Part shown: positions 1 through 52,348 of the stretch, in pieces
Numbering within the stretch: position 1 is the stretch's first letter
Layout of the letters: each line of letters starts with the position of its first letter
Assembly (NCBI GenBank): GCA_016235445.1
Contig: JACRLB010000034.1
Location: 1 to 52,348 of the forward strand
From: Chloroflexota bacterium
GTDB lineage: Bacteria > Chloroflexota > Anaerolineae > Anaerolineales > Villigracilaceae
Length of the DNA: 52,348 nucleotides
Direction: 5' to 3'
Program-made: the position numbers and the translations under genes
The notes under the pieces: model-generated
Told to the model about the DNA's origin: nothing
What the model saw: only the letters and a program-made list of their open reading frames with translations
Database searches by the model: none

Positions 1-83
1 ACGGCTTAAGGTCTATTGTAATGGACGTTTGATAAAATCCATCACGTTCAAATTGCGTATTTCGTAACTCGAAAATCTATACG

Positions 84-134
84 ATGTACTGTCGGTAATT
101 TCATGCAATATAGATACGCTTATGTACTGTCGGT
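84..134 (+). repeat. 13-bp direct repeat at the 5' end of the HEPN gene
   Basis: The 13-mer ATGTACTGTCGGT occurs at 84-96 and again at 122-134, 38 bp apart. The second copy supplies the ATG used for the HEPN frame. A short duplication exactly where the conserved N-terminal helix is missing suggests a local rearrangement. Confidence 0.6.
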
Positions 135-403
135 TCGCAGCTAATGCTCTTCTCGCTACGCTAGGCGAAGCGCGGAGTAAACACAGTGGCGTTATCAGTG
201 TTTTTCGCCAGCGATTTATCAAAACTGGCGAACTGCCTGCCCCGTTGAGCGAAATTTACGAGGATTTGATAAATTCGCGGCAACGCGGCGATTACGATTT
301 GAACACTCACATTGACCCTGAAACAGCGGCGGAACTTCTTCAAAAAGCCCGTCAATTTGTTGATGAGGTGGAACAATGGCTGCAACGAAATCACTGGCTT
401 TAG
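122..403 (+). CDS. HEPN-domain protein of an MNT/HEPN pair, 5' end probably lost
   Basis: The 93-residue product matches the C-terminal two thirds of HEPN proteins (PF05168 type) that pair with minimal nucleotidyltransferases. It shows an ANALLAT segment, then SKHSGVI, then a phenylalanine-rich helix, RQRGDYD and a closing helix. Full members run about 130 residues and start with a helix ending in a YYAxF-like motif, which is absent here. In the same frame a stop lies at 65-67, and the codons between it and the ATG do not resemble the missing helix. The gene overlaps the following nucleotidyltransferase by 28 nt, the usual arrangement. By family knowledge HEPN is the toxin (often an RNase) and MNT the antidote. 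Whether this shortened copy is active is doubtful. Confidence 0.7.
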   Translation: MYCRFAANALLATLGEARSKHSGVISVFRQRFIKTGELPAPLSEIYEDLINSRQRGDYDLNTHIDPETAAELLQKARQFVDEVEQWLQRNHWL

Positions 404-744
404 AACAGGTTACAAAAAAAGAAGGCGAAGCGCTGGAAACATTCATCCAGCGCCTTCTGACGGAACTTGGGCAACAAGTCGTTCAGGTGATTCTCTTTGG
501 TTCAAAGGCGCGAGGCAACAGCACATCAGACTCGGATGTTGATCTGCTTATTCTGGTAAAAAACGAAGACCGTCATCTGCAAAAAACGATCAGTAAAATT
601 TCCTCCCAGGTGGACCTGGACTACGATGTTCTCCTAAACACCCTCTTGATCGCCGACAAACGCTGGAAGCAAATGTCAGCGGAAAGATTTTCCCTGTGCC
701 GAAATGTAGAGCGGGACGGGATCAATTTGTTCAGTTACTCGTAA
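376..744 (+). CDS. MNT-type nucleotidyltransferase (antitoxin of the HEPN pair)
   Basis: The 122-residue protein has the minimal nucleotidyltransferase signature: GSKARGNSTSDSDVDLLIL at about residues 42-60, that is the GSxARG motif followed by two metal-binding aspartates in SDxDL. A further acidic residue follows about 35 residues later in LDYDVLL. Members of this DNA polymerase beta superfamily branch transfer nucleotides, and in MNT/HEPN pairs they neutralise the HEPN partner, in studied cases by modifying it. The start overlaps the end of the HEPN frame, so translation is probably coupled. All active-site residues expected for the family appear present, so unlike its neighbour this gene looks intact. 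Confidence 0.85.
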   Translation: MAATKSLALEQVTKKEGEALETFIQRLLTELGQQVVQVILFGSKARGNSTSDSDVDLLILVKNEDRHLQKTISKISSQVDLDYDVLLNTLLIADKRWKQMSAERFSLCRNVERDGINLFSYS

Positions 745-815
745 CACAGAATTTATTCTGCCCTTGGGGGTTGCGAGTTAAATCTCACCTTGCTTTTCCA
801 CTACCAACTCTCACC

Positions 816-1871
816 ATGCTTAAACTCCCCGGCCTCATTGACCCCCATGTCCATTTGCGCGAACCTGGCGCAACACATAAAGAAGATTTCGATTCCGGCA
901 CATCCGCGGCGCTGGCCGGCGGATTCACGACCGTGCTGTCCATGCCCAATACAAAACCACCGATTTTTGATAAATCAACACTCGCTCTTGCGCTAGACGC
1001 TGCGAAACGAAAAGCGCACTGTGACTATGGACAATACATCGGCGCAGGCCCGGATAACGCGGAAACTGCCGCTTCGCTCTCAGGGACAACTGCCGGGCTA
1101 AAGATGTACCTTGATTCCACCTTCGGGGAGCTCCGCCTCGATGACATGTCGCTCTGGATGCCGCATTTCGAGAAGTACCCGCGCAACCAGCCCATCGTGG
1201 CACATTCCGAGAGCCGAACCATGGCCGCCGCTATTTTGTTTGCGGCGATATATGACCGTCCCATTCATATTGCGCATGTATCCTTGAAAGAAGAAATTCT
1301 CATCATCAAAGCCGCAAAGGAACGCGGCATCAAAGTGACCTGTGAAGTTGCCCCGCATCATTTATTTTTACATAAAGGAGACCTGTCAGGTCTAACACCG
1401 GGTAGAGGCGAAGTCCGTCCGCGCTTGGCAACAAAAGAAGATGTGGATAGCCTGTGGGCAAATATGGATGTTATCGACTGTTTCGCCACCGACCACGCCC
1501 CGCACACCCTCGCAGAAAAAGATTCGGACAATCCGCCGCCTGGGTTCCCCGGCCTCGAGACTGCCTTGCCCCTGCTATTAACCGCCGTTTCCGAATCCCG
1601 ACTCACGATTCCCGATCTCATCACAAAAATGCACACCAACCCGCGCAAAATCTTCAACCTGCCCGAACAACCTGAAACCTGGGTCGAAGTGGACGAGAAT
1701 GCCCGTTATGAAATCAAAGCCTCCGAGCAATTCACCCGCTGTGGCTGGACTCCGTTTGAGGGGTGGAAGGTGAAGGGTAAGGTAATCCGCGTTGTGCTTC
1801 GCGGTGTTGAAGCCTTCAAGAATGGGAAGAACCTTGTCCAGCCGGGGTTCGGAAGAAATGTGAGGGGATAA
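816..1871 (+). CDS. pyrC: Dihydroorotase
   Basis: Zinc amidohydrolase that closes carbamoyl-aspartate to dihydroorotate, the third step of de novo pyrimidine synthesis, in the cytoplasm. The 351-residue product has the metal ligands in order: HVHLR at 11-15, the lysine of GLKMYLD at 96 that is carboxylated in the family, H130 in AHSE, H154 in HIAHVS, and the catalytic aspartate in ATDHAPH at 226. The open frame extends upstream to 696, but ATG 816 begins directly at the first beta strand and metal motif, so it is preferred. The protein lacks the usual N-terminal beta-sandwich strands of DHOases of about 430 residues and so resembles the shorter CAD-like form. It overlaps nothing and is followed after 4 nt by a NIF3-like gene. 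Confidence 0.9.
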   Translation: MLKLPGLIDPHVHLREPGATHKEDFDSGTSAALAGGFTTVLSMPNTKPPIFDKSTLALALDAAKRKAHCDYGQYIGAGPDNAETAASLSGTTAGLKMYLDSTFGELRLDDMSLWMPHFEKYPRNQPIVAHSESRTMAAAILFAAIYDRPIHIAHVSLKEEILIIKAAKERGIKVTCEVAPHHLFLHKGDLSGLTPGRGEVRPRLATKEDVDSLWANMDVIDCFATDHAPHTLAEKDSDNPPPGFPGLETALPLLLTAVSESRLTIPDLITKMHTNPRKIFNLPEQPETWVEVDENARYEIKASEQFTRCGWTPFEGWKVKGKVIRVVLRGVEAFKNGKNLVQPGFGRNVRG

Positions 1872-1875
1872 ACTC

Positions 1876-2214
1876 ATGGAAAACTTCAGCGAAGTAAAAC
1901 TGGAAATCTTCGTCCCGCAGGAATATGCGCTAAAGATACGCGACGAACTTGCAAAGATCGGCGTGGGGAAAATCGGAAATTACGATCATTGCGTGGCAAT
2001 CTATCCTGTGCAGGGATATTACCGTCCGCTGGAGGGGGCAAATCCATTTGAAGGGGAGATTGGCAAGATTAGCGAGGGAATCGAATACAAGATCGAAGTC
2101 AATTGCAGGCCGGAATTGGTAAACGAGGCGATCAAAGTAATCAAAAGCATTCATCCATACGAGGAAGCTATGATCAATATTTTCCCGCTGGCAAATCATC
2201 TGTTCAATAAATGA
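1876..2214 (+). CDS. Stand-alone NIF3/YqfO insertion-domain protein
   Basis: The 112-residue protein resembles the PII/CutA-like domain that is inserted in bacterial NIF3 (DUF34, YqfO) proteins. It shows GKIGNYDHC at about 32-40, the glycine- and proline-rich run around residues 48-62, and a final HPYEEAM motif. Here the domain stands alone, without the NIF3 metal-binding halves. Function is unknown; the fold suggests small-molecule or metal binding. It begins 4 nt after the pyrC stop, so the two are probably co-transcribed, although no functional link is evident. A stand-alone form is known in other bacteria, so I do not regard it as truncated. Confidence 0.75.
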   Translation: MENFSEVKLEIFVPQEYALKIRDELAKIGVGKIGNYDHCVAIYPVQGYYRPLEGANPFEGEIGKISEGIEYKIEVNCRPELVNEAIKVIKSIHPYEEAMINIFPLANHLFNK

Positions 2215-2227
2215 CTCATCTTACGCA

Positions 2228-2325
2228 ATTTCTCTCCCTCATCCCCAACCCTTCCCCCGAAGGGGAAGGGAGTCCCCTCTCCCTTCGGGACATCGTGCCC
2301 GTAGGGTAGAGGGCTAGGGTGAGGG
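2228..2325. repeat. Intergenic repeat of the TCTCCCTC...AGGGTGAGGG type
   Basis: A C-rich run (CTCTCCCTCATCCCC) faces a G-rich run (GAGGGCTAGGGTGAGGG) around an inner hairpin with CCCTTCGGGACATCGTGCCC-like sequence. A related copy lies at about 24362-24458. It encodes nothing and looks like one of the dispersed repeat families of this genome. Confidence 0.5.
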
Positions 2326-2331
2326 CGCGTA

Positions 2332-2474
2332 AGAGAGTGTTTCTTAAATGCTTTTTACCACAGAGATCACAAAGATCACGGAGAAAAACCTTTAAAAAAA
2401 CCTCTGTGGACTCCGTGTTCTCTGTGGTGAATGCTCTTTTCTTGCCCGCTATTCGGACTTAAGAAACACTCTCT
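2332..2474. mobile_element. MITE-like element with 16-bp perfect terminal inverted repeats
   Basis: AGAGAGTGTTTCTTAA at 2332-2347 is exactly mirrored by its complement at 2459-2474. The inside holds a second inverted pair of the CACAGAG/CTCTGTG type and no open frame. Taking the ends one base in, the element is flanked by TAA on both sides, which would fit the 3-bp target duplication and GAG-starting ends of one IS5-family group. That assignment is inference. The elements lie in the 284 bp between the NIF3-like gene and the DMT transporter. Confidence 0.6.
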
Positions 2475-2498
2475 AAGGTGAATGAGTAAATTAAACCC

Positions 2499-3560
2499 AT
2501 GAAATCCTCCAACCTCCCATTCGTTTTACAAGCCCTAACCGCCGCCATATTCTTCGGCGCGAGCGCTCCTTTTGCAAAATTACTGCTTGGCGATATTTCA
2601 CCCGTCTACCTTGCGGCCTTCCTTTACCTCGGCAGTGGGACGGGGATTTCGCTCTTGAAACTGGGGCAAAGGATAACCCGCCCCGCCCAACAGATGGAAG
2701 CAGGGATCAAAAAAGCAGATATCAAGTGGCTGGCGGGGGCGATTATCTCTGGCGGGGTGATGGCTCCCATCGTCTTGATGGTCAGCCTGCAAAACACGCC
2801 CGCTTCCACGGCTTCGTTGTTGTTGAATTTCGAAGGCGTGGGCACAACCTTGATCGCTTTGTTATTCTTCAAGGAGGCCATCAGCCGCAGGGCGTGGATG
2901 GCGATCCTCGTCATCACACTTGCCAGTATTTTCCTCTCCACCAATTTTTCCGAAGGATTCGGTCTTTCCATTGGAGCATTGGGAATTATTCTGGCTTGCG
3001 TGCTCTGGGGCTTGGACAATAACCTGACGCGCAACATCTCAGGCAAAGACCCGCTCGTCATCGTGGCGTGGAAGGGACTGGCCGCCGGCACATTCTCGTT
3101 CATTCTCGCCACCTTGCTTGGGAATTCCCTGCCATCCTTCACTTCCATTGCGCTGACTATGGGGCTGGGCTTCATCAGCTACGGGATGAGCACCATGTTA
3201 TTCATTCTGTCCATGCGCGGGCTGGGCGCGGCGCGGACAAGCGCCCTGTTTGGCACGGCTCCACTGGCGGGGGTGTTGTTATCTATTTTAATTTTCAGCG
3301 ATTCCCCGTCCATTTCGTATATTTTTGCAGGGATATTGATGATTGGCGGCGCGCTCCTGCTTATCAATGAGGATCACTCGCATTTGCATGTGCATACGCC
3401 CTTACTGCATGAGCACAGCCACAAACATGATGACCCCGCTCACAATCATGATTCGACCACGATAGGCGCACATTCCCACGAGCACGAGCATCCCGCAGAA
3501 GAGCATGAACACGATCACATGCCCGATATCCATCACAGGCATGAGCATGGGTCGAGATAA
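2499..3560 (+). CDS. EamA/DMT-family transporter with histidine-rich C-terminal tail
   Basis: The 353-residue membrane protein has about ten hydrophobic segments in two EamA halves (roughly residues 5-145 and 155-285), the layout of drug/metabolite transporters. Residues from about 289 to 353 form a hydrophilic tail with more than 20 histidines mixed with aspartate and glutamate (for example HEHEHPAEEHEHDHM). Such tails bind Zn, Ni or Co in other carriers, so a metal-related role or metal sensing is plausible, but the EamA core itself gives no substrate. The ATG at 2499 is the first one upstream of the first membrane segment. No Shine-Dalgarno sequence is obvious. The tail is DNA-level repetitive (CAT/CAC codons), so its length may vary between strains. 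Confidence 0.85.
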   Translation: MKSSNLPFVLQALTAAIFFGASAPFAKLLLGDISPVYLAAFLYLGSGTGISLLKLGQRITRPAQQMEAGIKKADIKWLAGAIISGGVMAPIVLMVSLQNTPASTASLLLNFEGVGTTLIALLFFKEAISRRAWMAILVITLASIFLSTNFSEGFGLSIGALGIILACVLWGLDNNLTRNISGKDPLVIVAWKGLAAGTFSFILATLLGNSLPSFTSIALTMGLGFISYGMSTMLFILSMRGLGAARTSALFGTAPLAGVLLSILIFSDSPSISYIFAGILMIGGALLLINEDHSHLHVHTPLLHEHSHKHDDPAHNHDSTTIGAHSHEHEHPAEEHEHDHMPDIHHRHEHGSR

Positions 3561-3572
3561 ATGTAGAGCGAG

Positions 3573-3605
3573 AATGTAGAGCGAGATAGTATCTCGCTCT
3601 ACATT
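3573..3605 (+). terminator. Hairpin after the DMT transporter
   Basis: A perfect 15-bp stem, AATGTAGAGCGAGAT facing its complement with a 3-nt loop, begins 12 nt after the stop codon and ends in TTT. The left arm is preceded by a second copy of AATGTAGAGCGAG. It may be a weak terminator or a REP-like palindrome. Confidence 0.55.
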
Positions 3606-3689
3606 TCCCATGATTGCTATCCGAAATACCCAATCCAAAGGCCACATTTGGGGGTACTTGTTTAGACAAGAAGTTTCAGCAGACCCAAA

Positions 3690-4080
3690 AACTGTGGATA
3701 AGTCCCCTAAAACTGTGGAAAACTCCCCTCCCCTGTGGACAATACCCATCCTTTTCGGAAAATTGGTCTGACAACTAAAAAATAGCCACCCCCATATATG
3801 GGGGGTGTTTTTCAAAAATCCCAATATATGGAAAACTCACTCCAGGCAAGTTTCAGGCGTCAATTTTGTGGGGAAGTTATCCAGAATCTTTCCACAGGGG
3901 AGCGAATTTTCAAAAAGGGCAACCAGCCTTAGGTTTGGTGGGAGGCGTTGTACTTCATCCCGTATATGGGGGTGAATCGCACTTATCCACATTATCCACA
4001 GCCCCTACTAATATTACTAAATCATTATCATACTTATATAATGCTTGAATCTATTAAGAGATTCCTGTACAATCCACATA
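3690..4080. other. oriC: Candidate chromosomal replication origin (oriC): DnaA-box cluster plus AT-rich segment
   Basis: Perfect DnaA boxes (TTATCCACA) lie at 3693-3701 on the minus strand and at 3983-3991 and 3992-4000 on the plus strand in direct tandem. One-mismatch boxes lie at 3714-3722 and 3734-3742 (minus strand) and 3877-3885 (plus); two-mismatch boxes lie at 3888-3896 and 4070-4078. The first three are spaced 21 and 20 bp, two helical turns. The tandem pair is followed at once by AT-rich DNA (about 4007-4065), as expected of an unwinding element. The related words CCATATATGG, CCAATATATGG and CCGTATATGG occur at about 3792, 3831 and 3960. The region has no credible gene. dnaN is about 20 kb and parS-like sites about 26 kb to the right. 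dnaA is not in the window. Confidence 0.7.
3789..3804. repeat. 16-bp perfect palindrome inside the candidate origin
   Basis: CCCCCATATATGGGGG reads the same on both strands and sits between the two DnaA-box groups. Similar but less symmetric sequences follow at about 3831 and 3960. It may be a protein-binding site of the origin; no known factor is recognised. Confidence 0.5.
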
Positions 4081-4122
4081 CAAGAAAGTTTGTCCCCACT
4101 TAGCCAACCTTGGGAGGTTGCC

Positions 4123-4395
4123 ATGGATATTATCAAAGTTTCAGCCAACTCCCGTACCTCTGCAGTTGCCGGGGCTATCGCCGGAGTGATCCGCGAGCAT
4201 AAACGGGCGGAAGTACAAGCCATTGGCGCTGGCGCAGTCAACCAGGCTGTCAAGGCGCTGGTGCTCGCCACCAGTTATCTCAAGAACGATGGGATCGATG
4301 TGGTGTGCGTCCCTGAGTTTGTGGATGTGGAAATCGAGGATAAAGTGCGCACGGCCATTAAGCTGGTGGTCGAGCCGCGAATCCCAAACCCGTAA
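4123..4395 (+). CDS. spoVS: Stage V sporulation protein S (SpoVS) family
   Basis: The 90-residue protein is a typical SpoVS/Alba-like small protein: MDIIKVSANSRTSAVAGAIA, then EVQAIGAGAVNQAVKALVLA around residues 31-50, then a strand containing VEIEDKVRTAIKLVVEP. The family binds nucleic acid or acts as a regulator. In Bacillus SpoVS affects septation and spore coat assembly, but it is widespread in non-sporulating thermophiles and Chloroflexota. ATG 4123 has a good GGGAGG ribosome site 6 nt upstream; the longer frame from 4045 runs into the AT-rich origin segment and is not preferred. It is the first gene to the right of the candidate origin, and its transcription start must lie inside or next to that region. 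Confidence 0.92.
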   Translation: MDIIKVSANSRTSAVAGAIAGVIREHKRAEVQAIGAGAVNQAVKALVLATSYLKNDGIDVVCVPEFVDVEIEDKVRTAIKLVVEPRIPNP

Positions 4396-4400
4396 AGAAG

Positions 4401-4434
4401 GCGGCAGTCCATTTCGAGACGGATTGCCGCTTTA
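4401..4434 (+). terminator. Intrinsic terminator of spoVS
   Basis: GCGGCAGTCC and GGATTGCCGC form a 10-bp stem with one G-U pair around a 10-nt loop, followed by TTT, six nucleotides after the spoVS stop codon. Confidence 0.75.
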
Positions 4435-4564
4435 ACTTATAGACAAGTGAAGCAAGGGTGGCGTATAATCTTCGTGTGGATGTTTCCGCTTCGTGCCCCG
4501 CCCCTGGCTGGCTCCGTTGCGGAGGCAGAATCCACGCCTGATGCTTTTTTACCATTTCAGACCC

Positions 4565-7063
4565 ATGCAAAAATGGAATAAGTTCCCTCGCGTTTTCCTG
4601 GTTGTATCCCTGCTGGTCGGTTTGTGCGCAGGGATATTCGTGCCGCGCATGGGGCAGGTGGAGGCGAGTACAAATTATTCTGGATCTATGCAAATTATTA
4701 TTAATGAAATTGCATGGTCAGGAACAACTGCAAACGTAAATGCAGAGTGGATTGAACTTTATAACCCAAGTGGCGTGGACGTTAATTTGAATGGGTGGAC
4801 ATTAACTGCAACTGATGGAACCCCCAACATTACCTTAACTGGCACGATACTTGCCAATGGATACTATTTGTTGGAGCGCACTGCTGACACAACAGTGAAT
4901 GATATTCCTGCTGACCAGATTTATACTGGTGCTCTTAATAATACAGTAGAAGTATTAGAGTTACGTGACGTTAGCGCTACTTTAATTGATACAGCAAATC
5001 AAGGTGGCGTAGCTTGGTTTGCCGGAAGCGTTACTGGTTTCGTAAGCATGGAAAGAAAAGGGGTTTCAAACGATTCTTCCTTTGCATGGGCAAGTAATGA
5101 TGGGTCTATTATTAATGGACAGGATTCAGGCGGTAACCTAATTCAAGGAACACCGAAACAGCAGAATTCGGTATTTGCACTGCCTCCCCCCATCGAAATA
5201 CTCATCAACGAAGTTGCCTGGGCAGGGACAGTTGCCTCTCCCAACGACGAGTGGATTGAATTACATAATCCCGGCATAAGTGACATTAATCTTCTCGACT
5301 GGCGTTTAGTTTCAGATGATGGCGACCCGGATATCATTTTCAACTCTTCAACTTGCACTCTGGGAGATTGTACAATCGCCGCTGGTGGATACTTCCTTCT
5401 TGAGCGCACGCATGATAATGTAGTTCAAGGAATTCCCGCCAACCTAATTTTTTCAGGGCAACTTTCTGACACAGGCGAAACGCTTACGCTGACAAAGGCA
5501 GACGCCACCATTGTTGATACCGCAAATAATGACGGCGGCGCATGGCCCGCAGGAATCACATCCCCTGCCAGCAGTATGGAGCGGGTTGGTGTAATCCCCG
5601 ATGGAAACCTGGCTTGGACAACTTACGAAGGAGTAGGGACTGATCCATTATTTGTTACAGATGCCAGCGGCTTGAACCCCATCTACGGCACGCCCGGCAG
5701 TTCGAATGCCATGCTGAACATCACGCCTACCTTCACGCCATCCATCACCCCATCCCCTACAAATACATTAACTCCCTCCCGCACCCCCACCCGTACTTCC
5801 ACCGTCACCCGCACCCCAACCAAAACCCCCACCTCCGCCGTTGTTCGGTCCGTCATCATCAACGAAATCGCCTGGGGCGGCACAGCCTCCGGCCTCAGCG
5901 ACGATGAATGGATGGAACTCTACAACCCCGGCAACAAATCCATTAATCTAACCGGCTGGCGGCTCACCGCGGCAGACGGCACCCCAAACATCCTCCTCAG
6001 CGGCAGTATCGGCCCTGATGGCTATTTCCTCCTCGAACGCGGCGCCACCGCCACCGATAACACCACCGTAGCCAACATGGCCGCAAGCCAAATCTACACC
6101 GGAAACTCCCTCGAAAACGAAGGCGAAACCCTCACGTTATATGACGGCTCGAACCGCGTCATAGATACCGCCAATGTCAACGCCGGCCCCTGGCCCGCCG
6201 GAAGCACAACAAACTACGCCTCCATGGAGCGGACTGGAACCTCTGCTGAAAATGACGGCTCCTGGCATTCCAACACAGGCGTCAAACGCAATGGAACCAC
6301 CGCAAACGGCGGGAACATTTTGGGAACCCCTAAAACTAGCAACTCCATCGCACTCACCCCAACCCCATCCCGTACGGCTACCAAAACCCGCACAATCACC
6401 CCAAGCCGCACTCCAAGCAGAACCCCCTCCGCCCCGCCCCCGCCCCCGCGCCCCTACATCAACGAAATCCTCCCCCGCCCCGGCTTCGACTGGAACCAGG
6501 ACGGCAGGGTCGATGTCTACGACGAATTCATCGAAATCAAAAACGAAGGCCCCGTCGATTTCAACATGAAAGGCTGGAGGCTGATGACAATTAAAAACCC
6601 AAGCCCATATTCGCTTCCGGATGTTGTATTAAGACCCGGCCAACGAATGGTGTTTTACGCACTCCAAACCAAACTCCTCCTCAGCGATGGCGGCGACACC
6701 GTCCGCCTCATCCACCCCAACGGAAAAATCTACGACGAATACACCTACCCCATCGCAAGAGCCGAGGATCATTCCATCTGCCGCCTGCCCGATGGCACAG
6801 CATTGGACAAATGGTTCGACGACTGCACCCCCACCCCAAAATTCACCAACACCCGCACAGGCACCGTCCCATCCCTGCCAGGCGGAGAAGTCGAATCCCT
6901 TGTTTGCCAGCTCCCCGATACCCTCCCCGCCGATTTTCTCTTCGCCGAATGCCGCGGCTTCGGCGCCAACATCTGGGACGCTTATTTTTGGGACCAAACC
7001 GGCATCCCAGGTTCGCGGTACATTCCGCAAAACGCCAGTAAATGGGAAGCGTTCATCGAATAA
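4565..7063 (+). CDS. Secreted protein with four lamin-tail (LTD) domains and Thr/Pro linkers
   Basis: The 832-residue product begins with a signal peptide (basic MQKWNKFPR, a hydrophobic stretch ending near GIFV, then VEAST). Four LTD domains follow, each starting with an INEI or INEV strand followed by W and a D/E-EWIELYNP-like motif, at about residues 40-215, 220-380, 430-590 and 635-770. The third and fourth are preceded by linkers of repeated TPS/TPT/SRTP units. LTD proteins are usually extracellular, and some bind DNA or anchor nucleases; no catalytic domain is seen here. The frame is open upstream to 4493, but only ATG 4565 gives a signal peptide. The first 1100 bp are AT-richer than the C-rich second half, as if the domains had separate origins. 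Confidence 0.8.
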   Translation: MQKWNKFPRVFLVVSLLVGLCAGIFVPRMGQVEASTNYSGSMQIIINEIAWSGTTANVNAEWIELYNPSGVDVNLNGWTLTATDGTPNITLTGTILANGYYLLERTADTTVNDIPADQIYTGALNNTVEVLELRDVSATLIDTANQGGVAWFAGSVTGFVSMERKGVSNDSSFAWASNDGSIINGQDSGGNLIQGTPKQQNSVFALPPPIEILINEVAWAGTVASPNDEWIELHNPGISDINLLDWRLVSDDGDPDIIFNSSTCTLGDCTIAAGGYFLLERTHDNVVQGIPANLIFSGQLSDTGETLTLTKADATIVDTANNDGGAWPAGITSPASSMERVGVIPDGNLAWTTYEGVGTDPLFVTDASGLNPIYGTPGSSNAMLNITPTFTPSITPSPTNTLTPSRTPTRTSTVTRTPTKTPTSAVVRSVIINEIAWGGTASGLSDDEWMELYNPGNKSINLTGWRLTAADGTPNILLSGSIGPDGYFLLERGATATDNTTVANMAASQIYTGNSLENEGETLTLYDGSNRVIDTANVNAGPWPAGSTTNYASMERTGTSAENDGSWHSNTGVKRNGTTANGGNILGTPKTSNSIALTPTPSRTATKTRTITPSRTPSRTPSAPPPPPRPYINEILPRPGFDWNQDGRVDVYDEFIEIKNEGPVDFNMKGWRLMTIKNPSPYSLPDVVLRPGQRMVFYALQTKLLLSDGGDTVRLIHPNGKIYDEYTYPIARAEDHSICRLPDGTALDKWFDDCTPTPKFTNTRTGTVPSLPGGEVESLVCQLPDTLPADFLFAECRGFGANIWDAYFWDQTGIPGSRYIPQNASKWEAFIE

Positions 7064-7068
7064 AACGC

Positions 7069-7104
7069 AGACCCTAAAGGTTTTCAAACCTTTAGGGTCT
7101 TACT
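7069..7104 (+). terminator. Terminator hairpin after the lamin-tail gene
   Basis: AGACCCTAAAGG and CCTTTAGGGTCT form a perfect 12-bp stem with an 8-nt loop, beginning 5 nt after the stop codon. A related hairpin with CCCTAAAGGTC arms stands at 41283-41347. Confidence 0.75.
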
Positions 7105-7122
7105 TTAAAACAAGGACACTCC

Positions 7123-7965
7123 ATGGAAACCTTCTTCACCCTTCTTGAAAAAAGAGTCGAAGACTCATCCTCCCTTTTGTGCATTGGACTCGACCCCCAC
7201 ATCCCCGACTTAAAAGAACCCACCGCCGCCTCCGCCCTAAACTTTTGCCTGAATCTGATTCGACAGACATCTCCCTACGCTGCGGCATTCAAACCCAACG
7301 CCGCCTTCTTCGAAGTATTCGGCGCAGAAGGCTGGACCGCCCTCAAGCAGGTCATCGAAGCCATCCGCGAAGAATCAGACCGAATGGGGTCGCGCATCCC
7401 CATCATCCTGGATGCGAAGCGCGGAGACATTGCCTCCACAGCCGATGCCTATGCCCAATCCGCATTTGAAACGCTCGGCGCGAATTGCATCACCCTAAAT
7501 CCCTACCTCGGCAAAGACTCCATCGAGCCGTTCATCAAAGACCGCGAGAAAGGGGTTTTTCTGTTGTGCAAAACGTCCAACGCGGGTTCGATGGATTTGC
7601 AGAATTTGCTCGTCCTGCCTTCGGGCTCCGACAGCCCCATGCCCTTATATCTTTATGTGGCATACATGGCCCAGGAATGGAATGTGAACAAAAATATCGG
7701 CCTTGTCGTTGGCGCAACCCATCCGCAAATTATGGAAATGATCCGCTCCGCCGCGCCCGATTTATGGTTTCTATCTCCTGGCGTCGGCGCACAAGGCGGT
7801 GAACTGGAATTGGCGCTCAAGGCAGGTTTGCGAAAGGACGGCAAGGGAATCCTACTGCCCGTTTCGCGCGCCATTTCGCGCGCCGCCGAAGGCCCAGCCA
7901 AAGCCGCCGCAGAAATGCGCGACCAGATCGTGAATATCAAAAGAAATATCCTCGGGCACGGATAA
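7123..7965 (+). CDS. pyrF: Orotidine 5'-phosphate decarboxylase (type 2)
   Basis: Catalyses OMP to UMP, the last step of de novo pyrimidine synthesis. The 280-residue length and the sequence LDAKRGDI at 97-103 (catalytic D97, K99, D102 array) followed by a STADAYAQSAF helix are characteristic of the longer type 2 PyrF family, distinct from the 230-residue type 1. LCIGLDP near residue 20 and AFKPNAAFFE near residue 55 are further conserved strands. The ATG is preceded by AAGGA at a suitable distance. It follows the lamin-tail gene terminator and is the first of a pyrF-pyrE pair. Confidence 0.95.
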   Translation: METFFTLLEKRVEDSSSLLCIGLDPHIPDLKEPTAASALNFCLNLIRQTSPYAAAFKPNAAFFEVFGAEGWTALKQVIEAIREESDRMGSRIPIILDAKRGDIASTADAYAQSAFETLGANCITLNPYLGKDSIEPFIKDREKGVFLLCKTSNAGSMDLQNLLVLPSGSDSPMPLYLYVAYMAQEWNVNKNIGLVVGATHPQIMEMIRSAAPDLWFLSPGVGAQGGELELALKAGLRKDGKGILLPVSRAISRAAEGPAKAAAEMRDQIVNIKRNILGHG

Positions 7966-7980
7966 CAAGGACAAAAAAGC

Positions 7981-8009
7981 TGTAGGTCAAATTGCCAATT
8001 TGACCTACA
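7981..8009. repeat. 29-bp near-perfect palindrome upstream of pyrE
   Basis: TGTAGGTCAAATTG and CAATTTGACCTACA are exact inverted arms of 14 bases around one central base. It starts 15 nt after the pyrF stop and ends 35 nt before the pyrE ATG. A second copy lies at 9412-9438, before the Nudix gene. No T-run follows, so it is more likely a repeat or protein site than a terminator. Confidence 0.65.
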
Positions 8010-8044
8010 CTTACAATATAACCACTACCAGAAAAAGGTTAACC

Positions 8045-8650
8045 ATGACACAACTCGACACCCGCCTCGCCTCCCTTGCTGATGGACTGCTCGCCGCTGG
8101 CTGTATCAAATTTGGCGACTTCACCCTCAAGTCCGGACTCAAATCCCCCATCTATATTGACCTGCGCCAGATCATCACCTATCCCAAACTTCTTGCGGAA
8201 GTTGCGCAAGCCTATCTTCCCATAGTCTCCAGCCTCCAGTTCTCCCGCCTCGCCGGCCTGCCCTACGCCGCCATTCCCATTGCCACCGCCATCAGCCTTG
8301 CGGGGAATTACCCCATGATCTATCCGCGCAAGGAAGTGAAAGCCTACGGCACAAAAGCCGAGATCGAAGGCGAATTCCACGCAGGTGAAACAGCCCTCGT
8401 CATCGACGATCTCGCCACCACAGGCGGAAGCAAATTCGAAGCCATCGAAAAACTGACAGGCGCAGGCCTGCTCGTGAAGGATGTCGTTGTGCTGGTGGAC
8501 CGTCAATCGGGCGCGAAAGAGTCACTGGAGCAGGCGGGATATTCCATGTATGCAGTGCTGACCATTACGCAGTTACTGGATTATTGGGAAGAAAATGGCA
8601 GGGTAGCTAAGAACAAAATTGTAGAAACAAGAAATTTCCTGAAGGGATGA
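8045..8650 (+). CDS. pyrE: Orotate phosphoribosyltransferase
   Basis: Joins orotate to PRPP to give OMP. The 201-residue protein shows the family landmarks: KSGLKSPIYIDLR at about 29-41, the flexible catalytic loop PRKEVKAYGTKAEIEG at 94-109, and the PRPP-binding motif ALVIDDLATTGGS at 117-129. ATG 8045 is preferred over an upstream TTG-type start near 8000 because the latter would translate the palindromic repeat. pyrE lies directly after pyrF, the usual next enzyme, and its stop overlaps the ATG at 8647 of the next gene, so the lipoprotein gene may be translationally coupled. Confidence 0.95.
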   Translation: MTQLDTRLASLADGLLAAGCIKFGDFTLKSGLKSPIYIDLRQIITYPKLLAEVAQAYLPIVSSLQFSRLAGLPYAAIPIATAISLAGNYPMIYPRKEVKAYGTKAEIEGEFHAGETALVIDDLATTGGSKFEAIEKLTGAGLLVKDVVVLVDRQSGAKESLEQAGYSMYAVLTITQLLDYWEENGRVAKNKIVETRNFLKG

Positions 8651-8655
8651 CAAGT

Positions 8656-9375
8656 ATGAAACAGGTGTCTCTTGCTCTGGGAGTTTTATTAGCCGCGATA
8701 CTGGCGTGTGGCCCAGGCGTGACAACCAAGGATGTCAGTGTCATTACATTTGTGGATGAAAGTGGAAAAGGAATATTGACCGAGGCCTACCCGCCTTTGC
8801 CAAACACCTTGGTTATCGCAAGTTGGAACCGGCATGGAGGCAGGTTTCGGGAAGTTAAACTGACAGATCAAAACGGGCAGGCAAATTTTTCCGTTGGGTA
8901 CACCCACATTTTCTCTGTCAGCGTGGTACCTCCCTGCGGGTATTACTCCACCACCCCGCTTATTCAGGATATGACGAGCGCAGAAAAAGCTGAGTTTGGT
9001 TTCTTTCCCGCCACCCCGGACGATCAGTTATCTCGGGTAAAGGTTTTGGTGTGGACGGACCTGAATTCGAACGGGATGCGTGACCCTCAGGAAGAGGTGA
9101 TAAACGAAAAGATAAGCGTCTCGTTTAAAATCCCCGGAGAGGTGGAGGGCAGTCCTTTTGATGAAGATAATTTCGTCCAGGAATCCGATAATGGCTGGTT
9201 TGATATCAACCTGGGGAATTCCTGCGGCACCATTTACGTGCTTTGGTTAAAAGGCGCTCTTGCAACCAACTCGGTCAGTGAACCGGGCAGAATCCGCGAT
9301 GATGAGCATGGGAATAACGCGATAGAAATCCCGTACACCCCGGGCGAAACCATCATCTATTGGGAGATAAAATAA
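8656..9375 (+). CDS. Lipoprotein with a SdrD B-like calcium-type repeat
   Basis: The 239-residue product (start at 8656; ATG 8647, overlapping the pyrE stop, is possible) begins with MKQVSLALGVLLAAILAC, a lipoprotein signal with the cysteine at residue 18. The middle holds a beta-rich domain, and about residue 135 begins VLVWTDLNSNGMRDPQEE, an SdrD B-like or Cna-B-type repeat in which the DxNxNGxxD loop binds calcium. It is therefore probably an extracytoplasmic surface-anchored protein with Ig-like modules. I do not recognise a specific family or function. It has no evident relation to pyrimidine synthesis other than position. Confidence 0.65.
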   Translation: MKQVSLALGVLLAAILACGPGVTTKDVSVITFVDESGKGILTEAYPPLPNTLVIASWNRHGGRFREVKLTDQNGQANFSVGYTHIFSVSVVPPCGYYSTTPLIQDMTSAEKAEFGFFPATPDDQLSRVKVLVWTDLNSNGMRDPQEEVINEKISVSFKIPGEVEGSPFDEDNFVQESDNGWFDINLGNSCGTIYVLWLKGALATNSVSEPGRIRDDEHGNNAIEIPYTPGETIIYWEIK

Positions 9376-9411
9376 AGGTTCTCTGGGAATTGCCGTGATG
9401 CCTTCGTACAT

Positions 9412-9438
9412 GTGGGTCAAATTGCCAATTTGACCTAC
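9412..9438. repeat. Second copy of the GTCAAATTGCCAATTTGAC palindrome
   Basis: GTGGGTCAAATTG and CCAATTTGACCTAC pair around the centre with one mismatch. It matches the 7981-8009 element in 27 of the central bases except one. It lies between the lipoprotein and Nudix genes. Confidence 0.6.
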
Positions 9439-9560
9439 GCCTTGCGCCAGATGCAGCGGCCAATCACTGCAACTCCTACTGAACCAAAATAAAGGGAGTG
9501 AAGAAGCGGGACGGTTCCGAATAGTAAATGCCATTAAGATGTTGAAAAAAGAGGATACAT

Positions 9561-10121
9561 ATGCCCGGAGTCGCTGCCAATGTAGCAATTATTCATGAAG
9601 GGAAGATACTGCTTACAAAGCGAGAAGATTTTGAAACATGGATTTTGCCAGGCGGAGGCGTTGAAGACGGAGAAAGCATTGCCCAGGCCGCAATCCGCGA
9701 GACAAAAGAGGAGACCGGGCTGGATGTGGAATTGACAGGATTGGTGGGAGTGTATTCCCGTCTGAGCAACATGTCCCCCGTCCACGCTATTTTGTTCACT
9801 GCCAGACCCATTGGCGGGGAAATAAAATGTCAGGAAGGCGAAACGATTGCCGTGGAATGGTTCGCGTTTGATGAACTGCCAAGCCCGCTTTCGGCGGGAC
9901 ATAAAAGACGGATCGAGGATGCCATCTCCGGGGTAAGCGGCGTGGCAGTTTTACAGCAATTTAAATTGCCCGAAATGTCAAAGGGCTTGTCAAGGAAAGA
10001 GTTGATGGAACTCCGAGATAATTCAGGATTATCCCGCCAGGATTTTTACCTGCGCCTATTTGAACAGGCAGAATTGAAAGAGACGGTTGAAGTTGCGGGA
10101 ATACGAAAAAATGAAAAATAG
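9561..10121 (+). CDS. Nudix hydrolase
   Basis: The 186-residue protein has a complete Nudix box, GGGVEDGESIAQAAIRETKEETGLDVE at about residues 31-57 (G-x5-E-x7-RE-x2-EE-x-G), with the metal-binding glutamates present. The preceding ILPGGG strand is typical. The roughly 50 residues after the Nudix fold are not recognised. Nudix enzymes hydrolyse nucleoside diphosphates linked to another group; the substrate cannot be read from the sequence. The ATG follows an AAAAAAGAGG ribosome site. It ends 9 nt before the likely pyrD start, so the two could form one transcript. Confidence 0.85.
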   Translation: MPGVAANVAIIHEGKILLTKREDFETWILPGGGVEDGESIAQAAIRETKEETGLDVELTGLVGVYSRLSNMSPVHAILFTARPIGGEIKCQEGETIAVEWFAFDELPSPLSAGHKRRIEDAISGVSGVAVLQQFKLPEMSKGLSRKELMELRDNSGLSRQDFYLRLFEQAELKETVEVAGIRKNEK

Positions 10122-10130
10122 GCAGTGGTT

Positions 10131-11213
10131 ATGATGTACAACCTTCTCCGCCTCATCCTCTTCCGCCTCGACCCCGAACGCGCGCACGCGCTCACGCTTT
10201 CTGCATTACGCATTACGGGCAATTTCGCTCCGCTGAGTTGGCTCGTTTCACAGCAGTTCAAAGCGCCCCCAAAACCCGTGCATGTCTTCGGGCTGGATTT
10301 TAAAAATCCCGTGGGGCTTGCGGCGGGATATGACAAGGACGGCCTGGCAATCAGGGGACTCTCCACCCTGGGCTTTGGTCACGTGGAAATTGGAACGGTC
10401 ACGCCCAAGCCTCAGGCTGGGAATCCGTCCCCGCGCGTTTTCCGCCTGCTGGAAGATGAAGCCGTCATCAACCGCATGGGTTTTCCAGGCAAAGGCTCCG
10501 AGTTCGTGCAAATTCAATTGAACCCAAGCCTGCGCCCGAATCTGGTGGAGAGGATCACGGGATATTCACCTCGAAAAAAGCGCACACATCAACAAAGATG
10601 GGGCACGATCCTCGGCGTGAATCTCGGCAAAAATAAAGACACGCCGAATGAAGAAGCCGTGTTCGACTACCTTGCCCTTCTGCAAAATTTTGCGGGGCTT
10701 GCAGATTATTTGACGGTCAACGTCAGCTCGCCGAACACAGTGGGACTGCGCAATTTGCAGGGACGCGAAGCGCTGGAGAAATTGCTTGCTCAATTGCATC
10801 AACAGCGTTTGCTCGAACAGACACAGCACAAGAAGCGCATTCCCATTCTCGTGAAACTTGCGCCTGACTTAAGTGAGTCAGAATTAGACGAAGCCATCGA
10901 AGCCATCCTCCATGCGAAGATGGATGGGGTCATCGTTACGAATACCACCCTGGGGCGCGAGGGATTACGGTCAAACCAAAAGGGAGAATCAGGCGGGTTG
11001 AGCGGCAAACCGCTGACCGTTAAGAGCGAAGCGGTTCTTCGTCAAACCTTGGAATTTGTGAATGGAGAAATCCCTGTGGTGAGCGCGGGCGGGATCATGA
11101 ATCCCGAAGATGCAAAACGCCGCCTCGAGATGGGGGCGGCGCTGGTGCAGGTGTATACGGGGTTGATCTTTCGCGGGCCGGGGCTGGCGCGGGAGATTGT
11201 AAAATCTGTCTAA
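10131..11213 (+). CDS. pyrD: Dihydroorotate dehydrogenase (quinone), class 2
   Basis: Flavoenzyme oxidising dihydroorotate to orotate with membrane quinones, step four of pyrimidine synthesis. The 360-residue protein starts with the amphipathic LLRLILFRLDPERAH segment of class 2 enzymes that docks to the membrane, followed by VFGLDFKNPVGLAAGYDKDG, the GHVEIGTVTPKPQAGNPSPR segment, NRMGFPGKG, VNVSSPNT and the C-terminal VSAGGIMNPEDA and QVYTGLIFRGP phosphate loops. Catalytic serine lies in NVSSPNT. GTG 10125, ATG 10131 and ATG 10134 are all possible starts; 10131 is chosen. An insertion with SPRKKRTHQQRWGTILG between strands is slightly longer than in E. coli. No PyrK is nearby, in line with class 2. 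Confidence 0.93.
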   Translation: MMYNLLRLILFRLDPERAHALTLSALRITGNFAPLSWLVSQQFKAPPKPVHVFGLDFKNPVGLAAGYDKDGLAIRGLSTLGFGHVEIGTVTPKPQAGNPSPRVFRLLEDEAVINRMGFPGKGSEFVQIQLNPSLRPNLVERITGYSPRKKRTHQQRWGTILGVNLGKNKDTPNEEAVFDYLALLQNFAGLADYLTVNVSSPNTVGLRNLQGREALEKLLAQLHQQRLLEQTQHKKRIPILVKLAPDLSESELDEAIEAILHAKMDGVIVTNTTLGREGLRSNQKGESGGLSGKPLTVKSEAVLRQTLEFVNGEIPVVSAGGIMNPEDAKRRLEMGAALVQVYTGLIFRGPGLAREIVKSV

Positions 11214-11237
11214 GTTAAGTACACGGAACACACGGAT

Positions 11238-11317
11238 GACTTTACTGAAAAAACTTTTTTTATCCACGAAGGGCACGAAGGAAGTTCAAAAGCTTAAGAC
11301 CTTTTTTCAGTGAAGTC
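11238..11317. repeat. 80-bp intergenic inverted-repeat element, copy 1
   Basis: GACTTTACTGAAAAA at the left is mirrored by TTTTTCAGTGAAGTC at the right, and the centre contains CCACGAAGGGCACGAAGG followed by AAGTTCAAAAGC. A second copy in opposite orientation stands at 26000-26080. The rest of the 268 bp between pyrD and the kinase has other low-complexity fragments and no gene. Confidence 0.55.
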
Positions 11318-11481
11318 ACGATGAATTCCCTGCCGAAAATTTAACGCCAAGCCGCCAGGACATGAAGTTTTGCTTTGCGCCTTCGCGCCTTTGCGTTAGA
11401 TTTTTTTAAGAACTTCTGACTTTGTCCGTGCGCGAAGCGTCCGTCAAATCCGTGTACAAAAGAGATGTTAAGAAACAAACC

Positions 11482-13590
11482 CTAAGGCTGGGCTGGGCGC
11501 AGGGCGGGCATGGGAGCTTCGTTACGTTTGGTGAAGAAGTCATCTGCCAGGAGCGGTTCGAGGAAGCGCTGGGAGGAGAGGGAGTCGGAGGGGATGTAGT
11601 AGAGGTTGATTGGGCTGTCACTGCCGAGGCGGATATCTTGAAAGGCGAAGAGGACGTAGGTGCCGTCGGGGCTGAAGGTGGCGTCGCGGTAACAGCAGTT
11701 GTTTTCAAAGGGCTTGAAGTAGTCGAACTTGTGGGTGAAGGAACTGTAGAACAGCAGGTCGCCGAAGCCGTCATTGCGCCTGTCGCTGTTGATGAAGAAG
11801 AGCAGGTCGCCGTCCCAGTCGTAGTTGACGATTGTATCGGGGAATTGGAATCGCCCGATGGGGAATTCATCGAGGCGGGAGGGCGGCAGGTCTTTGCAAT
11901 TTTCGATGTTCAAAATGCGAATGGCGTCGCCGGTGATTCCATTGAGGTTGGCATGGTATTTGATGGCAATTTGTTTGCTGTCGTCGGACCAGAGCGCGTC
12001 GGTAACGGCCAGGTCTCTGTAGAAAAGACAGCCTTCCGATTCCACAAAGGCGAGCAGGGCGCTCTTTTTGCCCATCTCTATTAATTTTTTGGGTTCGTAT
12101 GGAACAATGTACATTTCGCGGTTGACAACGATCGCGGCCTGTGTGCCATCCGGGGAAACGCTGAAGGCTTCGAAATATTCAGCAGAGATGAAACTCATGA
12201 TGATCTCTTCCACGTCGGTTTCGATGTTCACCGTTTTGACGGTCTTGCCGCTCATGTAAAGCAGGGTATTGCCGTCGCCTGGAATCCATTGCAGGTTGAA
12301 CTTGGCCACGCCATCCCTTGTGACTTGTTTGGGTTCGCTGGCATCGAGATTCATAACGAAGATTTCATTGTTGCGCAATAGCGCGATCTTGTCTGCGCCG
12401 CCAATGACGGGGCGGGCAGAGGAGGATTGCGTTTCGGTGGCGGCGGGCAGTTCCAACGTGGCGGTTTCAACAACGGATTCAGTTTCAGTCTCTGTGACTT
12501 CAACCAGCGGCGCGGATGTCGCTTCTGTCGGCTCTGTGGTGGGCGTGGATGTGGACGCTTCCTTCCCAAACGGGAGCAGGTTACTGCCCAATAAAAAGAC
12601 GCCACTCCCGAGCACGGTCAAAACCAGCAAGCCTGCAATTACCGCCAGCCCACGGGAGCCATTTTTCTTTGCAACGGGAGCCTGCACAGCAGTGGTTTTT
12701 ACGGCGGACGTTTTATTGTACGGCGAGACTTTCAGGGTTGGCTTGCTGTTCTGCACGGTTTCAGGCAGGGGTTCGCCGCGCAGAAAGGCCTTGATCGTTT
12801 CCACCATTTCAACGGCGGTTGAGAAACGGTCGTCCTTGCTCTTTGCCATCGCCGTGGAAATGACTTTTTCCATCCACAGGGGCAGGCTTGGGTTTGCCTC
12901 CAAAATGCGCGGCACGGGTTCCGTCATATGTTTGATGGCTACCGCAAGCGGGGTGTCGGCTTTATAGGGCTGTTTGCCCGTCAACATTTCGTAGAGGATG
13001 ACGCCCAGCGCGTAAATATCGGTGCGCCCATCCACGGCTTCCCCGGCGGCCTGTTCAGGCGCCATGTAAGCGGGTGTGCCAATGATGGCGCTACCGGTCA
13101 TGTTGCCGGCTTCACCCTGGGTGAATTTTGCAATTCCAAAATCTGAAATAAGGGCAACGCCCCTGGTGGTAAATAAAATATTTCCGGGCTTCAAATCCCT
13201 GTGGACAATGCCTTTGGCGTGGGCTTCATCCATGCCGGGCGCAATTTGATCGAGAATTTTGACCGCGTCTTCAATGCTGAACAACCCGGCTTTGATTCTT
13301 TCGGAAAGCGACCCGCCGCCCATGTAGCGCATCACAAAATAGGGCTGGTTGTTTTCCTCGCCCACATCATACACTGGCACAATGGAGGGGTGCTCCAACT
13401 GCGCGATGATCTTTGCTTCCCGCTCGAAGCGCAACCGAAACTGCGGGTCCGCGTGGATCAACTCCGGTGGTAGAAACTTGATGGCAACCTCGCGTTCAAA
13501 GCGCGGATCGTACCCGCGATAGACAGTTGCCATGCCTCCGCGTCCCAGTTCGTCTTTGATATCGTAGCGTCCGATCTTGTCTGGCTTCAT
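11482..13590 (-). CDS. Ser/Thr protein kinase with extracytoplasmic beta-propeller
   Basis: The 702-residue protein begins with a complete Hanks-type kinase domain (about residues 8-270): glycine loop GRGGMATV, ATP lysine K38 in VAIKFLPP, catalytic loop HRDLKPGN with D132, DFG with D150, and GTPAYMAPE. A Thr/Pro-rich linker and one membrane helix (about 314-336) follow. The remaining 350 residues outside the membrane contain repeated strands such as KIALLRNNEIFVMNLD and FSVSPDGTQAAIVV, typical of TolB/WD40-like propellers. So an external propeller sensor with an internal kinase is likely. ATG 13590 is preferred because upstream codons to 13680 are not conserved. The downstream gene on this strand is about 250 bp away. 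Confidence 0.9.
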   Translation of the reverse strand: MKPDKIGRYDIKDELGRGGMATVYRGYDPRFEREVAIKFLPPELIHADPQFRLRFEREAKIIAQLEHPSIVPVYDVGEENNQPYFVMRYMGGGSLSERIKAGLFSIEDAVKILDQIAPGMDEAHAKGIVHRDLKPGNILFTTRGVALISDFGIAKFTQGEAGNMTGSAIIGTPAYMAPEQAAGEAVDGRTDIYALGVILYEMLTGKQPYKADTPLAVAIKHMTEPVPRILEANPSLPLWMEKVISTAMAKSKDDRFSTAVEMVETIKAFLRGEPLPETVQNSKPTLKVSPYNKTSAVKTTAVQAPVAKKNGSRGLAVIAGLLVLTVLGSGVFLLGSNLLPFGKEASTSTPTTEPTEATSAPLVEVTETETESVVETATLELPAATETQSSSARPVIGGADKIALLRNNEIFVMNLDASEPKQVTRDGVAKFNLQWIPGDGNTLLYMSGKTVKTVNIETDVEEIIMSFISAEYFEAFSVSPDGTQAAIVVNREMYIVPYEPKKLIEMGKKSALLAFVESEGCLFYRDLAVTDALWSDDSKQIAIKYHANLNGITGDAIRILNIENCKDLPPSRLDEFPIGRFQFPDTIVNYDWDGDLLFFINSDRRNDGFGDLLFYSSFTHKFDYFKPFENNCCYRDATFSPDGTYVLFAFQDIRLGSDSPINLYYIPSDSLSSQRFLEPLLADDFFTKRNEAPMPALRPAQP

Positions 13591-13643
13591 AGGGCAAGTA
13601 TACCTATCCAATGGAGTGAGTGCAAGAAAAAAGTGTTGCAATA

Positions 13644-14270
13644 TTACGACATATACAACCCGCCCGTGGATTCCATCCAATCTGCGATGCTTTCCACAGC
13701 GGGGGCGATGTTGTTGTCTGAAATATCAACTTCCAGCCTGGGAAGAAGCGATTCGTCTGCCAGTTTGCGGATGAGTTTTTGCTCCTCGATGAAAAGATTC
13801 AAGTCATCGTATTGGGAAGGATTGCCAGAAACTTTCAGCCGTTCGGCCCGCGCCGCTTCAAAAGACTCTGATGAACGGGTGAGCAAAACAAGGCGGAAGT
13901 TCAGCGGCAGAAGTCTTTCCTCCAGCCAGCGAAAGTCATAATCCCTGTTGTAGGTGTTCAACTGATACATGCGCGTGGACAGGTGAAAGCGATCTACGAT
14001 CCATGAATAATATTTTTGAAGTTCAAAAAGTTTGACCCAGGCGGCGTAGGTTTCCATGGCAAGCGCTTCTTCCTGCGGCTCGAAGTTGATCAACCCGCGT
14101 CCCCAGGGGAAGTTGGTGAACGCACACCACTCCCCTGAAACAAGCGGCGAGTGGTATCTATATTTGCGCGGCCCCACAATGCGCGGATGTTCGTTCAGCG
14201 CAAAAGCGATGTCGGTTTTGAAGGTCAGGCGTGTGCCTTCGAGGATGATCTTGGGGGTAAGCTTGGGCAT
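13644..14270 (-). CDS. P-loop NTPase-like protein resembling thymidylate kinase, degenerate Walker A
   Basis: The 208-residue product begins MPKLTPKIILEGTRLTFKT, where the strand and IILEG glycine loop match thymidylate/deoxynucleoside kinases, but the loop reads GTRLTFKT, with phenylalanine in place of the glycine that normally precedes the lysine. The DRFHLS sequence near residue 94 resembles the DRW/FHLS lid-region motif of these kinases, and AARAERLKVSGNPSQYDDL recalls the R-x5-E helix and LID. The fold call is thus inference from spacing. It could be an active kinase with an altered loop or an inactive paralogue. ATG 14270 is chosen because the preceding 12 codons are non-conserved. It is divergent from the next gene and lies 54 bp past the kinase start. 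Confidence 0.6.
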   Translation of the reverse strand: MPKLTPKIILEGTRLTFKTDIAFALNEHPRIVGPRKYRYHSPLVSGEWCAFTNFPWGRGLINFEPQEEALAMETYAAWVKLFELQKYYSWIVDRFHLSTRMYQLNTYNRDYDFRWLEERLLPLNFRLVLLTRSSESFEAARAERLKVSGNPSQYDDLNLFIEEQKLIRKLADESLLPRLEVDISDNNIAPAVESIADWMESTGGLYMS

Positions 14271-14299
14271 GAGGCAATTATATTTGAGTCTTGTCCAAA

Positions 14300-14560
14300 C
14301 AACCAAGATTCAGCCACAGAGAACACAGAGATTTTTGAGTACCACTTGTTCGACAATGTCAGATTAAGACTGAAACCAAAGTACAAAACCACAAAGGGCA
14401 CGAAGTAACACGAAGGAAACCTTCATGTTTAGCCTTTTGCTCTCCTTTGTGCCCCTTTGTGGACTTTGTGGTAAAGGTTTGAAATATGACATTGTCAAAC
14501 TTGAAACTCTTTTTTCTCTGCGGCCTTATTACCCTGTGGGCTGTGGCAAAGACTTTGTAA
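14300..14560. repeat. Repeat-rich intergenic segment (CACAGAG and CACGAAGG words)
   Basis: The non-coding gap 14271-14811 contains CACAGAGAACACAGAG at about 14315, ACAAAGGGCACGAAG at about 14390 and CCTTTGTGCCCCTTTGTGG at about 14446. CGACAATGTCA and TGACATTGTC flank part of it as inverted arms. The words recur at 11264-11280, 26030-26055 and 2362-2430. No coding frame or RNA gene is seen. Confidence 0.5.
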
Positions 14561-14564
14561 GAAT

Positions 14565-14700
14565 AGGACTTACGCAAGACCACAAGAACTGCCGCTAATT
14601 TACCCTACGGGCACGATGTCGCGAATTCGCACGAATTATTCAAAAAATTAGCGGGAATTCGCGCAATTCGCGGCTAAAGATTTTGAACTGCGTAAGTCCT
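14565..14700. mobile_element. MITE-like element with AGGACTTACGCA ends
   Basis: AGGACTTACGCA at 14565-14576 is exactly mirrored by TGCGTAAGTCCT at 14689-14700. The 112 bp between them contain hairpin-forming TAGCGGGAATTCGCG-type words but no frame. Flanking bases show no clear target duplication. The terminal sequence resembles ends of some transposon-derived miniature elements, but I cannot assign a family. Confidence 0.5.
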
Positions 14701-14811
14701 GAGAAAATACCTCGATAATAGCCCATCCGTACTGATACGGAATTCTAATGAAACTCTGAAACGATTCCCCTGTGTGGGTGTGGTATATTCCCGCATACAA
14801 CAGGTAATCTT

Positions 14812-15177
14812 ATGGAAGATAAAATCACAATCATTGAAGGACCGCCCCCAGTCTTTGAGCACGTAAATGATGGCTGGGCAATGGGCTTGAACGAAAGCCC
14901 GACACTCTCTGTCCCTGCGCTGACGCGTCTGCGAACCTTTAACGGTCCCGCGCTCGTTCAGCGATGTTACTCTGCCTGGCACAGCAAGGCCTCCATCCAC
15001 CTGCATTACCGCAACGAGATGGGCCTCGAGCAAACCGCCCCCATCCTTGCCGCCCGCAACGTGGAAACCTCTGACGGCCACGTTTTGCTGTTGTGGGTTT
15101 ATCTCGATGGCGATGGCGTGGAATACGAAATGGATGCCGGCGACGAAGACCAGATGGACGATTTCCCCGACGAATAG
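14812..15177 (+). CDS. Conserved-looking hypothetical protein with acidic C-terminus
   Basis: The 121-residue soluble protein has no signal peptide or membrane segment. It contains a short beta-rich middle (SIHLHYRNEMGLEQTAPILAARNVETSDGHVLLLWVYLDG) and ends in a strongly acidic tail (VEYEMDAGDEDQMDDFPDE). I do not recognise the family and give no function. The start has no strong ribosome site but the frame is bounded by a real terminator hairpin at 15186-15222 and codon usage matches the neighbours, so it is probably a genuine gene transcribed alone, between the MITE-like element and the enoyl-CoA hydratase. Confidence 0.6.
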   Translation: MEDKITIIEGPPPVFEHVNDGWAMGLNESPTLSVPALTRLRTFNGPALVQRCYSAWHSKASIHLHYRNEMGLEQTAPILAARNVETSDGHVLLLWVYLDGDGVEYEMDAGDEDQMDDFPDE

Positions 15178-15185
15178 AAAGGATT

Positions 15186-15222
15186 AGGTGACAGTCACTT
15201 CCAAAGTGACTGTCACCTTTTT
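15186..15222 (+). terminator. Intrinsic terminator
   Basis: AGGTGACAGTCACTT and AAGTGACTGTCACCT make a perfect 15-bp stem with a 3-nt loop followed by six T residues. It starts 9 nt after the stop of the hypothetical gene. Confidence 0.92.
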
Positions 15223-15230
15223 TGACTCTC

Positions 15231-16025
15231 ATGACAACGCTTCTTTCCACCACTTCGACTACGCTCAGTACGAACCTGCAAGCTGGCTCCGTTATTCTGA
15301 CGCTTAACCGCCCCGAACGCGCCAACGCCTTCAACATCGAAATGACCCATGAATTGCAACGCGCCCTTGCGGATGCGGAGAACGACCCGCAGGTGAAGTG
15401 TGTGGTGATCACCGGCGCGGGCAATGTCTTCAGCGCAGGGCAGGATATCGGCGAAATGAAAAAAGGCGGCGGAGAGATTTCCTACCGCGAACATTTGGAC
15501 AAAACCTACAACCCGTTGATTCTGCAAATCCGTAGTATGGGCAAACCTGTCATTGCCGCCGTGAATGGACCGTGCGCCGGCGCCGCCTTTGGCATTGCCC
15601 TGGCCTGTGACTTGCGCATCGCAAAATCCAGCGCGTATTTTGTGGTTGGCTTCAGCGGCATTGCCCTCGCGCCTGACTCTGGCATTTCGTTGTTCCTGCC
15701 AAAATACATCGGCCTTGCGCGCGCGCAGGAATATTTTTATTCCAACAAAAAGATACCCGCGCAATTGGGATATGCCTGGGGCATGGTTAATCAGGTGGGT
15801 GGATTCAACTATCAGCGGATGGTCATGCAGGTTGCGGGGGAGCTGGCCACAGGTCCGCGGGAGGCGTTTGCGGCAGGGAAGAAAGCCTTCAACAAGGCGA
15901 TCCTGCCCAATCTGGAGGAAGTCCTCAATTATGAGGGAATCCTGCAAGATGAAGCGGGCCGGTCGGCGGAACATCGCGAGGGTGTAGCGGCCTTCTTTGA
16001 AAAGCGCATCCCGCGCTTTGATTGA
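15231..16025 (+). CDS. Enoyl-CoA hydratase/isomerase family protein (PaaG-like)
   Basis: The 264-residue crotonase-fold protein has the oxyanion-hole segments FSAGQDIGEM (about 66-75) and GPCAGAAFGIALACDLRIA (about 107-125), and the NRPERANAF start. The position of the first crotonase catalytic glutamate (the E of the GAGLG-type segment region) shows alanine-rich sequence and AP-DSGISLFLP near 150, as in 2-(1,2-epoxy-1,2-dihydrophenyl)acetyl-CoA isomerase PaaG; hence isomerase is as likely as hydratase. About the first 16 residues (TTLLSTTSTTLSTN) are encoded by a copy of a dispersed CTTCGACTACGCTCAGTACG word, so the true N-terminus may begin later. It stands near glutamate and glutaryl-CoA dehydrogenases, consistent with acyl-CoA catabolism. 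Confidence 0.82.
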   Translation: MTTLLSTTSTTLSTNLQAGSVILTLNRPERANAFNIEMTHELQRALADAENDPQVKCVVITGAGNVFSAGQDIGEMKKGGGEISYREHLDKTYNPLILQIRSMGKPVIAAVNGPCAGAAFGIALACDLRIAKSSAYFVVGFSGIALAPDSGISLFLPKYIGLARAQEYFYSNKKIPAQLGYAWGMVNQVGGFNYQRMVMQVAGELATGPREAFAAGKKAFNKAILPNLEEVLNYEGILQDEAGRSAEHREGVAAFFEKRIPRFD

Positions 16026-16109
16026 CGTATCTTTTCGCCGCGAACACGGTTAATAAAAGTAATCAAAAACCGTCATTTTTTACCAAAAAATAATCGGAGT
16101 TTTGTCATA

Positions 16110-16138
16110 TTGACGCAGAAATCGTTATCGTGTAAAGT
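16110..16138 (+). promoter_or_regulatory. Candidate sigma70-type promoter of gdhA
   Basis: TTGACG at 16110-16115 and TAAAGT at 16133-16138 are separated by 17 bp. It would give a leader of about 140 nt that contains the hairpin at 16205-16232. Confidence 0.4.
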
Positions 16139-16204
16139 TTGAGGGCAATTGTGATTTATTGGATTAAGCGTATGGCTCAAATGATTGACATAACTTGTGC
16201 TTAG

Positions 16205-16240
16205 AGCGGGCTCCCCATCCGGGGTGCCCGCTTATATTTT
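16205..16240 (+). terminator. GC-rich hairpin in the gdhA leader
   Basis: AGCGGGC-CCCC and CGGGG-GCCCGCT arms form a long stem with a T-T mismatch, followed by TTATATTTT. It lies between the enoyl-CoA hydratase and gdhA and could be an attenuator or terminator; no riboswitch core is recognised. Confidence 0.6.
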
Positions 16241-16287
16241 CTCTACCACTTGTTGCATAACTCGAAAAACCTACTCAGGAGAATAAC

Positions 16288-17586
16288 ATGTCAGGACAGA
16301 TCAATGCTTTTGAAATGGCGCAGAAACAGTTCGACGCTGTTGCCAAACAATTGAAACTCGACTCAGGCGTAGCTGAAGTTCTGCGCTGGCCGATGCGCGA
16401 ATTTTCCTTCCGCATCCCCGTTCGTTTGGACGATGGTTCGCTCAAGGTCTTTCAGGGCTTCCGCGTCCAGCACAACGATGCGCGCGGCCCCAACAAGGGC
16501 GGCATTCGCTTCCACCCCGCAGAGACGATGGACACCGTCCGCGCGCTCGCCACGTGGATGACCTGGAAATGCGCCGTGGCCGATATTCCGCTGGGCGGCG
16601 GCAAGGGCGGCATCATCGTCGACCCTTCCACGCTTTCGGTTGGCGAAAAAGAAGAAGTCTGCCGCGGCTGGGTGCGCGCCATGTGGAAGAACATCGGCCC
16701 GCGCAATGATGTACCCGCTCCGGATGTGGGCACCACTCCTCAAATGATGGGCTGGATGATGGATGAATATTCCCGCCTCGTCGGTCAATACACGCCGGGC
16801 GTGTTCACGGGCAAACCCCTTGGCGGCGGCGGTTCATTGGGCCGCACCGAAGCCACAGGCTACGGCGTAATCTACACCGTGCGCGAAGCCATGAATCACC
16901 TCGGCATGGATCCCAAAAAATCTGTTGCGGCTCTTCAGGGCTTTGGCAACGTCTCGCAATATGCGGCCATCGGCTTTGTTGAAATCCTCGGCGGCTCTGT
17001 GGCCTGCGTCTCCTGTTACGACCGCCACGACAAGACCGCCTACACCTACAGCAAGAAGGGCGGCATCGACCCGCGCTTCCTGCTCTCCATCGTGGATGAG
17101 TACGGAACCATCGATAAGAAGAAAGCCATGGACTCCGGCTACGCTGTAGATGACGGCGACAAGTGGATCGAATTCGAAGCCGATGTGCTCATCCCTGCCG
17201 CGCTCGAAGGACAGGTCAACGGCGATACGGTTGGCAAGGTCTCCAAAAGCGTCCGCATCGTTGCCGAAGGCGCGAACGGCCCCACCACCCCCGAAGCCGA
17301 CGAAGCCTTCAAGAAAAACAAGGTCTTCAACATCCCTGATTTCCTCTGCAACGCCGGCGGCGTAACCACCTCCTACTTTGAACAGGTTCAGAACGACATG
17401 AACTTCTACTGGTCCAAAGAGGAAGTGTTGGAAAAACTCGACCAGAAAATGACCTCCGCCTTTCACGGCGTACTCGAACGCAGTGAAAAGGAAAAAGTCT
17501 ACATGCGCGATGCCGCCTACATGGTCGCCATCGACCGCGTAGTGAAAGCCATGGAACTGCGCGGCTGGTTGACGGGAAGCGCGTAG
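16288..17586 (+). CDS. gdhA: Glutamate dehydrogenase (Glu/Leu/Phe/Val family)
   Basis: The 432-residue enzyme links glutamate and 2-oxoglutarate. It has the substrate-binding GPNKGGIRFHP (about 68-78), the catalytic lysine region WKCAVADIPLGGGKGGI (about 93-109) and the cofactor-binding ALQGFGNVSQYAA (about 215-227), with GxGxxA-type loop altered to GFGNVSQ. The length matches the hexameric NAD(P)-dependent class of roughly 420 residues. A strong CAGGAGAA ribosome site precedes ATG 16288. A leader hairpin stands upstream and a terminator at 17611-17650 follows, so it is transcribed as a single gene. The C-terminus ends normally. Confidence 0.95.
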   Translation: MSGQINAFEMAQKQFDAVAKQLKLDSGVAEVLRWPMREFSFRIPVRLDDGSLKVFQGFRVQHNDARGPNKGGIRFHPAETMDTVRALATWMTWKCAVADIPLGGGKGGIIVDPSTLSVGEKEEVCRGWVRAMWKNIGPRNDVPAPDVGTTPQMMGWMMDEYSRLVGQYTPGVFTGKPLGGGGSLGRTEATGYGVIYTVREAMNHLGMDPKKSVAALQGFGNVSQYAAIGFVEILGGSVACVSCYDRHDKTAYTYSKKGGIDPRFLLSIVDEYGTIDKKKAMDSGYAVDDGDKWIEFEADVLIPAALEGQVNGDTVGKVSKSVRIVAEGANGPTTPEADEAFKKNKVFNIPDFLCNAGGVTTSYFEQVQNDMNFYWSKEEVLEKLDQKMTSAFHGVLERSEKEKVYMRDAAYMVAIDRVVKAMELRGWLTGSA

Positions 17587-17610
17587 TTGGTGATCGGTAA
17601 TTCGTAATTG

Positions 17611-17650
17611 GAAGAGGATGTGCTGAAAGGCGTATCCTCTTCTTTTTTTT
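17611..17650 (+). terminator. Intrinsic terminator of gdhA
   Basis: GAAGAGGAT and ATCCTCTTC arms are separated by about 14 nt and followed by a run of nine T. It starts 24 nt after the stop codon. Confidence 0.85.
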
Positions 17651-17732
17651 TCCGCCTCTTTCCTAGCCGATGCTTGATATTGCTTTCTGCGGCATTCTCT
17701 CACTCTGACATTTGATACAATCACCGCGCAAT

Positions 17733-17754
17733 CAATTACCAATTACCAATTACT
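17733..17754. repeat. Three-unit 7-bp array (CAATTAC) before the glutaryl-CoA dehydrogenase gene
   Basis: The heptamer CAATTAC occurs three times in tandem with single-base changes between 17733 and 17754, just before the likely ribosome site AGAGG. Similar 7- or 8-bp arrays stand at 32958-33065, 33666-33722 and 47594-47630. Confidence 0.6.
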
Positions 17755-17763
17755 AGAGGTTTT

Positions 17764-18939
17764 ATGTCCAAACCAACCTTCAAATGGGACGACCCCTTTC
17801 TGCTCAACGACCAGCTCAGCGACGAAGAGCGCATGATCCGTGACACAGCGCGGAGATATTGCCAGGACAAGTTAATGCCGCGCATTCTCGAAGCGAACCG
17901 CAAAGAGATTTTCCACCGCGAGATCATGAACGAAATGGGCGCGCTGGGCTTTCTTGGCTCCACCATCCCCGAAGAATACGGCTGTGCGGGGTTGAACTAC
18001 GTTTCGTACGGATTGATCGCCCGCGAAGTGGAACGCGTGGACAGCGGCTACCGCAGTGCGATGAGCGTGCAAAGCTCGCTGGTGATGCACCCCATCTACG
18101 CCTACGGTAATGAAGAACAACGCAAAAAATACCTGCCCAAACTCGCCAGCGGAGAATGGATCGGCTGTTTTGGCCTCACCGAACCCAACCACGGCAGTGA
18201 CCCCGCCAGCATGGAAACCCACGCTAAAAAAGTGGACGGCGGCTATATCGTCCACGGCAACAAAATGTGGATCACCAACTCGCCGATTGCGGATGTGTTT
18301 GTGGTGTGGGCAAAGTTGGATGGCGAAATCCGTGGTTTCATTCTTGAAAAAGGGATGAAGGGTTTAAGCGCGCCGAATATCGAAGGCAAGTTCAGCCTGC
18401 GCGCCAGTGCGACGGGCGAGATCGTGATGGATGAAGTCTTTGTCCCTGAAGAAAATTTGCTTCCGAATGTGTCTGGCTTGAAAGGGCCGTTTGGATGTTT
18501 GAATAAAGCCCGCTATGGAATTGCCTGGGGCGCGTTGGGCGCGGCGGAATTCTGCTGGCACGCGGCGCGGCAATACACATTGGATCGTCCACAGTTTGGG
18601 CGTCCGCTGGCGGCGAACCAGATCATTCAACTCAAGCTGGCAAATATGATGACGGAGATTACGCTGGGGTTGCAGGGCGCATTGCGGGTTGGCCGTTTGA
18701 TGGATGAAGACAGATCCACGCCTGAGATGGTTTCACTCGTTAAACGCAATTCATGCGGCAAGGCGCTGGAGATCGCCCGTCACGCACGCGATATGCACGG
18801 CGGCAACGGCGTCTCGGACGAGTATCATGTCATTCGGCATGTGATGAATTTGGAAGCAGTCAACACCTACGAAGGCACGCACGACATCCATGCCTTGATT
18901 TTGGGGAGGGCGCAAACAGGCATTCAGGCGTTTTCGTAA
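17764..18939 (+). CDS. gcdH: Glutaryl-CoA dehydrogenase (acyl-CoA dehydrogenase family)
   Basis: The 391-residue flavoenzyme oxidises and decarboxylates glutaryl-CoA to crotonyl-CoA in lysine, tryptophan and aromatic breakdown. It has the GCDH-like [38 protein letters not shown], the [20 protein letters not shown] helix and the final [20 protein letters not shown] containing the catalytic glutamate. These match GCDH more closely than short-chain acyl-CoA dehydrogenases. No electron-transfer flavoprotein gene is in the window. It follows gdhA but lies after a terminator, so it has its own promoter. The stop is followed within 6 nt by the REP-like element at 18945-18995. Confidence 0.9.
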
Positions 18940-18944
18940 AAAAC

Positions 18945-18995
18945 CGTACCCCAAGATTTATCTTGCGATGAGCAACATGAATCTTGGGTAGTGGT
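18945..18995 (+). repeat. REP-like hairpin element, copy 1
   Basis: CCGTACCCCAAGATTTATCTTGCG followed by CAACATGAATCTTGGGTAG, beginning a few bases past a stop codon. Related copies at 22170-22246 and 43273-43340 share CCGTACCGCAA-ATTTAT-TTGCG. The arms around CAAGATTTATCTTG form a short inner hairpin and CTTGGGTA pairs with TACCCCAAG. Confidence 0.6.
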
Positions 18996-19008
18996 ATTGA
19001 GTAAATGA

Positions 19009-19149
19009 TGTAGCGCGAGATATTAGACGTTATCGGAAATAACGCACAGGCACCGTCCCGAAGGTTTTTCTTGAGGAATTTGAACTCCTGACAACAACCT
19101 TCGGGACGTTTTTTCTAATTACCGATAAAGTCTATTATCTCGCGCTACG
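19009..19149. mobile_element. Large inverted-repeat element with ~31-bp imperfect ends
   Basis: GTAGCGCGAGATATTAGACG (beginning about 19014) is mirrored near the right end by the complement of CTATTATCTCGCGCTAC, with TTATCGG and CCGATAA inside. Within the loop, ACCGTCCCGAAGGT and ACCTTCGGGACG form another pair that recurs in the MITE family at 38294 and 42742. No flanking duplication is evident. Confidence 0.5.
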
Positions 19150-19209
19150 GTTGCCAAAGCGATGACCGTGTCGGTAGTTCAGAATCAGGCTGGGGCGGGG
19201 GAAGAGGCG

Positions 19210-19659
19210 TTATGGTTCGATGGGATATCCTGCATCCGCCCAGGCGGCGAGTCCGCCGAGGAGTGCGTCCACTTTTGAATATCCATTTTGCAAGAGGAGG
19301 AACGCCGCACGGGCGCTCGTGTGTTCATTTTGTCAGGTGCAGTAGGTGATGATCCACTGATTTTTTTCGAGTGAGAGACTGCCGAGGTTGTTCTCGATAT
19401 TTGCCAATGGAATCGAGATCGCGCCACCCGCATGGTTTGCGGCATAATATTCCACGCTTCTCACATCCACGATGATGGCCTGACCTGAGTCGAATGCGGC
19501 TTTGGCGTTCTCCACGTTGATGCGCGGAACGTCCGCTTCGGTTTGCGGCGTTGGTTGCGTTGGGATGGCGGTGGAAGTTGTTTGCGGCAACGCAGAGTTG
19601 CAGGCGAGGGCGGCAAGCAACAGAATTGAAAACGCTACGAGCGGTTTATATTTTTTCAT
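19210..19659 (-). CDS. Rhodanese-domain lipoprotein with in-frame TGA at the catalytic cysteine (probable selenoprotein)
   Basis: The frame starts MKKYKPLVAFSILLLAALAC with a lipoprotein cysteine at residue 20, followed by a Thr/Pro linker and a rhodanese domain (DVRSVEYYAANHAGGAISIPL about 65-86). At codon 109 there is TGA (19333-19335), then the frame continues without another stop to TAA at 19210-19212: QNEHTSARAAFLLLQNGYSKVDALLGGLAAW and IEP. In rhodaneses of the CxCPNExxSA type the second cysteine is the nucleophile; TGA falls precisely on it (YCT-TGA-QNEHTSA). A hairpin follows at 19300-19326. Read-through gives 149 residues, a normal size. Without recoding the protein ends at 108 and lacks the active site. 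Selenocysteine is inference; the alternative is a nonsense mutation. Confidence 0.75.
19300..19326 (-). promoter_or_regulatory. Candidate bacterial SECIS hairpin after the in-frame TGA
   Basis: In the mRNA sense, nucleotides 7-10 after UGA (GAAC) pair with 30-33 (GUUC), and 12-15 (CACG) pair with 22-25 (CGUG). The 6-nt loop AGCGCC holds a G at position 17 after the UGA. Bacterial SECIS elements lie just downstream of UGA within the coding region and carry an unpaired G in the loop, so placement fits; the stem is short and irregular. Confidence 0.4.
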
Positions 19660-19741
19660 CTCTCCTCAATTTTACAGAGGGCAACCCGTCCATCGAAGGC
19701 AAAGCGCCTTGATGATTATTGAAGGGTCGCCCCTGCGTTTT

Positions 19742-21544
19742 TTACAACTGGCAATAGCGATCCACGCGCTTGCCGATGATGGCGAGGCTGTCGGCCCAGA
19801 ATTTTTTGGTGCGGATGTTGATGCCGAACTGGTCGGCCAGGTCTGCGGCGCGGGCTTCGCCTGTGGCGGCGAGCAGGGCCTTGTAGGCGGGGACAAATTC
19901 TGCGCCGCGTTTTTGATAGATGGCGTACAAGCCAGTGGCGAAGAGCAAGCCGAAGGTGTAGGGATAGTTGTAGAAGGAGAATCCGCTGGTGTAGTAATGC
20001 GGTTTCCAGGTCCACATGAATTTTTGCAGGTACTTTTCGTCCAGGCCTTCGCCGTAGGCGGCTTTTTGCGCGCGCTCCATGATGTCGTTGAGATCGTCGG
20101 CGGAGAGTTCAGATTTGGCGCGGCGCTCGAAGACTTCCTTCTCGAAGAGGTAGCGGGAGTAAATATCCACGACCACCTGCGAGGCGTTGTTCATCTGCGC
20201 TTCGAGCACGGCCAGAATTTCCTGTGGATCGGTGACTTGCTCCAGCACCGCTTCGGTGACGATGGTCTCGCACATGATGGAGGCGGTTTCGGCGAGCGTC
20301 ATCGGCGTGGCTTGTTGCAATTCGGTTTTGTTCGCCTGATAGGCGCATTCATTGTGGAAGGCGTGGCCGAGTTCATGCGCCAGCGTGCTGACCTGGTCGA
20401 GCGAGCCGTCAAAGTTGGAGAGGATGCGGCTTTCCTTCACTCTGGAAACGCCCATGCAGAACGCGCCGCCGCGTTTGCCTTCGCGCTGTTCGGCGTCGAT
20501 CCAGTTGTTGTCGAAGGCGCGTTTGGCGAAGGCGCCGAGTTCGGGTGAGAATTTGTTGAAGTTGCTGACGATAAAATCGCGCGCCTCGTCCCACGAGTAG
20601 ACTTTGTCGGTCTTGCCCATCGGGGCGGATAAATCCCACCAGGCGAGTTTTTCCTTGCCGATCAATTTGGCTTTCTGTTTGAAATAACGCTCGAACATCG
20701 GGAAGGAGTCTTTCATCGCGCCGAGCATGGCGTCCAATGTGGGACGGTCGATGCGGGCAAAATCCAGCGAGGCGTGGACGGCATCTTCGCGTCCGCGTTT
20801 TTTATCGAGGGTAAGCGTCTCACCCTTGACCCCGTTCATGCAGGCCGCCAATGTTTCTTTGATGCCCTCCCAGGCGACGTTCTCGGCTTCGTATCCACGG
20901 CGGCGGGTGGCTTCGTCGGGGTGCGAGCGCAGGTTGATCAGCGCGGGCATGGGCATCTTTTGGGTTTTGCCGTCCAGCTCAAAGTCCACGGTGAGTTGCG
21001 AAGTCACCGTCCCTTGCAATTTGCCAAAGGCGTTGCCTCCGCTCAAGGTCAGTTCGGCGGCGAGGATTTCTTCCGCTTCGCTCATCAAATATTTGGATTG
21101 TTCTGCGGCTTCGTTGAGCGAGAATTCGTGTGACTTTGCCGAGGGGTTTGTCTTCGCGGCTTTCTTGATGGCGGCTTTGCCCAAGGTTCCAACCCAGGCT
21201 TGGAATTTGGTGTTGAGTACGCTGGCCTGCACCGACATTTGCTCGAACTCCGAGAGGGCGCGCATGGCGTCCTGGTTGTGAGAGTCGGTGGTGACGAAGG
21301 AGTAGATGTAGGGATTGATGGTTCCCGAAAGCTCAAAGAGCGCGTTGAACCTGTCCACGGATTCGCCGAGTAGTTTGCCGAGTTTCTTCGGGTCGGCCTT
21401 TGAATCGGCTTTGCTGGCTTTCTTGAAAAACACTTCCATTTCATCCAGCGCGGACTTGTACTTTTTGATGGCGTTCTTGAATTCCTTTGAATCAAGCGAG
21501 GGATAGACGTTGGTCATATCCCAGCGGGTTGCGGAAACGGTCAT
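19742..21544 (-). CDS. pepF: M3-family oligoendopeptidase F
   Basis: The 600-residue cytoplasmic zinc metallopeptidase cleaves medium-length peptides. The zinc-binding motif HELGH is at about residue 388 in ALAHELGHAFHNE, with the third zinc ligand glutamate some 25-30 residues later in ETASIMCET. The N-terminal all-helical part (about 1-190) resembles the PepF cap. ATG 21544 has an AAGGAGATC ribosome site and is preferred over the upstream frame at 21574. The gene is separate from the rhodanese by 82 bp and ends normally. Confidence 0.92.
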   Translation of the reverse strand: MTVSATRWDMTNVYPSLDSKEFKNAIKKYKSALDEMEVFFKKASKADSKADPKKLGKLLGESVDRFNALFELSGTINPYIYSFVTTDSHNQDAMRALSEFEQMSVQASVLNTKFQAWVGTLGKAAIKKAAKTNPSAKSHEFSLNEAAEQSKYLMSEAEEILAAELTLSGGNAFGKLQGTVTSQLTVDFELDGKTQKMPMPALINLRSHPDEATRRRGYEAENVAWEGIKETLAACMNGVKGETLTLDKKRGREDAVHASLDFARIDRPTLDAMLGAMKDSFPMFERYFKQKAKLIGKEKLAWWDLSAPMGKTDKVYSWDEARDFIVSNFNKFSPELGAFAKRAFDNNWIDAEQREGKRGGAFCMGVSRVKESRILSNFDGSLDQVSTLAHELGHAFHNECAYQANKTELQQATPMTLAETASIMCETIVTEAVLEQVTDPQEILAVLEAQMNNASQVVVDIYSRYLFEKEVFERRAKSELSADDLNDIMERAQKAAYGEGLDEKYLQKFMWTWKPHYYTSGFSFYNYPYTFGLLFATGLYAIYQKRGAEFVPAYKALLAATGEARAADLADQFGINIRTKKFWADSLAIIGKRVDRYCQL

Positions 21545-21691
21545 GAGTGATCTCCTTGTGAAAAGATGAGGCAAGTATACCGTGATTGGTTTAAGGGAAA
21601 ACCCTGCTGAAGAAGGGATATTTCCAGGAACTTTTCGTGAGTTTTTCAGTCAATTTTGGAGTAAAGTTAACATATAAACTGGAGGCGTTTT

Positions 21692-22165
21692 ATGAAACAA
21701 GATAAATTTCTGACAGGCATACTCATCGGTGTTGGCGCGCTCATCCTGCTGGCGTTGGGGCTGTTCTTCACGCGGCAGGACAAGCGCGAGTACATTGCAG
21801 ATAATGTACCCGAAGGCGTGGCCCATAATTATGTGCTTGCCATCCTCAACAAGGATTACGAAAAAGCCTACGGCTACCTTGCCGACCTGAAATACAAACC
21901 CACGTACGAAGATTTCCGCAGTTCATTTTTCAACGGCGCGGTCAACCCCAACAACACCGGCGTGGATGTGGGCGAGTCTGAGATCAACGGCGACGAGGCG
22001 ATTGTCACCCTCACCCTGTTCTATTCCTACAGCGACCCGTTCTCCAGCGGCTCCCAAAGCGTAGACCGCGCCCTGCTGGTGGAACAAAACGGCGACTGGA
22101 AATTGAATTCCATGCCCTATAATTTTTGGGATTACAACTGGTATCAGGAACCGTACAAGCCGTAA
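21692..22165 (+). CDS. Membrane-anchored protein with NTF2-like/DUF4878-type domain
   Basis: The 157-residue protein has an N-terminal membrane helix (about residues 8-27: FLTGILIGVGALILLALGLF) and an external domain of alpha-beta pattern with GVAHNYVLAILNKDYEKAYGYL and repeated strands (IVTLTLFYSY, DWKLNSMPY). This layout resembles DUF4878/lumazine-binding-like NTF2-fold proteins that are often exported. I assign no function. The ATG is preceded by CTGGAGGCG. It is separated from the next gene by the repeat at 22170-22246. Confidence 0.65.
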   Translation: MKQDKFLTGILIGVGALILLALGLFFTRQDKREYIADNVPEGVAHNYVLAILNKDYEKAYGYLADLKYKPTYEDFRSSFFNGAVNPNNTGVDVGESEINGDEAIVTLTLFYSYSDPFSSGSQSVDRALLVEQNGDWKLNSMPYNFWDYNWYQEPYKP

Positions 22166-22169
22166 TGCC

Positions 22170-22246
22170 GTACCGCAAGATTTATCTTGCGAGTTGCTGG
22201 ATTGCCTCTAAAACCAGGCGCAAAATGAATTTTGCGGTACAAAGGA
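22170..22246 (+). repeat. REP-like hairpin element, copy 2
   Basis: GCCGTACCGCAAGATTTATC opens and TTTTGCGGTACAAAGG closes the element, so the ends pair (TACCGCAA with TTGCGGTA). It begins five bases after a stop codon, as do copies 1 and 3. Confidence 0.65.
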
Positions 22247-22252
22247 ACTGAC

Positions 22253-24169
22253 ATGAAAACCATTCGACGACTATATTTTTACGCCATCGCCTTCATCAGC
22301 CTCGAAGTTGTGCTGTGGGGCGTCATCGGCCTGCTCCGTTCGATCTTCGATGCCGACAATGTTGTGGACAATGCACAGGCGCTCGCACAGGCGCTTTCCT
22401 TAATCCTTGTGGGCGTGCCGATCTTTCTCTTCCACTGGCTGTGGGCACAGCGCGCCTCCGCAAAGGATGACGAAGAGAAAACCGCCAGCCTGCGCGCCAT
22501 CTTTTTATATGGCGTTTTGCTCGGCACATTGATTCCCGCCGTGCAGAATTTCCTGGCCTTCATCAACCGCACCTTTCTCGTTATCTCAAATTTACAAGCC
22601 CAGCGCGCCGTCTTCGGCGGCTCGCAAACCTGGGTGGATAATCTAATCGCCGTCGCCATCAACCTGCTCATCGCCGCATACTTTTGGAACATCCTCAAAG
22701 CAGAATGGCGCACCCTGCCCGAAACCGAAAACTTCGCCGAAATCCGCCGCCTCTCCCGTTTCATTTGGATGCTCTACGGCTTGATGATGGTGATCTACGG
22801 CTCCCAACAGGCATTGGACTTCGCCTTCACATTGCCCGTCCGCGTGCTTGGGCAGATTGGACGCGAGACCGCCGTTAATGCGATTGCCTTGCTCGTGGTC
22901 GGCTCGCCGATCTGGTACTTCTCCTGGCGCATCTTGCAAGACGTTTTGCCTGATCCTGCTGAAAGGGAATCTTACCTACGCCTCGGCATTCTCTACCTGC
23001 TCGCGTTGAGCGGGGTCATCATCGTGCTCACGGCTGGCGGCAATTTGCTCTACATGCTCCTCAACCGTCTGCTCGGCGAAGAGATGGCAGGCGCGCAGTT
23101 CCTGCAAAAGATCGGCGACCCCATTTCGATTGGCCTGCCCTTCGGTGTGATGTGGGCTTATTTTGGCAGTTGGCTGAATCAACAGATCGGGTTTGAAGAG
23201 CAGGCTCCAAAACGCGCGGGCAAGAAACGAGTCTATTTTTACATCCTTGCGTTGATCGGCCTCGCCGCGTCGTTTATCGGCGTGGCGTCATTGCTTGCTT
23301 TCATCATCGACCTTGGGCTGGGCGATTCCTACCTCAGCGGCAGTGGATTTCGCCAGCCGATCTCTGGCTCATTGGCTACGCTGGCAGTTGGCCTGCCGCT
23401 CTGGTTGATGACCTGGCGTCCCTTGCAGGCAGAAGCCCTCGCCGATGGAGATTTAGGAGATCATGCCCGCCGTTCCGTCATCCGCAAGACGTATTTGTAT
23501 CTCGTGCTGTTCACTGCGGTCATCGGCGGGATGGTTTCAGCGGGCGGTTTGATCTTCACCTTAATCAACGCCGCGTTGGGCGGCAACACTGGCGACTTTG
23601 CAAATGCCATCCTCGACACGTTGCAGATGTTGGTGTTGTTCGTGGTGCTGTTGGTGTATCACCTCTCTGCACTTCGGAAGGATGGCGCGGCGCACGCCGA
23701 TGTTTTGGAAGCAAAACAGGAAGGCTTCAAACTGGTTGTGTTGGATAACAGCGATGGCAAATTTGGGGAAGCTGTGAAAGCGGTGTTCGCAAAACGCGCG
23801 CCGAAGGTCCCGTTGACTGTGGTCAATGTCAAAGATGGAATCCCTGCTGATGTAAAAGCCGACGCGGTCATCCTGCCTGGCTCGCTGACTGTGAATCCGG
23901 CGGAGAATGTGTCAGCTTGGATCGGCTCATTTAACGGGAGCAGGCTCATCGTCCCGGATGAGGCGGCGGGCGTTTGGTGGGTGAATGATTTCGGGCAGGC
24001 GGCTGATTCAGCGAAGGCATTGGCAGAGGGGCAGGAAATCCGCCCGCAATCTACAGCGAGAATGAATTCTGTTTGGACGTATGTGGCCTATGTGTTCGCG
24101 GCGTTGTTTGCCTGTCAGTTGCTGATTGGGTTGTTGGTGTTTGGCGTTTCGATGGTGACGGGGTTTTAG
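22253..24169 (+). CDS. DUF5671-type multi-spanning membrane protein
   Basis: The 638-residue product has about 14-15 hydrophobic segments arranged as repeating units starting with a YxYxxxFxxLxxxxxG segment: RRLYFYAIAFISLE, RLSRFIWMLYGL, LGILYLLALSGV, RVYFYILALIGL and KTYLYLVLFTAV, each followed by GLL/GGLIFxLI and a GxPxWxxxW motif. This is the pattern of DUF5671 domains, repeated four to five times. A soluble 130-residue segment near the C-terminus (about 495-615) has no known match, followed by a final membrane helix. Function unknown. ATG 22253 has an AAAGGAACTGAC ribosome site and excludes the upstream repeat read-through from 22232. Confidence 0.7.
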   Translation: MKTIRRLYFYAIAFISLEVVLWGVIGLLRSIFDADNVVDNAQALAQALSLILVGVPIFLFHWLWAQRASAKDDEEKTASLRAIFLYGVLLGTLIPAVQNFLAFINRTFLVISNLQAQRAVFGGSQTWVDNLIAVAINLLIAAYFWNILKAEWRTLPETENFAEIRRLSRFIWMLYGLMMVIYGSQQALDFAFTLPVRVLGQIGRETAVNAIALLVVGSPIWYFSWRILQDVLPDPAERESYLRLGILYLLALSGVIIVLTAGGNLLYMLLNRLLGEEMAGAQFLQKIGDPISIGLPFGVMWAYFGSWLNQQIGFEEQAPKRAGKKRVYFYILALIGLAASFIGVASLLAFIIDLGLGDSYLSGSGFRQPISGSLATLAVGLPLWLMTWRPLQAEALADGDLGDHARRSVIRKTYLYLVLFTAVIGGMVSAGGLIFTLINAALGGNTGDFANAILDTLQMLVLFVVLLVYHLSALRKDGAAHADVLEAKQEGFKLVVLDNSDGKFGEAVKAVFAKRAPKVPLTVVNVKDGIPADVKADAVILPGSLTVNPAENVSAWIGSFNGSRLIVPDEAAGVWWVNDFGQAADSAKALAEGQEIRPQSTARMNSVWTYVAYVFAALFACQLLIGLLVFGVSMVTGF

Positions 24170-24228
24170 TTGCGAGTGCGGCATCTTTCGACTTCGCTCC
24201 GCTCAGGTAGGGTGTGATCTAAGGTTTT

Positions 24229-24310
24229 GGAAATGTGGCGCAAGTCTCTGACTTGCGAGGAGATCAGAGATTTGCGCCACGCGGAGCGCCGAAAAAAATA
24301 TTCCACACCC
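24229..24310. repeat. 85-bp repeat (GGAAATGTGGCGCAAGTC type), copy 1
   Basis: GGAAATGTGGCGCAAGTC begins it, and GCCGAAAAAAATATTCCACA ends it. Inner hairpins are AAGTCTCTGACTT and AATCTCTGATTT-like. Copies stand at 47457-47535 (reverse) and 52110-52192. It lies in the non-coding gap before dnaN. Confidence 0.65.
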
Positions 24311-24361
24311 GCTCAGGACGATGCCCTCGGTGTGCATGAAAAGGTTGTCAGGATTCCCCTT

Positions 24362-24458
24362 TTCCCTCACCCCAAGTATGAAGACTTTTCGCCGTGTCGA
24401 CTCCCCCCTCTCCCTGAGGGACGTGTGCCCGTAAGGGTAGAGGGCAGGGTTAGGGGTT
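24362..24458. repeat. C-rich/G-rich intergenic repeat related to 2228-2325
   Basis: CCCTCACCCC and CTCCCTGAGGGACGTG face GTGCCCGTAAGGGTAGAGG and GGCAGGGTTAGGGG. The remainder of the gap 24170-24582 contains a CTTCGCTCCGCTCAG word at about 24193 and nothing else that I can support. Confidence 0.45.
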
Positions 24459-24582
24459 TGCACAGCCCAGCGAACAATCTACCTCCCCTGACAACCTTTG
24501 CTTGCACACTGCCCTCGCAATGACATGGAACTTAATGATATACTTTTGAAAATTAATCAAAGGAAACCGAGGGCGAACAACC

Positions 24583-25716
24583 ATGAAAGTCACTGTCCTT
24601 CAAGAAAACCTTGCGCGCGGTTTGAGCGTCGTTTCACGCGCTGTGTCGCCGCGCAGTACTCTTCCCGTTTTATCGAATATTTTGATCGCGACCGATGAAG
24701 GCCGCCTGAGGCTTTCTGCCACCAACCTTGAGTTGGGCATTACCTGTTGGATCGCGGCGCGCATCGATGAAGAAGGTTCGACGACAGTGCCCTCCCGCAC
24801 ATTCTCTGACCTGGTGAGTTCCATGCCGAGCGACCAGGTGCAGTTGACCCTCGATGTGAAAACGCAAAATCTGCATGTGAAGGGCGGCGCGTCGAACAAC
24901 GATATCAAGTGCATCGACGCGCAGGAGTTCCCGCCCCTGCCCACGCCTGAGATGAAAGACGCCGTGCAATTGAACGTGGCGGATTTCAAAGAGATGATCC
25001 ATCAGGTGGCGTTTGCCGCTTCGACGGATGAAGCCCGCCCGGTGTTGATGGGCGTGTTGATGAATGTGGAAAAAGATAAAGTGACGATGGCGGCGGCGGA
25101 TGGCTTCCGTCTTTCGGTGCGCAAGGCGCATCTTTCACAGGCTGTTTCCCAGCCGATCAATATCATCATTCCTGCGCGCGCGTTGAATGAACTGGCGCGT
25201 GTTGCTTCGGACGGCGAAGAGCCCATTTATATGGTGGTGCCAAAACAGCGCGGACAGGTTCTCTTCCGCGTGAAGGATGTGGAAGTCGTTTCGCAATTGA
25301 TCGACGGGACTTTCCCCGATTATCACCAGATCATTCCGCGCAATTACAAATCACGAACGCTGGTTTCCACGGCTTCGCTGTTGAAGGCCTGCAAGCAGGC
25401 TGAGATTTTTGCGCGTGAAGGTTCCAACGTGGCGCGTTTGGATATCAAAGAATCCAAAGGCGAGATGCAGCCGAGCGAAGTTGAAATCTCGGCCACATCC
25501 GAAGAGACTGGCAAGAACGAGACCATTGTCGAAGCTACGGTGGACGGCGGCAGTGTGCTGATCGCGTTCAATGTCAAATTTCTGCGTGAGGCGCTGGAGG
25601 TCATCCGAACCCCGAACGTGGCGTTGGAAACATCTGCCGCGAATGCGCCAGGTGTTGTCAAACCAGTGGGCGATGATAACTTCCTGCACGTCATCATGCC
25701 GATGCATTTGGGATAG
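24583..25716 (+). CDS. dnaN: DNA polymerase III beta sliding clamp
   Basis: The 377-residue ring clamp tethers the replicative polymerase to DNA. The start MKVTVLQENLARGLSVVSRAV and SPRSTLPVLSNILI is diagnostic, followed by three similar domains, FPPLP, TDEARPVLMGVLM and DGFRLSV motifs, and a final PVGDDNFLHVIMPMHL. Size matches the usual 370-380. Its upstream neighbour is a membrane protein and its downstream neighbour a PEP-binding protein, so the dnaA-dnaN-recF order is absent. Its position within about 20 kb of the candidate origin suits an origin-proximal replication gene. An intrinsic terminator follows 14 nt after the stop. Confidence 0.97.
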   Translation: MKVTVLQENLARGLSVVSRAVSPRSTLPVLSNILIATDEGRLRLSATNLELGITCWIAARIDEEGSTTVPSRTFSDLVSSMPSDQVQLTLDVKTQNLHVKGGASNNDIKCIDAQEFPPLPTPEMKDAVQLNVADFKEMIHQVAFAASTDEARPVLMGVLMNVEKDKVTMAAADGFRLSVRKAHLSQAVSQPINIIIPARALNELARVASDGEEPIYMVVPKQRGQVLFRVKDVEVVSQLIDGTFPDYHQIIPRNYKSRTLVSTASLLKACKQAEIFAREGSNVARLDIKESKGEMQPSEVEISATSEETGKNETIVEATVDGGSVLIAFNVKFLREALEVIRTPNVALETSAANAPGVVKPVGDDNFLHVIMPMHLG

Positions 25717-25730
25717 TCAAAATGAAAAAC

Positions 25731-25766
25731 AAATCCGCCAGCGCAATTTGCCTGGCGGATTTTTTG
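25731..25766 (+). terminator. Intrinsic terminator of dnaN
   Basis: AAATCCGCCAG and CTGGCGGATTT pair around a GCAATTT-type loop and are followed by TTTTG. Confidence 0.9.
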
Positions 25767-25835
25767 TTATCATTGCGACAATCCTTGGCTCATGTGTAAA
25801 GAGAGTGCAGGCTGAACGCTCGGACTTTCAAAGAA

Positions 25836-25894
25836 AAAAAACTTAACGCGAATTTTTCGAATGAGACGAATGACGCGAAAAAAAATTCGCGTTA
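25836..25894. repeat. AT-rich inverted repeat TTAACGCGAATTTTT
   Basis: TTAACGCGAATTTTT and AAAAATTCGCGTTAA form inverted arms. It lies in the 412-bp gap between dnaN and the PEP-binding protein, which has no gene. Confidence 0.55.
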
Positions 25895-25943
25895 AAAGGT
25901 TTTGATCTATTGCACAGAGTCTACACATGAGCCCAATCCTTTT

Positions 25944-26110
25944 GTACACGGAACTCACGGATTTAACGGATGGTTCTTGAAAACTCCGTGTTCCTCCGTG
26001 ACTCCACTGCAAAAGGGTCTTTCGCTTTTGAACTTCCTTCGTGCCCTTCGTGGTTAAAAAAAGGTTTTTGCAGTGGAGTCTTCCGTACAATCCGTTAAAT
26101 CCGTGTCCAA
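25944..26110. repeat. Nested inverted-repeat array with an 81-bp core copy
   Basis: The outer arms ACGGATTTAACGGAT and ATCCGTTAAATCCGT surround an inner element at 26000-26080 with GACTCCACTGCAAAA and TTTTGCAGTGGAGTC ends. The inner part contains TTCGTGCCCTTCGTGG and is the reverse-orientation relative of 11238-11317. Confidence 0.6.
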
Positions 26111-26128
26111 AAAAACGACAGGTGAGAT

Positions 26129-28516
26129 ATGACCTTCCCCAGCATTTCAATGGACAATGTAATCAAGATATTGCTCGCGCTGAGTCAGTATCCCATTCTC
26201 AGCACGCGCATCCGTCACCAGATGAGGAAATCGCTGTTTTCACGAGGCATCATCACAAGGGATGCGTTCGATGATGAGGCGCGCCGCAAGGCGGTCGAGT
26301 CTCAGGAGCGCGAAGGATTGCACAACCCGTACATCGAGGAGAGAACGGATGTTTGGGAGACCCGCCTTGCCCGCGTACGAGACTCGCTCACCGATTTTTA
26401 TTTTTCCTACAACCTGCCTTATTCCGAATTCGAGAGCATCGTCCGTCAGGTGTTGAACGAGCGCGGCAGCGCTGATTCGGATTTTATCTGGTTCAACCCG
26501 GAGCTGGCCCCGCGCGAACTGCTCTTTGAACAGGCGGAGATCATCGAATCCATGCCGCCGGAGGAGCGCAACAAATATGAAGCGCGCTTGAAGGAAATCA
26601 TCGTGGTGCTCATCCGCACCATGGTCAGCGACCAGTTGAAATATATCAAGACGGCGCGGCAGTGGTTCACCGTGGAAGATTTACAGGAAATCCGCAGGCG
26701 CAAGATCGGCGGCGGCAAGATCGGCGGGAAGGCGGCGGGCATGTTGCTGGCCATGCGCATCATCAAGGAAACCGCTCCACCGGAAGTTCGTGATAGTTTC
26801 AGAATCCCCACTTCCTATTATCTCGGCTCGGATGTTTTCTACAACTTCCTAACCTTCAATGGGCTGGTGCATTGGAACGACCAAAAATATAAAACGGAAG
26901 AACAAATGCGCGCCGATTACCCAACGCTGTGCATCGACTTTTCCAAAGGACAATTCCCCTCCGAGATCATCGAACGCCTCGAAGAGATTGTGACGGAAGC
27001 TGGCGGCACGCCTCTTATCGTCCGCTCCTCCAGCCTGCTCGAAGATAACTTCGGCACATCCTTCGCTGGGAAATATGAAAGCATCTTCCTTCCGAATCAA
27101 GGGACGCCCGACGAAAAACTCTCCGCGTTGACGAATGCCATTTCCAAAATCTATGCCAGCGTCATGGACCCCGACGCTCTGCTCTATCGTCACCTGAAAG
27201 AACTGGCAGATTACGACGAACGCATCGGCATCCTCATTCAATTTGTGGAAGGGGAAAGAGTCGGGCGGCATTACTTCCCGCACGCGGCGGGAGTCGCATT
27301 CAGCCGCAACTTGTATCGCTGGTCGCCGCAGATCAAACAGGAGGATGGATTCCTGCGCCTCGTGTGGGGGCTGGGCACCCGCGCTGTGGATATGGTGGCA
27401 GATGATTATCCGCGCCTCGTCGCGCTCAGTCATCCGCGCCTGCACTCCTCGTCCGATGTCCGCACCACGAAGCGCTACTCCCAGCATAGCGTGGATGTGA
27501 TCGATCTTGAAGCCAATCAATTCATCACCGTTTCTGCGCACGATATTATCCACGCAGATTACGACCCCGTCCGCTACATTGCCCAGGTGGAAGAGGATGG
27601 CTATCTCGCCACGATCCGCTCACGGCTGGCCGCGCCTGAAAAAATGGTCATCACCTTTGACGGCTTGCTGTCGCGCACATCCTTCGCGGCAAACATCCGC
27701 GACGCGTTGAAATTATTGGAAACCCATTACGACTCTCCCGTGGATACCGAATTTACCGTTGAAATTCTCAACCCCGAAGAACAGCGTCCCAACGTGCGCA
27801 TCACGCTTTTGCAGTGCCGTCCGCAAAGCCATATTCAGGAATCCAACGAAGTTCAATTGCCGGTTGATTTGCAAAACGAAAATATTGTTTTCTCCACCCA
27901 GCGCATGGTTCCACAGGGCGCGGTGCAAAACATTCGCTATATTCTTTTCGTCCCATCCGAAGGATATTTCAGGCTCACATCCCACGCCGAACGCACCCAG
28001 CTTGAAAGAGCCATTGGCCAACTCAATGCCGCGTTGCTTGGCGAAACCTTCATCGCGGTTGGCCCGGGGCGCTGGGGCACATCCACGCCGGACCTTGGCG
28101 TCCACGTTTCGTACAGCGATATTTACAACGCGCGCTCGCTGGTTGAACTTGCAGGCGAGGCCATTGGCGCATCTCCTGAACCATCCTTTGGAACGCACTT
28201 TTTTCAGGATCTGATGGAAGCGCAAATTTATCCCATCGCCGTTTTTCTCGACGACAAAGACACCCGCTTCAATCGCGATTTTTTCTACGCCACGCCAAAC
28301 CGGCTTGAAGAATTTATCTCCGTTGAAAATCCCCGCGTTCTTGCGGCCCTGCGATTGATCGCCGTCCATGATTATCGGCCCGATCATCACATGGATTTAA
28401 TAATGGACGCGAACAAAAGCCGCGCCGTTGCATTTCTGGTGGAAGAGAAAAAACCAAAAGTGGAGAAAGTGGAGGATGAAATTACAAACAAAGCATCCCC
28501 CGCGCAACTGGAATAA
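26129..28516 (+). CDS. PEP/pyruvate-binding domain protein (PPDK_N type)
   Basis: The 795-residue protein has the nucleotide-binding half of PEP synthase/pyruvate phosphate dikinase: GGGKIGGKAAGMLLAMRII (about 190-208), TPLIVRSSSLLEDNFGTSFAGKYESIF (about 295-321), and the downstream strands IRITLLQCRPQ. It lacks the phosphohistidine swivel and PEP-binding barrel that complete those enzymes. The last 230 residues hold a distinct GPGRWGTSTPDLGVHVSYSDI block and THFFQDLMEA found in related proteins of several phyla. The 180-residue N-terminal part is helical and unrecognised. It is possibly a phosphotransfer or regulatory kinase-like protein; the substrate is unknown. ATG 26129 follows AGGTGAGA; ATG 26150 is also possible. 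Confidence 0.75.
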   Translation: MTFPSISMDNVIKILLALSQYPILSTRIRHQMRKSLFSRGIITRDAFDDEARRKAVESQEREGLHNPYIEERTDVWETRLARVRDSLTDFYFSYNLPYSEFESIVRQVLNERGSADSDFIWFNPELAPRELLFEQAEIIESMPPEERNKYEARLKEIIVVLIRTMVSDQLKYIKTARQWFTVEDLQEIRRRKIGGGKIGGKAAGMLLAMRIIKETAPPEVRDSFRIPTSYYLGSDVFYNFLTFNGLVHWNDQKYKTEEQMRADYPTLCIDFSKGQFPSEIIERLEEIVTEAGGTPLIVRSSSLLEDNFGTSFAGKYESIFLPNQGTPDEKLSALTNAISKIYASVMDPDALLYRHLKELADYDERIGILIQFVEGERVGRHYFPHAAGVAFSRNLYRWSPQIKQEDGFLRLVWGLGTRAVDMVADDYPRLVALSHPRLHSSSDVRTTKRYSQHSVDVIDLEANQFITVSAHDIIHADYDPVRYIAQVEEDGYLATIRSRLAAPEKMVITFDGLLSRTSFAANIRDALKLLETHYDSPVDTEFTVEILNPEEQRPNVRITLLQCRPQSHIQESNEVQLPVDLQNENIVFSTQRMVPQGAVQNIRYILFVPSEGYFRLTSHAERTQLERAIGQLNAALLGETFIAVGPGRWGTSTPDLGVHVSYSDIYNARSLVELAGEAIGASPEPSFGTHFFQDLMEAQIYPIAVFLDDKDTRFNRDFFYATPNRLEEFISVENPRVLAALRLIAVHDYRPDHHMDLIMDANKSRAVAFLVEEKKPKVEKVEDEITNKASPAQLE

Positions 28517-28547
28517 AAAATGGGCGATGATGAGTCGCCCATTTTTA
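28517..28547 (+). terminator. Intrinsic terminator
   Basis: AAAATGGGCGA and TCGCCCATTTTT form a stem with a 7-nt loop directly after the stop of the PEP-binding gene. The arms are A/T-flanked so it could serve both directions. Confidence 0.88.
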
Positions 28548-28595
28548 TTGACTATAATACAGAACAAATGTTCTAGGCGGTTTTTCGCCTCTTCC

Positions 28596-29393
28596 CTAGC
28601 CGATACCTGCTCCTGTTTCCTCCACCTGACTCTGCGCCTCGGCATTTACCGCGCCCGCAAACTTTGGCTTGATCCAAATCACAATGCCCAGGCTGATGAC
28701 AGCGAACACCCCAACAATGCCTTCCAATGCGAGCATGCTGATCTTTTGCCCGAGGTATACAGCCAGTGCATCCACAAGCGCGTGCCATGAAACTGCCAGC
28801 CAGAACCAGACGGGCTTTTTGCTGACAAGCCCGAACAACACCATGACCGACAACGCGACGTGCAGGCATATGGCAAAGATGCGTTCCACAAATCCAAGGA
28901 TCGCAAGATAAGGCGGCGTTGACCAATACGCTGCAACCTGTTGCTTTGCCAGCTCAAGCTGCCCCGCTGGAATGCTTGTCACCGTAGACAGATCAACGTA
29001 GCGATACGCCATCATGTTGACAAACGTCAACGCGGTAATTAAGCCGAGGACGATCGCTTCCGTTCCGCCATGTCCAATTCCAATGTAAAGGCCTTGATTC
29101 CATGTTCTGCTTTTCTTGAGAAAGAATTTGAACAGAATGTAACGCGCTGTTTCTTCAAAGAGTCCCGCAAGCAACCCGAGAATCACAGCATATGCGACGA
29201 CTCCCCAGGATTGAAACGTTGGCGTCAATGCCAGTACAAGCGGAACATGCAAGACTTGTGATGCGATAAATGTCAAACCGCCTGCGAGGAACAGCTTCCA
29301 TGACAAGTTGAGTTTGCGTGCGAAATATATCCCTGCGATGGAGGGGAGAATGATCATTCCTAAAAAGTTGATGATTAAGATGGCTTCAAGCAT
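28596..29393 (-). CDS. YhfC-family intramembrane metalloprotease homologue
   Basis: The 265-residue membrane protein has seven or eight hydrophobic segments and three motifs of the YhfC family (PF10086): EETARYILF with the paired glutamates (about residue 82), GHGGTEA (about 112) and a histidine in WHALVDALAV (about 206). These are the expected active-site residues of CAAX-like and related metalloproteases. It is the last of a - strand operon that begins with a GntR regulator at 31790, and follows DUF4177 by 11 bp. Its role here may be to process a peptide or bacteriocin, as with other YhfC and SdpI-associated genes, but that is inference. Confidence 0.75.
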   Translation of the reverse strand: MLEAILIINFLGMIILPSIAGIYFARKLNLSWKLFLAGGLTFIASQVLHVPLVLALTPTFQSWGVVAYAVILGLLAGLFEETARYILFKFFLKKSRTWNQGLYIGIGHGGTEAIVLGLITALTFVNMMAYRYVDLSTVTSIPAGQLELAKQQVAAYWSTPPYLAILGFVERIFAICLHVALSVMVLFGLVSKKPVWFWLAVSWHALVDALAVYLGQKISMLALEGIVGVFAVISLGIVIWIKPKFAGAVNAEAQSQVEETGAGIG

Positions 29394-29404
29394 TTTTACT
29401 CCAT

Positions 29405-29629
29405 TTAGAACGACGGCATTGAACGCTTGCGGAGCGTTTCACGGGTCAACGGGCGTTTGGCGATCACATTGATCTTGTTCGCATTCTCGATGACATGCGT
29501 GGAAACAACCTCCCAGCCCTCCTCGCCCCAAGCGTTGAGCAGTTGCTCCAATTCCTCCGCCTTCACCCCAGACCAAAACCCGCCGACCGTCTGCACACGA
29601 TATTCCCATTTCGGCATTTCATTGTTCAT
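29405..29629 (-). CDS. DUF4177 domain protein
   Basis: The 74-residue product starts MNNEMPKWEYRVQTVGG and contains LLNAWGEEGWEVVSTH, the WEYxV...LNxxGxxGWELVS pattern of DUF4177. It is small and soluble, function unknown. The start follows AAAGGAAAAGCC. It lies between sdpI and yhfC in the operon; upstream of its start, at 29643-29656, is a parS-like palindrome. Confidence 0.8.
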   Translation of the reverse strand: MNNEMPKWEYRVQTVGGFWSGVKAEELEQLLNAWGEEGWEVVSTHVIENANKINVIAKRPLTRETLRKRSMPSF

Positions 29630-29642
29630 GGCTTTTCCTTTC

Positions 29643-29656
29643 GTTTCACGTGAAAC
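29643..29656. other. Candidate parS centromere site
   Basis: GTTTCACGTGAAAC is a perfect 14-bp palindrome identical to the core of the bacterial parS consensus TGTTTCACGTGAAACA (flanks here are C and C). ParB binds such sites near the origin. It stands between the DUF4177 and SdpI genes. Confidence 0.75.
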
Positions 29657-29700
29657 CCAAATGTGCGGCCGTCAGCGCTTTGTGAGTCGCGTATCGCGAA

Positions 29701-30351
29701 TTACATCTTTGTCTCGTTTTTGTACAACACGTACGAATAGACCGCCAGGAATAATGAAGACCCGATCAGCGGAACGAACATCAGCCAGAAGGCCGCTGTG
29801 CCGCCGAAGAATCCTCCAAGCATGGCGAATGCTCCTGAAAGCATGAACAGCACCGAGCCGAGTTGATGCGTCTTGTCCCAGACCGAATCGCTGGAGAGAG
29901 TCCAGGGAGTCCGAATCCCGATGAAGAAGTTGCGCTTTGCCTGCTTCAGCAAATAGCCAATGGCGATGAACAGGATGCCCATGAAAGGCAGCATGGCGGC
30001 GCTCATTTTGAAATCCTGATAGCCCAGGCTCCAGACCAACGTCAGCCCGTGGATGTAGAGCATGAAGGCCACGATCAACGCGATGAAGACATTGAAGGTT
30101 TCGCGGAATTGCGCAATGTTTGCCCTGAGCGGATCGATGTTTGGAACCACGAGGAATAACGCGAACATTCCAAGCGTCACGAGCGGCATCAGGAACACGC
30201 CCCAGAATTTGGAAATGTAACCATCCACCTGGTCGTTGACATTCCAATGAGAAGCCATTTGCTCGGGCAGTTGATTCCAAAACATCAGACCCGTAATCAA
30301 AGCTATGGAGATCAAGCTCAATGTAATAATAGACGTAAGTTTAGTTGTCAT
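29701..30351 (-). CDS. SdpI-family membrane protein with DUF1648 start
   Basis: The 216-residue protein has six or so membrane helices. The N-terminal segment with MFWNQLPEQMASHWNVNDQVDGYISKF is the DUF1648 motif, and the later IGIRTPWTLSSDSVWDKTHQLG is the SdpI signature. In Bacillus SdpI gives immunity to the SdpC toxin; most homologues have no tested function. Start 30351 has an AAGGAAAAAGA ribosome site. The adjacent genes on the same strand are GntR and slipin upstream and DUF4177 downstream, matching the usual conserved gene group for SdpI and small regulators. Confidence 0.85.
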   Translation of the reverse strand: MTTKLTSIITLSLISIALITGLMFWNQLPEQMASHWNVNDQVDGYISKFWGVFLMPLVTLGMFALFLVVPNIDPLRANIAQFRETFNVFIALIVAFMLYIHGLTLVWSLGYQDFKMSAAMLPFMGILFIAIGYLLKQAKRNFFIGIRTPWTLSSDSVWDKTHQLGSVLFMLSGAFAMLGGFFGGTAAFWLMFVPLIGSSLFLAVYSYVLYKNETKM

Positions 30352-30371
30352 TCTTTTTCCTTTCTGAAAAC

Positions 30372-30385
30372 GTTTCACATGAAAC
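30372..30385. other. Second parS-like site (one mismatch)
   Basis: GTTTCACATGAAAC matches the parS core except for A in place of G at the eighth base. It stands 21 bp upstream of the SdpI start, about 730 bp from the perfect site. Confidence 0.55.
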
Positions 30386-30415
30386 TGACCACTATCACTG
30401 ATAACTGATGATTGA

Positions 30416-31348
30416 TCACTTTTCTTCCTTCGGCATATTATTCTGCGCGAGCGCGACCATGCCGCTCAACCCGCCGAGGTTCATCGAATCCACTGCGGAG
30501 GAAGGCACAATTACCAGCGCGCCCTTTTCCTTCAAGCCTTCGAACAACATATTCATTGCGCGCAAGTGTAATGCGGTGGGATTGTTGACGTAGGCTTTCG
30601 AAGCTTCGGCAAATGAAGCCGCGATCTGTTGCTCTGATTCGCCCAGAATCACACGGGATTGTCGTTCGCGCTCGGCCTGGGCCTGGCGAGACATTGCGTT
30701 TTCAAGGTCAGGCGGAATGATCACGTCACGGATTTCAACGGATTGAACGGTCACGCCCCAGGGAGTTGTGCGCTCATCGATGATCTTTTGCAAATCAGCG
30801 TCCATCTTCCCGCGGCCAATCAGAATATCTGCCAGAGACATTTGCCCGATGATCTCGCGCAATGCTGTCTGCGCCGCCCATGAAATCGCAGAGTTGTAAT
30901 CTGTAACTTCCAGCGCGGCTTTTTCCGCGTCCCACACAACCCAGAACAAAACTGCATCCACGTCCACGGGCACTGTGTCTTTTGTAAGCGTCTTCTCTGC
31001 CGAGAATGAAGTCACTGCCACGCGATGGTCCACCCACAACACGGCGGTGTCAACGATCGGGATGATCCAGAACAGGCCGGGGCCTCTCAGCCCCGTGAAC
31101 TTGCCGAGCCGCAGAACAATCACTTTTTCCCATTGCGATGCGACCTTCATTGCGAACAAAAAGTATGTGGCGATGCCTGTCAGCGCAAGCACAGTTGCGG
31201 CGATTGTAAAGTCAGAACTATTCATGGCATCCAGTAACAGCGCCACCTTTATGGCTCCGATCAAGATGATGCCAAATACAAACCCTGCAATTGGCGGGAT
31301 GTGCTGATCATCTTTTTTGATGATTGAATTAAGGTACTTGTTTTTCAT
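30416..31348 (-). CDS. Slipin/SPFH-domain membrane protein
   Basis: The 310-residue protein has an N-terminal hydrophobic hairpin (about 20-75: two segments) and an SPFH domain: QWEKVIVLRLGKFTGLRGPGLFWIIPIVD, HRVAVTSFSAEKTLTKDTVPVDVDAVLFWVV and ALREIIGQMSLADIL, with a coiled-coil EASKAY region and a C-terminal ALVIVPSSAVDSMNL. Slipins form membrane microdomain oligomers and often pair with NfeD proteases. The only NfeD in the window is at 48662-49966, far away on the same strand. It is the second gene of the GntR-led operon; spacing to GntR is 22 bp. Confidence 0.88.
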   Translation of the reverse strand: MKNKYLNSIIKKDDQHIPPIAGFVFGIILIGAIKVALLLDAMNSSDFTIAATVLALTGIATYFLFAMKVASQWEKVIVLRLGKFTGLRGPGLFWIIPIVDTAVLWVDHRVAVTSFSAEKTLTKDTVPVDVDAVLFWVVWDAEKAALEVTDYNSAISWAAQTALREIIGQMSLADILIGRGKMDADLQKIIDERTTPWGVTVQSVEIRDVIIPPDLENAMSRQAQAERERQSRVILGESEQQIAASFAEASKAYVNNPTALHLRAMNMLFEGLKEKGALVIVPSSAVDSMNLGGLSGMVALAQNNMPKEEK

Positions 31349-31370
31349 TTTACATTCTCCTGATTAATCA

Positions 31371-31790
31371 CTATTCACTATCTTCGTCATTCGCTTCTTT
31401 CCACAACTTGAGGCTGTCTCTCACCATCTGGCTGACCTCACGCTCTAAGAAGCCCAACCGAAATGCCTCGCTGATGAATCGATGCGCGAGCGCGGCAAGC
31501 GATTCATGCCTCAACTTTTCGCGGACTTCAGGCGGCGGGATTTCGGTGATGTATGTGCCGCGTCCCTGTTGCGTGGATATGATCCTCACTTCATCCAACA
31601 TGCGGTAGGCGCGCGCCACGGTGTTGAAGTTGACTCTCAACTCCTGCGCCAATGCTCGGACGGTGGGCAATTGATCGCCGGGTTTCAAAACGCCGTTCGC
31701 CAACTGGCTTTGAATCTGGTTGACGATCTGGGTGTAGATGGGCAGTCCGGAGTGGAAGTCGAGTTGAAGGGGTGGCTTTTTCTCTGTCAT
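31371..31790 (-). CDS. GntR-family regulator (YtrA-like, short)
   Basis: The 139-residue protein has an N-terminal winged-helix region: PLQLDFHSGLPIYTQIVNQIQSQLANGVLKPGDQLPTVRALAQELRVNFNTVARAYRMLDEVRIISTQQGRGTY. This is the short YtrA-type GntR, whose C-terminal domain is two helices instead of a ligand-binding domain. Such repressors usually control the operon they begin, which would be slipin-SdpI-DUF4177-YhfC. A matching promoter with overlapping direct repeats lies at 31807-31857. The start is supported by the AAGGAAAGCCT ribosome site. Confidence 0.88.
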   Translation of the reverse strand: MTEKKPPLQLDFHSGLPIYTQIVNQIQSQLANGVLKPGDQLPTVRALAQELRVNFNTVARAYRMLDEVRIISTQQGRGTYITEIPPPEVREKLRHESLAALAHRFISEAFRLGFLEREVSQMVRDSLKLWKEANDEDSE

Positions 31791-31806
31791 AGGCTTTCCT
31801 TGTATT

Positions 31807-31857
31807 GTACTAATTGTATCATTGTCATAATTGTAGCCTTTAAATGCGTTTTGTCAA
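31807..31857 (-). promoter_or_regulatory. Promoter of the GntR operon with overlapping repeats
   Basis: On the minus strand TTGACA (31852-31857) and TACAAT (31830-31835) are 16 bp apart. From the -10 box onward TACAATTA is repeated 17 bp further, and a partial TACAATA follows, all before the ribosome site. The placement fits an operator for the first gene product. Confidence 0.6.
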
Positions 31858-32066
31858 GTAGGGCGTGAATTTTAGTCCGCTTCAGCGGGGTTTGTAAAAT
31901 AGCCCGATGGTTAATCATCGGGCGGGGATAAGGGGAAGGAAATGGCGCTCGAAACGGAATCAACTTTCAGTTAAGCAGGAGGCGTTTTGTGTTTACAGTC
32001 CTCTTATGAATTTAAGATTGTCTGCATGGTAGAATTTGTCCGCATTCAATAAAGGAGTAAATAAAA

Positions 32067-32954
32067 ATGGAAGCAATGACCGGTACATGGACTGAGAAAA
32101 AAGGTTTAGCGCAAATGTTAAAAGGCGGCGTCATCATGGATGTGGTGAATGCCGAGCAAGCCAGGATCGCAGAAGATGCGGGCGCGTGTGCGGTGATGGC
32201 GTTGGAGCGCGTGCCTGCCGATATTCGCGCGGACGGTGGCGTGGCGCGCATGTCTGACCCTGACATGATCTTGAAGATCATGGATGCGGTCAGCATTCCT
32301 GTGATGGCGAAGTGCCGCATTGGACATTTTGTGGAAGCGCAGATTTTGGAATCCATCGGCGTGGATTACATCGATGAATCTGAAGTGCTCACGCCTGCGG
32401 ATGAAGAGCATCATATTTTGAAACATAATTTCAAAGTGCCGTTCGTTTGCGGTTGCCGCAACATCGGCGAGGCGTTGCGCCGAATTGGCGAAGGCGCGGC
32501 GATGATTCGCACAAAAGGTGAAGCGGGCACAGGGGACGTGGTGGAAGCGGTCCGCCATGCGCGTTCGGTGATTGGTTCGATCCGTGCATTGCAGGTGATG
32601 AATGATGAAGAGTTGATGACCTTTGCCAAGAACAACGGCGCGCCGTATGAATTGGTGAAGGAAGTAAAGACTCTTGGCCGTATGCCCGTGGTCAATTTTG
32701 CGGCGGGCGGAGTTGCAACCCCTGCCGATGCGGCGTTGATGATGCAACTCGGTGTGGATGGCGTATTCGTTGGTTCTGGCATCTTCAAGAGCGGCGACCC
32801 TGCCAGGCGCGCGGCGGCCATCGTCAAATCGGTGACGCATTTTCAGGATGCCTCCATTCTCGCGGAAGTGAGCAAGAATCTCGGCGAGGCGATGGTCGGG
32901 CGCAATGCCGCGCACATGCCCGAAGGCGAGAAATTGGCGGTACGTGGTTGGTAG
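32067..32954 (+). CDS. pdxS: Pyridoxal 5'-phosphate synthase subunit PdxS
   Basis: The 295-residue TIM-barrel subunit makes PLP from ribose 5-phosphate, glyceraldehyde 3-phosphate and ammonia. Nearly the whole sequence is recognisable: [36 protein letters not shown], the Schiff-base lysine region [38 protein letters not shown] and the C-terminal [14 protein letters not shown] strong AAAGGAG ribosome site precedes ATG 32067. It pairs with pdxT downstream across a 110-bp gap filled by an 8-bp array. No MocR-type regulator is nearby. Confidence 0.98.
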
Positions 32955-32957
32955 GTT

Positions 32958-33065
32958 GATGTAAATACGTAAACATGTAAATACGTAAACAGGGTAACAG
33001 GCGTAAAGCCTTGCGTACTTGTTTACCTGTCTACTTGTATACTTGTTTACCTGTGTACATAAACA
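32958..33065. repeat. Complementary 8-bp arrays between pdxS and pdxT
   Basis: One half repeats GTAAATAC/GTAAACAT units with 8-bp period, and the other half repeats ACTTGTTT/ACCTGTCT units, close to the reverse complement, so the two can pair into a long hairpin. It ends at the base before the pdxT ATG. Confidence 0.65.
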
Positions 33066-33656
33066 ATGAAAATAGGTGTCCTCGCCTTGCAAGGCGATTT
33101 TTCAGAACATATTTCCATGCTGAAAAAAATCGGCGTGGAGACGGCGGAAGTGCGCCTGCCGAAACATCTCGATGGGTTGGACGGGTTGATCATGCCTGGC
33201 GGTGAATCCACGACGATTGGCAAGCTGGCTGTGGCCTACAGTTTGATGGAACCGTTGCGTGAGTTTGGAAAACTCCACGCGGTTTGGGGAACATGTGCGG
33301 GCGCGATTTTTCTTTCAAAGGATATTGGCCGCGACCAGCCCCTGCTTGAATTGATGGATATCAAAGTCCGGCGCAATGCGTTTGGCAGGCAGGTGGATTC
33401 GTTCGAGACCAATCTCGAAATTGACGAGTTGATGAAGGCCACTGGCACAGAACATCCATATCATGCCGTTTTCATCCGTGCACCGATCATTGAGTCTGTC
33501 AGTGGAAATGTGAAGGTGCTTTCGGCTTTGGAAGATGGACGCATCGTTGCGGCACAGCAGGGTCATTTGCTGGCGACCTCCTTCCACCCTGAGTTGACAG
33601 GCGATACGCGCTTTCACGAATATTTTATTTCGCTGGCAAGTGCAAGTGCAAGTTGA
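33066..33656 (+). CDS. pdxT: Pyridoxal 5'-phosphate synthase glutaminase subunit PdxT
   Basis: The 196-residue class I glutaminase supplies ammonia to PdxS. It shows MKIGVLALQGDFSEHI, the PGGESTTI loop, the nucleophile cysteine in VWGTCAGAIFLS (about residue 78) and the catalytic H and E in TSFHPELT (about residues 172-174). Size matches the family. The final SLASASAS is a low-complexity extension from repetitive DNA. The start is directly adjacent to the 8-bp array, so its ribosome site must lie inside it (none is obvious), which suggests either coupling or read-through from pdxS. Confidence 0.97.
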   Translation: MKIGVLALQGDFSEHISMLKKIGVETAEVRLPKHLDGLDGLIMPGGESTTIGKLAVAYSLMEPLREFGKLHAVWGTCAGAIFLSKDIGRDQPLLELMDIKVRRNAFGRQVDSFETNLEIDELMKATGTEHPYHAVFIRAPIIESVSGNVKVLSALEDGRIVAAQQGHLLATSFHPELTGDTRFHEYFISLASASAS

Positions 33657-33665
33657 AGGTTGCAA

Positions 33666-33722
33666 GCCCAACCCGTAACCTGTAACCTGTAACTTGTAAC
33701 CCGTAACCCATAACCCCTAACT
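33666..33722. repeat. Seven-unit 7-bp array (AACCTGT/AACCCGT)
   Basis: Units AACCCGT, AACCTGT, AACCTGT, AACTTGT, AACCCGT, AACCCAT, AACCCCT follow each other with period 7, each starting AAC. It lies between the pdxT stop and the GNAT-like gene. Confidence 0.7.
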
Positions 33723-33727
33723 TTATC

Positions 33728-34645
33728 ATGTCCATCCGATCCCTTGACCTGCTCGACATCCCCACCATTGCACGTTATCGAAACGATGTGTTGACCCTCG
33801 ATAGCGCGCGTGCTCTCACGCGTGGACATCCCCTCGGCGCGATGGGACTGCTGGCCTACATCAACCCTGCGCGGCATTTGTATGCGGCCATTTCAAACGG
33901 CGGCGAGACGGCCCTGCTGGGCGGCATCATCCACACGCATGGCGATACATTTGCGAAGCTGTTGTATCTTGCGCCATCGTCCCAATTGCATGACCCGCAA
34001 CTGCCTGCATTGATCGAGCATCTGGCAGTGCAGGCAGGCGAGTGGCAGGCGTTTCATGTCATCGCAGAAGTGGATGAGACGAGCGATGTTTTCCCCGCCT
34101 TGCGAATGGCGGGGTTCTCGGTCTATGCCTGGCAAAGGGTTTGGGATGCGAGTCTGCTGGAGAAAACAGGAGCAGGCAACGGCGGAGAGTGGAAGCGAAT
34201 GCAATCCATCGACCTGCCTGCGGTGCAGAGTCTGCATTATCAAATCGTGCCGCAGTTACTGCATCCCGTCGAGCCTGCGCCGAATCGCGTCACTGGTTTT
34301 GTGCATGAAGATATGAAATGTTTTGCGAATGTAACCGCGGGCATGTACGGCATGGTGTTGACGCCGCTCATCCACCCCGATGAAGAGCATGTGAGCGAAA
34401 AAATTATTTCGCTTGTGACGAATTTGCCAGACCGCCGCGCGCGCGCCGTTTATTTGAACGTGCGTTCCTACCAGGCATGGCTCGAGCCTGTGCTGGCAGA
34501 CCTCGGTGCAAAGGCTTCTGCGCGGCAGGCCGTGATGGTGAAACACCTTGCGCGTTTGGTCCGAAACGATCAAACGGTGCGCGCGGTTCCAACGAACGTG
34601 GGCGTACAGCCTTCGCGCATGAGCAGGATGGATGTGGATGAGTAA
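33728..34645 (+). CDS. GNAT-like acetyltransferase-fold protein
   Basis: The 305-residue protein has two halves of about 140 residues. Strands and helices such as LLYLAPSSQLHDPQLPALIEHLAVQAGEWQAFHVIAEVDE and AVYLNVRSYQAWLEPVLADLGAKASARQAVMVKHL have the shape of GNAT acetyltransferase domains, but the usual Q/RxxGxG/A acetyl-CoA loop is not evident. The assignment to the superfamily is therefore inference. It may have lost or altered the acetyl-CoA site. It overlaps the next gene by 8 nt, so the two are probably translationally coupled and belong to the same unit. Confidence 0.5.
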   Translation: MSIRSLDLLDIPTIARYRNDVLTLDSARALTRGHPLGAMGLLAYINPARHLYAAISNGGETALLGGIIHTHGDTFAKLLYLAPSSQLHDPQLPALIEHLAVQAGEWQAFHVIAEVDETSDVFPALRMAGFSVYAWQRVWDASLLEKTGAGNGGEWKRMQSIDLPAVQSLHYQIVPQLLHPVEPAPNRVTGFVHEDMKCFANVTAGMYGMVLTPLIHPDEEHVSEKIISLVTNLPDRRARAVYLNVRSYQAWLEPVLADLGAKASARQAVMVKHLARLVRNDQTVRAVPTNVGVQPSRMSRMDVDE

Positions 34646-34958
34646 CTGGTTCGCGTTCGACGATGGCCGCAGTATTGGAAAAATAAGCGCCGAGGGCGGC
34701 GTGATTTTGCGCGACGATGAAAACTCCAGCGGCGCGCGCATCACCCTCAAACGCGGCAGTGGCTACGTTTCGGTTTCCTGCAATATCTATGGCTGGATGG
34801 ATCACACCCGTTTTTTTGGCACGGTCTCCGATGCCCAGCGCGAGTATGTGACGATGAAGGCCGCGCTCGAAACCGCGCTGGATGTGATCCACATGAGCGG
34901 GGTGAAGGAAATAAAAATTTGGGAAGCGATCTCAGAATTCGTAAGGCGGTTTCCGTAA
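34638..34958 (+). CDS. Small hypothetical protein coupled to the GNAT-like gene
   Basis: The 106-residue protein (ATG 34638; ATG 34632 is also possible) has two beta-rich segments, ARITLKRGSGYVSVSCNIYGWMDHTRFF, followed by a helical end. I do not recognise it. Its start overlaps the end of the GNAT-like gene and its stop abuts the ATG of the HAD gene with no gap, indicating a three-gene coupled unit. Function unknown. Confidence 0.6.
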   Translation: MSNWFAFDDGRSIGKISAEGGVILRDDENSSGARITLKRGSGYVSVSCNIYGWMDHTRFFGTVSDAQREYVTMKAALETALDVIHMSGVKEIKIWEAISEFVRRFP

Positions 34959-35627
34959 ATGTTGAAAGCTTTATTATTTGATTTCGATGGGCTGATCCTC
35001 GACACCGAGACGCCCGAAGTTTTGGTTTGGCAATCCATTTATCGCGAGCATGGATTCAAACTCCCGGTCGACGAGTGGGAAAAGACCATTGGCGGATACG
35101 GCATCTCGAACTTTGACGCCGCCGAACACCTCTCGCTTCTTTCTCAGGGACGGCTGGATCCTGCCACGATGCGCATTCGCTACCGAAGAGAGTCAGACCT
35201 GCTCATCCACGCCAGCGACATCATGCCAGGCGTAACCCGCCTGATCGAGCAGGCGCGCGAACAGGGTATTCAAGCCGCCATCGGTTCAAGCTCGCCGCAT
35301 TCCTGGGTGGATGCGCACGCGAAGCGGCTTGGCATCTTTCATTATTTCAAGCACATTATTTGTCAGGACGATGTACCGCCCGGCAGGACCAAGCCCAACC
35401 CGGATATCTACCTGAAGGCGCTGGATATGCTCAAGGTGCAGAACACGGAAGCGGTAGTCTTCGAAGATTCACTCAACGGCGTGGAGGCCGCCCGCCGCGC
35501 CGGCATCTTTGTGGTGGCTGTCCCCAACCCGCTGACTGTGAAAATGGGAGTCACTGGCGACCTGACAGTTTCATCGCTGGCTGATTTGTCGTTGCAGGGT
35601 CTGCAAGGGAAGATTCCTGGAAGTTGA
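34959..35627 (+). CDS. HAD-superfamily phosphatase (beta-phosphoglucomutase-like)
   Basis: The 222-residue hydrolase has the four HAD motifs: FDFDGLILDTE at 7-17 with the nucleophile aspartate D8 and acid-base D10, a serine in GSSSPHSW (about 108-115), the lysine of GRTKPNPDIYL (about 144) and VFEDSLNGVEAA (about 165-176). A C1-type cap lies between motif 1 and 2. Substrates of this branch are sugar phosphates or small phosphate esters. Its start directly follows the stop of the upstream gene. The stop codon at 35625-35627 overlaps the left target duplication of the inserted MITE-like element. Confidence 0.9.
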   Translation: MLKALLFDFDGLILDTETPEVLVWQSIYREHGFKLPVDEWEKTIGGYGISNFDAAEHLSLLSQGRLDPATMRIRYRRESDLLIHASDIMPGVTRLIEQAREQGIQAAIGSSSPHSWVDAHAKRLGIFHYFKHIICQDDVPPGRTKPNPDIYLKALDMLKVQNTEAVVFEDSLNGVEAARRAGIFVVAVPNPLTVKMGVTGDLTVSSLADLSLQGLQGKIPGS

Positions 35628-35635
35628 AATTAAGT

Positions 35636-35765
35636 CTACCCACCTGACAGTTTTAACAATGGGACGCAGATGAACGCAGATTTTTTGAAAAACAAGAGCA
35701 AAACGGTTTGAATCAGCGTTTTCAGCGTTCATCTGCGTCCAAAAAAACAAAGTGTCAGGTGGCTA
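35636..35765. mobile_element. MITE-like element with 10-bp flanking direct repeats
   Basis: GAAATTAAGT flanks the element exactly at 35626-35635 and 35766-35775. The ends CTACCCACCTGACA and TGTCAGGTGGCTA are near-complementary. An inner pair GACGCAGATGAACGC / GCGTTCATCTGCGTC makes a further hairpin. No coding frame is present. Confidence 0.75.
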
Positions 35766-35853
35766 GAAATTAAGTTACATATCTAAAAAAATCGCGGTAG
35801 TGGTTCCATTGTAAGTGATGACAATTTTCAAGTCTGCATCGGAATAAAAATAT

Positions 35854-37077
35854 ATGCCTAAAAAAATTGTGTTTGTTATTGTGGGGGTGTTTGCCTTTGC
35901 TGGCGCCGCATTTTTTTGGGCAAGGGGCAATCCACCTGAGGTTGTTTCCACACCCGTTGAATCAAACCTTCTGCCAACCCCCACGTTCACCCCCGCGCTT
36001 GTGCCTGAAACAATTCCAATCGACGATGGCCCGCTCAAGGATTCGATCATTGCCGCGGGCGATTATCTCGTCCGCCAGCAACTTGCGAACGGCGAGCTTT
36101 CGTATCAGGTAAATTTTTTGAACGGCGAACGGGCCTACACCCCCTCGGACATTCGTCTGATGGCAGGGGCAGGGTCGCTTTTTACCGTGTGCCGCGTTTC
36201 TGGCGACACAAAATATTGCGAGGCGGGCGACCGCGCTCTCGATCATTATTTGGAAAAGCTGATCAGCGACCCGCAAAATTTTACCGGAACCTGTCTTTAC
36301 ACAAACGGCGGCTGTCCATTGGGCGGCGCGGCGCTGACCGTGGATGCGATCTACAAACGCTGGCAGGCCACCGGCGGATTCATCCTCGAAGGCCGCAACC
36401 TGCTCACCACCGCCATGGACCTCGGCTATTTCATCGTTTCCATGCGCAAACCAGACGGCAGTTTCTATCATTTATTTGACCCGCATCTCAAAGGTGCAGT
36501 GGACGCGGATTACTTTGCCGCTTATTTTTCCGGTGAAAGCCTGTACGCGCTTTTGGAATTGCACGAGATGACGGGCAATCAATTTTGGCTGGAGCAGGCG
36601 CACGAAGCTGGTGATTTTATGGTCACACAGCCTGTCACGGAAGACCACTGGCACAGCTACGCCTTCGCCATGTTTGCCCGTTTGGATAAGCTGAGCAAAG
36701 ACGGGCAAGATTATGCCGTGAAAATTGCGGAAACAGTCATCGAGGGACAGGTACGCTCGCTGAACAAAACCAACACCAGCATTTCCACGTCTGCGAAGAT
36801 AGAGTCGCTGGCGGCGCTGGCGCAGGCATTTTATCTTTCAGGCGGCGAACATACCTGGCTGGATCGGGAGATCAGTACCTTCATCACTTTTGTGAGAGCC
36901 AGGCAACTGCCGGATAACGACTGTAATTTCGATCTCAGCAACGACATGATCTTAAGTTACCAGGGCGGCATTTTCAGCAGTTGCGAAGACCCGTCCATTC
37001 GGGTGGATGGAGTACAGCGCTGGATCAACGGAGTGACTGCCTATTTGGAATATCAAAGTATGATTGGCGCAAAATAA
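35854..37077 (+). CDS. Secreted helical-toroid (six-hairpin-type) protein
   Basis: The 407-residue protein starts with a signal anchor (MPKKIVFVIVGVFAFAGAAFFW) and a Pro/Thr linker, then a helical-repeat domain whose pattern of alternating helices with aromatic ends (SFYHLFDPHLKG, SYAFAMFARLDKL, SGGEHTWLDREI) resembles the alpha-alpha toroids of six-hairpin glycosidases or thioredoxin-like/squalene-cyclase-like proteins. No acid residue pair can be called with confidence, so a glycosidase role is possible but not shown. The ATG is preceded by an AAAAATAT-type AT-rich segment without a clear ribosome site. It is separated from the desaturase by 51 bp. Confidence 0.6.
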   Translation: MPKKIVFVIVGVFAFAGAAFFWARGNPPEVVSTPVESNLLPTPTFTPALVPETIPIDDGPLKDSIIAAGDYLVRQQLANGELSYQVNFLNGERAYTPSDIRLMAGAGSLFTVCRVSGDTKYCEAGDRALDHYLEKLISDPQNFTGTCLYTNGGCPLGGAALTVDAIYKRWQATGGFILEGRNLLTTAMDLGYFIVSMRKPDGSFYHLFDPHLKGAVDADYFAAYFSGESLYALLELHEMTGNQFWLEQAHEAGDFMVTQPVTEDHWHSYAFAMFARLDKLSKDGQDYAVKIAETVIEGQVRSLNKTNTSISTSAKIESLAALAQAFYLSGGEHTWLDREISTFITFVRARQLPDNDCNFDLSNDMILSYQGGIFSSCEDPSIRVDGVQRWINGVTAYLEYQSMIGAK

Positions 37078-37128
37078 CATCCGTGATAGTGATCCGGTGT
37101 TCTTGTTGATTAAAGAAATGGAGAAAAA

Positions 37129-38142
37129 ATGAGTATTGGAAAAATAAAATGGCAGGCCATAGTTTCAAAATACGCCTTTCCTGAAACGTGGCGTAGTTTG
37201 TGGCAGGTGTTCAATTCTGTCATTCCCTTCTTTGTGCTGTGGTATCTGGCATACCGCAGTCTCGAAATCGGGTTCTGGTTGACCTTCCTGATCACGATCC
37301 CCGCGGCGGGATTCATGGTGCGGATGTTCATCATCTTCCATGATTGCTGTCACGGTTCCTTCTTCCGAACTCCGCTGGCAAACAACCGCCTGGGACTTCT
37401 CCTCGGCGCGGCGGTATGGACTCCCTATTATGCGTGGAAGCATTCCCATGCCATCCATCACGCCACCGCCGGCGACCTCGACCGCCGCGGCATTGGCGAT
37501 GTCTACACCATGACGGTGGAGGAATATCTTGCCGCGCCCTGGTATAAGAAGTTCGGTTATCGTGTGATGCGAAGCCCGCTCATCCTCTTCACCGTTGGCG
37601 CGTTGATCGTCTTTGTGTTTGGCCACCGCTTTTGGGAAAAGAACGCGGGCAAGCGCGAGAAGAACAGCGTGATCTGGACGAATATTACCCTGTTCGCCTT
37701 CGTCGGTTGGACGGTTTATCACATTGGCTGGCAGGCCTATCTGTTGGTTGAAATCCCTATTTTGCTCATGGCATGTGGCGCGGGCGTGTGGTTGTTCTAT
37801 GTTCAGCATAATTTCGAGCCGACCTATTGGGAACGTCACCAGAATTGGGAGTTCTTCAAGGCTGGCATGGATGGCAGTTCCTTCTACAAACTCCCCAAGG
37901 TCTTGCAATGGTTTACGGGCAATATCGGCTTCCATCACATTCATCACCTCAGCCCGAAGATTCCCAACTATAAGCTGGAGGAATGCCACAACGAGAATCC
38001 GATCTTCCAGATCGAACCGCTTACTTTTCGGGATAGTTTGAAATCACTCTACTTCCGCCTGTGGGATGAAAAAGAAAAAATGCTGGTCGGCTGGCGCGCC
38101 ATCAAAAAATACAAAATGCAAATGCAAAGCGATAAGATGTAA
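37129..38142 (+). CDS. Membrane fatty acid desaturase
   Basis: The 337-residue di-iron membrane enzyme has the three histidine boxes HDCCHGSFF (about 74), HSHAIHH (about 104) and HHIHHLSPKIPNY (about 268), with four membrane segments, matching the omega-6 or delta-12 type of bacterial desaturases. It inserts a double bond into acyl chains using oxygen and an electron donor, so oxygen must be available at least at times. The start codon has an ATGGAGAAAAA-like upstream site. It is followed by a terminator at 38146-38178. Confidence 0.92.
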   Translation: MSIGKIKWQAIVSKYAFPETWRSLWQVFNSVIPFFVLWYLAYRSLEIGFWLTFLITIPAAGFMVRMFIIFHDCCHGSFFRTPLANNRLGLLLGAAVWTPYYAWKHSHAIHHATAGDLDRRGIGDVYTMTVEEYLAAPWYKKFGYRVMRSPLILFTVGALIVFVFGHRFWEKNAGKREKNSVIWTNITLFAFVGWTVYHIGWQAYLLVEIPILLMACGAGVWLFYVQHNFEPTYWERHQNWEFFKAGMDGSSFYKLPKVLQWFTGNIGFHHIHHLSPKIPNYKLEECHNENPIFQIEPLTFRDSLKSLYFRLWDEKEKMLVGWRAIKKYKMQMQSDKM

Positions 38143-38145
38143 ATC

Positions 38146-38178
38146 AAAAGGACTGGCTTCGAAAAGCCAGTCCTTTTT
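38146..38178 (+). terminator. Intrinsic terminator of the desaturase
   Basis: AAAAGGACTGGCTT and AAGCCAGTCCTTTTT pair with a 4-nt loop and T run. Confidence 0.92.
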
Positions 38179-38180
38179 GT

Positions 38181-38246
38181 TTAATAACTGAAATTCGCGC
38201 TGAGCGGAGAGCGGGGGTTCGTTCCCGCTCGTAGTCGAAGCGTGAG
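38181..38246 (+). repeat. 66-bp direct repeat, copy 1
   Basis: This 66-bp sequence (begins TTAATAACTGAAATTCGCGC, ends TAGTCGAAGCGTGAG) is exactly repeated at 38512-38577. Its inner CGGGGGTTCGTTCCCG forms a hairpin. A diverged relative stands at about 48599-48660. Confidence 0.85.
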
Positions 38247-38293
38247 AAAATTACGTGAAAGAATTCCAAATCCCGAAGGGATGATATTGATTT

Positions 38294-38403
38294 GGGTGCG
38301 TTTCATTTCAGTTGAAACAACCGTCCCGAAGGTTTGGAAACGGCATAAGTCTTCGGAAAAACCTTCGGGACGTTCCACCCTTCAACTCATTTGAAACACA
38401 CCC
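38294..38403. mobile_element. MITE family A, copy 1, with 9-bp target duplication
   Basis: Ends GGGTGCGTTTCA and TGAAACACACCC are imperfectly inverted over about 23 bp. TATTGATTT flanks both sides (38285-38293 and 38404-38412). An inner ACCGTCCCGAAGGTTT/AAACCTTCGGGACG hairpin is present. The interrupted host sequence is found intact in reverse at about 43413-43421. Confidence 0.9.
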
Positions 38404-38511
38404 TATTGATTTTACAAGCTATGACACCCCTGCGGGGTTGAATTTGGCACATCCCAAAATCTATAATCATTTGACCCCTTCGGGGTCTTCGAGTAAATCG
38501 CGTAAGGTGAG

Positions 38512-38577
38512 TTAATAACTGAAATTCGCGCTGAGCGGAGAGCGGGGGTTCGTTCCCGCTCGTAGTCGAAGCGTGAG
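38512..38577 (+). repeat. 66-bp direct repeat, copy 2
   Basis: Identical to 38181-38246; it ends 16 bp before the stop codon of phnE (38594), on the other strand. Between copies lies the MITE and a palindromic repeat with CCCCTTCGGGGTC. Confidence 0.85.
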
Positions 38578-38593
38578 TGCATAAACAAAAACT

Positions 38594-40432
38594 TTATATC
38601 GCCTTTTCGCGCAGTACCGAACTGATGTAATCCATGCTTGCAACTACCACCGCAATGGCAAGCATTTGGGCGCTCGCCGCGCGGTAGTTGAGCAGGTTGA
38701 TGTTTTGCTGTAACAGGAAGCCGATACCGCCGCCGCCGACAAAGCCAATGATGGTGGACATGCGCACATTGATGTCCCAGCGATACATGGTGTAGGAAAT
38801 GTACGGGGGCACGATCTGCGGGATGACCGCATAGATGATGGTTTGCAAACGATTGGCGCCCGTCGCCTCGATCGCCTCCAGCGGACCGGACAGAATGCTT
38901 TCCACCTGTTCGGAATAAAGTTTCGCCAGGCTGACGATGGTGTGCAAGCCCAACGCCATCACCCCTGCAAACGGGCCGATGCCCACCGCGATCACGAACA
39001 CGATCGCCATCACCAAAGCTTCCACTGAACGCAGGGCATTGAGAAATGTGCGGGTGATGGAATAGACCACCATGCCGATGGGCAGGGCGTCTTTTGGTTT
39101 TGTCAAAACGGCAAGCAGGAGACCGGCAATTGCCCCAACTGCCATTGGCCCCCAAAGGGTGTACATGGGTTCGCCAATTTCGTACAGCCATTCGATCAAC
39201 TGCCCGAGCAGACCCATGATCGTGATTCCGGCGATCAAGGTCAGGATCAGGTTCAGGCTCTTTATTCCAGAGACAGGCAATTTTTCCGAGCCAAGCTGAC
39301 CCATCCTTCCCAAAATACTGCTGAGTGTGCCGCCAGCGGCCAATCCTCCCAATGCAGGGGTAATGATGGCGACAATGTCTCCGACCTGGAACAGGAAATA
39401 TCCGAGGAAACTGAACGAGCCAAGAACTGCCTCAAGTGTTTGCCCGATGCTCATGGCCAGGCTTGCAAGTTGGAACAGCCCATAAAAACTGACCAATACC
39501 GCCAGAAGAATTACACCCAGGCGGGCAAACCGCATGTTCTGACTCGGACGGGTGATTTCCTCCTGAGGCAAAGCCCAGCGTAAACCAAGCCATGCCAATA
39601 CAGGAGAAACGATAATACCCGCCAGGTTAACCCAAACGTTCGAGCCAACAACTGCGCTAAAATTTCCAACTCCGCGCACTGCCACAAACCCAAGCAAAAT
39701 ACCAATCGGCCATCCCAAAACCGAAAGGGAAATGCTGGTCAACGGGCTTTTTACGGTCTTCATCAAATTGCGCGCGGCGATAAAGCTAAGCGGGATGGCA
39801 AGGAAGGTGCCAAATACGGTTGCCAACAGCGCGAGGAATACTGTTTCAACGATCTTGTTCCACGTATCGTATGCTGTTTTGGAAAAATGAGGAGCGCCGA
39901 TATTCCTGCGAAGCGTGGCGCGGATAAATTGGACATCGTCACTGACACGATCGGGGATTTCCATGCTGACGATGAAATGCCCATCTGAATCGGTTTCGGC
40001 ATTTTCGCGGCCAAGTGACACAACATTGGCCGGGTCATTACCGGGCACGAATCGAACAGGCCCAACCGTGAGGGGCGCGAAGTTGAACCCTTCCACCTGG
40101 ATCACTTCACCGGGATTTGCGCAAGCCGGGGTGATGACGAGATACGGATCAGATGCGCTTCGCTCCGGTGCGGACGCCTGATTCCCGTCCGAGAGGCAGG
40201 GGACGTAGATTGGGTAGTTCACGATCTCTTCGACCTGCTCGTATTCGAATATCTCTGGTTGTGCCAGCGCGCGCGTCACGCGTACCAGACTCTGCTGGCG
40301 GTTTTCACTGCGGAGTTCCTCCAGATCCACTTTGGTGATCTGAAAGCCATACGCAAAAATAACCATCGCGAGAAGCGAGAGCAGGCCGACTTTTATGGAG
40401 TTCCAGGGGGATGCTTTTTTATTATTTTTCAT
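38594..40432 (-). CDS. phnE: Phosphonate ABC transporter permease PhnE with extra external domain
   Basis: The 612-residue protein is more than twice the normal 270-residue PhnE. Residues about 15-35 are a membrane helix, then about 90-175 contain a beta-rich segment outside the membrane with ACANPGEVIQVEGFNFAP and VRFVPGNDP, the pattern of an IPT/TIG immunoglobulin-like domain, before the first conserved core helix (about 192). The permease core follows, with ETVFLALLATVFGTFLAIPLSF, an internal ~100-residue insertion of extra membrane segments (about 310-430), and the EAA-like loop EAIEATGANRLQTIIYAVIPQI near 530-550. Its partner ATPase phnC starts only 6 bp upstream. Confidence 0.85.
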   Translation of the reverse strand: MKNNKKASPWNSIKVGLLSLLAMVIFAYGFQITKVDLEELRSENRQQSLVRVTRALAQPEIFEYEQVEEIVNYPIYVPCLSDGNQASAPERSASDPYLVITPACANPGEVIQVEGFNFAPLTVGPVRFVPGNDPANVVSLGRENAETDSDGHFIVSMEIPDRVSDDVQFIRATLRRNIGAPHFSKTAYDTWNKIVETVFLALLATVFGTFLAIPLSFIAARNLMKTVKSPLTSISLSVLGWPIGILLGFVAVRGVGNFSAVVGSNVWVNLAGIIVSPVLAWLGLRWALPQEEITRPSQNMRFARLGVILLAVLVSFYGLFQLASLAMSIGQTLEAVLGSFSFLGYFLFQVGDIVAIITPALGGLAAGGTLSSILGRMGQLGSEKLPVSGIKSLNLILTLIAGITIMGLLGQLIEWLYEIGEPMYTLWGPMAVGAIAGLLLAVLTKPKDALPIGMVVYSITRTFLNALRSVEALVMAIVFVIAVGIGPFAGVMALGLHTIVSLAKLYSEQVESILSGPLEAIEATGANRLQTIIYAVIPQIVPPYISYTMYRWDINVRMSTIIGFVGGGGIGFLLQQNINLLNYRAASAQMLAIAVVVASMDYISSVLREKAI

Positions 40433-40438
40433 GGCGGC

Positions 40439-41191
40439 TCATCCTACCCGTTCCGCATCGCGGCCATAGATTTCTTTGAATTTCTTGTCGTCAATATCTT
40501 TTGGCAAACCTTCAAACACTAATTTGCCTTCATTGAGCGCAACCACCCGGTCTGCATAGCGATGAACCAGATCGAGAAAATGCAAACTGCACAGCACGCT
40601 GACGCCGTCATTTTTGTTGATATCTTCCAGATGACTCATGATACTGTGCGCGAGGACAGGGTCCAGGCTGGCAACAGGCTCATCGGCCAGAACCATCTTC
40701 GGGTCTTGCATGAGCGCGCGGGCAATGCCAACGCGTTGTTGTTGTCCGCCGCTCAATTCATCCGCCCGTTGATAGGCCTTTTCCGCGATCCCCACTCGTT
40801 GCAATTGCTTGATGGCTTTTTCCATATCTTCTTTTGGAAAGCGGTTCAACAGACTCCAGGCGGGGTTGACATAGCCCAACCTTCCCGCAAGTACGTTCGT
40901 GATCACCTTCGAGCGATGCACAAGGTTGAAGTGTTGAAAGACCATGCCGATCTTGCGTCGGATGCGGCGCATTTCCTCCTGCGAGGCGGCGGTGATATCT
41001 TCTCCGTTCCAGAGAATCTGCCCTGCGGTCGGTTCGATCAGACGGTTGATGCAACGCAACAGGGTTGATTTTCCCGATCCGCTCAGCCCGATGACCGCCA
41101 GGAACTGTCCATCGGGCACTTCAAAGCTGACGTTGTCGAGAGCCTTGACCCCGCCGTCATAAATCTTGGTCAGGTTTTTGATTTGAAGCAT
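40439..41191 (-). CDS. phnC: Phosphonate ABC transporter ATP-binding protein PhnC
   Basis: The 250-residue ATPase has Walker [10 protein letters not shown] (about 36-44), a Q-loop region [24 protein letters not shown] that is diagnostic of PhnC, the signature ELSGGQQQR (about 145), Walker B ILA/MVLADEP (about 166) and the H-loop in SLHFLDL. It is probably transcribed with phnE; an intrinsic terminator-like hairpin separates it from phnD. The family imports phosphonates, phosphite or phosphate; the ATPase alone does not indicate which. Confidence 0.95.
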
Positions 41192-41282
41192 GGTGATATC
41201 CTGAAAACTTTGATGCCAGCGCGTCTCTGCGCTGAGGTCTTCAACGGTATTATAAAATATATCCGTCCCAATTTCTGATCTG

Positions 41283-41347
41283 AAACCCTAAAGGTCTTCT
41301 TTGCAAAATAAGCATCTATGGTTGCAAAAGAGACCTTTAGGGTTTTT
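41283..41347 (+). terminator. Long hairpin in the phnD-phnC gap
   Basis: AAACCCTAAAGGTCT and AGACCTTTAGGGTTTTT are complementary arms with a TTGCAA-closed loop. T-run follows on the plus strand only, so it would not stop phnD transcription. Confidence 0.6.
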
Positions 41348-41357
41348 CATTTTTAAG

Positions 41358-41398
41358 AAAAATCAGGGGCAGGGATTTTGACCCTGCCCCTGATTTTT
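41358..41398 (-). terminator. Bidirectional-looking intrinsic terminator after phnD
   Basis: AAAAATCAGGGGCAGGG and CCCTGCCCCTGATTTTT form a 17-bp stem with flanking A and T runs. It lies 14 bp after the phnD stop codon, before phnC, so it should reduce phnC/phnE expression relative to phnD. Confidence 0.85.
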
Positions 41399-41412
41399 AC
41401 GAACGGCAGAAC

Positions 41413-42549
41413 TTATTCGGGAAGTGTGTAACCGGTGGCTTCGACCATGGCGCGAACCATGTCATATTCGGCATCTTCGGCGGGCGCAATGCCAGACCAG
41501 CCGTAGAAGTCAGCGGAGCCGATGGAGGTGCCCCAGGCTTCGGTCTCAGCGAAGGCAAGCAGAGCTTCTTCGATCTGGGCGCGAAGCTCAGCGGGGAATT
41601 CGGGGCCGAAGGACAGGGTGTCGTTCGGGATGGCGGAGGAGACAGCGAGGATGCGGACTTTCTGCATTACATCAGGGGCCTCCACGCGAACGTTGGCGCG
41701 GGCATCGAGAATGCGGTAGCCGTCGCAGAAGAGTTTCTTGCCTTCTGCATCGGGGGCGCAATTCGCAATGGACTCGGCGGGAACTTCATACTGTTCCAAC
41801 GTGGTGATTCCGCCAGCCAGGTATTCGTCATAGCTGAAGATGGGGCCGCTTTCGGGGCTTAAAGGAACACTGTAGAAGACGGTGCCGAAATCAACTTCGC
41901 CATTGTAGACGGCGGTAACGGTCTGGTTGTGGCCGCCGGTCTGAACCTGCTCACCGGGGGTGATGCCAGCTTCGGTCAATTCGACGAAGGGAACCATGTA
42001 TCCGGAGGTGGAGCCTTGATCGCCATAACCCCAGGTTGCGCCTTCGAGGTCGGCAAGGGTTTGGAATTCGCTATCGCGGGCGACGATGTACTCAGCCCAA
42101 TAGACAGGGTAGCCGAAGCGGATGGCTTTGAAGGCAACATCCACACCGCACAACTGGCTGGCGATGGCATAACCGAGGCCGGGGATGAAGGCCATGGTGT
42201 CGGCGGGGGAGGCGCACATTTCTTCGATGGTGGCGGCGTAGGAAGTGGGGACGGTCACTTCGAAGGTGAGGCCGGTGGCTTCGTTCAAGGCGGCCGCCAT
42301 AACTTCACCACCTGTTGTGATGATGTTCGCATCCACGGAGGGGACGAACAACACTTTGATGGGGTGCTCGGGAGTGCCGACATCGGAAGCGGGGGCTTCG
42401 GTGGCAACAGGAGCTTCGGTAGCGGGAGCTTCGGTGGCGGGGGCTTCAGTCATAACGGGGGCTTCTGTCGCCGCGGGGGCGCAGGCGCTGAGGATCATCG
42501 AAGCGGTTACGATGAGGGTCAGCAATACAAAGTACATACGTTTATTCAT
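41413..42549 (-). CDS. phnD: Phosphate/phosphite/phosphonate-binding lipoprotein PhnD
   Basis: The 378-residue periplasmic-type binding protein has a lipoprotein signal (ASMILSAC, cysteine about residue 23), an Ala/Thr/Glu/Pro-rich spacer (TEAPATEAPVATEAPAS), and then the PhnD fold: HPIKVLFVPSVDANIITTGGEVMAAALNEATGL, MAFIPGLGYAIA, GATWGYGDQGSTSGYMVPF. Residues forming the phosphonate pocket are plausible but the exact ligand (phosphonate, phosphite, phosphate) cannot be read. The ATG has an AGGAGAAG ribosome site. It is the first of the phnDCE set; the GGGGTGATGTCACCCC palindrome at 42584-42599 is about 35-50 bp upstream of its start. Confidence 0.93.
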   Translation of the reverse strand: MNKRMYFVLLTLIVTASMILSACAPAATEAPVMTEAPATEAPATEAPVATEAPASDVGTPEHPIKVLFVPSVDANIITTGGEVMAAALNEATGLTFEVTVPTSYAATIEEMCASPADTMAFIPGLGYAIASQLCGVDVAFKAIRFGYPVYWAEYIVARDSEFQTLADLEGATWGYGDQGSTSGYMVPFVELTEAGITPGEQVQTGGHNQTVTAVYNGEVDFGTVFYSVPLSPESGPIFSYDEYLAGGITTLEQYEVPAESIANCAPDAEGKKLFCDGYRILDARANVRVEAPDVMQKVRILAVSSAIPNDTLSFGPEFPAELRAQIEEALLAFAETEAWGTSIGSADFYGWSGIAPAEDAEYDMVRAMVEATGYTLPE

Positions 42550-42583
42550 ATCTTCTCCTCTTAAGAGATATATAAGGGTTTAT

Positions 42584-42599
42584 GGGGTGATGTCACCCC
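42584..42599. promoter_or_regulatory. Palindrome upstream of phnD
   Basis: GGGGTGA and TCACCCC are exact inverted arms around TG. It could be an operator or a leader hairpin for the phnDCE set; no factor is recognised. Confidence 0.4.
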
Positions 42600-42741
42600 T
42601 GACGCAAAGATGATAACGCAATTTATATGTATGAACAAGTACGCTTTTCTTAAAAATTGGGTATGTCCATCACTGTACATGCCCGTGAGATGCATCGTAC
42701 TATATTCGCTTACAGCGATGGCAGTATACAGAATCCGATTT

Positions 42742-42852
42742 GGGTGTGTTTCATTTCAGTTGAAACAACCGTCCCGAAGGTTTGAAAAAGGGTCAAAGTC
42801 TTCGAGAAAACCTTCGGGACGTTCTATCCTTCAACTCATTTGAAACACACCC
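42742..42852. mobile_element. MITE family A, copy 2, with 9-bp target duplication
   Basis: Ends GGGTGTGTTTCA and TGAAACACACCC are inverted; ATCCGATTT flanks both sides (42733-42741 and 42853-42861). It is 111 bp, highly similar to 38294-38403, and lies only 24 bp upstream of the YkvA start. Confidence 0.9.
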
Positions 42853-42876
42853 ATCCGATTTGCACGGGAAGGCATA

Positions 42877-43269
42877 ATGGAAAATTTTATCGAAGCATGG
42901 AAAGAGCGCGCCAGACAACTCAAGGTTGAAGTGTACGCTTTGTACCTGGCGTATCGAGACCCAAGAGTCCACTGGGCGGCGCGGGTCTTCACCGCCTGCG
43001 TGGTGGCCTATGCCTTCAGCCCAATTGATCTGATTCCCGATTTCATCCCCATCCTCGGATATTTGGATGACTTTGTTCTGATTCCACTGGGAGTCAAGAT
43101 TGCGCTTTCCATGATCCCTGCACATGTCATGGCCGAGAGCCGCGAAAAAGCGCAGGAGATTATCCGCCGGGGCAAGCCTGTCAACCGAATAGCCGCCGTA
43201 ATCATCATTCTGATCTGGCTGTCTCTCGCGGCGCTGGCTATTCTTTTATTAACTCACCGTACGCAGTAG
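42877..43269 (+). CDS. YkvA/DUF1232 membrane protein
   Basis: The 130-residue protein contains RVFTACVVAYAFSPIDLIPDFIPILGYLDDFVLIPLGVKIALSMIP, the YkvA/DUF1232 signature (SPIDLIPDFIPxxGxxDD), with hydrophobic segments on both sides and a final membrane helix. Function unknown in bacteria. The second MITE copy lies directly upstream, so its promoter was probably changed or supplied by that insertion. Right after its stop is the REP-like copy 3. Confidence 0.88.
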   Translation: MENFIEAWKERARQLKVEVYALYLAYRDPRVHWAARVFTACVVAYAFSPIDLIPDFIPILGYLDDFVLIPLGVKIALSMIPAHVMAESREKAQEIIRRGKPVNRIAAVIIILIWLSLAALAILLLTHRTQ

Positions 43270-43272
43270 CGC

Positions 43273-43340
43273 CCGTACCGCAAAATTTATTTTGCGTTTT
43301 AGGCGCTTCTTGCACAAGAGCAACATGAATGTTGTTGTAC
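43273..43340 (+). repeat. REP-like hairpin element, copy 3
   Basis: CCGTACCGCAAAATTTATTT opens it and CAACATGAATGTTGTTGTACC closes it. It starts 4 bases after the YkvA stop. It belongs with 18945-18995 and 22170-22246. Confidence 0.6.
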
Positions 43341-43385
43341 CGTGTAACAGCAGTTAAATCACTGATGTTGCGCAAAAGGCTTTAT

Positions 43386-43460
43386 GATCCCGAAGGGGTG
43401 TCATCGCCCGTAAAATCAATATCATCCCTTCGGGATTTGGTTATTTCGCGCCATTTTCTA
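43386..43460. repeat. Palindromic CCCGAAGGG repeat, uninterrupted version
   Basis: Reverse complement of the sequence around the first MITE: AAATCCCGAAGGGATGATATTGATTTTAC followed by ATGACACCCC. Here AAATCAATA (43413-43421) is single and there is no MITE. Confidence 0.8.
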
Positions 43461-43506
43461 TAATCCTGCCATCCCTTCGGGATTATGGACTGGGTAAGAT
43501 GAGTTA

Positions 43507-43602
43507 AATAAAAAACTCCCGCTGTCTTTGGGACAACGGGAGATACTGATTACTGTTCACTGAGTACTGCTCGCTCTCCCCATACAACTTGCGCCACACT
43601 CA
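43507..43602 (-). pseudogene. Remnant of a lipA 3' end plus terminator, beyond the MFS gene
   Basis: Read on the minus strand, the sequence right after and including the MFS stop codon (TTGAGTGTGG, then AAGTTGTATGGGGAGAG) matches the last codons of lipA and its terminator hairpin (47563-47660), with a short deletion. The final two bases of the MFS stop region lie in this remnant. Confidence 0.7.
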
Positions 43603-45078
43603 ATCCGTGTTAGCCAATAAAGATTCACTTTCGGGTGGCTTCTCTTTCAATTCCTGATGCGGGGTGAAGAAGACTGCCGCCAGCCCCAGCGCGGCGGAGA
43701 TGAAGGCGATGACGAAGACAAGGTGAATCGAGTCGGCCATGGCGAGACGCACGCCGGCATCCACGACAATTTCAGAGCCAGGTAAAGGATCGAGTAAAGC
43801 AGTCACCAGCTTCGGGTCCAGGCCAGAGGCGCGCAAGTTCGAAGTGAGTCGAATGCTCAACGCGGCGCCCATCACGCTGACGCCCAAAGTCCCGCCCATC
43901 GAACGGCTGAATTGGAGCATAGAGGTGGCTGTGCCGAGATTGCGGCGTTCCACGTTGGTTTGCACGGCCACCAAAAACGAAGGGATCGAAAGCCCCATGC
44001 CGATGCCCATCATGGTGACGAAGATCATCATCACGATCTGGCTCGACCCCGCGCCAACCAGCGTCATCAGGAATGCGCCCGTTGCGAACACGGCTGTGCC
44101 GATCACGCCCAGCCTGCGATGGCCGACCGTCAAGATCAACCTCATGCCGATGATGCTGGCGGTTACCCATCCCAACAACAGCGGCGTAATGGTGATGCCA
44201 GCCTGGGTTGCGCTGGTTCCCATCACCGATTGCACGAAGAGCGGAATGAAAGAGATGCTCCCAAACAAAGCCCAGCCTGTGAAGATGCCGTGCGAAACCG
44301 CTGTGGCAAACAGACGGTCACGGAAAAGTTGGATCGGCAGAATCGGATCGGCGGCGCGGCTCTCGACCCACAGCAATGCGATGAAGAGTCCTGCGGCGGT
44401 TGCGATCAATATCCAACTGTTGACTGTGCCGAACTCCATGAGGCCAAGCAATAGCGAGACGACGCTGGATGTTAATAACGCCGCGCCGAGATAATCCACC
44501 GCGGGTCTTTCGTGACCCTGGGCCTGCTCCCGCCACGCAAGAGCGACCAACGCTGCGGCAACCAGCCCGGGAAAAACGTTGATGTAGAAGACCCAGCGCC
44601 AGGTGAACTGATCCACGAGGAAGCCGCCGAGAAGCGGCCCCGCAATGGACGAGAAGCCCCACACGCCGGAGAAAAATCCCTGCATCCGGGCGCGTTGTTG
44701 CAAATTGAACATCTCGCCGATCAGGATGAACGCCAGCGGCATGATGCCGCCCGCGCCGAGTCCTTGCAACGCGCGCGCGAAGATGAGCTGGGTCATGCTG
44801 TTTGCCAGGCCGCTCATCACCGAACCGCTCAAAAAGAGCGCCATCGCAATGACGTAAATTCGGCGGCGGCCATAAATATCCGAGAGTTTTCCATACAGCG
44901 GAACAGACGTGGTGGAGGCCAGCATGTACGCCGAAAAGACCCAGGCGTAATGTTCCAGCCCGCCCAGTTGACCGACGATGGTCGGCATGGCGGTTGCAAC
45001 GACAGTCGCTTCCATCGAAGCGAGGAACAAGCTGAGCATGATGCCGATGGTGACAAGAATGATTCGGTTACGTGACAT
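43600..45078 (-). CDS. MFS drug exporter, 14-helix DHA2 family
   Basis: The 492-residue membrane protein has 14 hydrophobic segments and the motif A-like GKLSDIYGRRRIYVIAM (about 63-79), the MPTIVGQLGG start and the GPLLGGFLVDQFTWRWVFYINVFPG motif (about 147-171) of DHA2 exporters. Substrate not predictable. The gene lies alone between the hydrolase and YkvA genes and starts at 45078 with AAAGGAT upstream. Its last codon and stop fall in a sequence that resembles the 3' end of lipA; see the remnant feature. Confidence 0.9.
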   Translation of the reverse strand: MSRNRIILVTIGIMLSLFLASMEATVVATAMPTIVGQLGGLEHYAWVFSAYMLASTTSVPLYGKLSDIYGRRRIYVIAMALFLSGSVMSGLANSMTQLIFARALQGLGAGGIMPLAFILIGEMFNLQQRARMQGFFSGVWGFSSIAGPLLGGFLVDQFTWRWVFYINVFPGLVAAALVALAWREQAQGHERPAVDYLGAALLTSSVVSLLLGLMEFGTVNSWILIATAAGLFIALLWVESRAADPILPIQLFRDRLFATAVSHGIFTGWALFGSISFIPLFVQSVMGTSATQAGITITPLLLGWVTASIIGMRLILTVGHRRLGVIGTAVFATGAFLMTLVGAGSSQIVMMIFVTMMGIGMGLSIPSFLVAVQTNVERRNLGTATSMLQFSRSMGGTLGVSVMGAALSIRLTSNLRASGLDPKLVTALLDPLPGSEIVVDAGVRLAMADSIHLVFVIAFISAALGLAAVFFTPHQELKEKPPESESLLANTD

Positions 45079-45141
45079 TGAATCCTTTCAGGGGTAGATA
45101 AGACCCAGATGGGTAAGGGTTTGATTATCATACCCCAAAAT

Positions 45142-45175
45142 AAAACAGAGACTGGCGTTCGCCAGTCTCTGTTTT
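45142..45175 (-). terminator. Intrinsic terminator between the hydrolase and MFS genes
   Basis: AAAACAGAGACTGGCG and CGCCAGTCTCTGTTTT are perfect 16-bp arms with a 2-nt loop and A/T flanks, so usable in either direction. Confidence 0.92.
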
Positions 45176-45200
45176 GTACAGCATATAAGACGGGCCGCAC

Positions 45201-47345
45201 TCAACGCCCGAACTTGAACGCTCTGCGTACCTGACCTGCCCAATCGAACGCCGCCCAGGCCGTGAGGATGAGCAGAGAAAGGGAAAGGATGTTTCGCCAG
45301 ATTTCTTTTATGCCTTCCTTTAACATGGGCAGTGTTACAGGGTCGGTAATTTTTTCGAATAAACTCTTTTCTGCTCCTGCCTTTGGGGGGAAAAGCGCCG
45401 TGTAAACGCCCTGTGTGCCTTCGTTGATTGCATGGAAGTAATTGCCAAGGAAATTTTGCGATATCCAATAAACCCCATACGCCACACCAGCTACAAGCAA
45501 AAGCAAAAACGGCCATAATATGAGCACGCCCGCGTGATGCAAGTCGCTCTTGCCACGTTCCTCGGGGTCCCATTCCTCTGGTTTTGCCTTGCCAAGGATG
45601 CGTTTTGCAAGGGGTCTTTGGAATTTTTCAAAGTTGTCCCAATATTCGCCGTGATTTTTCAGCAGTGAGGAACTGGTGCGGATATTTACCGGGCCAGTGA
45701 ATTCCCGCTTTGGCGTTTCTTCTCCCGTCAGTGCATCCAGCACTTTCCATTCATCCTTGAACCAGGTGTATTCGTCCAGCCCATAAAATTCTGTAATTGG
45801 GTCGGTGAAATTCCAGAAGTTCATCCACTTAAATTCCTTTGGGAAAGAATCCTGGCGGATGGGCATTTGAAAGCGGTTGTAATAGACTGAATCCAGGATG
45901 CCCCGCGCCTGATGATAATAACTTAATATACTGCCAAGCGTCACATAGGTGTAGATTTTCTTCTGGTACTCTGGCTCAAGGAAGTGGAATAGCGCCTCGA
46001 ATGTGATCGGTGTTCCTTGCGAATGTGCAACGATATGGATTCGTTGTACTTCGAATCCCTCGTTGAGATCGTGAAAATGCTTGATATCTTCCATGACCAC
46101 GCTTCGCACCCGATGGGCTTGTGCCGGGTCGGTTGCATAGTTAACCACATCATCCATATATCCAACCAGCAGGAATTTCACAAATTTGTCCAGCGCTTCG
46201 CCGAACGCTCCGAGGATTTTTGTCCATTTGAGAATGCTGGCGAGGACCGTTATTACGAACGCGAGGGGCAGTGCAAGAAAAATGAAATAACGATAGATGA
46301 GCGGCGAAAAGGCAAGCCGTGTAAACCCTCCTTCCTGCACTTTTCCAATACGCCATTTCACTTCGTCGTTTCCCACCCTCTGCCTGTATGAATAATAGGA
46401 TGCCCGATCCACATCGCTGTTCGCATATTTTCGGTAGTTCCACAGAATGCGGCGTGAGAAAAGCTGGGCAATCTGCAAGGCCAGCAGGGCCAGTAAAACG
46501 TAAAAGTAACTAACTGGGTTTGACAGGAGCAGTAGGATTAGAAGAATCAAGGTCCAGGCTGGCAATCCGGGCAGAGTCTTGAGGGGTATTTTTTCCCGCA
46601 GGGAAATCATTTTGGAGATTTCAGACCACGGCGCAACCGCCCAAATAGCCGCGAGGACAAGGACAAACCCCAGCCCGTAAAACCCGTTGAAATTCCCCAG
46701 GGCGGAGGTTAGCGTTGCGGGCAGTATCCTGACCACAGCCTCTTTGAAAAGATTTTCCTCCACGAAGGCTGTCACTCCCAACGGCAGGAGCAGGAGCAGG
46801 AAGAGGAGTAGATAAGATACAAAGTTGCCCACATAATCCAACACACCGGGTGTTGGATATTTCGTCTTCTGTATTGTCCCTTCGCGCAGTTTTCTAATTC
46901 TTTTTGAATGTCGCGTAAATAAGATATCCTGAAGCATATTGACAAACACGTGGGAAGACATCTGCCATTCTTTAGCGAGATTCCCCAGCGCGGTGGACGG
47001 TAAGACCTCATACTCCCAATAGGACTCTTTGATCAATATGCGTTTGTTGAGGTAATTGCGGGTTTTGTCGTTGGGGTCGCTGAATTTGGCGCGAATTTCC
47101 GTGAGATGTTTATGAACGCCGGCCTTTTCATTGTGCGGCGAGGAGGCGGCATCCCGCGTGTCATCTATGATTTGCGCGATGGTTGCATTCTCGTCCAGCG
47201 CTTTGACCGCCGGCCAGAATCCGCGCAAAAACAGGTTCAGGTGTACATCCTCCTCCTGCTCCCCCGCGCCTTTGACCACAAGGATGACCTCAGTCTCCTC
47301 TTTTTCATCGTTTTTTTGTGTGTTTGGGGTTGTTTTCTTTGCCAT
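45201..47345 (-). CDS. Large membrane-bound alpha/beta hydrolase
   Basis: The 714-residue protein has an N-terminal soluble region of about 175 residues (charged, with EILIKESYWEYEVLP), several membrane segments (about 170-330), a hydrolase core with the nucleophile motif VAHSQGT (about 430-436, in IHIVAHSQGTPITFEAL), a conserved YVTLGSILSYYHQARGILDS following and two more membrane segments near 595-620 and 675-695. GxSxG identifies a serine hydrolase; lipase or transacylase is possible but the acid and histidine cannot be placed securely. The start at 47345 has an AAAGGAGACAGC ribosome site; the longer frame upstream reads a repeat. An unusual combination I do not recognise as a named family. 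Confidence 0.6.
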   Translation of the reverse strand: MAKKTTPNTQKNDEKEETEVILVVKGAGEQEEDVHLNLFLRGFWPAVKALDENATIAQIIDDTRDAASSPHNEKAGVHKHLTEIRAKFSDPNDKTRNYLNKRILIKESYWEYEVLPSTALGNLAKEWQMSSHVFVNMLQDILFTRHSKRIRKLREGTIQKTKYPTPGVLDYVGNFVSYLLLFLLLLLPLGVTAFVEENLFKEAVVRILPATLTSALGNFNGFYGLGFVLVLAAIWAVAPWSEISKMISLREKIPLKTLPGLPAWTLILLILLLLSNPVSYFYVLLALLALQIAQLFSRRILWNYRKYANSDVDRASYYSYRQRVGNDEVKWRIGKVQEGGFTRLAFSPLIYRYFIFLALPLAFVITVLASILKWTKILGAFGEALDKFVKFLLVGYMDDVVNYATDPAQAHRVRSVVMEDIKHFHDLNEGFEVQRIHIVAHSQGTPITFEALFHFLEPEYQKKIYTYVTLGSILSYYHQARGILDSVYYNRFQMPIRQDSFPKEFKWMNFWNFTDPITEFYGLDEYTWFKDEWKVLDALTGEETPKREFTGPVNIRTSSSLLKNHGEYWDNFEKFQRPLAKRILGKAKPEEWDPEERGKSDLHHAGVLILWPFLLLLVAGVAYGVYWISQNFLGNYFHAINEGTQGVYTALFPPKAGAEKSLFEKITDPVTLPMLKEGIKEIWRNILSLSLLILTAWAAFDWAGQVRRAFKFGR

Positions 47346-47456
47346 TGCTGTCTCCTTTTCACCATTATCTTTGAAGACTTCCGAAAGGCTGTTCGTATCT
47401 GAAACTGTGTAAGTAAAAAAAGTATAGCACGATTTCACCCTGAGGATAAAAAACGT

Positions 47457-47535
47457 TGTGGAATATTTTTTCGGCACTCCGCGTAGGGCAAATCTCTGAT
47501 TTGCCTCGCAAGTCGGAGACTTGCGCCATATTTCC
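47457..47535. repeat. 85-bp repeat (GGAAATGTGGCGCAAGTC type), copy 2, reversed
   Basis: Reverse complement of 24229-24310. It is open in frame with the hydrolase gene, which explains the longer frame. Confidence 0.7.
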
Positions 47536-47562
47536 GACACTTTAGTCCACACCCATAAAAAA

Positions 47563-47592
47563 ACTCCCACTGCCTCTGGGGCAACGGGAGAA
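47563..47592 (-). terminator. Terminator hairpin of lipA
   Basis: CTCCCACTGCC and GGGCAACGGGAG pair with a short loop, followed by TTTTTT on the minus strand. A copy is found at 43515-43541 after the MFS gene. Confidence 0.75.
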
Positions 47593-47593
47593 A

Positions 47594-47630
47594 CTGCTCA
47601 CTGATTACTGATTACTGATTACTGTTCACT
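47594..47630. repeat. Four-unit 7-bp array (CTGATTA)
   Basis: CTGATTA occurs three times in tandem, preceded by CTGCTCA and followed by CTGTTCA, period 7, directly at the lipA stop. The related unit is present once at 43552-43558. Confidence 0.65.
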
Positions 47631-48565
47631 TACCCTCCCCCATACAACTTCCGATGCACCACACTCAACGCACGCACCTGCTCTGCGGCGTGATACGAAG
47701 ACCGCACCAGCGGATTCGACTCCACCCATTGGAAACCAATCTCTTTGCCGTAATCGCGCAGTTCAGCGAATTCTTCCATCGTGTAATAGCGCTGCATGGC
47801 AAGATGCTTCTTGCTCGGCTGTAAATACTGGCCGATGGTCAGAATATCCACGCCCCAACTGCGCTGATCGCGCATCACGGCTTTGACTTCGTCCATCGTC
47901 TCGCCGAGGCCGAGCATGATGCCGCTCTTGGTCAGCACGTCGGGGTCGAGCTTCTTCGCGTTGGATAAGGTCGCCGCCGCCCATTCGTAATTATCCTGCG
48001 GCTGAACGGTCTTGAACAAACGCGGCACGGTCTCGACATTGTGATTCAAAATTTCAGGGCGCGCATCCATCACAATTTTCAAGGCTTCGATACTGCCTTT
48101 GAAATCAGGGATCAATACTTCGATGGAACAGCCATGCAATAACTCGCGGATGCGGCGAATGACCATCGCAAAGATCGGCGCACCGCCGTCTCGTCTTTCA
48201 TCGCGGTTGACCGAGGTGATGACCGCGTGTTTCAACTCCATCGATTTCACAGCCTGTGCCACGCGCTCGGCTTCGCCCCAATCCAATAAAGCGGGCTTGC
48301 CATGTTTGATGTCACAGAACGCGCAGGTGCGGGTGCAAACATCGCCGAGCATCAAAAATGTAGCCGTGCCACTGCCCCAGCATTCGCCGAGGTTCGGGCA
48401 CATGGCTTCTTCGCACACGGTATGCAACTCTTTCGAGCGCATCAATACTTGCAGGCGTTCAAAGGTCTCGCCCGATGGCGCGCGCACTTTGATCCAATCC
48501 GGCCGCCTCAGCGGGCGCGAATCTGTTTGAGGGGAGATTCTGTCTCTCGTAGGGGTGGCAGGCAT
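47630..48565 (-). CDS. lipA: Lipoyl synthase
   Basis: The 311-residue radical SAM enzyme inserts two sulfurs into octanoyl groups of lipoyl domains. The auxiliary cluster motif [12 protein letters not shown] (C-x4-C-x5-C, about 52-63) and the radical SAM motif [10 protein letters not shown] (about 77-86) are intact, as are [11 protein letters not shown] (about 117-127) and [14 protein letters not shown] (about 214). The usual serine cluster ligand is in RSSYHAAEQ near the end. Start 48565 has an AAGGACCTT ribosome site; the upstream part of the open frame to 48610 is repeat DNA. LipB is not present in the window. Confidence 0.95.
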
Positions 48566-48598
48566 AAGGTCCTTTTGATGCGTTTCGTCCTGAGCGGA

Positions 48599-48660
48599 GC
48601 CGAAGAACAATCGCCGCGAGGCTTCGACTACGGGATAAAATCCCTCCTCTCAGCGCGAAT
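48599..48660. repeat. Diverged relative of the 66-bp repeat
   Basis: Reverse complement contains TTCGCGCTGAGAGGAGGG and TAGTCGAAGCCTCGCGG, similar to 38181-38246. A separate GTCCTGAGCGGAGCCGAAG word lies at the lipA side. It fills the gap between lipA and NfeD. Confidence 0.5.
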
Positions 48661-48661
48661 G

Positions 48662-49966
48662 TTATTTCTTCTTCACAATCAATCTCAATCCCCGTACTTC
48701 GACAACTTCGATGAAATCACCCTTACGGATGGATTCCGACTCGGCGGTTTTTTCCGCGCTCCATAATTCGCTTCCCACCTGCACCTGCCCCGCTTCGTGG
48801 CTGAACGATTTGGCTGTTCCTGTTTTCCCGATCATGGATTCCACGCCGATGCGGATCGGCGCGCGTTGTGCGCGCAATGCAATCAGCAGGATCGCAAAAA
48901 ATAACAAGCCCAGGAAAAGCCCCATGCCGATAACAAGGGGAACCGATACGCGCTGGAATTGCGGCGTGCCCGGCGAGTTGAACAAAACCAGCGCGCCGAC
49001 AATAAACGAAGCCACGCCCGCCGTAGTGAGCGCGCCATGCGTGGGCGCTTTGATGTCAAGGATGAACAACACGAAGGCGATGATGAGGAAGATGAACCCA
49101 AACCAGTTGACGGTTAACACGCCCATGCCATACACAGCCAGCGTCAGGCAGACCGCGCCAATGAAGCCCGCGAACCAACCGCCGGGGCTGGAGATTTCAA
49201 TGAGAATCCCTTGCACACCAATGGCAAGCAAAAGGAATGCGATGTTTGGGTCGGTGAGCAACAACAGCAATTGCTCGATGAAACTGATGTTCAGGTTTTG
49301 CGTGCGAATGTCTTTTGTGTTGAAGGTATGTTGGCCCTCTTCCATTTGAACAGTGAAACCATCCAAAGATTGCAACAGGTCTTCGGTGTCGTCGGAGATG
49401 AAATCAATTAACCCCGCCTCCAGCGCCTCCTTGGCCGTGACGGCTTTTGCATCATCGATCATCGCCTCGGCAAGTTGAATCGCTTTTTCCCCGCGCTCAT
49501 CCACCAGCGCGCGCGCGCGCGCTTTGAGAATCTCTTTTATCTTCGTCTCCAGCGTGGATTCGATATCCGCGCCGCTCGAGTCAATCGGGCTGGAAGCGCC
49601 AATCGCCGTTCGGGGAGCCATCGCAGAGGCATGTCCCGCCATCGTAATCAACGCCCCGGCGCTCCCTGCAATCGCATCGTTGGGTGAAACATAAACCACC
49701 ACCGGCACCTTGCTCGCGCGGATTTCAGTGATGATCTCCAGCATGGTCTCCACGCTTCCGCCCGGCGTATTCAACTGAACGACGAGAACCTCTGCATTAC
49801 TCTGCTCCGCAGTTTCGATGCCGCGTTTGAAATACTCCAGCATCGGCGGCATGATCGGCCCATCCGCCGTCATCACAATAGCCAGCGGCTCATTACTTTG
49901 CGCAAAGACGGGTTGAAACAAAGCCAGCGCGATCAGAATTAAAACGGTACTACGGGTAAGTTTCAT
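48662..49966 (-). CDS. nfeD: NfeD-type membrane serine protease
   Basis: The 434-residue protein has a signal peptide (MKLTRSTVLILIALALFQPVFA), a ClpP-like protease domain with NTPGGSVE (about 66-73) and the nucleophile S102 in AGSAGALITMAGH, four or five membrane segments (about 235-370) and a C-terminal NfeD beta-barrel (GKTGTAKSF to LRLIVKK). NfeD1b proteases cleave slipin/stomatin-like partners. The window's slipin is at 30416-31348, not adjacent. The start is 47 bp from the divergent methyltransferase start. Confidence 0.9.
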   Translation of the reverse strand: MKLTRSTVLILIALALFQPVFAQSNEPLAIVMTADGPIMPPMLEYFKRGIETAEQSNAEVLVVQLNTPGGSVETMLEIITEIRASKVPVVVYVSPNDAIAGSAGALITMAGHASAMAPRTAIGASSPIDSSGADIESTLETKIKEILKARARALVDERGEKAIQLAEAMIDDAKAVTAKEALEAGLIDFISDDTEDLLQSLDGFTVQMEEGQHTFNTKDIRTQNLNISFIEQLLLLLTDPNIAFLLLAIGVQGILIEISSPGGWFAGFIGAVCLTLAVYGMGVLTVNWFGFIFLIIAFVLFILDIKAPTHGALTTAGVASFIVGALVLFNSPGTPQFQRVSVPLVIGMGLFLGLLFFAILLIALRAQRAPIRIGVESMIGKTGTAKSFSHEAGQVQVGSELWSAEKTAESESIRKGDFIEVVEVRGLRLIVKKK

Positions 49967-50013
49967 GGTTGTTTCCAGTGTTGCTGGTCATTATACTGGT
50001 TAAGGAGGATGTT

Positions 50014-50709
50014 ATGAACAAGACTCAGAAAACCTTTACTTTGCGCGTCATCGTTCAACTCATCATCGTTGTGCTGGTCGCGCCATTTCTCCCGCTGATC
50101 GTTTCAGGCCAATGGAGTTGGTGGCAGGCCTGGGCCTATGCTGTGGTCAGCATCCTGTCATTTGTCATCAGCCGCATCATCGCCAACCGCCGCCACCCGG
50201 ATCTGATCAAAGAACGCGCCCGTTTCATGCAAGCCAAAGACACCAAACCCTGGGACAAAATCCTCGCACCCCTGCTTGGACTGGGCTCCATCTTGATTTT
50301 GATTGCCGCTGGTTTGGATAAACGCGCCCCGGCTCCCGCCTCTTCCTTAATCTGTAATTTGGTTGCGCTCTTCGGCATTATCCTCGGCTACAGCTTTTCC
50401 TCCTGGGCGCTGATCGAGAATCGCTTTTTCTCCGGCGCCGTCCGCATCCAAACCGAGCGCGGACATCACGTCGTTTCCAGCGGCCCGTATCGCATTGTCC
50501 GTCACCCCGGCTACGCGGGCGGCCTGCTCGGATATCTTTTCATCCCCCTTTTATTGGATTCGCTCTGGGCATTTATTCCCGCCATTTTTCTTTTGATTGT
50601 AATGATCGTCCGCACCGCATTGGAAGATAAAACACTTCAAGAAGAATTACCCGGCTACAAGGAATTCGCCCAGAAAACCCGCTATCGCTTACTGCCTGGA
50701 ATCTGGTAG
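50014..50709 (+). CDS. Isoprenylcysteine carboxyl methyltransferase-family protein
   Basis: The 231-residue membrane protein ends with SGPYRIVRHPGYAGGLLGYL, ALEDKTLQEELPGYKEFAQKTRYRLLPGIW, which is the PEMT/ICMT-like signature (RHPxYxG, L..EE..L...yG..Y..Y...v.y.liP). About five membrane helices. The methyl acceptor is unknown in bacteria. ATG 50014 with AAGGAGGATG is preferred over the upstream frame. It is convergent with the TauE gene with only 4 bp between the two stops. Confidence 0.88.
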   Translation: MNKTQKTFTLRVIVQLIIVVLVAPFLPLIVSGQWSWWQAWAYAVVSILSFVISRIIANRRHPDLIKERARFMQAKDTKPWDKILAPLLGLGSILILIAAGLDKRAPAPASSLICNLVALFGIILGYSFSSWALIENRFFSGAVRIQTERGHHVVSSGPYRIVRHPGYAGGLLGYLFIPLLLDSLWAFIPAIFLLIVMIVRTALEDKTLQEELPGYKEFAQKTRYRLLPGIW

Positions 50710-50713
50710 CAGT

Positions 50714-51469
50714 TTATTTCACCGCAAGGTAAATTGTGCGGACGCTCAGCCCGATGATCAGAATCCCCACAAAGATCATCAAGGTTTTCATGGGCAATTT
50801 TTGAGATACCTTTGCCGCAATCGGAGCGGCAACCGCCCCGCCGATCAGCAGTCCCAGAATGACCTGCCAGTATTCGCTGAAATTTAAAGTAAGCACGAAC
50901 AAAATGGATTGGCCCAGCGTTACGAAAAACTCCGAGAAATTCACAGAGCCAATCGTCATGCGCGGATTCTTTCCGCGAGCCACCAGGGTGGAGGTCACCA
51001 CCGGTCCCCAGCCGCCTCCGCCAATGGCATCGCAGAATCCGCCGAACAAACCAAGCAGGCTGATGCGCGGCCCGTGATATTCATCCGGCTTCTTGCGCAG
51101 TTTTATGGTGAAGGCCTTATAGATGATGATGCCGCCCATGATGAGCAGGTATACGGCAATATATGGCTTGATGATATTCCCATCGATGGATGTCAACACG
51201 TATGCGCCCAGCAATCCGCCCAACACGCCTGGGACCAACAAACGCCGCACCAGTTTCCAGTCCACGTTGCCGAGCTTCCAGTGAGAAAACCCCGAGATAC
51301 CCGTGGTCACAACCTCCGCCATGTGAACGCTGGCGGAAGCCGCCGCTGGGGGAATCCCTAAACTCAGCAAAAATGTATTCGAGCTGACGCCATACGCCAT
51401 GCCCAGCGCGCCATCGATCATCTGAGCAAGAAATCCCACCAGCATATACAGAAGAAAGTTCAGTTCCAT
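50714..51469 (-). CDS. TauE/SafE-family sulfite or anion exporter
   Basis: The 251-residue membrane protein has eight hydrophobic segments and the TauE/SafE patterns FLAQMIDGALGMAYGVSSNTFLLSLGIPPAAASASVHMAEVVTT and GLFGGFCDAIGGGGWGPVVTSTLV. Proteins of this family move sulfite, sulfonates or other sulfur compounds across the membrane. It is downstream of an Rrf2-type regulator gene and has a possible operator at 51513-51537. This matches Rrf2 control of sulfur transport. Confidence 0.9.
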   Translation of the reverse strand: MELNFLLYMLVGFLAQMIDGALGMAYGVSSNTFLLSLGIPPAAASASVHMAEVVTTGISGFSHWKLGNVDWKLVRRLLVPGVLGGLLGAYVLTSIDGNIIKPYIAVYLLIMGGIIIYKAFTIKLRKKPDEYHGPRISLLGLFGGFCDAIGGGGWGPVVTSTLVARGKNPRMTIGSVNFSEFFVTLGQSILFVLTLNFSEYWQVILGLLIGGAVAAPIAAKVSQKLPMKTLMIFVGILIIGLSVRTIYLAVK

Positions 51470-51512
51470 CAGATACTCCTTTTATCGTTTCTTTGGACCG
51501 TTGATTTATTAT

Positions 51513-51537
51513 AAAGTCTATAGTACCAGTATACTTT
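51513..51537. promoter_or_regulatory. Candidate Rrf2 operator upstream of the TauE gene
   Basis: AAAGTCTATAG and CAGTATACTTT are partially complementary arms around TAC. ATAAAGTCTAT is shared with the site near the Rrf2 start at 52042-52063. Confidence 0.5.
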
Positions 51538-51571
51538 CAAGGTAAATAAAAAATGCGCTCCCCCACGCTTT

Positions 51572-52027
51572 TTATCTACCCATCTTTTTACGGACGGCGT
51601 TCTGACGTTTGGTCACATCAGCCAGCGACGTGTTATCCAAAATATCGGCAATGGCGTTGCGGACATCGCCCATTGCAAGCCGCAGGCCGCAGGTTTCTTC
51701 GTCTGGGCAACCGCACGGCTCATACGCCATCTGGCTGACACACTTGATCGGGGCAACCGGGCCGTCCAATACGCGGAAGATTTGTCCCAGAGTGATCTCT
51801 TTGGCAGGCCTGGCCAAGTAATACCCGCCGCCGACGCCCATCTTGCTGTGCAACAGGCCATTGTTCTTGAGAGCCAGCAAAATCTGCTCGAGGAACTTGG
51901 CGGAGATCTGTTCGCGCAGGGCGATCTCCTTGATCTGCATCATCTGTGGGGCGCTGCCTTTTTCGGCGGGTTCCGCCAGTGCGATCATTGCCCGCAGGCC
52001 GTATTCGCCGCGTTTGGAAAGTCTCAT
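51572..52027 (-). CDS. Rrf2-family regulator with a cysteine cluster
   Basis: The 151-residue protein has the Rrf2 winged helix MRLSKRGEYGLRAMIALAE...QISAKFLEQILLALKNNGLL and GGGYYLA, and a C-terminal cysteine set (CVSQMAYEPCGCPDEETCGLR, four cysteines) in the region that binds Fe-S in IscR/NsrR or serves redox sensing. The downstream TauE gene and the shared ATAAAGTCTAT motif suggest that it represses or activates sulfur transport, like CymR/IscR types. The start has an AGGAGTTG ribosome site. Confidence 0.92.
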   Translation of the reverse strand: MRLSKRGEYGLRAMIALAEPAEKGSAPQMMQIKEIALREQISAKFLEQILLALKNNGLLHSKMGVGGGYYLARPAKEITLGQIFRVLDGPVAPIKCVSQMAYEPCGCPDEETCGLRLAMGDVRNAIADILDNTSLADVTKRQNAVRKKMGR

Positions 52028-52041
52028 TTTATCTACAACTC

Positions 52042-52063
52042 CTACTAGTCCAATAGACTTTAT
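52042..52063. promoter_or_regulatory. Candidate autoregulatory Rrf2 site
   Basis: On the minus strand ATAAAGTCTATTGGACTAGT aligns with ATAAAGTCTATAGTACCAGT upstream of TauE. The location directly upstream of the Rrf2 start suits autoregulation. Confidence 0.5.
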
Positions 52064-52109
52064 TGAATATAATCATAATTCAACCGCTGAATTATGTCAA
52101 TGCCTTTTT

Positions 52110-52192
52110 GGAAATGTGGCGCAAGTCTTCGACTTGCGAGGCAAATCAGAGATTTGCCCTACGCGGAGTGCCGAAAAAATATTCCATACCCC
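52110..52192. repeat. 85-bp repeat (GGAAATGTGGCGCAAGTC type), copy 3
   Basis: Close copy of 24229-24310, in the same orientation. Confidence 0.7.
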
Positions 52193-52218
52193 TGAAAGGA
52201 ATCTTCACCTGTTAGCCC

Positions 52219-52289
52219 AAAGTAGAAATGTCCCCTGAATTCCAAAGTAGAAATGTCACCGCCCTGCAGGGCGGTGACATTTCTACTTT
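52219..52289. mobile_element. Possible transposon end with AAAGTAGAAATGTC repeats
   Basis: AAAGTAGAAATGTC stands at 52219-52232 and again at 52244-52257, and the second copy starts a perfect 46-bp palindrome ending at 52289. Multiple short end repeats are typical of IS21-type elements; the transposase would lie beyond the window, if present. This is inference. No gene lies between 52028 and the end. Confidence 0.4.
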
Positions 52290-52348
52290 TTTACCGCGAA
52301 GTAGGCAGAGGGTAATTGCGCCAGGGGTGATCAGGTGCGGGTTTGGCA

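Follow-up and report, generated by a model that had tools for sequence, protein, structure and literature searches.

A predicted selenocysteine-containing CxU rhodanese, probably a lipoprotein, in an Anaerolineales genome and its relatives with a second UGA codon

The stretch of DNA analysed here (the window, 52,348 nucleotides long) carries at 19210..19659, on the minus strand, a gene predicted to encode a selenoprotein, namely a rhodanese-domain lipoprotein. Its frame of 149 codons plus TAA opens with an ATG at 19659, closes with the TAA at 19212-19210 and contains one in-frame TGA, codon 109, at 19335-19333. A sequence-only reading made earlier had pointed to a TGA at 19333-19335 inside an otherwise complete rhodanese; it gave no strand, and the TGA is indeed there, in a gene on the minus strand. 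With this codon read through, the product has 149 residues, the motif reads YCT-U-QNEHTSARAAFLLLQNGY just as that reading had described it, and the frame runs on through LLGGLAAW up to the TAA. Residues 50-142 (19234..19512, minus strand) match the rhodanese domain PF00581 at 48.3 bits against a gathering score of 22.2, and both this score and the predicted fold, described below, identify the region as a rhodanese domain.

The N-terminus (19600..19659, minus strand) shows the pattern of a signal peptide ending in a lipobox, LLLAALAC-N, whose ALAC would place a lipidated cysteine at residue 20; it is this motif that speaks for a lipoprotein. A lenient version of the lipobox pattern, with the start codon chosen to fit, is present at 29 of the 30 loci L020-L049; of the 85 remaining TGA homologues only 5 have it, and some of the 85 start with a hydrophobic stretch instead. 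The protein is thus probably an exported, membrane-anchored lipoprotein of rhodanese fold. The gene lies 82 bp downstream of a gene for an M3-family oligoendopeptidase on the same strand (19742..21574, minus strand), and this neighbour is kept in 28 of the 29 relatives L021-L049 (the exception being L024), which suggests that the selenoprotein gene has long been resident at this locus. Also next to the gene, window positions 19010-19148 hold an interspersed repeat, palindromic and some 120-140 bp long, that matches its own reverse complement. At E <1e-11 it occupies at least 27 genomic places; with 40 of 138 candidates scored, 61 matches are listed, many of which are one place seen on both strands.

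An AlphaFold2 model built from 65 sequences had a mean pLDDT of 89.9, and beyond residue 40 its block means are 97-98; the best solved fold was 3tp9 (Z 17.8, rmsd 1.6 over 104 residues). In this model, strand beta4 spans residues 102-106, a helix starts at residue 110 (110-124) and a further strand follows at 130-133, so that the TGA codon would fall immediately before the helix.

Reading a UGA as selenocysteine calls for a dedicated machinery, and the sequence-only reading had proposed a search of the genome for selA, selB, selC and selD; all four are present, each above its cut-off. The host genome (4.13 Mb, 98.28% complete) holds a tRNA-Sec scoring 70.3 bits against a cut-off of 47, with ARAGORN in agreement and reporting the anticodon tca, and profile searches returned SelB at 339.5 (cut-off 242.25), SelA at 463.8 (22.8) and SelD at 348.6 (125). 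Among 14 control genomes, scores above the cut-off were obtained for tRNA-Sec in five and for SelB, SelA and SelD in two each; the tRNA-Sec model is therefore the least specific of the four machinery searches and is not specific enough when taken by itself. Judged by its genes, the host is equipped for selenocysteine synthesis. The host SelD gene (L018) itself holds one in-frame TGA (SACAG-U-ASKL), and its product is likely a selenoprotein too. A reading of UGA as a general sense codon was rejected, given that 3 of 20 hand-picked long open reading frames in the window end in TGA and that tRNA-Sec is present.

The conservation of the TGA codon was assessed by searching 301 genomes of the order with the read-through protein, which gave a match at E 1e-6 in 226 of them; from the matches listed we fetched all 115 that bear a TGA, together with 35 listed without one. 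The residue aligned to position 109 is TGA in 114 homologues, and the 115th, L149, has TGA in the same column on a contig that stops two residues past it, so that the column is identical in 115 of 115 TGA homologues among the matches listed. The 35 matches without TGA comprise three close orthologues (L132, L133 and L134) and 32 more distant rhodaneses. Among the 118 homologues of this type (L020-L135, L149, L150), 115 thus carry TGA, two carry cysteine and one tyrosine. The cysteines, in L132 and L133, stand at position 109 and provide the Cys/Sec pair typical of selenoprotein families. Alignment at this position had been proposed as a check, and it returned TGA in 115 of 118 homologues; the accompanying expectation that relatives carry a cysteine did not hold, cysteine being found in only two of the 118. 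In L134, from genome G201, the Sec/Cys position is occupied by tyrosine (YCDY); two sister copies have cysteine, and the G201 genome has SelA.

In a tree of 89 hand-picked rows and 101 columns, L132, L133 and L134 form one starred clade (96) drawn inside the selenocysteine rows, a placement that fits a loss of selenocysteine, although 48 of the tree's 86 inner branches are open. Beyond the order, GTDB genomes were scanned with an IUPAC pattern, a scan from which the host genome itself, or genomes very close to it, may be absent. The scan yielded at least 118 stretches, two of them (L238 and L240) chance-like, from Acidobacteria, Rokuibacteriota, Gemmatimonadetes, Nitrospirae, Deltaproteobacteria, Chloroflexi and others; some of these stretches are probably the same records as those among the genomes of the order search. 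The nearest named relatives among the matches listed are L228, identical at 98 of 144 aligned residues, and L182, identical at 92 of 149, from Chloroflexota and Anaerolineales metagenome bins; they place the host in the Chloroflexota, probably among the Anaerolineales. A phylum-wide search found TGA rhodaneses elsewhere in the phylum as well, from which four loci and nine further stretches were taken. In G579, G596, G640, G384, G623 and others, the TGA rhodanese matches lie within open frames of about 530-690 codons and are possibly fusions.

These data bear directly on the simplest alternative, namely that a rhodanese gene of the cysteine type shows the TGA through a nonsense mutation or an error of assembly. 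Cysteine orthologues do exist (L132 and L133), and one copy with the same TGA, discussed below, does decay. Against this, the identical codon is TGA in 115 homologues among the matches listed, from at least 93 genomes, and again in more than 100 GTDB stretches from several phyla, some of them probably overlapping the 93 genomes; in addition, coding constraint persists after the TGA. We consider a mutation or error exceedingly improbable and rejected it on the conservation of the TGA column, which bears out the earlier view that a TGA at this very codon is not a random nonsense event.

The constraint downstream of the TGA can be seen in codons 122-149, past the hairpin described below: the comparison with L021 gave pN 0.079 and pS 0.240, and six further pairs gave pN 0.151-0.282 and pS 0.645-0.803. 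Purifying selection acts after the TGA, and the earlier remark that downstream residues stay conserved is upheld among homologues (pN < pS). Seven residues (E112, S115, A116, A119, G126, G135 and P146) are invariant in the 33 sequences of alignment A2, which, like the 65 of alignment A3, were hand-chosen for spread. It is established in general that selenocysteine insertion and termination compete at UGA, which lends some plausibility to a second alternative, in which UGA 109 would be a regulated stop, with a 108-residue short form as the main product and the selenocysteine form made only when selenium is plentiful. By the model, such a short form would still have its signal peptide and the larger part of the domain; it would also be left without Sec109, helix 110-124 and strand 130-133, and the region past the TGA is under purifying selection. 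We regard a regulated stop as very improbable.

Co-occurrence with the machinery points in the same direction as selenocysteine decoding. A SelA match was found in 91 of the 93 genomes with a listed TGA homologue and in 159 of the 208 others (Fisher p 5.6e-7, a value that ignores kinship; at least 93 of the 301 genomes bear such a homologue, as counted among the matches listed). The two exceptions are of different kinds. G269 (88% complete) is without a SelA match and has SelB and tRNA-Sec above their cut-offs, so SelA is probably just absent from the bin. G273 (98% complete) had no SelA match and no SelB or tRNA-Sec above the cut-offs, and its copy of the gene, L108, has an extra TAG upstream of the TGA. 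This is the decaying copy mentioned above, and it is a natural case of the gene decaying where the selenocysteine machinery is lost.

A bacterial SECIS hairpin lies within the coding sequence at 19300..19318 (minus strand), with the stem GAGCGCC/GGCGUUC and the loop CGUGC. The 7-bp stem begins 14 nt past the UGA, and the distance from UGA to loop is 21 nt. The hairpin with a loop G that had been proposed is present, with the correction that the conserved G is the 23rd nucleotide after the UGA and not the 17th. Passages of PMC13188914 describe a bacterial SECIS model with a loop of 3-9 nt, a stem of 4-16 bp, a spacing of 16-37 nt, a G within the first two loop positions and a minimum free energy of at most -7.5 kcal/mol. 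The suggested comparison with a SECIS standard came out in favour of the hairpin at 19318-19300, which agrees with every one of these printed constraints: a loop of 5 nt, a stem of 7 bp, G at position 2, a spacing of 21 nt and a minimum free energy of -11.1 kcal/mol for the UGA plus 45 nt.

The hairpin is also conserved as a structure. Alignment A1 covers 48 nt from the TGA in 107 distinct sequences out of 114 (L149, which is cut, was omitted) and is gap-free downstream of the UGA. Stem pairing was found in 87.4% of 749 cells, against 30-53% in slid controls, which preserve kinship. Five of the seven stem pairs showed two-sided changes, with 32 such cells against 8.6 in shuffles, which ignore kinship; none of 500 shuffles reached the percentage paired, the number of cells changed or the covariation score. 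Two of the five covariation measures gave less separation: 15 of 500 shuffles reached the number of pairs with two-sided changes, and 53 of 500 the number of further pair types. In addition, the outer stem pairs 18-36 and 19-35 are formed in only 68 and 63 of the 107 sequences. Codon usage carries a similar signal: beneath the stem and loop (codons 115-119), the top synonymous codon has a frequency of 0.87-0.97, whereas the codons scored up to 98 and those from 122 onwards give 0.25-0.79; values in between are 0.61-0.96 for codons 103-108, 0.62 for codon 110 and 0.85 for codon 112. Since the hairpin overlaps the conserved peptide SARAA, part of its conservation is coding. Furthermore, a portion of the hairpin (AGYGC.CG) is prescribed by the IUPAC pattern used in the GTDB scan; hairpins at the pattern-scan loci are therefore not independent evidence and were left uncounted.

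The machinery, the conserved TGA, the cysteine-type orthologues and the covarying hairpin together argue for the selenocysteine part of the earlier name, a selenocysteine rhodanese lipoprotein, and its lipoprotein part has the lipobox motif behind it. We thus predict, with a probability of roughly 0.93, that this gene encodes a selenoprotein in which UGA 109 is read as selenocysteine. Decoding would be carried out by SelB and tRNA-Sec with the help of the coding-sequence hairpin at 19318-19300, as the computations support. The signal peptide would then be cut before Cys20 and this cysteine lipidated, which would leave the domain on the outer face of the membrane.

How the active site would work is less clear-cut. 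The canonical active-site loop of rhodaneses has six residues, CxxGxR/S. The corresponding loop of the window protein, CTUQNEHTS, is two residues longer and does not match CxxGxR/S, and the additional length forces an alignment gap either before or after the C107/U109 pair (the Cys107 codon lies at 19339..19341, minus strand, and is TGA in nine homologues of the phylum). The 32 distant rhodaneses (L136-L148, L151-L169) were used only to place the canonical cysteine: in pairwise alignments, Cys107 fell on it (in motifs like CRSGNRS) in 25 of the 32, and in the other 7 position 109 fell in a gap. In the profile alignment, the 3tp9 cysteine falls on Cys107 and that of E. coli GlpE on residue 109, and BH2092 (3o3w) has no gap at the motif and its cysteine at 107. 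It is possible that Sec109 is the canonical nucleophile, with the alignments in disagreement on 107 versus 109. The earlier statement that the TGA lies exactly at the predicted nucleophile may accordingly hold: the predicted selenocysteine is one half of a CxU pair, and on which half is the nucleophile the alignments are split.

Cys107 and Sec109 would form this CxU pair where the active-site helix begins. The attacker, most likely the selenolate, would act on sulfane sulfur donated by a persulfide, polysulfide or thiosulfate, or on an oxidised thiol; the pair would resolve through a Se-S bond, and an outside reductant would reopen it. For this chemistry as a whole, selenolate attack, Se-S resolution and reopening by a reductant, we see about even odds. 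The product could be transferred sulfur, as in a sulfurtransferase, or released sulfide, as in a redox reaction, and the sequence does not discriminate between the two. A rival view is that the selenocysteine protein is a redox enzyme, reducing disulfides or peroxides through a CxU selenenylsulfide, and not a sulfurtransferase. The retention of CxU or UxU would fit such a role, as would the missing CxxGxR loop and, in the model, a C107-U109 turn that appears to run straight into the helix; passages of PMC9312934 add that the majority of predicted selenoproteins have thiol-based oxidoreductases as homologues. On the other hand, the fold and the nearest solved structures are rhodanese domains, several of them of sulfane-sulfur enzymes (GlpE and persulfide dioxygenase-rhodanese fusions). 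We place a redox enzyme just short of an even chance, and it competes only with the sulfur-transfer half of the explanation preferred here, leaving a CxU selenoprotein in place either way.

Nine loci of the phylum, in nine genomes, go one step further in that codon 107 is also TGA (YUTU or YUAU; L088, L100, L296, L297, L299, L300, L301, L311 and L312). In these UxU loci, two TGA codons stand one codon apart and a single hairpin follows the second. The loop CGUGC is intact in all nine, as are 5-7 of the 7 stem pairs; for L297, folding by minimum energy predicts a structure other than the hairpin. SelA was found in eight of the nine genomes (G054, G156 and six of the other seven), and G549 (95% complete), which holds L296, gave no SelA match, an absence that either speaks against decoding there or reflects a gap in the bin. 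A phylum-wide search with a UxU pattern matched in 9 of 400 genomes, six of the matches being rhodaneses and three chance-like, against one match for the reversed control pattern. The UxU label requires five changes on the weakly resolved tree, and with 48 of 86 inner branches open these five changes are still compatible with a single origin.

As for what has been written on such sites, the term 'UxU' is absent from the main text of PMC13188914, and among the papers listed for adjacent UGA codons, to judge by titles or the beginnings of abstracts, there was none on bacterial rhodaneses. Judging from sequence, the phylum's CxU rhodaneses may be an exported or membrane-anchored selenocysteine branch with exchangeable chalcogens, in which the UxU members would have selenocysteine at both positions, served by one hairpin, and a diselenide site. 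The absence of SelA from G549 lowered our odds for the UxU reading from slightly better than even to an even bet. In the UxU relatives, nature provides a test case for how one bacterial SECIS might serve two UGA codons six nucleotides apart.

An important question is how the window protein relates to what is already known. The sequence-only reading had called selenium-dependent rhodaneses seldom described, which understates the record: passages of the 2026 catalogue PMC13188914 list rhodanese selenoproteins in five forms, including a CxU form for which NF041203 is named, and the CxU form also appears in passages of the review PMC9312934. Both the Sargasso Sea survey (PMC1088965) and the GOS survey (PMC2398784) had already turned up selenium rhodaneses, according to the excerpted text of each. 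In PMC12013277 (deep-Sep), we found no mention of rhodanese, Chloroflexota or sulfurtransferase. Similarly, among the papers listed for selenoproteins or rhodaneses of Chloroflexi or Anaerolineae, none dealt with such a protein, to judge by titles and abstract beginnings, with passages of PMC1794560 and PMC8318568 also covered.

The closest known system is the family behind NF041203 (rhodanese_LYCAU, 'rhodanese-related (seleno)protein', 'Rhodanese-like domain-containing protein form 3' in its records as excerpted), with which the window protein would share the rhodanese fold, a single selenocysteine and the YC-x-U motif, here YCTU. NF041203 is its best NCBIfam match (E 5.2e-23), and 65 of the 65 members of alignment A3 match it at E 1e-5 or better. 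The window protein nevertheless scores 81.1 bits with Sec read as Cys, below the cut-off of 115, is a predicted lipoprotein and has T in place of A in the motif. None of 400 phylum genomes passed the cut-off in a genome search, which scores the window protein about 7 bits lower (74.3 versus 81.1 with Sec as Cys); the four best matches of that search reach 113.7, 103.8, 100.7 and 98.8 bits over the matched stretch with Sec as Cys, the best being 1.3 short. Among ten CxU proteins from the GTDB pattern scan, four (L189, L191, L222 and L246) passed the cut-off, and in the tree the window protein stands apart from the starred clade L189/L208/L222/L231 (98).

Other known systems are further removed. 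Forms 1, 2 and 4 of the catalogue share selenocysteine in PF00581 proteins, with motifs given in passages of PMC13188914 as UxxS, UxxG and UxxG, unlike the CxU of the window protein. TsoB (NF045694, a rhodanese/DsbD fusion-like selenoprotein) likewise has, according to the same excerpts, selenocysteine in its rhodanese part, there as two residues in a UxxxxU motif in contrast to CxU; the window protein, with 149 residues, scores 25.1 bits against the TsoB cut-off of 805. GlpE (1gmx) resembles the modelled fold (Z 16.7, rmsd 2.2 over 105 residues), and compared with it and other single-domain thiosulfate sulfurtransferases the window protein has a loop two residues longer, no CxxGxR and a predicted CxU in place of a single cysteine. 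CxU selenium rhodaneses are thus, as far as sequence comparison goes, a widespread and already known kind, of which the window protein represents a predicted branch below the curated cut-off. Pipelines that read TGA solely as a stop would truncate such genes at the selenocysteine codon. What is new here is the predicted lipoprotein branch, which is added to the CxU rhodanese selenoproteins and falls under the curated cut-off across 400 phylum genomes, together with its putative UxU relatives with two UGA codons.
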